Positions 1 to 31,064 of a DNA stretch of 31,064 nucleotides are shown one piece after another. The notes beneath the pieces were generated by a model. It had not been told where the DNA came from, made no database searches, and worked only from the letters and a program-made list of their open reading frames with translations. Each line of letters begins with the position of its first letter. Within the stretch, counting starts at the first letter, position 1. A program made the translations under genes and the position numbers. The DNA is from a virus. The stretch spans positions 1 to 31,064 of IMG/VR virus record IMGVR_UViG_3300005577_000068; one strand, written 5' to 3'.

Positions 1-832
1 CATGCTCCCAGGTCGACACATAGAACGTGCCGCTCTTGTCGATGCGGCCCATCTGAGCCGAGCGGTAGACCTTGCCGCCCGTGGCCGCATCCCCGGCCAG
101 CGCCAGCAGGCGGCCGCTCCGGAGTCGGCAGACGGCGACGCCGGACACGCCCTCCTCCGTATTGGTGTGCACGCGCTCCCAGACAATCCGCGGCGGCAGC
201 GCATCGTCCGGATCGGAGGGCCCGGCGAGGTCCGGGCTCAGCTCGCTCAGCCGGTACTCGAGGCGCCCGCACTCGAGGGTCGTGAGGCCGATCGTCGAGA
301 CGTCGGTCTCCGCCCAGGCGTAGAGGCCCGCGCGCGTGCCGGTCGGGAGGACGCCGGGATCGACCGCCGTCGCGAGCAGGGCGCCGTCGACGTAGACCCG
401 GATGACCGTCATCAGGTCGTCGGTGTGCTCGCACTCGACGCTCAGGACCTGGCCCTCGACGCGATCCCCATCGACCTCGAGGAGCACGTCATAGCCGTCC
501 GTGTCGTAGCGGGCGACGACAAGCTTCGTCGCGCCCACGTCGTACCAGACGACGAAGCCGGTCCCGGCATCGGCATCCCATCCCACGGCGAGCCCGGGGT
601 AGTTGCCGGCGGCCGCCCCGAACTCCGCGAGGGTGACCTGGGCGTAGTGGACGCGGCCCAGGTCGCCCGGCGCGAGGGCGACGCAGTCGATCGCCGCGCT
701 GCTGGGCCGGGCGGCGTTGCTGACCCGGTCGAAGGTCTCGTAGCCGTCCGGCGTGGTGTAGCCGGTGATCGGCGCCTGGTCCGCGCCGGAGATCGCGTCC
801 GTGAACAGCGGCACCCGCACGGCGACCGTCAT
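1..832 (-). CDS. Tail-tip or appendage protein, partial (runs off left edge)
   Basis: An open frame of 277 codons with no stop begins at ATG 832, four bases after the stop of the preceding tail gene, and continues past the left edge, so the C-terminus is missing. The first ~200 residues look like a beta-sandwich of the LamG/concanavalin type: alternating strands, and the run GFVVWYDVG followed by a strand-rich stretch ending in TTLECG. From about residue 220, WERVHTNTEEGVSG and RSGRLLALAG...GGKVYRS resemble a BNR/sialidase-like propeller blade. Position after the tape measure and two tail-tip genes suggests a receptor-binding or tail-tip-attached protein; that role is inferred from context and fold impression only. 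Confidence 0.72.
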   Translation of the reverse strand, partial: MTVAVRVPLFTDAISGADQAPITGYTTPDGYETFDRVSNAARPSSAAIDCVALAPGDLGRVHYAQVTLAEFGAAAGNYPGLAVGWDADAGTGFVVWYDVGATKLVVARYDTDGYDVLLEVDGDRVEGQVLSVECEHTDDLMTVIRVYVDGALLATAVDPGVLPTGTRAGLYAWAETDVSTIGLTTLECGRLEYRLSELSPDLAGPSDPDDALPPRIVWERVHTNTEEGVSGVAVCRLRSGRLLALAGDAATGGKVYRSAQMGRIDKSGTFYVSTWEH

Positions 833-836
833 CGGT

Positions 837-1886
837 CTAGCGGAAGCCTCCGTAGCGCTTGATCGAGTAGCGCCCGTCCTGGGTCACGACGGGGTAGCAG
901 TTGAGCGGTTGACAGATCTCCTTCTCGATCCAGTCCTTCGCGACAATCGGCGCGCGGATGCTGAAGCGGAAGCTTGGCGCGGCCACGCGCCCGGAGACCG
1001 TCTCGATCCCGGTGACGTCGATGTAGCTCTCCGGGATCCCGACGCCCCACTCCTCCGCCCAATCGTCGTAGGGCCCGTTCAGGCCGGTCCCGGTCGACAG
1101 CAGCATCAGGAGCATGAGGCTGAACGGGTTGCCCTCGATCTCGATCGGCGCGTCCGGCGACGCGGTCAGGAAGGCCTCGCGACGTAGTGAGCGCTGGATG
1201 TCGGCGCACTCGATGACGAAGGCCTGGCCGTCCTCGTGCAGCCGCCGGCCGATCACCTCGAGCTTCGAGAAGGGCATGTAGTCCTCCTCGTCGATGTCGG
1301 CATAGCCGGCGTAAATCTGCACCCGCTGGCCGGGCCGGATCTGCTCGCCGTTCGTGACCTCGTCGCCCTCCGCGTGCGACGCCGCCGTCGTGCCGTCGAC
1401 CCCACGCGCGACGACGGTGATCGTGTCGGAGGGCTCGCCGAAGCCTTCGTAGCGGATCCGCTCGATCACGCCGCCGGTGGTGATCTCGAGCGTGCCGCCC
1501 GCCGGCAGGTTGGCCGTGACCTCCGACAGGACGATGTCGTCCCCCGGACCTGGCGCCGACGGTGACATGGCCGCGCCCAGCGAGGCCCGGAGCGCGCCCA
1601 TGTAGTAGAGGGCGAGGTTCTCGACGTTCGTCAGCGTGAGCTGGATCGCGCCCTGCGAAGCGCGGCCCTGCTCCGGGAAGACCTGGGCGAAGGCGCCGTC
1701 GATCGACTCGAGGAGGAGCAGCTTCTGCTTCGTCTCCGCCTGAACCGGCCCGCTCGCGAAGTCGACGGTGAAGGCGTATTCGTCCGCGGAGCCGTAGCGC
1801 GGAAGATGAAAGAAGCGGCAGAAGTATCGCGGCCGGGTCTTGCGCCCGCTGCGCGCCGTCAGGTGGGCGGAGGTCTCCGATCTCAC
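837..1886 (-). CDS. Phage tail-tip protein (hub-like), possibly short
   Basis: A 349-residue protein with a GTG start in a GTGA overlap with the stop of the upstream gene. The N-terminus (PRYGSADEYAFTVDFASG) reads like the opening of phage tail-tip proteins that sit after the Dit-like protein. The middle has an oligosaccharide-binding/barrel-like stretch (residues ~95-190) and a segment where an Asp/Glu-rich loop leads into FSKLEVIGRR and FVIECADIQRS. It ends at YSIKRYGGFR. Proteins I associate with this pattern usually continue for several hundred residues, so this copy may be shortened or split, with the next gene supplying the remainder. Likely part of the tail-tip complex; exact hub identity is not certain. 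Confidence 0.7.
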   Translation of the reverse strand: MRSETSAHLTARSGRKTRPRYFCRFFHLPRYGSADEYAFTVDFASGPVQAETKQKLLLLESIDGAFAQVFPEQGRASQGAIQLTLTNVENLALYYMGALRASLGAAMSPSAPGPGDDIVLSEVTANLPAGGTLEITTGGVIERIRYEGFGEPSDTITVVARGVDGTTAASHAEGDEVTNGEQIRPGQRVQIYAGYADIDEEDYMPFSKLEVIGRRLHEDGQAFVIECADIQRSLRREAFLTASPDAPIEIEGNPFSLMLLMLLSTGTGLNGPYDDWAEEWGVGIPESYIDVTGIETVSGRVAAPSFRFSIRAPIVAKDWIEKEICQPLNCYPVVTQDGRYSIKRYGGFR

Positions 1887-2341
1887 GACTCGTCGGTGTC
1901 CTGCCGAAAGACGAGCTCGACGGAGTAGACGATGTCGCTCTCGAGGCGGCGCTGAATCGCGAACGGGTTCCCGATCAGCACCGCCTTGTTGAAGTAGGTA
2001 TTGAACTCGTCATATTCGTACTGGCCGGTCGCCGTGCTGTTGCGATCGAGGGTGAGCGCCATCTGCCGCCCGTACTTGCCCCAGTTGTTCCACATGGTGC
2101 GCAGCGCGGCGGCTTCCGACTTGAAGAGCGTGGGGAACTGCAGCGTCACCCGAACCTCGTCGCGGATGAACAAGGTTTCGCCCGCGCCGGCGAGCGAGAC
2201 GTTCTCGCCGCGCACCGCCAGCTCCGTCGGCGGCGCCGGAAGGTGCGCCGGGTTCGTGAAGTCGATCGTGGTCGGGCTGCTGCCGTAGACGATGCGCGGG
2301 TAGAAGAACGTCGACCGGCCGGTCCAGGACGGCAGCGGCAT
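1883..2341 (-). CDS. Minor tail protein (distal-tail-like)
   Basis: A 152-residue protein starting in a TGATG overlap with the end of the tape measure gene. It is short and beta-rich, with FTNPAHLPAPPTELAVRG near the N-terminus and a FKSEAAALRTMWNNWGKYGRQM helix in the middle, and ends in a strand pattern (IVYSVELVFRQ). Its place directly downstream of the tape measure corresponds to lambda gpM/gpL or the distal tail protein of other siphophages, which join the tail tube end to the tip complex. The assignment rests on gene order, size and composition; no catalytic motif is visible. Confidence 0.72.
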   Translation of the reverse strand: MPLPSWTGRSTFFYPRIVYGSSPTTIDFTNPAHLPAPPTELAVRGENVSLAGAGETLFIRDEVRVTLQFPTLFKSEAAALRTMWNNWGKYGRQMALTLDRNSTATGQYEYDEFNTYFNKAVLIGNPFAIQRRLESDIVYSVELVFRQDTDES

Positions 2342-5300
2342 CAGGGCACCCAGGCCGCGGTCAGCGGGCCGCGGTCATTGTCGCCGTACAGGTTCAGGTT
2401 CCGCTTATGGCTCAGGGCGCGCAGGCGCATCGCCTCCTCGATCAGGACGTCGTCAGAGCGGCGCCCAGCCAGGGTGCCCGGCGTCGCCGCGCGCGGGTAG
2501 CGTCCGGGCGTGTCCCGGTTGATCTCCTCGAGGTCGGCGGCGTGCGCGGCCGCGGCCGGGGCCCGGGTCACATGCTCGCCGCCCGTGAGCAGGATCGGCC
2601 GCGGCCCGGTGCTGAACTCGCCTTGCGTCAGAGGGCGGTAGCGGCTGGCCGCCACCAGCGCGGGCACGACGTCGCCCTTGCTGGGGTCGCCGGGCACCCA
2701 GCCGCCCTCCGCGAAGCCGTCGGGATCCCCGGCGCCGCCGGTCGAGCCGGAGCTGCCGCTGACCCCGCCGCTCGCGCCGCCCTCACCGGAGGGCCCGCCC
2801 GTGCCACCGGATGCGCCGCCCGGCCCGCCGCCTGGTGCGCCGCCGGTGCCGCTGGTGCCCTCGCCCACCGACACGCCCTCGTCGGTGGTGACGTCCGTCA
2901 TGGCGCCGACGGTCACCTCGCCTTGCGGGTCCGCGATCGTGGGCTCGCCCACCGTCGCCGTCCCGGGCGGCCCGTCGTCCTGCAGTCCGCTGATGGCATC
3001 TTCCGGATCCACGTCGAGACCGCGGCCGGAGCGCGGCGGCGTGAACGTGATCTTTGGGAGGCTGAGCGTCCGCTTCCCGGGGTTCTGCGTGATCTGCTGG
3101 CGGATCTGGCCGACGACCATGTTGGCGAGGCCGATCAGCGACCCGATCGGGCCGCCGAAGAGACCGATGGCGCTCTCCGCCGCCAGGCCCAGCGCGTTCG
3201 CGATGCCCGCGGGCACGCCCAGCCCCTGCAGCCCTTCCGACACGAGCTCGCCGATCGGGTTCGGCACCGACGGCGTGACCGTGATGACGGAGCTGTCCTC
3301 GTTCGTGATGTTGATGTTGGGGCCGTCGAAGGACACGCTCGAGATGCCGGAGTTGGCCCCGGTCGGCGCCCCGTCGGGGCCCGCTTCCCCGCCCGGCGAG
3401 GTGTTGAGGAGGCTGTCGCGGATGATCCGCGCGATCCCGTCCGGGCCGAACTTCGACGCATCGTTGAGGATCGCGTCTAGCTCCGACGGGCTCAGCTTCT
3501 GGCCGGTGGTCGGGTCGATGAACTCGCCCGTATTCGGGTCGATCGCGACGGAGGGACCGGGCGCGCCGGCCTCGCCGCCGCCGCCGGCGTCACTCCCGGG
3601 CGCGCCGCCAGGGCCCGCCAGCGACGCGCGCCGGTACTCGCCGACCTTGACCTTCGCCTGCAGGCCCGACTCGACGACGTAGAGGGCGAGCGCCCCGTCG
3701 ACGTCCTGCTGGGCGATCCGCTCGAGGATCTTCGCGCGCACGTCGGGCTCGAGGCCCGCGAGCGTCGACTGCACGACGTTGATATTTTGCCCCGCGGCCT
3801 CCGCCAGCCTCGAGAGCGCCAGGACGGTCGTCTTCGTGATGCCGCCGCCCAGCGCCTCCTCGAAGAAGAGGCGCACCTCTGAGCCCAGCGTGCGGATCCT
3901 CGAGGCCGCCTGGCGGATCGCGTTCGCGAGTCGCTCCTCGTAGGGCTGCTTCGCCTCTGCGGCAACGCCGGCCTGGATGCTGACCGTCGCGGTGTCCCCG
4001 TTCGCGACGAGCTCGTCGGGCGTGACCCCCTCGTCGATGACCCGGCGCGTGCGGCCGCCGAAGGTCACGCTGACGATCAGGCCGGCGTCCTCTGCCCCGT
4101 GCGCCTGGCGCTCCCCGCCCCGGCCCGCGTGGGTGTAGCGCCGGACCACCGCGTACAGCTCGTCCGGCGTCTGGGCCGCGTCGAGGTCGGCAAACATGGG
4201 CTGGAAGCTGGCGGCGACGCCCTGGACCTCCTGCTGCTCGCGCTGGGCCTTCGGGACCCGGTTCTTCGCCTTGCCGTAGGCCGCGGCGCCGGCGGAGATC
4301 GCCGCGCCGGCGACCGCGCCGATCAGGGCGCCGTAGCCGCTCTCGCCGAAGTAGTTGCCCAGGGCCGCGCCGGCGGCCGCGCCGGAGACCGCGCCGCCGA
4401 CGCCCGCGAAGGCGACGTCCTGGGTCGTGGTCGCGTACTGCGACGCGCTGTAGGCGGTCAGGCCGACCGCCAGGGCCCCCGCAGCGCCCCCGACGAGGGC
4501 GCTGCTCAGGCTAATGCTCGAGGCCGCCGCAACCTGGGAGGACGTCGGCACCGCGGAGACGGCGCCGCCGAACGGGCTCGCCCCGCTCGCCGCGGCCGCC
4601 ACCAGGTCGCCGCCGGCCGCTCCCACGGGCCCGACGGTGCCGCCGCCGGTGAGCACGACCTGGCCGGAGGCGGTGACGACTCCCGGGCCCGCCATCGTTT
4701 GCACGATGGAGCCGATCGGCGCGTTGGGCGCCGTCCCGACGGCGGCCGCGGCGCTCGCGGTCGACGGGCTGAGCCCCAGCAGGCCCAGCAGCCCGCCGCC
4801 GGCGCCGGCGCCGACCGCGCCCGCCGTCACGGGCGACCGGCCGTCCCCCAAGACGCTGCTGATCGCGCTCCGAAGGGTCGAGGACAGGGTCGACACCAGC
4901 GGGGTCACGACCAGCTCCTGCAGCAGCGAGCGCATCAGCGCCTGCCCGATCTGCTTGCCGATGTCGCCGATCCGGTCGAGGTCGCCGCTCAGGCCGGACA
5001 CGATCAGCTCCGTGATCCCCTGGCCGACGTTCGACATCGACTGGAAGAGCGCCATACGGAAGCGCTCGCCCTGGCGGGAGGCCTGCTCCTCGAAGTCCTG
5101 CAGGCCGCGCAGGGCGCCCGCGGTCGGGTCGTCGCGCTCCGTGCGCGCGCGCTGCCGGGCGGCGCCCTCGAGGGCCCAGCGTTCGGCGGTGACGTCGCGC
5201 TGCTGCTTGAGGATCTCGAGGCGCTCCTGGTCCTGCCGGGTGCCGGTCGACTCCGCGATCGCGGTCTGGGCGTCGATCTCGATCCCCAGGCGGCGGAGCT

Positions 5301-6549
5301 CGAGGCGCTGCCGCTCCGCGGCGAGCAGGTCCTGCATCCGGTCGGCTTCGCCCTGGGAGAAGGTCTCGATCCGCGCCAGGCCCTCGAGGCGGTCGCGCTC
5401 GACGTCGGCCCGCTGCAAGTCGATCTGCAGCAGCTCGCGGTTGATCCGGCGCGATTGCTCCGCGCGCGCGGGATCGCCGGCGGACCCCAGCGCGGGCCCG
5501 GCGAAGGCCTGGGCTTCGTCGCCGGCCTCCTGAGCGCGGCGCAGGTCCTCTTCCCGCGACCGCTCATACTCCGGGGTCCGCATCCGCGCGAGCTGGGAGA
5601 TCGTCTCTTGTCGGGCGAGCGCGCCCGGAAGCGGCACGCCGCCGCTGAAGGCGAGCGACTCGTCGTAGCCGGCGGCCGCCTGGGCGTAGCCCGGTGCACG
5701 GAAGACGCGGAAGAGATCGACGCGGCGCTCCTCCTCCGCCGCGGCGCGCAGACGACCGGCGGCCTCGCGCTGGCCGACCCCGATCAGGCGGTTCGCCTCG
5801 CGCTGCTGCTCCGCGTAGCGCGCGTCGATGTCGTGCAGGCGGAAGTCGAAGAGGCCCTGCTGATCGCGCCGCAGCCGGAGCCGCTCGATCTCCTGCTCGT
5901 CGAGGATCCGCTTCGTATCGCCTTCGGCCGCGGCATAGGCGTTGCCGAAGATGATCCGCTCGCGCTCGCGCTGGCGCTGCGCGATGGTGCCGCCGATCTC
6001 CTGCTGGCGCCCGGCGACGTCCTGCTCGACCTGCAGCGCCATCGGCCCGCCCTGGTTGCGGAAGCGCAGGCTGACGTCGCTGAGCGTGCGCAGCTTCTCC
6101 GTCTGGTCCTCGATCTGCTTCGTGAGCTTGCTGAGGTCGGCGGTCTCGATCGCGCGCTGGTACTCGCGCTGCTCCTGCCGCGCCTTCTGGTAGGCCTCGA
6201 CCAGCTTTCCCCCGATGGCGCCGGCCAGATCGGCGGCGACGACGATCATCCCGGACATGCCGCCGGAGAGCATCGTCATCCGCGACAGCGTGCTTTCGGC
6301 GGCCACGCCGACCTCGCCGAGTGCCGGCGTCAGCCCCTGCAGGCGGGTCCGCATCGCGGCGATTTCGGCGTTCCATTTCGCCATCGCGCCTTCGGCGTTG
6401 GTCGAGGTCGTCGCGAGCGCGGAGACCGGCGCGGCGACGTTGCCCGCGGCCTGCTGCAGCCCGACCAGGTCGGCGCGCAGCGCCTGGACGTTGCGCTGGG
6501 CCTGCTCCGTCGCGGCCGCAACGACGATGTCGACGCGGTTCTCAGCCAT
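2341..6549 (-). CDS. Tail tape measure protein
   Basis: At 1402 residues this is the largest product in the window, located between the tail chaperones and tail-tip genes, as expected for the tape measure that sets tail length and is packed inside the tube. It begins MAENRVDIVV, has long Gln/Arg/Glu-rich coiled-coil stretches (roughly residues 110-540), then a run ending in IGQALMRSLLQELVVTPL that resembles the lambda-type tape measure core. Gly/Ala-rich hydrophobic segments follow at ~residues 680-760. The C-terminal third is Gly/Ser/Pro-rich low complexity (~1250-1310) followed by FAEGGWVPG...DVVPALVAA...ILLTGGEH, a tail-end signature common in tape measure proteins. The start is two bases after the upstream stop. 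Confidence 0.93.
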   Translation of the reverse strand: MAENRVDIVVAAATEQAQRNVQALRADLVGLQQAAGNVAAPVSALATTSTNAEGAMAKWNAEIAAMRTRLQGLTPALGEVGVAAESTLSRMTMLSGGMSGMIVVAADLAGAIGGKLVEAYQKARQEQREYQRAIETADLSKLTKQIEDQTEKLRTLSDVSLRFRNQGGPMALQVEQDVAGRQQEIGGTIAQRQRERERIIFGNAYAAAEGDTKRILDEQEIERLRLRRDQQGLFDFRLHDIDARYAEQQREANRLIGVGQREAAGRLRAAAEEERRVDLFRVFRAPGYAQAAAGYDESLAFSGGVPLPGALARQETISQLARMRTPEYERSREEDLRRAQEAGDEAQAFAGPALGSAGDPARAEQSRRINRELLQIDLQRADVERDRLEGLARIETFSQGEADRMQDLLAAERQRLELRRLGIEIDAQTAIAESTGTRQDQERLEILKQQRDVTAERWALEGAARQRARTERDDPTAGALRGLQDFEEQASRQGERFRMALFQSMSNVGQGITELIVSGLSGDLDRIGDIGKQIGQALMRSLLQELVVTPLVSTLSSTLRSAISSVLGDGRSPVTAGAVGAGAGGGLLGLLGLSPSTASAAAAVGTAPNAPIGSIVQTMAGPGVVTASGQVVLTGGGTVGPVGAAGGDLVAAAASGASPFGGAVSAVPTSSQVAAASSISLSSALVGGAAGALAVGLTAYSASQYATTTQDVAFAGVGGAVSGAAAGAALGNYFGESGYGALIGAVAGAAISAGAAAYGKAKNRVPKAQREQQEVQGVAASFQPMFADLDAAQTPDELYAVVRRYTHAGRGGERQAHGAEDAGLIVSVTFGGRTRRVIDEGVTPDELVANGDTATVSIQAGVAAEAKQPYEERLANAIRQAASRIRTLGSEVRLFFEEALGGGITKTTVLALSRLAEAAGQNINVVQSTLAGLEPDVRAKILERIAQQDVDGALALYVVESGLQAKVKVGEYRRASLAGPGGAPGSDAGGGGEAGAPGPSVAIDPNTGEFIDPTTGQKLSPSELDAILNDASKFGPDGIARIIRDSLLNTSPGGEAGPDGAPTGANSGISSVSFDGPNINITNEDSSVITVTPSVPNPIGELVSEGLQGLGVPAGIANALGLAAESAIGLFGGPIGSLIGLANMVVGQIRQQITQNPGKRTLSLPKITFTPPRSGRGLDVDPEDAISGLQDDGPPGTATVGEPTIADPQGEVTVGAMTDVTTDEGVSVGEGTSGTGGAPGGGPGGASGGTGGPSGEGGASGGVSGSSGSTGGAGDPDGFAEGGWVPGDPSKGDVVPALVAASRYRPLTQGEFSTGPRPILLTGGEHVTRAPAAAAHAADLEEINRDTPGRYPRAATPGTLAGRRSDDVLIEEAMRLRALSHKRNLNLYGDNDRGPLTAAWVP

Positions 6550-6551
6550 CG

Positions 6552-7154
6552 TCAGACTTCCATGCCGATCAGGCGCATGAGGTCGTCATCCGGCAGGCCG
6601 ACCGGATCCTTCGGATCGGAGAAGCACTTGAGCGTGAACAGCCAGGCGGAGATCGGCAGGGCCCACAGCTCCGTCGGCAGGCGGCGCGTGCGCGTGGCGA
6701 GCTGCTTGAGGATCCCGTGCAGGTTCTTGCCCGGCGTCGCGGTCCGCCAGGTCAGCTCGAGCGGCGGGTAGCGCTTGCGCCGGGCCGGCGCCTCGACGAC
6801 CGGAGGCATGTCAGGGCTGTCGGGGCTGGGCGGCACCCAGCCGATGGTCTCGAGGTAGGCGCGCGCGAGGACGTCCCGGGACGGGCCCAGGCGCTGCACG
6901 ACCTCGAGGGTGAGGACGGGCTCGACGATCGCGCGCGTCAGCATGAGGCTCACCCAGCGCTCGAGGTTGACGACGATCGCGTGCTGCCGCTCCCACTCCG
7001 CCGCCTCGAAGCAGTCGGTCAGCGGCAGGTCATCCGGGAAGCCAGCGAAGAAGGCCCCCGTCGGGAGATCCCGCGCGCGGACCTGGCTCGCTGGCTCCGG
7101 GATGGAGATCAGGAAGTCAGGCAGCCCGACCGCGCCGTCGCGGTCAGGCGGCAT
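6552..7154 (-). CDS. Tail assembly chaperone, second gene (GT-like)
   Basis: A 200-residue protein sandwiched between a first chaperone-like gene and the tape measure. It overlaps the upstream gene by 11 bases in another frame and has its own ATG (7154). In lambda the equivalent position is filled by the T part of the G-GT frameshift product, which helps load the tape measure and tube subunits. Features seen: DLPTGAFFAGFPDDLPLTDCFEAAEWERQ in the N-terminal half (long helical segment after it), a Pro-rich linker around residues 108-130 and a helical C-terminus. I see no classic slippery heptamer in the overlap, so independent initiation seems more likely than a frameshift. Function is by synteny. 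Confidence 0.7.
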   Translation of the reverse strand: MPPDRDGAVGLPDFLISIPEPASQVRARDLPTGAFFAGFPDDLPLTDCFEAAEWERQHAIVVNLERWVSLMLTRAIVEPVLTLEVVQRLGPSRDVLARAYLETIGWVPPSPDSPDMPPVVEAPARRKRYPPLELTWRTATPGKNLHGILKQLATRTRRLPTELWALPISAWLFTLKCFSDPKDPVGLPDDDLMRLIGMEV

Positions 7155-7824
7155 CCCTCAGCGCCGCGGAGCCTGCATCCGACGCCGCGGCACCGCCGGG
7201 CGCGTCGGAGGACGCCGCGTCGTCGGCCGCCTTCGGCGCGTCGGCGGCCCGTTGCCAGATCCCCGACGCGACCATGATCTCGATGCCGGCCTCTTCGCCG
7301 TCGGTGCCAAGCTGCCGCGCCTGGTCGAACGTGAGGAACGGGGTCGGCCCGTCGGTGTTCGCCCGGAGCGCGGCCTTCTCCGCGGCGTCTGGCGTCTGCC
7401 CGTGGTCCACCTCGAGGTGCTCCGCCAGGGAGTCGACCGGGCGCCCCTCCTCGAGGACCTCGCCCTCCTTGCGGAGCCGGCGGCCCCAGAGGCGATCGGC
7501 ACAGTCGGCCACCGGACAGACGAGCGGCGGCAGCGAGGCCGCGGCCACGACCCGGTAGAGGACGTCGCGACCCTGCTGCGTGCGCGCCTCGCGGGCCTCG
7601 CGCGGCAGCGCGTCGAACCACTCCGTAAAGCGCTTCGCGAACTCCCCGCGCTTCCAGGTGCTCGAGCCGGGCGGGTTGGGCGGGGCGACGGAGAGGTACT
7701 CCTCGCGCCCGATCCGGCGCGCGCGGATGATCACGGGCTCGCCCAGGTCCTTCGACAGACGCTCCGCGACGTGGGTGAGCTCCGTATAGCGGTTGATCAG
7801 CTCGACCGTGAGCATCTTCGGCAT
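7144..7824 (-). CDS. Tail assembly chaperone, first gene (G-like), with zinc-finger-like motif
   Basis: A 226-residue protein starting at ATG 7824 with GAGGT seven bases upstream. Residues 1-100 have the layout of tail assembly chaperones found after tail tube genes: an N-terminal conserved IRARRIGREEYL segment, WKRGEFAKRFTEWFDALP, then a helix ending DVLYRVVAAA. Unusually, this is followed at about residues 102-145 by CPVADC...HLEVDH, a Cys-x4-Cys / His-x4-His arrangement that could bind zinc. The C-terminal ~40 residues are Ala/Asp/Ser-rich low complexity. It is expected to act transiently during tail assembly with the tape measure. Zinc binding is a prediction from spacing only. Confidence 0.75.
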   Translation of the reverse strand: MPKMLTVELINRYTELTHVAERLSKDLGEPVIIRARRIGREEYLSVAPPNPPGSSTWKRGEFAKRFTEWFDALPREAREARTQQGRDVLYRVVAAASLPPLVCPVADCADRLWGRRLRKEGEVLEEGRPVDSLAEHLEVDHGQTPDAAEKAALRANTDGPTPFLTFDQARQLGTDGEEAGIEIMVASGIWQRAADAPKAADDAASSDAPGGAAASDAGSAALRDAA

Positions 7825-7856
7825 GAAGTGACCTCGTTGGTGTTCGGGTCGGCGAT

Positions 7857-8873
7857 CTAGTCGGCGACGATCGCCCAGTCCTCGTCGGTCGAGTCGAGCG
7901 TGCACAGAAGCTGCGTGGGCAGCGACATGATGCCGTCGCGCGCGTTCAGCCCCTGGCCGATGACCTGGACCGTCGCGCCCGGCGTCGCGTTCGCGCTCGC
8001 CCGGAACTTGATTCTGTTGTATTGCGTGGTCCCGAACTGGAAGGACAGGTCCTTGAGCGGCGAGCCCGTGCTCAGCGCGGTCCACCATCCGGAGTCGGCC
8101 TCGCGCGCCGCGTCCGGGTCGATCGCGAAGAGCGGCCGGCGATCGGCGGTGAAGTGCCCCGCAACGCCGCCGGCGGCGTTGATGCAGCGCTGCATCCCCG
8201 GGACGATGCCCATGTCGAAGCCGATATTGGCGATGCAGGGGGCGTAGTTGCTCGAGCCGATCTGGAAGGCGGCGCTCTTCAGCGTCGGATACTGCGGCGT
8301 GGTCGTCAGCACGCCGGCCTGATAGGCGACGTCCCCGCGGCTCAGCGCACCGTAGAAGGTGAAGTCGGCGGCGAACTGTCCGCCCGCCACGCCCGCCCAG
8401 CGCGAGGTCCCGATCGCGCCGGCCAGCTTGATCGCCAGCGCGTTTCCGCCCGGGATCTTCACGACGAGATACACCGTCATGCAGGTGTCGGAGGTCGTCG
8501 GCTGGTAGGTCACCGACTCCGTCCCGGATCCCGTCGCGATCACGCGCGCCGTGCGGCAGCCGCGGACCGGCAGGTCCCACTCCGGCACGACGAGCGGGCT
8601 GTCGTCGTAGGCGACGCCGCGCCCGCGCGGGTACATGGAGAAGCTGATGCTGCCGGTCAGCGGACCCAGCAGCGACGGCGCGCGGCCCAGGCGACCGGCG
8701 GTCATCGTGTTCTGGATCTCGTTCGGGTCCTGGTTGAAGCGCAGGGACCCGGCGCGGACCGGGATGATGTCGGCGGTCGTGTAGCTGCCGCCCAGGATGT
8801 CGGTGCCGGCGACAGACTCCGGCTTCATCACGATCTGTGCTTCCAGCTCCCGCGGGATGGTGATCTCAGCCAT
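7857..8873 (-). CDS. Major tail tube protein
   Basis: A 338-residue beta-rich protein with a good ribosome site (AGGAGGG, seven bases before ATG). It begins MAEITIPRELEAQIVMKPE, followed by SGxTG-like strands typical of tube subunits (GSLRFNQDPNEIQNTMTAGRL, then GSISFSMYPRG). It lies between tail-completion genes and the two chaperone genes, the place of lambda V, whose product polymerises into the tail tube. It is longer than lambda gpV (about 246 residues), so the second half may hold an added domain exposed on the tail surface. The strong ribosome site fits a protein needed in many copies. Confidence 0.85.
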   Translation of the reverse strand: MAEITIPRELEAQIVMKPESVAGTDILGGSYTTADIIPVRAGSLRFNQDPNEIQNTMTAGRLGRAPSLLGPLTGSISFSMYPRGRGVAYDDSPLVVPEWDLPVRGCRTARVIATGSGTESVTYQPTTSDTCMTVYLVVKIPGGNALAIKLAGAIGTSRWAGVAGGQFAADFTFYGALSRGDVAYQAGVLTTTPQYPTLKSAAFQIGSSNYAPCIANIGFDMGIVPGMQRCINAAGGVAGHFTADRRPLFAIDPDAAREADSGWWTALSTGSPLKDLSFQFGTTQYNRIKFRASANATPGATVQVIGQGLNARDGIMSLPTQLLCTLDSTDEDWAIVAD

Positions 8874-8885
8874 GAGTGCGCCCTC

Positions 8886-9377
8886 CTATGGCGTCGCCTG
8901 CAGTGTCTTTGACTCGAAGAAGTGGAGCGTGAGCCGCTGCTCAAACTCTGAGCGCGGCGCCGCTCCGCGGATCGCCGTCTCTCGTGGGCCGACGTCGAAC
9001 GACGAGATCAGCTCGACGCCGCCGGTGTAGAGCTTGTCGCTGGCGTAGAAGGCGGTCATGAAGTCGTCCCAGAGGCGGAGGCGCCAGACCTCGCCGCCGA
9101 TCCCCGACGTCGCCGCGGCGTAGCCGGTGACGCGGACCTCCATCCGATGCCGCACGGAGACCATGCCGCCGACGCTCCCCTCGATCTTCGACTCGCCGCC
9201 GATCTCCTCGAAGGCGAGCGCCGGAACGGGGATATTCGCGTCCGCCGGCCTCGAGCCCTCGAAGACGGTGAGCGCGGCCGGCAGGTACGGGCCGCCCCAG
9301 CCCGGCCGGGTGCCGGTCAGGCTCGCGCCGACCGCCATGAGCGCTTGAAACACGCGCACCGGGTAAGGCTCCGCCAT
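8886..9377 (-). CDS. Tail terminator-like protein (gpU position)
   Basis: A 163-residue protein that starts at ATG 9377 in a TGATG overlap with the gpZ-like gene. It contains a strand-rich region (SVRHRMEVRVTGY, then GGEVWRLRLWDDFMTAFYAS) and a C-terminal strand LTLHFFES. It sits between gpZ-like and tail tube genes, exactly where lambda U (tail terminator, which caps the tube after it reaches full length) is placed. The fold pattern of mixed helix and sheet and the size agree reasonably, but sequence evidence alone is weak. Confidence 0.65.
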   Translation of the reverse strand: MAEPYPVRVFQALMAVGASLTGTRPGWGGPYLPAALTVFEGSRPADANIPVPALAFEEIGGESKIEGSVGGMVSVRHRMEVRVTGYAAATSGIGGEVWRLRLWDDFMTAFYASDKLYTGGVELISSFDVGPRETAIRGAAPRSEFEQRLTLHFFESKTLQATP

Positions 9378-9928
9378 CAGCTCACCGACGCCGTCGTCGC
9401 GACGCCGACCTGGCGCTGCATTTCGACCTGCACACGTTCCACGAGGAACGAAATCAGGCCGGCCGGGACCTGGGCCGGCACGGTCACGCGCTGCTCGCGG
9501 ATCGGGAGATAGGAGCGGTTCGGGCCGCGGCGCTGCGCTGGGCGCGTGCCGCGACGGAAGACGCCCGTCCGGCCGCTGCGCATCGTCGCGAGGAAGGCGT
9601 GGCGCAGCTCGCCGGAGCGGCCGCCCGGGACCAGGTAGCGGACGCCGGTCGCGGTCTGCTCCGGGTTCAGCTTGGCGGCGCGCACGCGCAGCGGCGCCAG
9701 CATCAGGACCCCGGCGAGGTTGAGCGGGCTCGCGCTCGAGGTCTTCGCGGTGCCCGTCGTCTCGCGCGGCGTGATGCCGTACTGCGCGGCCAGGCGGCGC
9801 GCGGCCTCTTCGCGCCCGGCGATGACCGCGGCATTGATCGCCAGCGCGGCGCCGACCTGGATCGCGGCGGCGGTCTTCTGAAGACCGGCCTGCAGCTTCG
9901 AGGTGTCGACGCGGATGGTCACGTCCAT
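9377..9928 (-). CDS. Minor tail protein Z-like (tail completion)
   Basis: A 183-residue basic protein beginning MDVTIRVDTSKLQAGLQ, a typical opening of gpZ/HK97-gp10-like proteins, followed by an Ala-rich helix (AAIQVGAALAINAAVIAGREEAARR) and a basic middle (RRGTRPAQRRGPNRSYLPIREQRVTV). Lambda gpZ is needed for correct joining of finished tails and for positioning the DNA end. Start is ambiguous: the junction reads GTGATG, allowing GTG 9931 (GTGA overlap) or ATG 9928 (TGATG overlap); I used the ATG. Neighbours (connector and terminator genes) support the role. Confidence 0.78.
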   Translation of the reverse strand: MDVTIRVDTSKLQAGLQKTAAAIQVGAALAINAAVIAGREEAARRLAAQYGITPRETTGTAKTSSASPLNLAGVLMLAPLRVRAAKLNPEQTATGVRYLVPGGRSGELRHAFLATMRSGRTGVFRRGTRPAQRRGPNRSYLPIREQRVTVPAQVPAGLISFLVERVQVEMQRQVGVATTASVS

Positions 9929-10437
9929 CACGGCACCGTCGAGTAGGCCTGCGCGAGCGGGATCGTGATCGGCAGCACGAAGATCGCCGCCGGCGCGTAC
10001 TCGCCTTCATCGACGCGCTCCGCGCGCCCGTCGCCGATGATGATCCCGTCCTTCGAGAGGCTCCCAATGTGGCGGTTCTTCATCAGGATCGTCGCGCAGT
10101 GATGCCGGAGGTTGAGGCGCTCGTCGTCCGCCAGCACGCCCGCCGACGCCTCGCGGAACACGATGCCCAGAATGTCGACGTGGAAGTCGTAGCGGTAGCT
10201 GACCTGCTGCAGGGCGAAGTTGAAGTGTCCCCCGCTAAGCATGGATCCCGCGCCCGGGATGACGTAGACGATCGGGCACTCGCCCGGCTTCATCTGCGTC
10301 CCCGGCGGCGGCAGCGGCGCGCGCCGCACGTCCGGCGGCCGCTCGTAGGTCCAGCTTCCGGGAGGCGTGCCCGCGAGCCCGGTCTCGAGCGTCGCCGCGA
10401 GGGCGGTCAGCACTTCGGCCTCCGGTGACTGCGCCAT
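9928..10437 (-). CDS. Neck/tail-completion protein, function unsure
   Basis: A 169-residue protein starting at ATG 10437 in a TGATG overlap. It has an N-terminal helix (SPEAEVLTALAATLETGL), a Pro-rich loop, and a central stretch of strands (CPIVYVIPGAG, VSYRYDFHVDILGIVF) ending with a hydrophobic strand IFVLPITIPL. Position between a FII-like connector and the gpZ-like gene fits the neck region, where tail terminator or head-completion proteins are coded. The alternating strand pattern with a long central helix could equally make it the real tail terminator, in which case the 8886-9377 gene would be something else. Confidence 0.6.
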   Translation of the reverse strand: MAQSPEAEVLTALAATLETGLAGTPPGSWTYERPPDVRRAPLPPPGTQMKPGECPIVYVIPGAGSMLSGGHFNFALQQVSYRYDFHVDILGIVFREASAGVLADDERLNLRHHCATILMKNRHIGSLSKDGIIIGDGRAERVDEGEYAPAAIFVLPITIPLAQAYSTVP

Positions 10438-10751
10438 CAGTGGACCTGGGCGTAGAAGACGTCGGGGTCGAGGTCCTCGACGCGGTCGACGATCCAGGTC
10501 CTGGGCGACGCGAACTCCGGCGGCCGCGCGGCGGAGATCGTGCTGCCGACCGGCAGGGTCGCGACCAGGTCGCGGCGCACCGCGCAGCGCGGGCGGAGGT
10601 CTTCCATCGGCTCGAGGCCCTGCAGCCGGTTCGTCGTCGGCGCGAGCCAGACGACGGTCGTGGTGACCGGGCTGCCCCCCGCGGGCGTGACGGTCGCCGC
10701 CTGAGACAGGGCCGCGAAGATCACGGCGTTCGACGGTCGGATGTCGCTCAC
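10437..10751 (-). CDS. Head-tail connector protein (gpFII-like)
   Basis: A 104-residue beta-rich protein starting at GTG 10751 in a GTGA overlap. It opens SDIRPSNAVIFAALSQAATVTPAGG and contains a barrel-like series of strands (TTVVWLAPTTNRLQGLEPM, RPRCAVRRDLVATLPVGSTI) ending with RTWIVDRVEDLDPDVFYAQV. Size, strand content and location between head and tail genes match the small FII-like head-tail attachment proteins, which sit under the portal and receive the tail. No motif decides it; the assignment is from position and general pattern. Confidence 0.65.
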   Translation of the reverse strand: MSDIRPSNAVIFAALSQAATVTPAGGSPVTTTVVWLAPTTNRLQGLEPMEDLRPRCAVRRDLVATLPVGSTISAARPPEFASPRTWIVDRVEDLDPDVFYAQVH

Positions 10752-11284
10752 GCGACGGCCTCGAGCTGCTGCGGCACGCCCAGCAGGCCCCGGAGATAGC
10801 CGCTCACCGCGAAGACACGGCCGCTGAGCGCGCCCAGGGCGTCGATCCAGGCGGTGCGGTTGTGGGCAAAGTCGAAGTTATCGGCCAGGTCGGGGTCGCC
10901 CCAGAGGTAGCCGCTGGCGTCGAGCGGGACGCCGGCGACGATCACCGGGCGAAAGCCGAGCTCGACCGCGACCCGCACCGCGAGGAGGGACGAGGAGCCT
11001 GGCCCGCGGAACTGCGGCCAGCAGCGCACGCCGTCGATCTGAGACTCGCTGGTGTGCAGGACGATCTTGCCGGGATCGCCGGGCCGGCGCGGGTCGATCC
11101 GGTTCGCGTGCCACCGGAGCAGCTTCTCCGGGTGATGGCTGACGCCGTGGTCGACCGGGTGCGAGTAGAGCTCGATCATGTTGTTCACGCCGAAGACGAA
11201 GGCGCCCCTGGCGAGATCGCCAAGGGCGCTCACGTCCTGGTAGACGCCGCGGCCGGAGCCGACCACGATGGCAACGGCGGCCAT
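10748..11284 (-). CDS. Rossmann-like head-module protein of unknown function
   Basis: A 178-residue protein that I place at ATG 11284 (GGAG seven bases upstream). It starts with AVAIVVGSGRGVYQDVSAL, a strand-turn-helix with Gly-rich loop typical of nucleotide-binding Rossmann folds, then GVNNMIELY, HPEKLLRW and later GPGSSSLLAVRVAVELGFRPVIVAGVPLDASG. This layout (G-S-G, an H-P-E-K, then GSS...A...ALELGF..V...G.P) is one I recognise in phage head modules and in DUF115/MptE-like enzymes, but I cannot name an activity. It lies between cement and connector genes with tight overlap, so it is probably made with virion proteins. Enzyme or structural role is open. Confidence 0.7.
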   Translation of the reverse strand: MAAVAIVVGSGRGVYQDVSALGDLARGAFVFGVNNMIELYSHPVDHGVSHHPEKLLRWHANRIDPRRPGDPGKIVLHTSESQIDGVRCWPQFRGPGSSSLLAVRVAVELGFRPVIVAGVPLDASGYLWGDPDLADNFDFAHNRTAWIDALGALSGRVFAVSGYLRGLLGVPQQLEAVA

Positions 11285-11312
11285 TGCGGGGCTCCGGCCC
11301 GCGGCGCGCGGA

Positions 11313-11651
11313 CTAGCGCGCGACTCCGTCCAGGCGCACCCAGCCGGTCGCGGACGGGTTGGCCGCGGCCTTCGCCGCGGTGCCGGCCAGGGTGTTGCCG
11401 CTCGACGTCGTGGTGAAGTTGCCGGCCGTGTTGTCCCAGTAGACCTTGACATTCTCCGTCCAGGCCTGGGCGCTGACCTTCGCCACCTCGACGACGCCGG
11501 GGCCGACGAAGGCGCTGAACTTCGCCCCCGCGTCCGCGGAGACGGTCGCGATGACGATCAGGTCGCCGATCTTGTAGGGCGTGTTCTTGACGACGCCGCC
11601 GACCGGCGCGGTCAGCTCGAGGACCTCGCCCTTCTCGATGTAGTTGTTCAT
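11313..11651 (-). CDS. Capsid cement/decoration protein (DUF2190-like)
   Basis: A 112-residue protein beginning MNNYIEKGEVLELTAPVGGV, a hallmark start of DUF2190 proteins, followed by PYKIGDLIVIATVSA and a C-terminal KVYWDNTAGNFT...GNTLAGTAAKAA stretch; all are standard for this family. Members decorate and stabilise the expanded capsid. It is encoded directly after the capsid gene, as expected. A GAGGGAGAGAGG purine-rich run lies just before the ATG and a 12-bp tandem repeat lies just upstream of that. Confidence 0.88.
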   Translation of the reverse strand: MNNYIEKGEVLELTAPVGGVVKNTPYKIGDLIVIATVSADAGAKFSAFVGPGVVEVAKVSAQAWTENVKVYWDNTAGNFTTTSSGNTLAGTAAKAAANPSATGWVRLDGVAR

Positions 11652-11667
11652 GCCCTCTCTCCCTCGC

Positions 11668-11704
11668 TCTGGGTCCTGGGTCTGGTCCTGGGTCTGGTCC
11701 TGGG
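11668..11704. repeat. Three tandem 12-13 bp repeats between capsid and cement genes
   Basis: TCTGGTCCTGGG occurs twice at 11681 and 11693 and a 13-bp variant (TCTGGGTCCTGGG) at 11668. They fill most of the 61-bp gap between the capsid stop and the cement start. The sequence does not form an evident terminator. Confidence 0.8.
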
Positions 11705-11712
11705 CCTTGGGC

Positions 11713-13164
11713 TCAGGCGCCGGCGTTCTTGTAGAGGCCGCGGAAGTCGATCGCCTTCGCGGCGAAGTCGTGCCGGCACTTCACCTCGAGGCCGTCGATG
11801 TCGAAGCCGACGCGGCTCTCGACGACGGGGCCTTCCTCGCCGTCCAGGAAGCCGTATTCGATGATGTCGATCTGGTCCGTCGAGGCGCCCAGATACCAGG
11901 CGGTCGTCGAGCCCGCGACCGTGTCGCCGTCGACGGTGACGCCGCCGGCGAGGCGGGGCTCCGAGATCACGGACAGCCGGCCCGCGAACGGGTTGACGCT
12001 GCTGCCCAGGGCCGGGGTGATCGCGGTGGTGAACTGGTCCGCGATCGTCTCCTTCTCCGGCGGCACCATCAGCGACCGCGCGACCAGGTTGAGGTAGTTC
12101 GTGCCGCCGGCGAGGCCGGTCTGCTTGCGCATCAGCGCGCGGCCGACGCCCAGGGAGTCGATGCTGATCGCGGTCCCGGAGCTCGTGAGGTTGTTGTGCG
12201 TCGCGTGGAACAGGGCGACGGTGTCGGCCATCGCGGCGTTCTTCAGGATCTGATACCAGATCACGTCCGACTCGAGGTTGCGGGCGGAGCGCCCGAACAT
12301 CGTCGTCAGCCGGCCGAAGGCGTCGAGGTCATCGTTGACCAGGCCCTGCCGGGTGATCGCGAAGATCTTGCCGTAGGTCGCGAGCTGAAACTGCTCCTTG
12401 CCTTCGGCGACGGAGCCGCGGCGGAACTCGCCGTGCTCGAGCACCTTCTCGAGGGCCGGGGCCTCGCCGAGCTGGTTCCGCTTCACCGGCTTGAAATCCG
12501 GCATGTTGATCCGGCGCGCGATCGGCGTCCAGGTCGCCGGCGCCTCGTCGTAGGCGCGACGCAGCGACTTGTTCGCCACGTCGGCGAGCAGGTTCGGGAA
12601 GTCGGAGGTGGTGTGCATCCCCGCCCGGACGTGGAAGCCGAACGCCGCCGCGGCCAGCTCCATCTTCGTCAGCGAGCGGGTGCGGATCCCGCGCTGCTCG
12701 AGGCACTCCGCCGCGATCTCGAGCAGCGACCGCGAGCGATACTGCTTCGCGTTGTCGTCGAGCTTCCAGTGGTCCGGCGAGATCCGGTGCAGCAGCGCGC
12801 CGGTGATCCCGCGCCAGACCTGCTCGAGCGGATCGGCGCCGACGAACTCGACGCGGCCGCTGGTCGGGCCCGGCTTCGGGCCCTGGCCGTCCATCGCGCG
12901 GCCGCGCAGGGTCTCGAGGACCTGGGCCTGCGCGTCGAGCAGCGGGGTCTTCTCCGCGATCATGCGCTGGGCCGTCGTCATCGGCAGGCGGCCGGCCTCG
13001 CACGCGGACAGGATGCCCTGGATCCGGGCCCGCTCCTCGTCGACCGCGCGATCGGCCGCGTTCGGCACGACGGCGGGCTGCGGCTGGGGCTGGCCGCCGG
13101 CGGGCGCCGGCTGCGGCTGACTCGGCTCGGGCTGCTCGCGGGTCTCGAGCTCGACTGGATCCAT
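11713..13164 (-). other. Possible internal start giving stand-alone capsid protein (483 residues)
   Basis: Within the fusion gene, ATG 13164 (Met205, MDPVELETREQPEP) is preceded by AGGAG seven bases upstream, a better ribosome site than that of the full-length start. The product would begin right after the protease domain and contain the linker and the whole capsid domain. This would let the phage make capsid protein in excess over protease, comparable to the nested C/Nu3 genes of lambda. It is a sequence-based prediction. Confidence 0.5.
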
Positions 13165-13776
13165 TGCGCTGCTCCTCTCGGGTGTGGGTGCGCCGCGCGT
13201 GATGACGCACGGATTGGTCGGAACGGTCTCGCTCCGGATGTTGGCGGCGTCGTCAGCGGCGATCGGGACGGCGCTGACCTCGAAGGGCTCCCAATCGGTC
13301 GCGTGCATTTTGCGGAGGGTGTTCTTCGCGGCGGGCGTCTCTTCGTACTCGTAGACGCGATAGCCGACGCTGATCTTGCGGACGATGCCGTCCTGCACGT
13401 CCTGCCAGATCGGCTCGACGTCGGCGCGCCGCGAGAAGCGGATCCGTGCGCGGCCCTGCGTGCCGTCGACCTTCGCGGATCCGTCGTTGACCGCGCCGAT
13501 GACGTTGCGAAGGGAAAACGCCATGTGCGAGTCGAGGACGGGCGCGCCGTTGTTCAGGCGGCCCAGCCGGACATGCTTCGACTCGAGGGAGAGGCTCTCG
13601 AGCCAGCGCTCGCCGGTGAGCCAGTTGAAGCGCTCGACGGGCGTGCCCTGAGACCAGACGACGTCGACGGATCGGTCGGTTCGATTGATCGAGGCTGGGA
13701 CGATGTCGGCGCGGACGCTGAAGGCGGGAACATCGACCGTGCGCTTCGGATCCCCGGCTGACGCGGCGCGCTCCAT
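11713..13776 (-). CDS. Prohead protease / major capsid protein fusion
   Basis: A 687-residue fusion. Residues 1-~185 form a HK97-type (U35) prohead protease: LDSHMAF carries a likely catalytic His84, RKISVGYRV a likely catalytic Ser136, and WEPFEVSAVPIAADDAA (162-178) is the conserved family end. Residues ~200-260 are a Pro/Gln/Glu-rich linker. From ~265 on is the capsid part, with a helical delta-domain-like region, then FPNLLADVANKSLRRAYDE, GEFRRGSVAEGKE, LVNDDLDAFGRL and GLEVKCRHDFAAKAIDFRGLYKN at the C-terminus, all familiar in HK97-fold capsids of the fusion class. The first ATG lacks a clear ribosome site, whereas an internal ATG (13164) has a strong one. Confidence 0.92.
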   Translation of the reverse strand: MERAASAGDPKRTVDVPAFSVRADIVPASINRTDRSVDVVWSQGTPVERFNWLTGERWLESLSLESKHVRLGRLNNGAPVLDSHMAFSLRNVIGAVNDGSAKVDGTQGRARIRFSRRADVEPIWQDVQDGIVRKISVGYRVYEYEETPAAKNTLRKMHATDWEPFEVSAVPIAADDAANIRSETVPTNPCVITRGAPTPERSSAMDPVELETREQPEPSQPQPAPAGGQPQPQPAVVPNAADRAVDEERARIQGILSACEAGRLPMTTAQRMIAEKTPLLDAQAQVLETLRGRAMDGQGPKPGPTSGRVEFVGADPLEQVWRGITGALLHRISPDHWKLDDNAKQYRSRSLLEIAAECLEQRGIRTRSLTKMELAAAAFGFHVRAGMHTTSDFPNLLADVANKSLRRAYDEAPATWTPIARRINMPDFKPVKRNQLGEAPALEKVLEHGEFRRGSVAEGKEQFQLATYGKIFAITRQGLVNDDLDAFGRLTTMFGRSARNLESDVIWYQILKNAAMADTVALFHATHNNLTSSGTAISIDSLGVGRALMRKQTGLAGGTNYLNLVARSLMVPPEKETIADQFTTAITPALGSSVNPFAGRLSVISEPRLAGGVTVDGDTVAGSTTAWYLGASTDQIDIIEYGFLDGEEGPVVESRVGFDIDGLEVKCRHDFAAKAIDFRGLYKNAGA

Positions 13777-13831
13777 ATGCGCGCCAGGGTCGCGGAGAAT
13801 CGCCGGGTCAGGTCATAGCGGAATTGGCTAC

Positions 13832-14110
13832 CTATTCCCGCCTGCGCTCGAGCCAGCGGGTCGGCGTCGCCGGCGAGCTCTCACCAGCGAGCCAGCCCTT
13901 GCGGTGCAGGGCCGCGAAGTGCCCCCGCACGGCTTCGTGGTAGATCCCCAGGCGCCGCGCGACGTACCGGGCCGACACGGGCTCGCCGGTCGCCGCGTAG
14001 ACGACCTGGACGATCGCCTGCACTTCGGCCTGCCGGTCCGTGAGCACGGGCCCCGGCCGGATGCCGGGGCCCGCCGTCGTCTCGGTGATCGTGCAAACGC
14101 GGACGCTCAC
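13832..14110 (-). CDS. Small winged-helix DNA-binding-like protein
   Basis: A 92-residue protein starting at GTG 14110 in a GTGA overlap with the gene before it. Residues ~25-80 read as a winged helix-turn-helix: LTDRQAEVQAIVQVVYAATG, PVSARYVARRLGIYHEAVRGHFAAL (helix-turn-helix with recognition helix), and HRKGWL (start of the wing). The C-terminal end is Arg-rich. LexA-N-terminal- or MarR-like small regulators have this form. It is located directly before the protease/capsid gene, an unusual place, and might bind DNA or act in the capsid region control. Role unknown. Confidence 0.7.
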   Translation of the reverse strand: MSVRVCTITETTAGPGIRPGPVLTDRQAEVQAIVQVVYAATGEPVSARYVARRLGIYHEAVRGHFAALHRKGWLAGESSPATPTRWLERRRE

Positions 14111-14472
14111 CCGCGAGCCTCCTCCTCGTTCCCCTCCCCCGTGACCGCCGAGATCACCGCGTCGCGGGCGATCTGGAAGGAGCGGTCCCCGTTGTGATCG
14201 TGCCGCGGCTGCAGCGCGCGGGCGGCCGCGAGGCGCTCCTCGAGCGGGCCGTCGACCTCGAGCTCCGCGACCGCGCGATCGCGGCCGGCGGTGAAACACT
14301 GCGGGCAGGCGTGGTCCGGGACCGGCATCTTCTTGACCCCGGCCAGGCGATCCTTCGCGCCCTTGACCTTGGCGATGTCCGCGCGGACCTTGTCCGATCC
14401 CTTGGGTTCGCCCGGGCCCGCGGCTCCCGCGCCTGGTTCCATGCGGTTCGTCAGCTCTCCGTCCTTGATCAT
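14107..14472 (-). CDS. Hypothetical protein with single Cys pair
   Basis: A 121-residue hydrophilic protein starting at ATG 14472 with AGGAGG six bases upstream, in an ATGA overlap with the repeat-protein gene. The N-terminal half is Lys/Gly/Pro-rich and probably disordered; residues 51-62 (PDHACPQCF) contain a CxxC that could bind a metal with His neighbours; the C-terminal half is charged and helical (LEERLAAARALQ; SFQIARDAVISAV). I do not recognise a family. Its tight coupling to flanking genes suggests expression with the virion block. Confidence 0.65.
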   Translation of the reverse strand: MIKDGELTNRMEPGAGAAGPGEPKGSDKVRADIAKVKGAKDRLAGVKKMPVPDHACPQCFTAGRDRAVAELEVDGPLEERLAAARALQPRHDHNGDRSFQIARDAVISAVTGEGNEEEARG

Positions 14473-15662
14473 GTCGATCCTCCTGTGGCGACGACGAGGA
14501 TGTCCTCGTCGGGTTCGGCCTCGATGGCAATGACCCACTGCCCGGGGTTGGCGACGGCGCCCAGGCCGCGCGCGGTCGGCGCGACGGCGCGCCCTCGAGC
14601 GTCGGCGGTGATCCGGAGGCGCCCCCGGGCCTGCACCCGGGCGCCAGCGGCCTCGAGCTGCCCGCGCCCCGGGATCCTGACGGTCGCGACGGCGTCGGCC
14701 GTCGCCGGCGCCGCGACCAGGCGGCCGACGCCGGTGATGCGCGGCGGCCGCGCGGCGATGCCTGGGGAGGGCGGCGCCTCCTCCTCCGGCCCGACGCTGA
14801 GGCTGCCCTGCGCGGTTGCGGTCGCCGTGACGAAGGCCGCGAGGCGGATCCCCGTCGTCAGCGCGCCGGCCGCGCTCGCCGTAGCGGTCACCGCGGCCGC
14901 GAGCTGGTCGCCGGGCACGCTCAGGTCGCCACTGGCTGTAGCGCTGGCCGACACAGACGCGGCGAGGCGGATCCCGGTCGTCAGGGCGCCAGCGGTCTGC
15001 GCCGACGCGGCGACCGCCCCGGCCAGCGGCTTCGGAACGGTCAGATCGCCGGCGGTCGAGGCGGCGGCGCTGGCTGCGGCCGCGAGGCGAATGGCCGTCG
15101 AGAGGACCGCCTGCGCGGCCGCTGTCCCCTGGATCGAGGCCGCGAGCCGGATCAGCGCGGTCAGGGCGCCGGCGACGGATGCCGTGGCGGTGACGGAGGC
15201 GGCCGGGCGGATCGACGTGCTGAGCACGCCGGCGACCTGGGCCGTCGCGGTGACCGACGCGGCCGCCCGGATCTGGGTCGTGAGCGCGCCCGCAACCTGG
15301 GCCGTCGCAGTGACGGCTGCGGCCGGGCGGATCTGCGTCGTCAGGGCGCCCGCGACGGATGCCGTGGCCGTGACCGCGCCGGCCAGCCGGATCGACGTCG
15401 AGAGCGCCCCGGCACCCTGCGCGGTCGCCGTCACGGAGGCGGCCGCGCGGATCTGAGTCGTGAGGGCGCCGGCGGTCGTCGCCGTGGCGGTGATCGAGGC
15501 CTCGAGCTCCGCGGCGGCGCCGATGAGCCCGAAGACCAGCTCGCCCGTCTCCGCGACATGCCCGGTCCCGTCACCATGCGAGATGACAAGCTGGCCGGTC
15601 GCGACGACGATCCACTGCCCGCCGATGAAGCTGACGAGCGCGCCGGTCGAGGTCTGCGCCAT
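14469..15662 (-). CDS. Alanine-rich protein built of twelve 20-residue repeats
   Basis: A 397-residue protein. Residues 1-50 (SFIGGQWIVVATGQLVISHG) form a small strand-rich head; residues ~56-296 are twelve nearly regular 20-residue repeats with the pattern S/A-V-T-A-T-A-x-x-A-G-A-L-T-T-x-I-R-x-A-A; the rest is another strand-rich segment ending in a short acidic tail. It has no Cys and no signal peptide, unlike the genes next to it upstream. Repeats of this kind appear in phage fibre-like or stalk proteins and may form a beta-solenoid or trimeric shaft; this is inferred. It shares the transcript with the secreted-protein genes and overlaps the next gene (ATGA). Confidence 0.78.
   Translation of the reverse strand: MAQTSTGALVSFIGGQWIVVATGQLVISHGDGTGHVAETGELVFGLIGAAAELEASITATATTAGALTTQIRAAASVTATAQGAGALSTSIRLAGAVTATASVAGALTTQIRPAAAVTATAQVAGALTTQIRAAASVTATAQVAGVLSTSIRPAASVTATASVAGALTALIRLAASIQGTAAAQAVLSTAIRLAAAASAAASTAGDLTVPKPLAGAVAASAQTAGALTTGIRLAASVSASATASGDLSVPGDQLAAAVTATASAAGALTTGIRLAAFVTATATAQGSLSVGPEEEAPPSPGIAARPPRITGVGRLVAAPATADAVATVRIPGRGQLEAAGARVQARGRLRITADARGRAVAPTARGLGAVANPGQWVIAIEAEPDEDILVVATGGST
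14775..15497 (-). repeat. Twelve tandem 60-bp coding repeats
   Basis: The DNA shows a 60-bp period for about 720 bp: for example gccgtcgcggtgac / gccgtggcggtgac begins successive units at 15181, 15241, 15301 and 15361. Units differ mainly at third positions and at a few codons, so they are diverged copies; one unit carries a three-base insertion. The period equals 20 codons exactly, keeping the frame. Such arrays can gain or lose units by recombination. Confidence 0.9.
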
Positions 15663-15696
15663 CTAGTCGCGTCCCCTCACCACCATCACCGCGACG

Positions 15697-18390
15697 CTAG
15701 TACCGCCAGAGCCAGAGGGAGTTTGTATCGCCGCCGGCGCAGAACTGCTGCCCCGCCATGATGGTGACGTCGTCCTTCGCGTCGTAGGCCATGCTGTTGC
15801 CGTGCACGCCGGCCGGCGCGGCGAACGCTTCCCATGAATCGGAGGGCGGGTCGTAGACCAGCATCTTCGTGACCGTCCCGCACGGACCGTCGGTCGTGTA
15901 CGGATAAATGACTTTGTTGTTCTTGGAGTCGAAGTCGACCCAGGTGAAATACGCCATGTAGCTCGTGTCCTGATCAAGCGGCGGCGCGACGGGCGCGTGG
16001 GTCTTCATCGCCCAGGTGTTGGTCACCCGATCGAAGACGAACATGCCGAGTCTGACCTCGACGGTATTGCCTGGCTGATCGACTCGGCGCACGGGCACGA
16101 CGGCGTAGAGCTTCCGCCTGGCGTTGTCCCAGCCGAAGAAGACGCGGTGCGGAGACTGCGGGGTCAGCCATCCCCCGGTCTCGCCGGACCAGGCCGGGCT
16201 TGGACGCAAGCACAGATCGAAGGCCTGCTGCGCCAGCGTCGCGAGCGTCGTGACGATCAATTGCCCGACGCAATCGCCGCTGCTCTCGAAGTGCAGCATG
16301 GCGTCCGCCGCGCTGTCGTAGGCGCCGCCGCCAAGCGAGCTGCCGGGCCCGCCCTTGTATTCCCACTGGCCGGTCGCCTTCGCCCACTTGAGCAGGCCCA
16401 GGCGCTGGATCGCGCCGCCCGGGCCGCACGGCTGGCCCTCTTCATCGGGAGGAAAGGGCAGGCTGTTCCTGTACCAGATGTCGCTCCGACTGTCCTCGAT
16501 CATCGGCCCACGGTCGGACGGATGATTGAGCACGATGGGGCTGACGCTCGCTGGGACGCACGCCGGCACGACGACCGCCCAGAGATCTCGCGCGGCGTCG
16601 TAGCTGTAGAGGTTGCTATCCGCGCCTGAGTTGCAGACGTCCCCGGTGCCCCAGAGGACGCTCCCGTCGAGGCGGCGCGCGCGGTTGACGTCCTTGCTCC
16701 CACACCGCGACGGGAAGGGATTCCCGGTCATGGGCGTCGCGCGCTGCACGAACGTCCGGCTTGGGATGGTGAGACCGCCGGATGGCGGCGGCGGAGGCGG
16801 AGGTGGCGGAGGAGGAGGCGGCGGCGGATCGACCGGCGGAGGCGGAGGTGGCGGCAATGTCCCGCCCGGCTTCCACTCCCAGACTTCCGTCCCGTTGCCG
16901 GAGACCAGCAGGAGCACCCGCTGGCGCACGCGATCGTAGAGCGGGATGTATTTCACGATCGGCACCGGGCTTGGGCTCAGCGCCATTTGCTGCTTCCGCC
17001 AGACGCGCGTCGCGAGGTCGAGCAGGTACGTCTCCGCGACCACGGTGCCGCACGGGTCGCTCGAGTTGGTGCAGCCCGCGTAGCCGACGATCGTGTTGGC
17101 GGCCTCGTGGAGCGCGAACACCGTCAGCGATGGCGGCTTCGGCCCGGTCGTCGGGATCAGCGTCCACTTGTTCGCGGCCGGGTCGTAGTCGTACAGCTCC
17201 TGGAAGTTGCCGACGTACCACAGGTGCCCGGTCCGGCGGTCGATGCCGCCGCGGAGCATTCCGATCCGCGCGCCGTCCTGGGTCCCGTCCTCGATCTTGG
17301 GCGGCAGCGGCGGGTTCGGGTTCAGGTCGATCCAGGGCGCGCTGATCGGCGAGAGCGGCTTCTGCCGCAGCGGGCCCATGCCCCAGCCGGCGAAGCAGTA
17401 GAGGACCTTCCGTTGCGGGTCGACGGCGACGACGGCGTCCGCCGCACAGGCGGTCGGGGCGATCGTGTAGGTGCGCGCCACGGGATCGAAGACCTGCGCG
17501 CTGTCGAGGTCGCCCATCGGCATTCCGGCCTGGGCGCCCAGCCAGGCGACGCCGTTGACCGGATCGAAGTCGGTCCCGAAGTTCTCCCGCTTGCCGCTGA
17601 CCTCCGGCGTCGTCGCGATCCTCGCCCAGGTGTTGGCGGCCGGGTCGTAGAGGTGCGTCCCCGCCCAGGTCATCCACACCTTCCCGTGGTCGGCGTGGCC
17701 CGGCTTGTCGATCACGAAGGCGTGGCTCCAATACCAGCCCCACGGCGCCACGCTCGTCGCCAGGTGCTGGACCCAGGTGCCCATGCCCCCACTCGCCGGT
17801 GGCACCGGCGGGTCGGTGATCGTCACCGTGCACGCCAGCGCGGTCGCGGGCATCACGATCGAGACACTCGCATTCGAGGTCTGCGGACAGCCCGCCGGGC
17901 CGCTCCACTGCACCGCGGCGCCCGCGACCGACGGCGTCGCGGTCAGGGCGACCGTCGCGCCGGCGAGATAGCTGCCCGCGCCGGTGGTCGTCCCAGCGCC
18001 GACGGTCGAGACGGTCAGCGGATACGTCGTCGGCTGCGGCGCCGGTGTCACCGTCCGCGTGCACACCTTGTTCGCGGCGGGCTGCTTCATGGAATCGGCG
18101 CAGCCGCTCGACCAGGCGCCCAGGCTCGAGCCGTTGGTCGGCTTCACCGAGAGGGTCAGCGCCGTGCCCGCGAGCTGCGGCCCGGTCGGCGTCACCGACG
18201 TCGTCGCGGTGCCGCCGCCGGCGAGCGCGATCGTCGTGGTGAACTTCGGCGCCGGTGGTGTGCAGACCAGGCCGCTCGAGGTCACGCTGCAGCTCGAGCC
18301 GAGCGGAATGGTCTGCGCGCCCGCCATCGACGCCACGACCAGGAACTGCAGGAAGGCGAGCAGCGAAAGGACGTGTAGCTGCTGCAGCAT
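15697..18390 (-). CDS. Secreted double kelch-propeller protein with polyproline hinge
   Basis: An 897-residue protein from ATG 18390, preceded by GAGGAGG. Residues 1-26 form a Sec signal peptide (hydrophobic LLAFLQFLVVASMAGAQ, cleavage after AGA likely). Residues ~45-200 hold two bacterial-repeat/Ig-like domains (each with a paired Cys and TVS...GSYLAGATVALTATP type pattern). Residues ~205-510 make a kelch/galactose-oxidase-like propeller with blades such as HLYDPAANTWARI, YDYDPAANKWTLI and TYLLDLATRVWRK. Residues ~512-536 are almost pure proline. Residues ~545-897 form a second propeller (LYSYDAARDLWAVV, MFVFDRVTNTWAMK, MLVYDPPSDSWEAF). There are 18 Cys, an even number fitting disulfides outside the cytoplasm. 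No copper-ligand set of galactose oxidase could be confirmed. Role unknown; adhesion or cell-surface function is possible. Confidence 0.85.
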   Translation of the reverse strand: MLQQLHVLSLLAFLQFLVVASMAGAQTIPLGSSCSVTSSGLVCTPPAPKFTTTIALAGGGTATTSVTPTGPQLAGTALTLSVKPTNGSSLGAWSSGCADSMKQPAANKVCTRTVTPAPQPTTYPLTVSTVGAGTTTGAGSYLAGATVALTATPSVAGAAVQWSGPAGCPQTSNASVSIVMPATALACTVTITDPPVPPASGGMGTWVQHLATSVAPWGWYWSHAFVIDKPGHADHGKVWMTWAGTHLYDPAANTWARIATTPEVSGKRENFGTDFDPVNGVAWLGAQAGMPMGDLDSAQVFDPVARTYTIAPTACAADAVVAVDPQRKVLYCFAGWGMGPLRQKPLSPISAPWIDLNPNPPLPPKIEDGTQDGARIGMLRGGIDRRTGHLWYVGNFQELYDYDPAANKWTLIPTTGPKPPSLTVFALHEAANTIVGYAGCTNSSDPCGTVVAETYLLDLATRVWRKQQMALSPSPVPIVKYIPLYDRVRQRVLLLVSGNGTEVWEWKPGGTLPPPPPPPVDPPPPPPPPPPPPPPPSGGLTIPSRTFVQRATPMTGNPFPSRCGSKDVNRARRLDGSVLWGTGDVCNSGADSNLYSYDAARDLWAVVVPACVPASVSPIVLNHPSDRGPMIEDSRSDIWYRNSLPFPPDEEGQPCGPGGAIQRLGLLKWAKATGQWEYKGGPGSSLGGGAYDSAADAMLHFESSGDCVGQLIVTTLATLAQQAFDLCLRPSPAWSGETGGWLTPQSPHRVFFGWDNARRKLYAVVPVRRVDQPGNTVEVRLGMFVFDRVTNTWAMKTHAPVAPPLDQDTSYMAYFTWVDFDSKNNKVIYPYTTDGPCGTVTKMLVYDPPSDSWEAFAAPAGVHGNSMAYDAKDDVTIMAGQQFCAGGDTNSLWLWRY
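16782..16855 (-). repeat. Proline-codon (CCN) tract
   Basis: The + strand reads as a long series of GGN triplets, i.e. CCN codons on the coding strand. It encodes about seven prolines, a Val-Asp break and about fifteen more prolines between the two propellers. Long proline runs normally stall ribosomes unless EF-P assists, and the tract may vary in length between relatives. Confidence 0.85.
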
Positions 18391-18407
18391 CGGGGGCCTC
18401 CTCAGCT

Positions 18408-19109
18408 TCAGTCTTGCGCCCCGGCATCGACGCAGGCGTCGATCGAGGTGCGGAGCTGCGCCAGCGTGCGCGGCGCCATCGCGGGCTGACGCCGGACGAC
18501 GACCGCCCAGGTCCCGCTTGCGGGGTTCGCGACGGCGCCGGTGCCGTTGTGCAGGCGCACGTTGACCGTGTTCGCGGCGCTGATGTAGCCCGTCGCCGTG
18601 ACCCCGGCCAGCGTGTAGGGCGCGATGACGTCGACGATGTCGCCGAAGGCCGCGCCGGTGACCGTGACGTTGGGGCTGGTCACGCCCGTCGCGTTGTTCA
18701 TACTCGCGGGATCCCACACCGCGGTCTGCGTGCCGATCACCACGCCGCGGAGCAGGTTGATCTCGTCCTTCAGGATGTCGGCGAAGCAGCGGAGCGCCTT
18801 GCCGAGCTCCGTCGCGCTCGCCCACTGCGCCTTCGCCAGCGTGCGCGCCCGGAGATTTTCATAGCTGGTCTGCGCGCCCGCGCTCCAATCAAAGGCATTG
18901 ATCGTCGCCTGGGCACAGGCCTGCTGCGCGGCCGGCTGGACGGTGACCGACGCGGCGACGCCCGGCGTGCCGATCGAGAGCCCGACCACGGAGGGACAGA
19001 CCGCGACGACCGCCTCGTGCAAACGCAACGAGATCGCGGTCTGCGCGTGGGCCGGCAGCGCGATCGCGCCGACCAGGACCAGGGCGAGCCAGAGGCCGCG
19101 GGTCAGCAT
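18408..19109 (-). CDS. Signal-peptide protein with phage structural-type C-terminal domain
   Basis: A 233-residue protein with ATG 19109 overlapping the previous stop by seven bases (ATGCTGA). Residues 1-22 (GLWLALVLVGAIALPAHAQ) are a Sec signal peptide with AHA before the cut. The middle is helical, with YENLRARTLAKAQWASATELGKALRCF. The C-terminal ~90 residues (VWDPASMNNATGVTSPNVTVTGAA...DIVDVIAPYTLAGVTATGYISAANTVNVRLHNGTG) match a beta-sandwich module common in phage structural proteins, where GD..LV......L.G......VSAANTV.V...N.TG is the recurrent signature. Four Cys lie outside the signal. A virion-type module behind an export signal is odd. Function unknown. Confidence 0.8.
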   Translation of the reverse strand: MLTRGLWLALVLVGAIALPAHAQTAISLRLHEAVVAVCPSVVGLSIGTPGVAASVTVQPAAQQACAQATINAFDWSAGAQTSYENLRARTLAKAQWASATELGKALRCFADILKDEINLLRGVVIGTQTAVWDPASMNNATGVTSPNVTVTGAAFGDIVDVIAPYTLAGVTATGYISAANTVNVRLHNGTGAVANPASGTWAVVVRRQPAMAPRTLAQLRTSIDACVDAGAQD

Positions 19110-20392
19110 TCCAGGATCGCTACCAGGCCGGCCTCCGACGATCCGGTCGCGGAGCCGCCGCCGGTGAATTGCACCGTGCCCAGGCTGAGCGTCGTCTCGA
19201 TCGCCGCGAGGTAGTGGTAGCCCCTCGACGTGACGCCGCGCCAGGAGGCCTTGAGGACGTCGGCCTGGTCGATGGTGGCGCTCGCCGAGGAGGCATAGGC
19301 CCGCCCGGCGGGGCCCATGCGCGCGGTCGTCGAGTCCAGGCCGACGCCCACCATCGCGAGCCGGGAAATGCCCGCCGTAATGGCCGCGTACCATTCGCCG
19401 ATGACATCGACCGCCACCGGCATCGGCGAGCCGGAGACGTACTCGACCTTATTCCCCGCGGCGTTGTTGAATTGCCGGAATCCGCCGTTATAGGTCCACG
19501 ACGCGGTGTCGTCGCGCACGCTCGCCGCGCAGCGCACGCGGTTGTGCTGATTCCACAGGAAGCGCTTGCCGCCGACCTGGCTGACGACGCCGCCGAAGCT
19601 GTCCTCCGTGACCGTCGTGCTCACCGGGTAGAACGTCCCGACGAGCTGGCGCGTCTTGTCCGTCGTCTTCGTGCACGGGCTGGTGTAGGTGCTGATCGGG
19701 CCCTCGCGACACGTCACGTTCGCCGCGGGCACCGTCGCGGAGGACCACTGCAGGAGCTCGAGCGTCCAGCCGCTCGCGACCCGCGCCAGGAAGACGTCGA
19801 CGGGAATCGTCGCGCTGCCCAGCGTGCCGATCGCGACGCTCAGCTCGCTCGGGATCGCCGCCTGCTGCCACTTGCCGCCGGTCCAATACGGCGCCCAGCA
19901 GTGGACGAAACAGGTGTAGCGGACCGTCGTCGACTGGATCCCGAACGGCCGGATCTCCGCGGTGATCGACGCCGTCAGGTTGACCTTGCTGGTGCCGGCC
20001 TCCGCATTGGCGAGCGTCGTGTGGTACGAGACGACCGTCGGCGAGCCGACCGCGCTGCTGACGTTGACCCAGTACGTCGTCCCCGCCGTGAGCCCGCCGC
20101 CCGTCGCGGACGGCGTCACCATCGTCCCGGTGCACCATCCCAGGTTGAGGAACGTCGTCGACTCGGCCGTCGTGTCGGTGCTCGAGGGCGTCGCCGGCAC
20201 CGGACCGTAGGCGGGGTTCTGCGTGCAGAGCGTGAGCCGCCCGCCGGGCGCGTAGGGCACGGCCGACGGCATCATCGTTGGGCCGGTCCACGGCGCGCCG
20301 GAGCTGCCCCACGGGTTGACCTGGGCGGACGCGGGACCGACTGCGAGGAGGCCGATCAGCAGCAGGAGGAGCGCGGCGGCGCGGCGCTTCAC
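19103..20392 (-). CDS. Large secreted protein of unknown function
   Basis: A 429-residue protein with a GTG start that overlaps the previous stop by one base (TAGTG). Residues 1-23 form a clear Sec signal peptide: KRR, then AAALLLLLIGLLAVG, then ASA cut before QVNPWG. The mature part is rich in Thr, Ser, Val and Trp with strand-like alternation and has eight Cys, suggesting disulfide-bonded beta-domains. Strings such as FLWNQHNRVRCAASVRDDTASWTYNG and VDVIGEWYAAITAG give no family I recognise. It ends in Cys. Gene coupling ties it to the three other exported proteins. Confidence 0.8.
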   Translation of the reverse strand: MKRRAAALLLLLIGLLAVGPASAQVNPWGSSGAPWTGPTMMPSAVPYAPGGRLTLCTQNPAYGPVPATPSSTDTTAESTTFLNLGWCTGTMVTPSATGGGLTAGTTYWVNVSSAVGSPTVVSYHTTLANAEAGTSKVNLTASITAEIRPFGIQSTTVRYTCFVHCWAPYWTGGKWQQAAIPSELSVAIGTLGSATIPVDVFLARVASGWTLELLQWSSATVPAANVTCREGPISTYTSPCTKTTDKTRQLVGTFYPVSTTVTEDSFGGVVSQVGGKRFLWNQHNRVRCAASVRDDTASWTYNGGFRQFNNAAGNKVEYVSGSPMPVAVDVIGEWYAAITAGISRLAMVGVGLDSTTARMGPAGRAYASSASATIDQADVLKASWRGVTSRGYHYLAAIETTLSLGTVQFTGGGSATGSSEAGLVAILEC

Positions 20393-20745
20393 TACTTCAC
20401 CCGGACGCAGCGCACCCAGATCAGCGCATTATTCGCGGCGCCGGTGCCCGGCTTGATCCGGTAGCGCTCCGTCTCCGTGTTGCGCAGGAAGACCGGCCGG
20501 CCGACTTGCGGATCCGTCAGCGTTTCCCCGCACGTCTCGTTGGTCCCGTCATAGGTGCAGAGCTTGATCGTGTCGCTATGGTCGACGGTCTGACAGATAT
20601 TCTCCGTGCCCGCGCTCGCGGCCAGGTCGAGCGTGTCGCTGGTGTCGAAGTCGGTGTCCTTGAAGATCACCGTATCGCCGACCGCCGCGTGCGCGGCCGC
20701 CGTGGCGACGAGGACCAGGACGAGCGCGAGGAGCCCGCGTCGCAT
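20392..20745 (-). CDS. Small secreted Cys-containing protein
   Basis: A 117-residue protein that opens RRGLLALVLVLVATAAAHA, a Sec signal peptide with cleavage likely before AVGDTV. The mature ~97 residues include four Cys (ICQ, LCTYDG, TCGETL, RCVRV) and a strand pattern. The junction with the upstream gene reads GTGATG, so the start is GTG 20748 or ATG 20745; ATG is used. The product may be a small disulfide-linked periplasmic or surface protein. No family recognised. Confidence 0.78.
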   Translation of the reverse strand: MRRGLLALVLVLVATAAAHAAVGDTVIFKDTDFDTSDTLDLAASAGTENICQTVDHSDTIKLCTYDGTNETCGETLTDPQVGRPVFLRNTETERYRIKPGTGAANNALIWVRCVRVK

Positions 20746-21182
20746 CACGCCAGCGTCACGTCGAGCGCGCCGATCGCGTAGTTCGGCGCGGCGTCGCCGT
20801 CGTTGACCGTCTTCGGGTTCGTCAGCGCGCCGTAAAAGAGCATGTTGCCGCCGGTCGGCGCGTCCCAGATCCCGAAGTGCGTGCAGACGCCCCAGTTCGC
20901 GCCCGACGGCGCCGGGAATGTGATCGCGACGGCGTTGTCGGTGTGGCCGCCGGTGCCGCTCGAGTTGCCGGAGGTGCCGCCCTGGGTCGAGGTCCAGTTG
21001 GTGTCGCTGGGGTCGAGCTGGGCGCGCGCGTAGGCGCCGCCGCTCACCTCCGCGCCGCTCCCCGCGTCGGTCGGGTCCGCGGTGTGCAGGGAGACCCAGA
21101 GCGCACTCGGCTTCGAGAAGGTCGCCGCGCGGAAGACGTGGTCGATCAGCTTGTTCTCGAGGTAGTTGCTGAAGGCCGACAT
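20745..21182 (-). CDS. Phage structural-type protein (tail-fibre-like family)
   Basis: A 145-residue protein starting MSAFSNYLENKLIDHVFRAATFSKPSALWVSLHT, followed by ADPTDAGSGAEVSGGAYARA and FPAPSGANWGVCTHFGIWDAPTGGNMLFYG. This is a widespread phage family sometimes annotated as tail fibre or head-associated protein; the N-terminal LENKLIDH...FS.P...WV.L.TADPTD motif is very characteristic. No signal peptide. It marks the boundary between conventional phage proteins and the exported group downstream. Exact virion position is not known to me. Confidence 0.78.
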   Translation of the reverse strand: MSAFSNYLENKLIDHVFRAATFSKPSALWVSLHTADPTDAGSGAEVSGGAYARAQLDPSDTNWTSTQGGTSGNSSGTGGHTDNAVAITFPAPSGANWGVCTHFGIWDAPTGGNMLFYGALTNPKTVNDGDAAPNYAIGALDVTLA

Positions 21183-21188
21183 CGGGTT

Positions 21189-21602
21189 TTAGCCCCCTCT
21201 CGGTTGCGTGTAAACGAGGCTGGTGATCACGACCTCTGCCCCGGCGATGATCGTGGCGACGGGCAGCTCGAGGTCGGCGCGCGAGCCCTCGAGGCCGACC
21301 GCCCCGTCGAAGATGGCGCGTCCGTCGGCGCTCACCGCCCGGAACCAGGTCGGCGGGCCGTTGGCGAGCGCGCGCGCGGCGGCCAGTGGGTGCGCGGTTG
21401 CCGTGCCGTCCTTGGCGGGGCCGAAGGCCGGATCCGCGAAGGCGACCTCGACCAGGCGGATCGCGGTGTCGCCGGGCGAGCCGTCCGCGGAGCGCGGCCG
21501 CGGCCCGCTATAGATCCGCAGCCCGCCGCCGTTCAGGAGGGCGACGACCGCGTCCGCAGCGGCGTCGACCGCGCGCCGGGCCTGGCGGAAATCACTCGGC
21601 AT
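21189..21602 (-). CDS. Small phage structural-type protein, family common in phages
   Basis: A 137-residue protein starting at ATG 21602, overlapping the end of the portal gene. It has the arrangement AADAVVALLNGGGLRIYSGPRP, then LVEVAFADPAFGPA, GPPTWFRAVSADG, AIFDGAVG and a C-terminal VATIIAGAEVVITSLVYTQP. This is a small beta-domain seen in many phage genomes, LRIYTG and WFR....G..V.DG.VG being the steady points. Role unassigned; likely a virion or appendage protein together with the 20745-21182 product. Confidence 0.72.
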   Translation of the reverse strand: MPSDFRQARRAVDAAADAVVALLNGGGLRIYSGPRPRSADGSPGDTAIRLVEVAFADPAFGPAKDGTATAHPLAAARALANGPPTWFRAVSADGRAIFDGAVGLEGSRADLELPVATIIAGAEVVITSLVYTQPRGG

Positions 21603-23826
21603 CGGTGGCGGGGATCCCGCTCCCTGGCTCGACCGGCGGGCGCGCCGGCACGCGAACGACCGTCACGGTCGGCGGGGCCGGCGCCTGCTGGACGGTGACC
21701 GGCGACGAGATCTGCACGGCGCCTTCGGCGATCGTCGTCCGGGCATCGACCTCGACCGCGGGCGGATGGACCTCCGTCCGCACCGCGCCGTCGGCGAAGG
21801 TCACGGAGGGCGGCGCGACGGAGACCGCCAGCGAGCCGGGCTCGAGCGTCGTCCGCGCGTCCACCGCGATCGCCGGCGGGTGCACCTCCGCCCGGATCGC
21901 GCCCTCCGCGATCGTCAGCGAGGGCGGCGCGACCGACACCGCGAGGGCGCCGGGCTCGAGGGTCGTCCGCGCGTCGACGTGCACCTCCGCCGGCGGCGCG
22001 GCCGCGACCTCGACGGCGCCGCGCTGCAGCGTCGTCCGCGCATCGACGTAGACCTCCGCCGGCGGCGGCGGGGCGACCTGGACGGCGCCGGCCTCGACGC
22101 GAACGTCGGTCCGGGCGTCGATGTTGGGCGCCGGCGCCGCGGCGACGTGGGCGTGCACCTCGAGCGGCCGGACGGCGTCCAGGCGGGCGCGCAGGTCGGC
22201 GAGCTCGAGCTGCAGGACCCGGACGCTGGCCGCGCCGGCGGGCCGGTCCTCGAGGTGCCCGGCGCCATTCCTCGAGCCGTTGCCGTTCCCGTTGCTCGAG
22301 GGCGCCGCCGGCGGCTTCGCGGGCGCGTCCGCGCTCGAGCCGTCCGCCTTCGAGCTGTCCCGCGGGTTGCCCGCCTGGGTCGTGCGCCGCGGGTCGGAGT
22401 CGAGGATCACGCCGGCCCGGTCCAGCTTCTTGTTCCAGGCCTCGATTTCGCCCAGGACCTTGTCGGGGTTGAGGCCCCGCTCGCGCATCATGTCCGGCCA
22501 GGACGTGGCGCCGATCCGGAGCATTTTCTGGTAAGCCGAGGCCTCCGCCTCCGGGTCGATCGCGGGCATCGCCGGCGCCGTCCACTCGATCGGGCCGGTG
22601 ACCGTCGGGAGGCGCATGACCGCGGCGGCCTGGTTCGCCCAGCGCCAGGACGGATCACAGAACTGGGGCACGATCAGGCGCCAGCGCCAGTCTTCGATCC
22701 GCGCCCAGGACCGGATCCGGGACATGCGCGCCGCGGAGAAGGGCATCCCCTGGTAGTCGCCGCACAGGTCCTCGTAGGTGATCCCGATCCCCGACGCGAT
22801 CGCGCGCAGGACCGTCCGCGCGTAGGCCTCGTGCTCGCTCACGGAGGGCGGTTGGACGACGGTGACGGTGCGGCCGGTCGGCAGGTTGGCGATCATGCCG
22901 GGCTCGATCGCGTCGATCGCCGGCGTCGTCGAGCTGTCGGCCGTGCCCAGCGCCGGCGCCGTGCCGTCGGGGTCGGTCGTGAGCACCGCGAGGCAGGCGG
23001 CGATCTTCTGCTTCAGGAGGGCCGCGTCCTCGTAGTCGTCGAAGTCCTTCAGGCGCAGGATCACCGGCGCGAGCCAGGACATCCCGCGGACCTGGCCGGG
23101 CCGCTCCGGCTTGAAGACGTGCAGGATCTCGCTCGCGGGGATCGGCCTCGAGTTGCGGGATCGGGTGACCCGGGTGCCGCTCGCGCCGGGGTGATCGTCG
23201 AAGAGCCAGTAGTTCACCCGCGCGCCGATCGGGCTGAACTCGACGCCCTGGATGATCTGACCGCCGGTGCCGGTGACGCCCTCCTTCGTCGTGTCGAGCA
23301 GGTCGGGCTCGATGAGCTGAAGCTGCAGCGGGATCGGCAGGCCGTCCTCGGGCCGCCGCCAGCGCCGTCGCACCAGGCACTCGCCCGCCTCCGCCGTCGT
23401 GCGGGTGACCTGCTTCTGCAGGCCGGCGAAGTCGTAGCGCCCGTCGGCGTCGCACGCCGTCGTCTCCGCCCACGGCTTCCACCAGGTCGGCGGCGAGCCC
23501 TGGGCCACGATCCCCCAGCCGACGACGTGGTCGGCGATCGTGTTCAGCGCCGCGGCCGCGTAGGGGTTGTTTCGGACCAGGTCGCGCGCGACCTCGCGGG
23601 TGCGCTCGAGGCCCTGGCCGATCACCGCGTTCACGTCGCCCGTGTTGCGGCGCCAGCCCTGGGTTCGGCGACCGGAGCTCGCCGCGTCGTAGGCGCGCAG
23701 GAGGGCCGCCTCGTAGCGGGCGCGCTGCCGGCGCAGGGTGAAGCGTGGCGCGAACGTCGACGTCACGAGGTCGACGAGCTCGCCGATCCGGATCGCCGCC
23801 TGGGCCGCGAGGTCGGTCGGCGTCAC
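21592..23826 (-). CDS. Portal protein, lambda family, with repetitive C-terminal extension
   Basis: About 744 residues. The first ~510 match lambda-family portals: SSGRRTQGWR, ...RDLVRNNPYAAAALNTIADHVVGWGI, GECLVRRRWR, LQLIEPDLLD, YEDAALLKQKIAACLAVLTT, SGIGITYEDLCGDYQGMPFSAARMSRI and MMRERGLNPDKVL. The portal forms the dodecamer through which DNA is packed and to which the tail joins. Beyond ~515 is a Ser/Asn/Gly linker, then ~200 residues of VDARTTLEPG-type repeats not present in plain portals (usual length ~500-550). Start: GTG 23826 gives a GTGA overlap with the gpW-like gene; a TTG two codons upstream (23832) is also possible. Confidence 0.93.
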   Translation of the reverse strand: MTPTDLAAQAAIRIGELVDLVTSTFAPRFTLRRQRARYEAALLRAYDAASSGRRTQGWRRNTGDVNAVIGQGLERTREVARDLVRNNPYAAAALNTIADHVVGWGIVAQGSPPTWWKPWAETTACDADGRYDFAGLQKQVTRTTAEAGECLVRRRWRRPEDGLPIPLQLQLIEPDLLDTTKEGVTGTGGQIIQGVEFSPIGARVNYWLFDDHPGASGTRVTRSRNSRPIPASEILHVFKPERPGQVRGMSWLAPVILRLKDFDDYEDAALLKQKIAACLAVLTTDPDGTAPALGTADSSTTPAIDAIEPGMIANLPTGRTVTVVQPPSVSEHEAYARTVLRAIASGIGITYEDLCGDYQGMPFSAARMSRIRSWARIEDWRWRLIVPQFCDPSWRWANQAAAVMRLPTVTGPIEWTAPAMPAIDPEAEASAYQKMLRIGATSWPDMMRERGLNPDKVLGEIEAWNKKLDRAGVILDSDPRRTTQAGNPRDSSKADGSSADAPAKPPAAPSSNGNGNGSRNGAGHLEDRPAGAASVRVLQLELADLRARLDAVRPLEVHAHVAAAPAPNIDARTDVRVEAGAVQVAPPPPAEVYVDARTTLQRGAVEVAAAPPAEVHVDARTTLEPGALAVSVAPPSLTIAEGAIRAEVHPPAIAVDARTTLEPGSLAVSVAPPSVTFADGAVRTEVHPPAVEVDARTTIAEGAVQISSPVTVQQAPAPPTVTVVRVPARPPVEPGSGIPATDAE
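21695..22125 (-). repeat. Degenerate repeats at portal C-terminus
   Basis: Five copies of (V/I)DART(T/D), separated by 23-37 residues and followed by E.GA(L/V).V..APP strands, cover about 140 residues. Two central copies also share SVAPPS(L/V)T.A(E/D)GA(I/V)R(A/T)EVHPPA. The DNA copies are recognisable (gtccgcgcgtccacc / gtccgcgcgtcgacg). Confidence 0.8.
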
Positions 23827-24101
23827 GGACAAAGGCCCTTCGAGTGGGCGGCGTAGCGCGTGGTCGAGCCCGTCGACGCCGCCGCCACGTCGGCCTCCGC
23901 CTCCGCGATCGCTGTGCGGAGGGCGTCGATCTCGTCGAACTCGACTTCTCGATTCTCGAACTTGACGCGCTGGGCGGCGGCGCCGGACAGGCGCGCGAGG
24001 TAGGCCGCGCGGAGGGTCGCGAGCTCCTCAGCCGTCCAAGCCAAGTGAGCGGGCGGAGAGACGGGCGGCGCGGGAGAGCAGCACGTCGACTCCGTGGGCA
24101 C
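23823..24101 (-). CDS. Head-tail joining protein gpW-like
   Basis: The core (from about LAWTAEELATLRAAYLARLSG to AAQRVKFENREVEFDEIDALRTAIAEAEADV) is the classic two-helix plus hairpin pattern of lambda gpW, a small protein that plugs the portal and prepares it for the tail. The place right before the portal gene is the lambda W position. The GTG 24101 start gives 92 residues with an unusual Cys/Pro-rich N-terminus; the in-frame TTG at 24044 would give 73 residues, closer to the usual ~68. Neither has a strong ribosome site. The end overlaps the portal start. Confidence 0.82.
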   Translation of the reverse strand: MPTESTCCSPAPPVSPPAHLAWTAEELATLRAAYLARLSGAAAQRVKFENREVEFDEIDALRTAIAEAEADVAAASTGSTTRYAAHSKGLCP

Positions 24102-24155
24102 CCGCGCCCGGATGTGGGGACCGGAAGGCCGGCAGGCCCCGTGGGGAACTGCTGG

Positions 24156-24338
24156 CTAGCCGTGTACCACAGGCGGTGGGTCCGTGGCAAGGACATCCCC
24201 GTCAAGGGGCACGCCCGCGCGCACGTTCAGGACCACGACGACCCGGCAGGAGCGGCGCTCCGCCTTGATCTGCTCGAGCATCCGGCGGAGGCGCTCCCAG
24301 ACCGGATCGGGGAAGAGCGGCGCGCCGTGGTCAGGCAC
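24156..24338 (-). CDS. Small hypothetical protein
   Basis: A 60-residue protein with GTG 24338 overlapping the previous stop (GTGCCTGA). The N-terminal half is helical and charged (DPVWERLRRMLEQIKAERRS), then a hydrophobic strand (CRVVVVLNVRAG) and a Pro-rich end. The strand-helix arrangement is compact; no family recognised. Followed by a 54-bp gap before the gpW-like gene. Confidence 0.55.
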   Translation of the reverse strand: MPDHGAPLFPDPVWERLRRMLEQIKAERRSCRVVVVLNVRAGVPLDGDVLATDPPPVVHG

Positions 24339-24783
24339 CGGGATCCCGATCCTTCGGCGCCCGCGGCGGCGGCGGCGGCTGGATCCACCAGCGCACTTCG
24401 CTGACCAGGTGCTCCGCGCAGTAGGGTTCGGCGTTGAATATCGCCGCGGCGGCGACCCGACACCGCGGCGACGCGCAGTAGGTTCCTGCGAGGTCGCGCC
24501 GCATCGTGATAGTGGCGGTCCGTCGCCCAGCAAGGTATGCCCGCCACTCGTCGATCGACCACCGCGGCGGCGGAGGTGGCGGCGGCGGCATCGGCGGGCA
24601 CGGCCGCGCCATCGGCGGCCAGCGCTCGCCCGGATGCGCGGCGCACCAGGCCTCAGCGCGCGCGATCCGCCGCTGCTGCAGCCAGTTGCCGACCTCGTCC
24701 GCGGCGGAGTAGATCGCGCAGGCGAGCCCCAGCTCGAAGACGAGGAGCGCGCCCGCGTGCACGGCCCATTCGATTTCGGTCAC
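24331..24783 (-). CDS. Small protein with N-terminal hydrophobic helix and Pro-rich region
   Basis: A 150-residue protein at GTG 24783 (GTGA overlap). Residues ~5-25 (WAVHAGALLVFELGLACAIY) form a likely membrane helix, followed by a charged amphipathic stretch, a proline run (PPMPPPPPPPP, ~residues 66-76), WSIDEWRAYLAG, and a Cys-rich part CASPRCR...YCAEHL with one His that could bind zinc. The end is Pro/Arg-rich. Unrecognised; a possible membrane-associated accessory protein. Confidence 0.55.
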   Translation of the reverse strand: MTEIEWAVHAGALLVFELGLACAIYSAADEVGNWLQQRRIARAEAWCAAHPGERWPPMARPCPPMPPPPPPPPRWSIDEWRAYLAGRRTATITMRRDLAGTYCASPRCRVAAAAIFNAEPYCAEHLVSEVRWWIQPPPPPRAPKDRDPGA

Positions 24784-25031
24784 GGTTCGACGGCCTGCTC
24801 CGCCTCGTCGCGCGTCAGAAGGCGGAAGCGGTACGATTCGACGACCCGGTCGCTGATCGACGTGATCTCGATCCCCATGACCTCTCCGCCCGGGTTGCAG
24901 CCGCGTCGCCACGCGCTGGTGATGGCGCTCGCGAGGTCCTCGCCGTCGACGATCGCCGCGCCCAGGAACTGCTCGCCCTTCGGCCGCGCCGGATCCGCAA
25001 ATGAGAGATACCACCAGCGGGTCGCGCTCAC
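24780..25031 (-). CDS. Small conserved-type phage hypothetical protein
   Basis: An 83-residue protein with GTG 25031 in a GTGA overlap. The pattern RWWYLSFAD....FLGAAIVDGEDLASAITSAWRRGCNPGGEVMGIEI is familiar from small phage hypotheticals, in which WYLSFA at the N-terminus and a GINPGGEV-like motif recur. Mixed alpha/beta, soluble. No known function. Confidence 0.6.
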   Translation of the reverse strand: MSATRWWYLSFADPARPKGEQFLGAAIVDGEDLASAITSAWRRGCNPGGEVMGIEITSISDRVVESYRFRLLTRDEAEQAVEP

Positions 25032-25234
25032 GCCCAGGTCATCCGGCGGTCCGTCTCGCTCAGCGCGCACGGCACCACCTCGACGCGATCGAACTCCCGC
25101 GGCCGCGGGATCCGGAACGTCGCCCCGTTCGGGATCAGCCGCGTGCAAACGCGCTGATTCGTCCCCGGCAGCGCGGAGAGCAGCTCGTAGCACGTCGGGC
25201 AGTAGAGAATGCTGACGCCGACGCCGTCAGACAT
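25028..25234 (-). CDS. Small protein with CxxC motif
   Basis: A 68-residue protein at ATG 25234, overlapping the ParB-like gene stop by eight bases (ATGTCTGA); a GTG two codons further upstream is possible. ILYCPTCYELLSALPG carries a CxxC, and two further Cys occur (VCTRL, VPCALSE). The first pair may be half of a zinc ribbon. Not recognised otherwise. Confidence 0.6.
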   Translation of the reverse strand: MSDGVGVSILYCPTCYELLSALPGTNQRVCTRLIPNGATFRIPRPREFDRVEVVPCALSETDRRMTWA

Positions 25235-26144
25235 CCGCACCTCGAGTGTCTTCCTCTCGCCATCGTTTCTCGATGGCCGCCTTCACACTCGGCAGGAACC
25301 GCGCACTTGCCGTCTCGAAGAGGGTGTCCCAATTGATCCGCTTGAGGCCCTCGTAGGTCTTCGGACCTGGGAAGACGACGACCTTCTGCCAGCGATTGGC
25401 CGCCACCAGGCCCAGGGCGACTGCCGGCAATAGCTTCATCGGATGGATCGCTGGGAAGACCAACGGGATCAGCCGAAGGATTGCCTCCGCGCGCGCCTTC
25501 GCCGTCGGATCATTCCGAAGCGCGAAGTCGAGGCGAGAGCAGACCTGTCCAGCTTTGCCATTCGGCAGGAGGCCGGTGGTCGCCGCCAACATCGCCTTGA
25601 TGAGAATGAAGGCGCTATAGGGACGCTTCCCCACCCCCAGGCTCACGTTGCCGTAGTACGGGTCCCCCTCAGTTCGGACGCGCTCCATCAGCATATGCGC
25701 CCCCGGGCCCTGGTGACTCTTGACGATGTTGTCGGCTGCCAGGTTGCGCCTGTTGTTCAGGGCCTGATAGAGCAGCGCCTCTGCCTGTGGTCCCTCGCTC
25801 GTGTAGAGATCGGCCGGAATTGACACGCCGCACTCGAGCGCAGCCATGAACCGCTGAAGGCCGTCGACGATCCACAGCGAGCCGTCCGGGCGCTTCGCAA
25901 TGGCGACGCGCCCGAAGATCCGGCCGCCATTCTTGATGACGTAGATCAGCTCGTTCACGAGGCTGGTCCGCATCCGCTGGTAGGTGGTGTCATCGACCCG
26001 CAGTGAGCCGAACTCGTGGGGCTGGATGGTCCGGGTATCCGCCGGCTGGCCGATGCCCTCGACCACCAGCGCCTCGCGGACGCGGCGCACCTCGTAGACT
26101 GCCCGGCGGCTGTCGTCTGCTAGCACTCTGCCCTTACGACCCAT
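25227..26144 (-). CDS. ParB-like (ParB/sulfiredoxin fold) protein
   Basis: A 305-residue protein with a strong ribosome site (AGGAGGGGACAA before ATG). Residues ~40-115 hold a ParB-nuclease-like core: RTIQPHEFGSLRVDDTTYQRM, then GGRIFGRVAIAKRPDGSLWIVDGLQRFMAALECG. The VDGLQR run (93-98) corresponds to the G-x-x-R/DGxxR box of ParB-like and DGQHR proteins, where a nucleotide is bound. The remainder is helical with no clear motif (AEALLYQALNNRRNLAADNIVKS; KRINWDTLFETASARFLPSV). Base composition seems lower in GC than flanking genes. It interrupts the terminase/portal group, so it may be an acquired moron. True partition role is unlikely; regulator or nuclease is possible. Confidence 0.72.
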   Translation of the reverse strand: MGRKGRVLADDSRRAVYEVRRVREALVVEGIGQPADTRTIQPHEFGSLRVDDTTYQRMRTSLVNELIYVIKNGGRIFGRVAIAKRPDGSLWIVDGLQRFMAALECGVSIPADLYTSEGPQAEALLYQALNNRRNLAADNIVKSHQGPGAHMLMERVRTEGDPYYGNVSLGVGKRPYSAFILIKAMLAATTGLLPNGKAGQVCSRLDFALRNDPTAKARAEAILRLIPLVFPAIHPMKLLPAVALGLVAANRWQKVVVFPGPKTYEGLKRINWDTLFETASARFLPSVKAAIEKRWREEDTRGADV

Positions 26145-26168
26145 TTGTCCCCTCCTATCGGTGAACGG

Positions 26169-28112
26169 TCATCGCTTCAGCCATCCGCGTCGCGGCCCGA
26201 TCCAGGTCTCCGGCCGCACGATCGTCGCCGGCGGCGGCGCGCTCGAGCTCGGCGGCGGCGCCGCGGCCGCGCGCGCCGGCTCGACGCGCGCCTCGAGCGG
26301 CACCGGCCGCCGCACGATCTCCGCCAGGTCCCGCAGCATCGCCGGCCGGAACAGCCGGAACATCGCGAGCGCCATCACCGCGCAGTCGAGCGCGTGATTG
26401 TCGACGCGATCGAGCACCCAGACCGCGTGTGTCGCCACGCCGCCCTTGTTGTAGCGGGTCTCGCGATGCTCCGCGCAGAGCTGGGCGAAGAACTCCTCCC
26501 CGATCGTCTCGACCCGCCGCGGGAAGTGCCACGCGCCCGGCCCGCGCCCCGGCAGCGCGAGCGTTTCGTAGATCTCGTCCTTCGCCCCGTCGACGTTCAG
26601 CGGAAACAGCCGCACGCCCCGCCGCCGCACCCGCGCGTCTTTCGGGTTCCCCGGCGTGCCCACGATCGGCTCGCCGCGGCGCCCGGCGAAGCCTTTGGTC
26701 GCGTAGACCCAGCGCGGAAAGCGCATCGCGAAGTCGTAGACCCGCTCCGTCGCGAAGCCGGAGTCGATCGCGATCGCGTGGATCGGCAGCATCGCCCCGC
26801 CGGCGTGCCGGTAGTGTTGCCGGAGCGCGTCCTCGAGCGCGGCCCAGGCGTCCGGTTGCCGCGGATCCCCAGGGATCGCCGCCTGGTCGACGATCCAGCG
26901 CTCGCCGTTCGGCGACCAGCCGACCACGAGCAGCTCGAAGCGGTTCGACTGCACGTCGACGCCAGCCGTCAGCACGCAGGCCTCCTCCGGCACGTCGACG
27001 TCTTCGCCGTAGTCCTCCCGCCGGTTCATCAGCGCCGACGGCACCATCCGGTCGGTGTGGTCTTCCATCGGATCCGCCGCGCTCGTCGCGAAGAAGACCC
27101 GCAGCGACTCCCGCCCGCGCGCGCGCTTCGCCAGGAAGTCGGAGACCAGGTCCGCCGTCGTCACGAACGGCGACAGCATCGCCGGGATGTGGAAGCCGAC
27201 CAGGCCGCGCTCGATCGCCTCCGCCGTCGGCCGCCACTGGCCGCCCGCGACGAGCTCCGCGCGATCGCGCTCGAAGACCTGGGCCCCGCACGCGCACTCG
27301 AGCCGCGCCGTCTCCGGATCCCGATCGTCGAACGTGACCCGCCAGTGCGCGCGATCGCTCCACGCGATCCAGTCCCAGCGATCGCACCGCGGACACTGGA
27401 CGTGATAGCGCCGCTGATCGCTCTGCGTGTAGAGCGTGTCGATCCGCCCGCGCCGCAGCACCGGCGTCGAGACGAAGAACGACAGCCCGTCATGGAACGA
27501 CGTCGTTCGGTTCACCAGCAGGTCGGCCGGATCGCCCTCGTCGCCGATCACCGGCGGGAAGCGGTCGACGTCATCGCCCAGCGCCAGGCGCACCGACCAC
27601 CGCGCGAACGTGTTGGGCGTGTTCGCGCCGCCCAGGGCGAGGAAGCCGCCGGGGAACATCTTCAGCGTCAGCGTCGACTCCGGTCGCCCCTCGAGGCCCG
27701 GCAGCCGCTTGTCCTGCACGACGTCGCGCAGCGCCGGCGTCGTCCGGATCATGTCCGCCAGGCGCTCTTTCGAGTAGGCCTCCGCCGCCGTCGCCGTCGG
27801 GTGAACGAGCAGCATCGGCGCCGGATCGTGCTGCATCAGGTAGCCCAGGATGTTGTTGAGCGCTTCGGATCCGCCCGTCTGGTGCGCCTTCATCAGCGCG
27901 ACCTTCTGCACGCCGGGCTCGTGGAGCACGTCCATCACGCCGCGCAGGTAGGGCGCCGTCGACGTCCGCCAGCGCGCGCCCCGCGCCGCGCTCGCCTCCG
28001 GCAGCATCCGGTAGCGGTCGGCCCACTCGCTCACCGTCAGCCGCGGCGGCGGCTGCGCGGCCTTGGCCCAGCGAGAGATCAGCTCGTGTGCGTCGAGCGT
28101 CGCGGTCGTCAA
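26169..28112 (-). CDS. Terminase large subunit, GpA family
   Basis: A 647-residue protein with TTG start in a TTGA overlap with the preceding gene. It follows the lambda GpA plan: YRMLPE.SA..GARWRTS..PYLRGVMDVL, KVALMKAHQTGGSEALNN (ATPase P-loop-like, ~res 71-87), LALGDDVDRFPP (Walker-B-like, ~170), CPRCDRW...CACGAQV (zinc-ribbon-like, ~229-265), and the nuclease part with TAGVDVQSNRFELLVVGW, HAIAIDSGFATE and NHALDCAVMALAMF supplying acidic residues. It powers DNA packaging and cuts concatemers, with the small subunit encoded upstream. The Pro/Ala-rich C-terminal 60 residues would contact the portal. Confidence 0.95.
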   Translation of the reverse strand: MTTATLDAHELISRWAKAAQPPPRLTVSEWADRYRMLPEASAARGARWRTSTAPYLRGVMDVLHEPGVQKVALMKAHQTGGSEALNNILGYLMQHDPAPMLLVHPTATAAEAYSKERLADMIRTTPALRDVVQDKRLPGLEGRPESTLTLKMFPGGFLALGGANTPNTFARWSVRLALGDDVDRFPPVIGDEGDPADLLVNRTTSFHDGLSFFVSTPVLRRGRIDTLYTQSDQRRYHVQCPRCDRWDWIAWSDRAHWRVTFDDRDPETARLECACGAQVFERDRAELVAGGQWRPTAEAIERGLVGFHIPAMLSPFVTTADLVSDFLAKRARGRESLRVFFATSAADPMEDHTDRMVPSALMNRREDYGEDVDVPEEACVLTAGVDVQSNRFELLVVGWSPNGERWIVDQAAIPGDPRQPDAWAALEDALRQHYRHAGGAMLPIHAIAIDSGFATERVYDFAMRFPRWVYATKGFAGRRGEPIVGTPGNPKDARVRRRGVRLFPLNVDGAKDEIYETLALPGRGPGAWHFPRRVETIGEEFFAQLCAEHRETRYNKGGVATHAVWVLDRVDNHALDCAVMALAMFRLFRPAMLRDLAEIVRRPVPLEARVEPARAAAAPPPSSSAPPPATIVRPETWIGPRRGWLKR

Positions 28113-28324
28113 TGCCGTTCCGGTGGGCCGGGGTTCCCAGAGAGGCCGATCTCATTCCACGGTCGACCCGCGGCCAGCTCGTCGAGCAGGCTCGCGAAAT
28201 ATTCGCCGTCGTCCGAGTAGCACATCCCCGGCTGCCGCGGGTCCATGTGCGCGCTGCGCTGGGCCCACGTCTCGAAGGCCATCTGGAACGCGCGCACCAT
28301 GCCCTTGCGTTGGTCTCGATCCAT
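28109..28324 (-). CDS. Small protein between terminase subunits
   Basis: A 71-residue protein with AGGAGGG ten bases before ATG 28324; four bases separate it from the small terminase stop, and it overlaps the large subunit start. It contains a helix (MVRAFQMAFETWAQRSAHM) and SDDGEYFASLLDELAAGRPWNE. Such small genes inserted between terminase subunits are seen in some phages, but I cannot assign a role; participation in packaging is only implied by location. Confidence 0.65.
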   Translation of the reverse strand: MDRDQRKGMVRAFQMAFETWAQRSAHMDPRQPGMCYSDDGEYFASLLDELAAGRPWNEIGLSGNPGPPERH

Positions 28325-28328
28325 TCGC

Positions 28329-28895
28329 TCAGCCCTCCTGTTGGGTCGTCATCGGTTCGGCCTGCCCCTCCTGCCCGCGCTCGTCGGCCGCGGCCTTGCG
28401 CAGGTCGAGCGCCGTCTGCCACCGGCTGATCTCCTCGAGCGCCTCCCGCAGCAGCTCGTCGACCCGCGGCACCTCCGACGCCGGCACGATCCCCGCCCGC
28501 ACCATCCGCGGCGCGAGCTGGCGCAGCTTCGCCACCGTCGCCACGACGAAGGCCTGCCCCTCCTTCACCACGTCGTCGAGCGGCACCAGGCGCCCGCGCT
28601 CCTTCGCGATCCGAAGCTGCGTCAGCTCCGCCACCGCGCGATCGCGCTGCTGCGCCGGCTGCTCGAGGCTGCCCGTCAGCTTCACCTCGCGGTGCTGCAT
28701 GTAGGCCCGCAGCGTCGGCGCCAGCGCCCACTGCGACGGCCGCCGCCCGCTCCCAGGCTCCGTCGGCACCATCACGCCCTCCGCCTCGAGCCGGCTGAAG
28801 CTGCGGTCCGCGATCCCCAGGATCCGGACGATCGTCGCCCGGTGCACGAGCTGATTCGGATCGAAGTCCGCCGCCGTTTTCGTTTCTTCTGACAC
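28329..28895 (-). CDS. Terminase small subunit (Nu1-like)
   Basis: A 188-residue protein with GTG 28895 start. Residues ~15-65 (LVHRATIVRILGIADRSFSRLEAEGVMVPTEPGSGRRPSQWALAPTLRAYMQHRE) are a winged-helix DNA-binding domain like that of lambda gpNu1, in which the small terminase recognises cos. The rest is coiled coil (AQQRDRAVAELTQLRIAKERG; LDDVVKEGQAF; EALEEISRWQTALDLRKAAA) as in Nu1-type proteins. It precedes the GpA-type large subunit, as in lambda. Nu1-type partner and gene order point to cos rather than pac packaging. Confidence 0.85.
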   Translation of the reverse strand: MSEETKTAADFDPNQLVHRATIVRILGIADRSFSRLEAEGVMVPTEPGSGRRPSQWALAPTLRAYMQHREVKLTGSLEQPAQQRDRAVAELTQLRIAKERGRLVPLDDVVKEGQAFVVATVAKLRQLAPRMVRAGIVPASEVPRVDELLREALEEISRWQTALDLRKAAADERGQEGQAEPMTTQQEG

Positions 28896-29086
28896 GTCTA
28901 AAGACCCGTCCTATCTGGCCTTTTTGAGGCAGTTATGGCCGGATCCAAACTCGCCCGCCCGGCCGGGGCCGCCCGGAAGGACCCATCGGCGCCTCGAAGG
29001 GCAGAAAGGACCGTGCCAAGTCGCGCGCCGTTTCAGTGAAACCCGCGTAAGTGTCGGAGCGGTTTTCGCAGTTACGAGACACTGGG
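28896..29086. promoter_or_regulatory. Candidate packaging (cos) or control region
   Basis: This is the longest interval between strongly supported genes. In lambda, cosN/cosB occupies about 190 bp directly upstream of nu1, and here the gap upstream of the Nu1-like gene has just that size. It contains the 13-bp palindrome at 29030-29042, the 10-bp palindrome CCCGGCCGGG at 28958-28967 and a weak hairpin at 28912-28930. I cannot identify the actual cutting site. Confidence 0.35.
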
Positions 29087-29090
29087 TCAT
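28911..29090 (-). CDS. Possible short ORF of 59 codons
   Basis: An ATG at 29090 overlaps the replication-type gene stop (ATGA), the junction style used throughout the window, and leads to a 59-codon open frame ending TAG at 28911, fifteen bases before the small terminase start. The predicted product is basic with three Cys (QCLV, FCPS, NCLK). Its composition is not clearly protein-like, and the region may instead be non-coding packaging DNA. Low confidence. Confidence 0.3.
   Translation of the reverse strand: MTQCLVTAKTAPTLTRVSLKRRATWHGPFCPSRRRWVLPGGPGRAGEFGSGHNCLKKAR
29030..29042. promoter_or_regulatory. 13-bp palindrome GTTTCA-G-TGAAAC
   Basis: A perfect 6-bp inverted repeat around a central G, located about 135 bp upstream of the small terminase start. 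Its size suits binding of a dimeric DNA-binding protein such as the small terminase or a repressor. Confidence 0.4.
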
Positions 29091-29872
29091 GGCGCCGCCC
29101 AGCCGCCGACGGATCGGCGCATCCCGGGGTCGCCGGGGCTGGCGCGCGGCGGGCTGCCTTCGTCGCTGGTGTCGCTGTCGCTGCCTGGGCTGCGGCCGGC
29201 CTCGCTTCGAGCGGATGCGGCTGCTCGGGCGCCGCGCTGCCTGGCTTCCTCGAGGGTGATCTCCCGGCCGCGCACGGGTGCGCCGGGCGCCGCGTGCGTC
29301 GCCTTGGCGACGAGCTCGGCGACCTTCGCCGCGGCTTCGGCTGGGGTCCGGGGCCCGTCCTGTTCGACCTCGCCGGTCTGCGCGTCCGCCGTTCCGGGTT
29401 CCTCCGGAGTCCGCACGACATTCAGATCAAGATCAGATCCCTTCCGATCAGATCCGATCAGATCAGATCCCTGTGGAGTCCTCGCGAATCCTCCGGAGTC
29501 CTCCGGAGTCCTCGCGACCCCTCCGGTATTGGACTGGTGTGGCGGTCCTGGAAGCTTCGACTTGGCTGGGTGACTGATCCGCTGATGGTCCCGGAAGGAG
29601 GGCAGAACGGCGTACTGCACGCCCTCGACGAGGTAGAGACGGCAGAGTCCGACGCCCGCCAGGCGCTCGAGGCCGGCTTGCACTTGAGGCTCCGTGACCT
29701 TGGCGTGGTAGGGGAACACGATGATCCGGAGCTGGTCCGGATCGGCGACCAGGCGGCCCTCGTCGTCGGCCTCCGTGATCATGCCGACCCAGAGGCGATA
29801 GTCGACGTGGGACAGCTTGCCCACCTTGCGGTGCTGCTTGTGCTCAGGCTTCAGGGATCGGATGCGGGGCAT
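29087..29872 (-). CDS. Phage replication-initiator-type protein
   Basis: A 261-residue protein starting at ATG 29872 (TGATG overlap). Residues 1-105 have the layout MPRIRSLKPEHKQHRKVGKLSHV..RLWVGMITEADDEGRLVADPDQLRIIVFPYH......VQAGLERLAGVGLCRLY.VEG.QYAVLPSFRDHQRISHP.KSKLP, which matches a widespread phage family with an N-terminal winged helix usually annotated as replication protein. After SKLP the sequence becomes low complexity, with Gly-Ser-Asp repeats (~134-150), and a helical Glu/Arg-rich end. Origin binding within its own gene, as for lambda O, is suggested by the repeats it contains. Confidence 0.72.
   Translation of the reverse strand: MPRIRSLKPEHKQHRKVGKLSHVDYRLWVGMITEADDEGRLVADPDQLRIIVFPYHAKVTEPQVQAGLERLAGVGLCRLYLVEGVQYAVLPSFRDHQRISHPAKSKLPGPPHQSNTGGVARTPEDSGGFARTPQGSDLIGSDRKGSDLDLNVVRTPEEPGTADAQTGEVEQDGPRTPAEAAAKVAELVAKATHAAPGAPVRGREITLEEARQRGARAAASARSEAGRSPGSDSDTSDEGSPPRASPGDPGMRRSVGGWAAP
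29425..29470. repeat. GATC-rich 15-bp-spaced repeats (possible origin iterons)
   Basis: GATCAGATCC occurs three times at exact 15-bp spacing (29431, 29446, 29461), and GATC eight times within 45 bp. It is inside the replication-type gene, where it codes for GSD-type repeats. Flanking it, CCTCCGGAGTCC (with palindromic CTCCGGAG) is found at 29401, 29490 and 29500, and GGAGTCCTCGCGA at 29475 and 29505. Confidence 0.55.
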
Positions 29873-30051
29873 CAGGCGGCCGCCCCGCTGCGCACCACGG
29901 CGAGCACGCCGGAGGCCTGGGCCATCGAGAGGCCGGCGCTCCACAAGGGGCAGTCGGACGGCAGGGCCCAGGGGCTATCGGGCAGCGTGTAGTCCGGGTG
30001 CGCGGCGAGCCACTGGCGCAGGTCGAGCTCGGCCTTCTCGATCAGGTTCAT
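29872..30051 (-). CDS. Small hypothetical protein
   Basis: A 59-residue protein starting at ATG 30051 with GGGGAGGTG six bases upstream, and ending in a TGATG overlap with the replication-type gene. It has an N-terminal helix (NLIEKAELDLRQWLAAHPDY), a PDSPWALPSDCPLW turn and an Ala/Val-rich C-terminal helix. Unrecognised. The clear ribosome site supports it as real. Confidence 0.62.
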   Translation of the reverse strand: MNLIEKAELDLRQWLAAHPDYTLPDSPWALPSDCPLWSAGLSMAQASGVLAVVRSGAAA

Positions 30052-30053
30052 GG

Positions 30054-30380
30054 TCACCACCTCCCCAGGACACGCATCGCCCACGGCGTCGGCCAGATCA
30101 GGCAAACCAGGTGTGCGCACAGCCTCATGAAGAGCGGCGGCCGCTGGCTCATGGGTTCCTCCTGCTCCTTGGGCGAGAGGATCGCGATCGAGACGATCAC
30201 CGCCGCCCTGATGGCGAGCGTCCGGTCGCGCGTCAAGAGCATCGTTGCGCCGGCGTCGAGCTGCGCCCGGAGGTGCGCGAGCTCGTTGATCGCGTCGTCC
30301 TCGTCCTTGGCCGACCAGGTCCACCAATCGTGGCCCGTGATGTCGACCCGGACCTGCCAGGTCGCGAGTCTCTCGATCAT
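30054..30380 (-). CDS. Small protein with hydrophobic C-terminal half; possible nested start
   Basis: A 108-residue protein with ATGA overlap at 30380. Residues 1-65 are soluble (WQVRVDITGHDWWTWSAKDEDDAINELAHLRAQLDAG, with Trp-rich strand and helix). The later part has a hydrophobic stretch AIRAAVIVSIAIL (~residues 57-69), then a second, LFMRLCAHLVCLIWP (~83-97). At 30152 an internal ATG is preceded by AAGGAGCAGGAGGAACCC, an exceptionally good ribosome site that could start a 32-residue membrane peptide. Function unknown. Confidence 0.62.
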   Translation of the reverse strand: MIERLATWQVRVDITGHDWWTWSAKDEDDAINELAHLRAQLDAGATMLLTRDRTLAIRAAVIVSIAILSPKEQEEPMSQRPPLFMRLCAHLVCLIWPTPWAMRVLGRW

Positions 30381-31064
30381 GAAAACAGCTCCTGAGCGGC
30401 GCGAACCTGGCCGCGCTCGACGGTGATCAGCTTGCGGGCGGAGAGGCGCTGCAGGTAGGAGTCGCGGCTAGAGCGCTGATAGCCGGTGGTTTCCGATACG
30501 GTCTCGCGCGGCACGGCCTTCGGGTAGGCGGCGGCGAGCACCTCGAGCACGGCGCGCTCGCCCGCGGGAAGGCGGCCCATCCAGTAGGCGCGGAGGTCAT
30601 CGCCGGTCGGCAGCGGCGCGAAGTCAGCGCCCAGGGCGGCGATGCCGGCCGGCAGTGCGACGACCGCGCCGTCATGCTGGAAGATGATCAGGTCGCGCTC
30701 GCGCAGGCGCTGCAGGTAGCTATCCCGGCTCGACCGCTTGTAGCCGGTCAGGACGGTGAGCTGCTCGCGGGTGACGCCGGCGTCGGCGTGCTGCGCGATC
30801 GCGGTGAGCACGCGCGACTCGCCCAGGGGCAGGCTCGAGGACGTCTTCGCCGACGGCGCTGGGCGGCGCGGCGGGATCTTGTCGAGACCGGGGAACACTT
30901 CCGAGAATGAGAGCGCCGTCGGCCGCGGTAGATGGATCGTGCCCGGCGTCGGCACGGCCGCGGCGCGCAGACTCTGGATCGCGGCCGCGACGGTGCGCAC
31001 GGGCGCATCGAAGCCGATCACCAGGCGGCTGAGCTGGGCGATCGCGCGCTCCGCTCGAGCGACG
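30377..31064 (-). CDS. Protein with two winged-helix repeats, partial at right edge
   Basis: The frame is open through the right edge, so the true start probably lies outside; an in-frame GTG is at 31021. The C-terminal part has two copies of a ~55-residue winged-helix unit: LPLGESRVLTAIAQH....TREQLTVLTGYKRSSRDSYLQRLRERDLI and LPAGERAVLEVLAAA....PRETVSETTGYQRSSRDSYLQRLSARKLI, which share TGY(K/Q)RSSRDSYLQRL. The copies are separated by ~45 residues. Before them come a Pro-rich linker and a short helical segment (VAAAIQSLRAAA). Likely a DNA-binding protein of the early/replication region; binding target unknown. Confidence 0.72.
   Translation of the reverse strand, partial: VARAERAIAQLSRLVIGFDAPVRTVAAAIQSLRAAAVPTPGTIHLPRPTALSFSEVFPGLDKIPPRRPAPSAKTSSSLPLGESRVLTAIAQHADAGVTREQLTVLTGYKRSSRDSYLQRLRERDLIIFQHDGAVVALPAGIAALGADFAPLPTGDDLRAYWMGRLPAGERAVLEVLAAAYPKAVPRETVSETTGYQRSSRDSYLQRLSARKLITVERGQVRAAQELFS

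Follow-up and report, generated by a model that had tools for sequence, protein, structure and literature searches.

Four consecutive genes between the portal and capsid genes of a virus record are predicted to encode exported proteins, and two of them, A429 and A233, are related to phage fibre proteins. Export of the four products is a well-supported prediction, and its combination with an unusual placement inside a head operon is likewise supported. The DNA provides predicted signal peptides on all four products, a predicted fibre-knob fold in A429, a signal-less counterpart of the A429-A233 pair in the fibre cassettes of other phages, and a related cassette, likewise with predicted signal peptides, at the corresponding position in the nearest relative, L007. 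The reading preferred here, tentatively and with somewhat less than even confidence, is that a fibre/receptor-binding cassette has been re-addressed to the Sec pathway and is made late to bind glycans of the host surface, with receptor blocking or progeny release as the outcome.

Gene order and predicted signal peptides

The window, i.e. the whole stretch of DNA that was analysed, is an IMG/VR virus record of 31,064 bp with a GC content of about 0.71. Its minus strand carries every head and tail gene. The order on this strand is portal, PHROG 3758, Gp80, A118, A429, A233, A897, a 397-aa repeat protein, two small genes and a fused protease/capsid gene:

21592..23826, minus strand: portal protein (PF05136, phrog_21)
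21189..21602, minus strand: PHROG 3758 virion structural protein (PHROG match)
20745..21182, minus strand: Gp80/PHROG 240 virion protein (PF23140, E=4e-48; PHROG 240; PDB 8jou_a, E=2e-18)
20392..20745, minus strand: A118, small beta-rich protein, 117 aa, 4 Cys, predicted signal peptide MRRGLLALVLVLVATAAAHA followed by AVGD
19103..20392, minus strand: A429, 8 Cys, C-terminal C1q/TNF-like fibre-knob (lectin-type) domain, predicted signal peptide MKRRAAALLLLLIGLLAVGPASA followed by QVNP
18408..19109, minus strand: A233, 4 Cys, predicted signal peptide MLTRGLWLALVLVGAIALPAHA followed by QTAI
15697..18390, minus strand: A897, 18 Cys, weaker predicted signal peptide MLQQLHVLSLLAFLQFLVVASMAGA followed by QTIP
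14469..15662, minus strand: 397-aa repeat protein, no Cys, no signal peptide
11713..13776, minus strand: fused prohead protease/major capsid protein (phrog_4523, E=3e-210)

The four products comprise 117/118 aa (A118), 429 aa (A429), 233 aa (A233) and 897 aa (A897). A118 starts within the stop of the Gp80 gene (1 bp overlap), A118 and A429 share 1 bp, and A429 and A233 share 7 bp. A gap of 17 bp separates A233 from A897, whose ATG is preceded by a Shine-Dalgarno-like GGAGG. Coordinates, strand, lengths, overlaps and gap agree with the earlier note. Since the starts of A118, A429 and A233 overlap the preceding stop and A897 follows GGAGG, the signal peptides lie within the translated sequence.

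Genes were called and signal peptides scored with simple scripts of our own, the scoring being a heuristic by which a set of ten known signal peptides of E. coli obtained 9.8-15.0. A118 scored 17.8, A429 16.6, A233 13.7 and A897 10.5, which bears out the earlier assignment of a Sec signal to each product, the one on A897 being weaker. All four have the n-region, hydrophobic core and AxA cleavage site of Sec/SPase I substrates. Three are strong, and A897 scores lowest because its n-region has no Lys or Arg. Cleavage is predicted between Ala and Ala or Gln, and a lipobox Cys at +1 is absent from all four. Among the other genes located up to eight positions from the capsid gene in 143 relatives, 27 of 1710 (1.6%) score 10 or more, so that four signal-peptide genes in a row are not due to chance.

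The cysteine counts after the signal (4, 8, 4 and 18) and the absence of Cys from the 397-aa protein were reported correctly in the earlier note, which read the even numbers as consistent with disulfide bonds formed outside the cytoplasm. Counts and enrichment hold (34 Cys in 1676 aa of the four vs 30 in 5899 aa of other structural genes; Fisher p = 5e-8), but all-even counts alone carry little weight, arising in 1 of 16 cases by chance. Nor do they prove an oxidising compartment, since disulfide links are abundant in virions of phage Milano, a feature of the particle for which no export signal is required (PMC10491603). A general rule of Sec-linked Cys gain was ruled out by the exported A233 relative of L007, which has no Cys.

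The hydrophobic N-termini might instead be membrane or assembly tags, either uncleaved anchors or pieces removed by the prohead protease. The signal predictions are heuristic and the n-region of A897 lacks a positive charge, as this explanation would allow. However, three proteins possess the full n-h-AxA architecture with A/Q or A/A junctions, Cys is enriched in keeping with export, and the phage protein phrog_22694 described below repeatedly gained or lost signals of this kind. Such tags are considered very improbable.

The interval between portal and capsid genes

The fused protease/capsid was used as query for finding relatives. Searching viral and genome contigs for the capsid, and adding a small number of phage records, gave 143 loci with portal and capsid. 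The interval between the two is empty in 114 of these. Portal adjoins capsid in the isolates RcKemmy and RcFrancesLouise (Rhodobacter phages), LPPA33 (Pseudomonas), MinM1 (Synechococcus) and yong2 (Microcystis). The earlier description of the four genes as lying between portal and protease/capsid, an unusual place, is thus upheld, but the portal gene itself is not adjacent, as the Gp80 and PHROG 3758 genes intervene. The PHROG 3758 gene, common to the window and L006/L007, forms the portal-side edge of the insert. Its capsid-side edge is marked by the C-terminus of the 397-aa protein, which is kept in L007:9053-9466. The gene of this protein (14469-15662) contains 60-bp tandem units, and the L007 relative is very different in length (137 aa).

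Large inserts occupy the slot in the window, L006/L007 (one virus type), L058, L070 and L088. Signal-peptide genes are present in the slot of the window (four), L006/L007 (two) and L058 (two), and in these types only. L070 has a transposase-like gene and L088 opposite-strand genes. Nine of 48 slot genes score 10 or more vs 27 of 1710 outside. The former count contains the four genes from which the analysis set out; without them it is 5 of 44.

Related glycosyltransferase-like genes fill the slot in L031:8603-9349, L059:8796-9533 and L062:1989-2729. A SASA-type carbohydrate esterase (PF03629) is encoded in the slot at L058:8205-9185, beside two signal-peptide proteins. SGNH-like proteins similar to this esterase come after A429-type fibres in L217 and in phage Rivra.

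The widely varying contents, from glycosyltransferase-like to transposase-like genes, would suit passenger genes without a selected function at this position, for instance after chance relocation of a fibre module. Long intact frames, the recurrence of signal-peptide proteins in the slot and the conservation of relatives of A233 and of the repeat protein in L007 argue against passengers, which are regarded as quite improbable.

The four genes have a GC content of 0.69-0.72, the same as their surroundings. A consensus scan, which is a weak test, found no promoter- or terminator-like site for them on their strand. They are joined by overlaps and do not resemble morons with an own promoter/terminator and deviating composition. 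PADLOC models gave no anti-phage defence match for the four, and a comparison with NCBIfam returned nothing useful.

A lysogenic-conversion cargo would consist of surface or secreted proteins altering the lysogen, e.g. its adhesion or matrix, and parked in the head operon. The L007 contig bears an integrase and further signal-peptide genes elsewhere, and the Kelch/InlB-like architecture of A897 is typical of secreted bacterial proteins. Overlap-coupled genes in a late structural operon, the result of the promoter and terminator scan, the unremarkable GC content and the phage-fibre kin of A429 and A233 speak against such a cargo, which appears rather improbable.

The nearest cellular capsid relative (49%) was found on a Thermoleophilia MAG contig (L107). 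A host from that phylum was considered and dropped, no capsid relative being present in 395 other genomes of the phylum.

Fibre-type proteins with and without signal peptides

Used singly as queries against IMG/VR, none of the four detected a relative. Relatives were obtained from profile scans with the alignments A4 and A6, while a profile A8 applied to 385 genomes of one class gave merely two interrupted domain matches. Tail fibre or receptor-binding domains of phages were recognised in A429 and A233. A118 has no fibre-type domain, and A897 offers a propeller only.

The C-terminal domain of A429 matches the 'tail spike' of Pam5 and gp20 of Rivra (tblastn, 27-28% identity over about 270-290 aa). 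A profile search found relatives in 42 viral loci. Among those with a called gene, only the L217 relative has a signal peptide. The AF2 model of A429 is confident for mature residues about 130-400. In Foldseek, the knob resembles the BC2L-C N-domain, PLTL, C1q and the Pgp3 C-domain (TM about 0.5-0.6 by target) as well as uncultured Caudovirales proteins. Good alignments comprise short TNF/C1q domains only. The PDB matches with the best E-values, large multidomain proteins with TM <0.2, were rejected as a size artefact. Cys density is 1.97% in A429; the median of 29 relatives is 0.74%, with one of them equally high. About 27 residues separate the predicted cleavage site from the knob; the corresponding stretch covers 44 to 260 residues in relatives, many having 110-260, and is also short in L234 and L215.

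A233 consists of a helical middle (DEINLLR) and a tailspike-type C-terminal domain, phrog_23388, which also occurs on a spike-like protein of a Sulfitobacter phage and on other phage proteins. Its AF2 model (pLDDT 52) was too poor for use. Full-length relatives in L233 and L234 are 50-56% identical over 200 aa and have no signal peptide. Both loci encode an A429-like followed by an A233-like protein (L234, 2803-3726 then 3728-4348; L233, 1395-3719 then 3719-4348). The pair lies in an ordinary fibre cassette, has 0-2 Cys per protein and no signal peptides, and is followed by other spike/propeller genes. Since its members are directly adjacent in these cassettes, the A429-A233 order is a fibre-cassette order. 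Just downstream of the signal-less A429-A233-like pair, two signal-peptide proteins are encoded in L274, one of 167 aa (14751-15254) and a probable beta-helix of 362 aa with 6 Cys (15834-16922).

On the capsid tree, the window groups with L007 as its sister (100/97). The slot of L007 encodes a predicted exported A233 relative without Cys (8520-9053), located behind a signal-peptide protein of 869 aa with fibre-like repeats. A118, A429 and A897 are absent. Separate tail-end genes without signal peptides follow the tape measure on the L007 contig, and given these genes the exported fibre is probably an extra one. The contig also carries an integrase gene and two more signal-peptide proteins, one of 141 aa with 4 Cys and one of 408 aa with 11 Cys (L268:3264-4632 and L267:18694-19920). 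No isolate relatives were found for the exported fibre of L007 or for an exported beta-helix of L233.

For A118, no relatives were detected in Pfam, PHROG, NCBIfam or phage searches. A897 combines a Flg_new_2/InlB B-repeat-like domain, a Kelch beta-propeller, a Pro-rich linker and a C-terminal region resembling a second propeller. PF18998 and Kelch families score above the Pfam cut-off, and Kelch matches were obtained in the PDB. Only weak similarity (E=0.003) links the C-terminal half to the first propeller.

The complete set of four was found in no other locus, L007 keeping a relative of A233 only. Conserved features are the slot, the family of A233, the succession of A429 and A233, and a tendency to add signal peptides. 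The earlier proposal of a jointly made envelope structure was not borne out: A429 and A233 are fibre-cassette proteins by their sequence relationships, and the four genes are not inherited together. They are not a new type of envelope complex but appear fibre-related.

Signal peptides were also found on other phage proteins. The beta-protein phrog_22694 (166-170 aa) is signal-less in Hiyaa, a Bradyrhizobium phage and a Microcystis phage. In L009, L032, L034, L043, L045, L070 and L107, where it is encoded at capsid +6 to +8, it has a signal peptide of 22-30 residues; in L058, L044, L048 and L047 of the same capsid clade it has none. The signal ends where the signal-less proteins begin, having been added cleanly at their start Met. 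At least three switches are required by the capsid tree, on which the sister pairs L070/L048 and L032/L058 differ. Horizontal transfer of the gene is an alternative to gain and loss of the signal.

Beyond this clade, Pam3_26 (L280:3944-4399) and Pam5_19 (L002:12840-13307) are signal-peptide proteins with 77% identity, encoded right after the fibre genes. Both phages are cultured cyanophages of one host with otherwise barely similar genomes. In the cultured Sinorhizobium phage PBC5, an SGNH-hydrolase-like protein with a signal peptide is encoded behind the fibre genes (L025:9873-10922). No paper on signal peptides of tail fibres was found in a literature search of open-access full text. Gain and loss of a Sec signal on virion-type proteins (fibre knobs, phrog_22694) may represent a recurrent switch in a soil siphophage clade, and 'soluble fibres' a general strategy; this wider claim is put forward with more reserve than the reading of the four genes. 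If true, particle parts would become secreted proteins acting on the surface of the infected cell or on its surroundings.

The main rival explanation is that of virion adhesins or head decorations, which are exported first and join released particles once lysis brings these into contact with the periplasmic or surface pools. The homologues are ordinary fibre or virion-type proteins, the neighbours Gp80 and PHROG 3758 are virion proteins, and a Gp80 homologue is part of the phiM5 particle proteome. A spike-like protein in the fibre cassette of L217 has both a signal peptide and a fibre-shaft motif; this protein and a fibre-like one from L256, also with a signal peptide, have the appearance of genuine tail fibres or spikes, which fits a virion role. 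However, no tailed phage is known to us that assembles by export and subsequent attachment. The stretch before the knob of A429 is short compared with the 110-260 residues that possibly serve attachment in many relatives, although L234 and L215 are short too. For the exported Pam3 protein, gp26, there is no PDB match, whereas the Pam3 fibre structure has been solved, which is weak evidence. The separate tail-end genes of L007 provide a mild argument against a virion role. Attachment after lysis is judged unlikely, if less so than a lysogenic cargo.

Proposed role and comparison with known systems

In the preferred reading, a fibre/receptor-binding cassette would have been inserted between portal and capsid genes, each protein being given a Sec signal peptide. 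The coupled placement in the structural operon would imply late, lytic synthesis. The proteins would leave the cytoplasm, away from virion assembly there, and form disulfides on folding. Glycans or polymers on the surface of the infected cell may then be bound by A429 through its C1q/TNF-type knob and by A897 through its Kelch propeller(s). Occupation of the phage's own binding sites would block superinfection, and a late surface binder may help progeny to leave the lysing cell without adhering to it or to debris. The role would be that of T5 Llp, with fibre parts in place of a lipoprotein. Receptor masking, one of the roles suggested in the earlier note, would remain the most likely function of the four proteins. 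The window ends within tail genes, and the phage's own receptor-binding protein was not recognised there. The lack of a lipobox, which precludes Llp-type anchoring and leaves retention at the surface without an explanation, and the further outer-membrane step that a diderm host would need count against this reading, as does the lack of a relative for A118.

The usual assumption is that receptor-binding domains work as parts of the virion. If a lineage repeatedly fuses proteins with such domains to export signals, secretion would be a further use that phages make of them. This would bear on superinfection and the release of progeny, on assays of phage resistance, and on annotation, where such genes would be miscalled tail proteins. 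The cultured Pam3 and Pam5, with an exported protein encoded beside the fibre genes, make the idea testable now.

Llp of T5/BF23 has been proposed to exclude superinfection and to cut the loss of progeny on debris. Its gene adjoins the receptor-binding gene oad, and Llp blocks the receptor (PMC4728585). The four proteins resemble it in being phage-encoded, exported (here by prediction) and located beside a receptor-binding gene. However, Llp is one small lipoprotein, while several proteins with fibre-type domains and without a lipobox are encoded here in a head operon; the analogy is functional only. Gp18 of Pseudanabaena phage Pam5 and gp20 of Agrobacterium phage Rivra share the C-terminal knob domain of A429, but start without a signal peptide and are located in the tail/fibre region. 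The fibre cassettes of L233/L234 agree in families, order and adjacency with A429-A233 and differ in the absence of signal peptides. Pam3_26 and Pam5_19 are signal-peptide proteins directly after fibre/spike genes, but belong to another family and are encoded by single genes near the lysis genes. The gene just upstream of A118 belongs to the family of phage GP4 'fiber I' gp80 (PF23140), genes of which head fibre cassettes in other phages; its product has no signal peptide and is not among the four. The lambda morons Lom and Bor are also phage-encoded exported proteins, but each is encoded singly, and neither is known to be related to fibres.

Follow-up and report, generated by a model that had tools for sequence, protein, structure and literature searches.

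The window analysed here, a virus record of 31,064 bases taken in full, carries genes for a terminase, a portal protein, a capsid-protease fusion and head proteins, and hence belongs to a tailed phage. Its capsid protein is 38-39% identical to those of Rhodobacter phages such as RcKemmy. The portal and capsid genes are adjacent in RcKemmy, S1 and MinM1, and in LPPA33, whose genes are unnamed, the gene ahead of the capsid match abuts the capsid gene. In the window the two are separated by 7819 bp, the largest gap among the 152 loci with both genes (the window is one of them, and the near-copies L002 and L003 are both counted), for which the median is 138 bp. This 7.8-kb insert and its borders read as follows, in gene order:

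21592 to 23832, minus strand: portal protein (phrog_21), upstream border of the insert
21189 to 21602, minus strand: virion structural protein, 137 aa (phrog_3758)
20745 to 21182, minus strand: Gp80-type virion protein, 145 aa, head of a fibre-like string (PF23140, 4.4e-48)
20392 to 20748, minus strand: predicted signal-peptide gene, 117/118 aa (leader call)
19103 to 20392, minus strand: predicted signal-peptide gene, 429 aa (leader call; residues 154-399 similar to the Pam5 tail spike)
18408 to 19109, minus strand: predicted signal-peptide gene, 233 aa (leader call; its start codon ATG shares bases with the stop of the 429-aa gene)
15697 to 18390, minus strand: putative double-propeller protein P0001, 897 aa (ORF translation)
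14469 to 15662, minus strand: alanine/threonine-rich repetitive protein, 397 aa, lacking signal peptide and cysteine
11713 to 13776, minus strand: major capsid and protease fusion (phrog_4523), other border of the insert

The starts and stops of the 118-, 429- and 233-aa genes overlap, and the string is translationally coupled from the Gp80-type gene onwards. The Gp80-type protein matches PDB 8jou_a, a virion-associated phage protein, at 2e-18, and belongs, like Gp80, the fibre I protein of podophage GP4 (PDB 8jou_a), to family PF23140; the fibre I role is that given by the Pfam name. Its gene precedes the coupled partner gene by three places and is a neighbour of P0001, which is not itself a member of the family. 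Genes of the Gp80 region of phage JC1 are described as virion-associated by mass spectrometry in the excerpted report (PMC9144972). Further down the string, residues 154-399 of the 429-aa protein are similar to what is annotated as the tail spike in Pseudanabaena phage Pam5, a spike that has no leader, and part of the 233-aa protein resembles a hypothetical protein of a Sulfitobacter phage encoded beside a putative tail fibre. The 397-aa protein, encoded directly 3' of the P0001 gene, consists largely of repeats of about 22 aa (ASVTATAQVAGALTTQIR-like) and looks like a repetitive fibre. Outside the insert, a ParB-like gene (25230-26144, minus strand; phrog_1033, 6.7e-6) lies between the terminase and portal genes.

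The P0001 gene starts with an ATG at 18390, 17 bases past the stop of the 233-aa gene, and has its own ribosome site, GAGGAGG, six bases 5' of the ATG. GC3 is 0.81-0.97 per 100-codon block, and since it is high in every block the full length is coding, the polyproline run included. An open reading frame of 897 residues had been claimed in the initial annotation, and coordinates, strand and length agree; the word "giant", also used there, is too strong for a protein of this length. Its parts are:

residues 1-25: predicted signal peptide
residues ~47-118 and 123-188: InlB-type repeats
residues ~205-510: kelch propeller
residues 513-536: polyproline
residues 538-897: second kelch-like half

Family matches define the architecture of the N half. 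The InlB B-repeat family PF18998 scores 34.5 bits at residues 123-188 against a Pfam cut-off of 23.6, and finds two stretches once the N-terminal piece is scanned by itself; aligned with one another, the repeats give E 9e-5. Kelch_3, Kelch_4 and Kelch_1 all exceed their Pfam cut-offs within 205-510, where a profile made of seven kelch stretches from phages (hereafter the phage-kelch profile) scores 30.5 bits, a value reached by 0 of 1000 shuffles; profile comparison gives this half a probability of 86.6%. The outer strands, placed by hand at 248, 301, 346, 402, 457 and 502, are spaced by 53, 45, 56, 55 and 45 residues, as would be expected for six blades. The polyproline consists of runs of 7 (513-519) and 15 (522-536), 22 prolines written in mixed CCG, CCT and CCA codons. 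The strict blade motif [YFLVMW]D-x5-W occurs six times in P0001, three times in each half, and none of 2000 shuffles gives six. The earlier reading of two Ig/InlB-like repeats, a first kelch-type propeller, about 22 prolines and blade motifs in both halves is thus borne out.

A second propeller, in the C half, had also been claimed, and the profile evidence makes it likely. The alternative, that this half is an unrelated beta-rich domain and P0001 has a single kelch head, we regard as quite unlikely, even if it would explain why the C half has no Pfam match at E<=1 and why its strands, again placed by hand, are unevenly spaced (71, 46, 72, 60 and 47 residues). Against the PDB sequences the best E is only 0.68, and profile comparison by itself reaches only 49% probability. 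A single head is harder to reconcile with the match of residues 782-861 to phrog_12615 (E 2.2e-8), a family also matched by 9 of the 9 phage kelch proteins compared with it (12 kelch-like ORFs lie in the 31 pattern loci; L276, L280 and L293 were left out of this comparison), or with the phage-kelch profile, which scores 25.4 bits on the C half (0 of 1000 shuffles as high). Scored in pieces, 538-745 gives 9.4 bits and 746-897 gives 21.8, each above all 1000 shuffles; for the InlB region, 659 of 1000 shuffles do as well. The C-terminal end of P0001, NSLWLWRY, moreover parallels the NDLWRIS with which the phage kelch proteins end. Both AlphaFold runs are of low confidence (mean pLDDT 36 for the whole protein from its single sequence; pLDDT 43.5 and pTM 0.43 for the C half aligned with eight kelch-type rows), which leaves room for the single head, and the kelch proteins that top the Foldseek matches of the C-half model (TM 0.25-0.35) are not taken as proof, since the kelch rows in the input alignment make that result circular.

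The two halves need not share a recent ancestor. BLASTP between them finds no match beyond blade size (best E 4e-4), a profile made from the six N blades does no better on the C half than on shuffles (32 of 500 as high), and GC3 differs between the N propeller (0.955) and the C propeller (0.878; p 0.0005). An internal duplication, for which alignment of the halves had been proposed, is unproven on these results, and separate origins would fit better than a recent duplication.

The P0001 gene closes an unbroken run of four genes with predicted signal peptides within a virion-gene operon. All four genes behind Gp80 (118, 429, 233 and 897 aa) have leader-like starts, called with home-made scorers, one loose and one strict, rather than SignalP. 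In P0001, residues 1-25 (MLQQLHVLSLLAFLQFLVVASMAGA, followed by QT) form a hydrophobic core and an A-x-A cleavage site behind a start codon with a ribosome site, and the predicted cut falls between MAGA and QTI. The leader opens MLQQLH and has no K or R ahead of the core, whereas the three neighbouring leaders do; it is the weakest of the four, with a loose score of 3.05, and would fail the strict scorer, which needs K or R at that place. As regards the claim that the protein is secreted, the signal-peptide-like N-terminus and its cleavage site speak for it, and the missing positive charge weakens it. No further convincing leader turns up on the window's coding frames; what else is leader-like is a pair of ORFs antisense to the 397-aa gene, and an amphipathic start at 9377-9922.

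Such leaders are scarce in related phages. Of 2681 genes in related loci, 80 pass the loose scorer. They include a sheath protein (L145), where the leader looks like the product of a wrong start, and a J-like tail fibre (L106), which indicates that some leaders called in this way are false or uncertain. With the strict scorer the number is 18 among 1603 deduplicated phage ORFs and, across 84 loci, 7 of the 381 genes downstream of Gp80; six of these seven belong to the overlapping loci L019 and L020, and the one in L099 is doubtful. On this count we reject the idea that fibre strings behind Gp80 commonly carry signal peptides. J-like tail-fibre proteins with a leader-like start were observed in Rhodobacterales prophages (L106:19488-21650, which matches phrog_5616; L124:19375-21495; L107:9927-11798).

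Cysteine content offers a signature that is independent of the signal peptides. The mature 118-, 429-, 233- and 897-aa proteins contain 4, 8, 4 and 18 cysteines, all even numbers, and together 34 in 1586 residues against 33 in 6048 for 14 other proteins of the window, an excess of about 3.9-fold (odds ratio 4.0, p 4.6e-8). In P0001, by our own assignment, the near-neighbour cysteines pair as 34/43, 97/110, 168/187, 315/332, 440/447, 563/586, 611/655, 707/727 and 837/884. Excess and even counts would fit exported proteins that form disulfides outside the cytoplasm. Among the 16 complete proteins passing the strict scorer elsewhere, cysteines are even and number at least two in 12, are odd in 3 and are absent from 1, and an exported-type protein of 873 aa (L182) has 15.

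A relative of the whole of P0001 was found neither in 50,697 phage records, 72,556 plasmids, one scan of IMG/VR for six exact peptides, nine MCP-related viral records and 260 related loci, nor in 13 genomes and 199 genomes from the phylum of G015; an empty result shows little where it has no positive control beside it. The C half had no relative among 200 genomes from the phylum of G016, its best phage match at a permissive limit being a tortoise microvirus (E 0.09), and the N propeller had generic kelch matches in 4 of 140 genomes. An origin in a host, suggested in the initial annotation, finds no backing here, as neither the whole protein nor the C half has a bacterial relative in these collections and the likeness of the N propeller is generic.

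The same annotation had held that no standard phage protein has this plan, and this is true of the whole layout in the collections searched; kelch repeats on phage fibres, in contrast, are known. Proteins in the IMG/VR loci L267, L282 and L286 join PF12571, a tail-fibre N-terminal domain, to C-terminal kelch repeats. They resemble P0001 as late phage proteins with kelch repeats and share phrog_12615 with its C half, but they carry a tail-fibre attachment domain, in place of which P0001 has a signal peptide, InlB-type repeats, polyproline and two kelch halves; neither Pfam nor PHROGs finds an attachment domain such as PF12571 at its N-terminus. The tailed phage CBB likewise encodes kelch-like proteins (CBB_550, CBB_552 and CBB_554), with CBB_552 detected in the mature particle by mass spectrometry according to the excerpted account; this is, however, a 356-kb myophage, and that excerpt mentions neither a signal-peptide string nor a double propeller (PMC5259590). 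Excerpts of two other reports describe kelch-like proteins of jumbo phages, their function unknown (PMC7760394), and an enrichment of kelch repeats in long-read marine viral data (PMC9238414). Secreted bacterial proteins of the adhesin type with InlB B-repeats (PF18998) share with P0001 a signal peptide followed by divergent repeats; P0001 differs in having no Pfam cell-wall or outer-membrane anchor, in the two propellers after the repeats and in being phage-encoded. Among the open-licence papers listed for kelch proteins or leaders in phages, none describes such a leader string or a double kelch phage protein. What is new is thus the double-kelch layout, absent from every collection searched, and what is known is its parts and the kelch tail fibres; the string of four leader genes in a virion operon is more surprising than the layout itself.

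We suggest, with a probability of about 0.58, that P0001 is a late phage protein exported by Sec and working outside the cytoplasm as a two-headed binding protein. Its putative export is supported by the recurrence in relatives of fibre-like proteins that bear leaders and are richer in cysteine: an 869-aa signal-peptide protein with fibre-like repeats and 10 cysteines occupies the portal-capsid slot of L002/L003, and in L020 the Gp80 gene is followed by three successive leader genes, of which one carries an InlB-type repeat and another an FN3 domain. P0001 would be made late in infection and leave the cytoplasm by Sec, its signal peptide being cut after residue 25 and up to nine disulfides forming from its 18 cysteines in the periplasm. 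The InlB-type repeats may serve as a stalk, and the proline rod, some 7 nm long if extended, would hold the propellers apart, while the heads, to judge by family resemblance, would bind a surface glycan or protein. On the infected cell or on debris the protein could then serve as an adhesin or block receptors, or else virions could acquire it when the cell lyses; we expect it to have no catalytic role. The proposal made at the outset, of a secreted, adhesin-like protein whose two propellers flank a proline spacer, remains the best reading of the sequence; the dumbbell shape is an inference, as both structure predictions have low confidence.

A rather unlikely alternative, in our estimate, is that P0001 is a virion fibre whose uncut N-terminus serves as an anchor, mounted in the cytoplasm near the portal vertex beside the Gp80-type protein, with the propellers binding the receptor. 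The neighbourhood argues for a virion part: the Gp80-type protein is a virion protein by its match to 8jou_a, and the 429-aa neighbour resembles a leaderless tail spike. Gp80 also leads fibre strings in cultured phages, followed for example in BcepMigl by genes of the tail-fibre and pectin-lyase-like kinds and in MW202481 by tail-fibre and lectin-like genes, and kelch repeats occur on PF12571 tail fibres and, in the excerpted account, in the CBB virion (PMC5259590). Yet the N-terminus of P0001 has no phage attachment domain known to Pfam, the cysteine pattern of the four signal-peptide proteins fits an oxidising compartment, and the strict-scorer count behind Gp80 indicates that leaders are not normal in such fibres. 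A secreted enzyme of the galactose-oxidase or NanM (sialic-acid-epimerase) type, altering host surface sugars against superinfection, would account for the kelch propellers, which are common to those enzymes, and P0001 does show a very weak likeness to NanM (Pfam E 0.0033). We consider it very improbable: the comparison with galactose-oxidase-like proteins, proposed in the initial annotation, leaves P0001 far below the cut-offs (16.8 bits against 45 for NANM and 15.7 against 416 for NCBIfam NF010730), and on this ground we reject a galactose oxidase or NanM identity; of galactose-oxidase domains only the kelch repeats match, Pfam finds no galactose-oxidase C-terminal domain, and P0001 stops with its last propeller strand.

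On the established view, tailed-phage fibres are folded and mounted in the cytoplasm. Four disulfide-prone proteins with predicted leaders in one virion operon, together with leader-bearing fibre-like relatives, suggest that a group of phages may send adhesion proteins out of the cell. We raise, as a tentative and on balance doubtful generalization, that some tailed phages pass receptor-binding, fibre-like proteins through Sec to the oxidising periplasm for disulfide folding and use them outside, either loaded on virions at lysis or left on the cell and its debris to mask receptors, and that P0001 and its three neighbours form one such exported adhesion kit. Were this true, export would bear on superinfection exclusion, on the loss of progeny to debris and on the way in which disulfide-dependent domains become usable in receptor-binding proteins. 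The double kelch layout, for its part, would offer two-site binding a new scaffold.

Several observations in other phages touch on these themes. A 51-kb viral record has at least three leader-like starts (L003:5911-8520, the 869-aa protein; L297:12644-13921 and 17112-17690), and L195 and L212 each have a leader on a protein that was judged fibre-like by eye and has no family match. In the cultured cyanophage Pam5, the gene next after the tail spike, Pam5_19 (L095:4840-5307), has the leader-like start MRALSLTLAAGLLAASPAAAF. Two long phage proteins (L273:3-2480 and L291:3528-6272) have a common MPTYTI start and kelch repeats, lack PF12571 and are possibly another family of kelch-bearing virion proteins.
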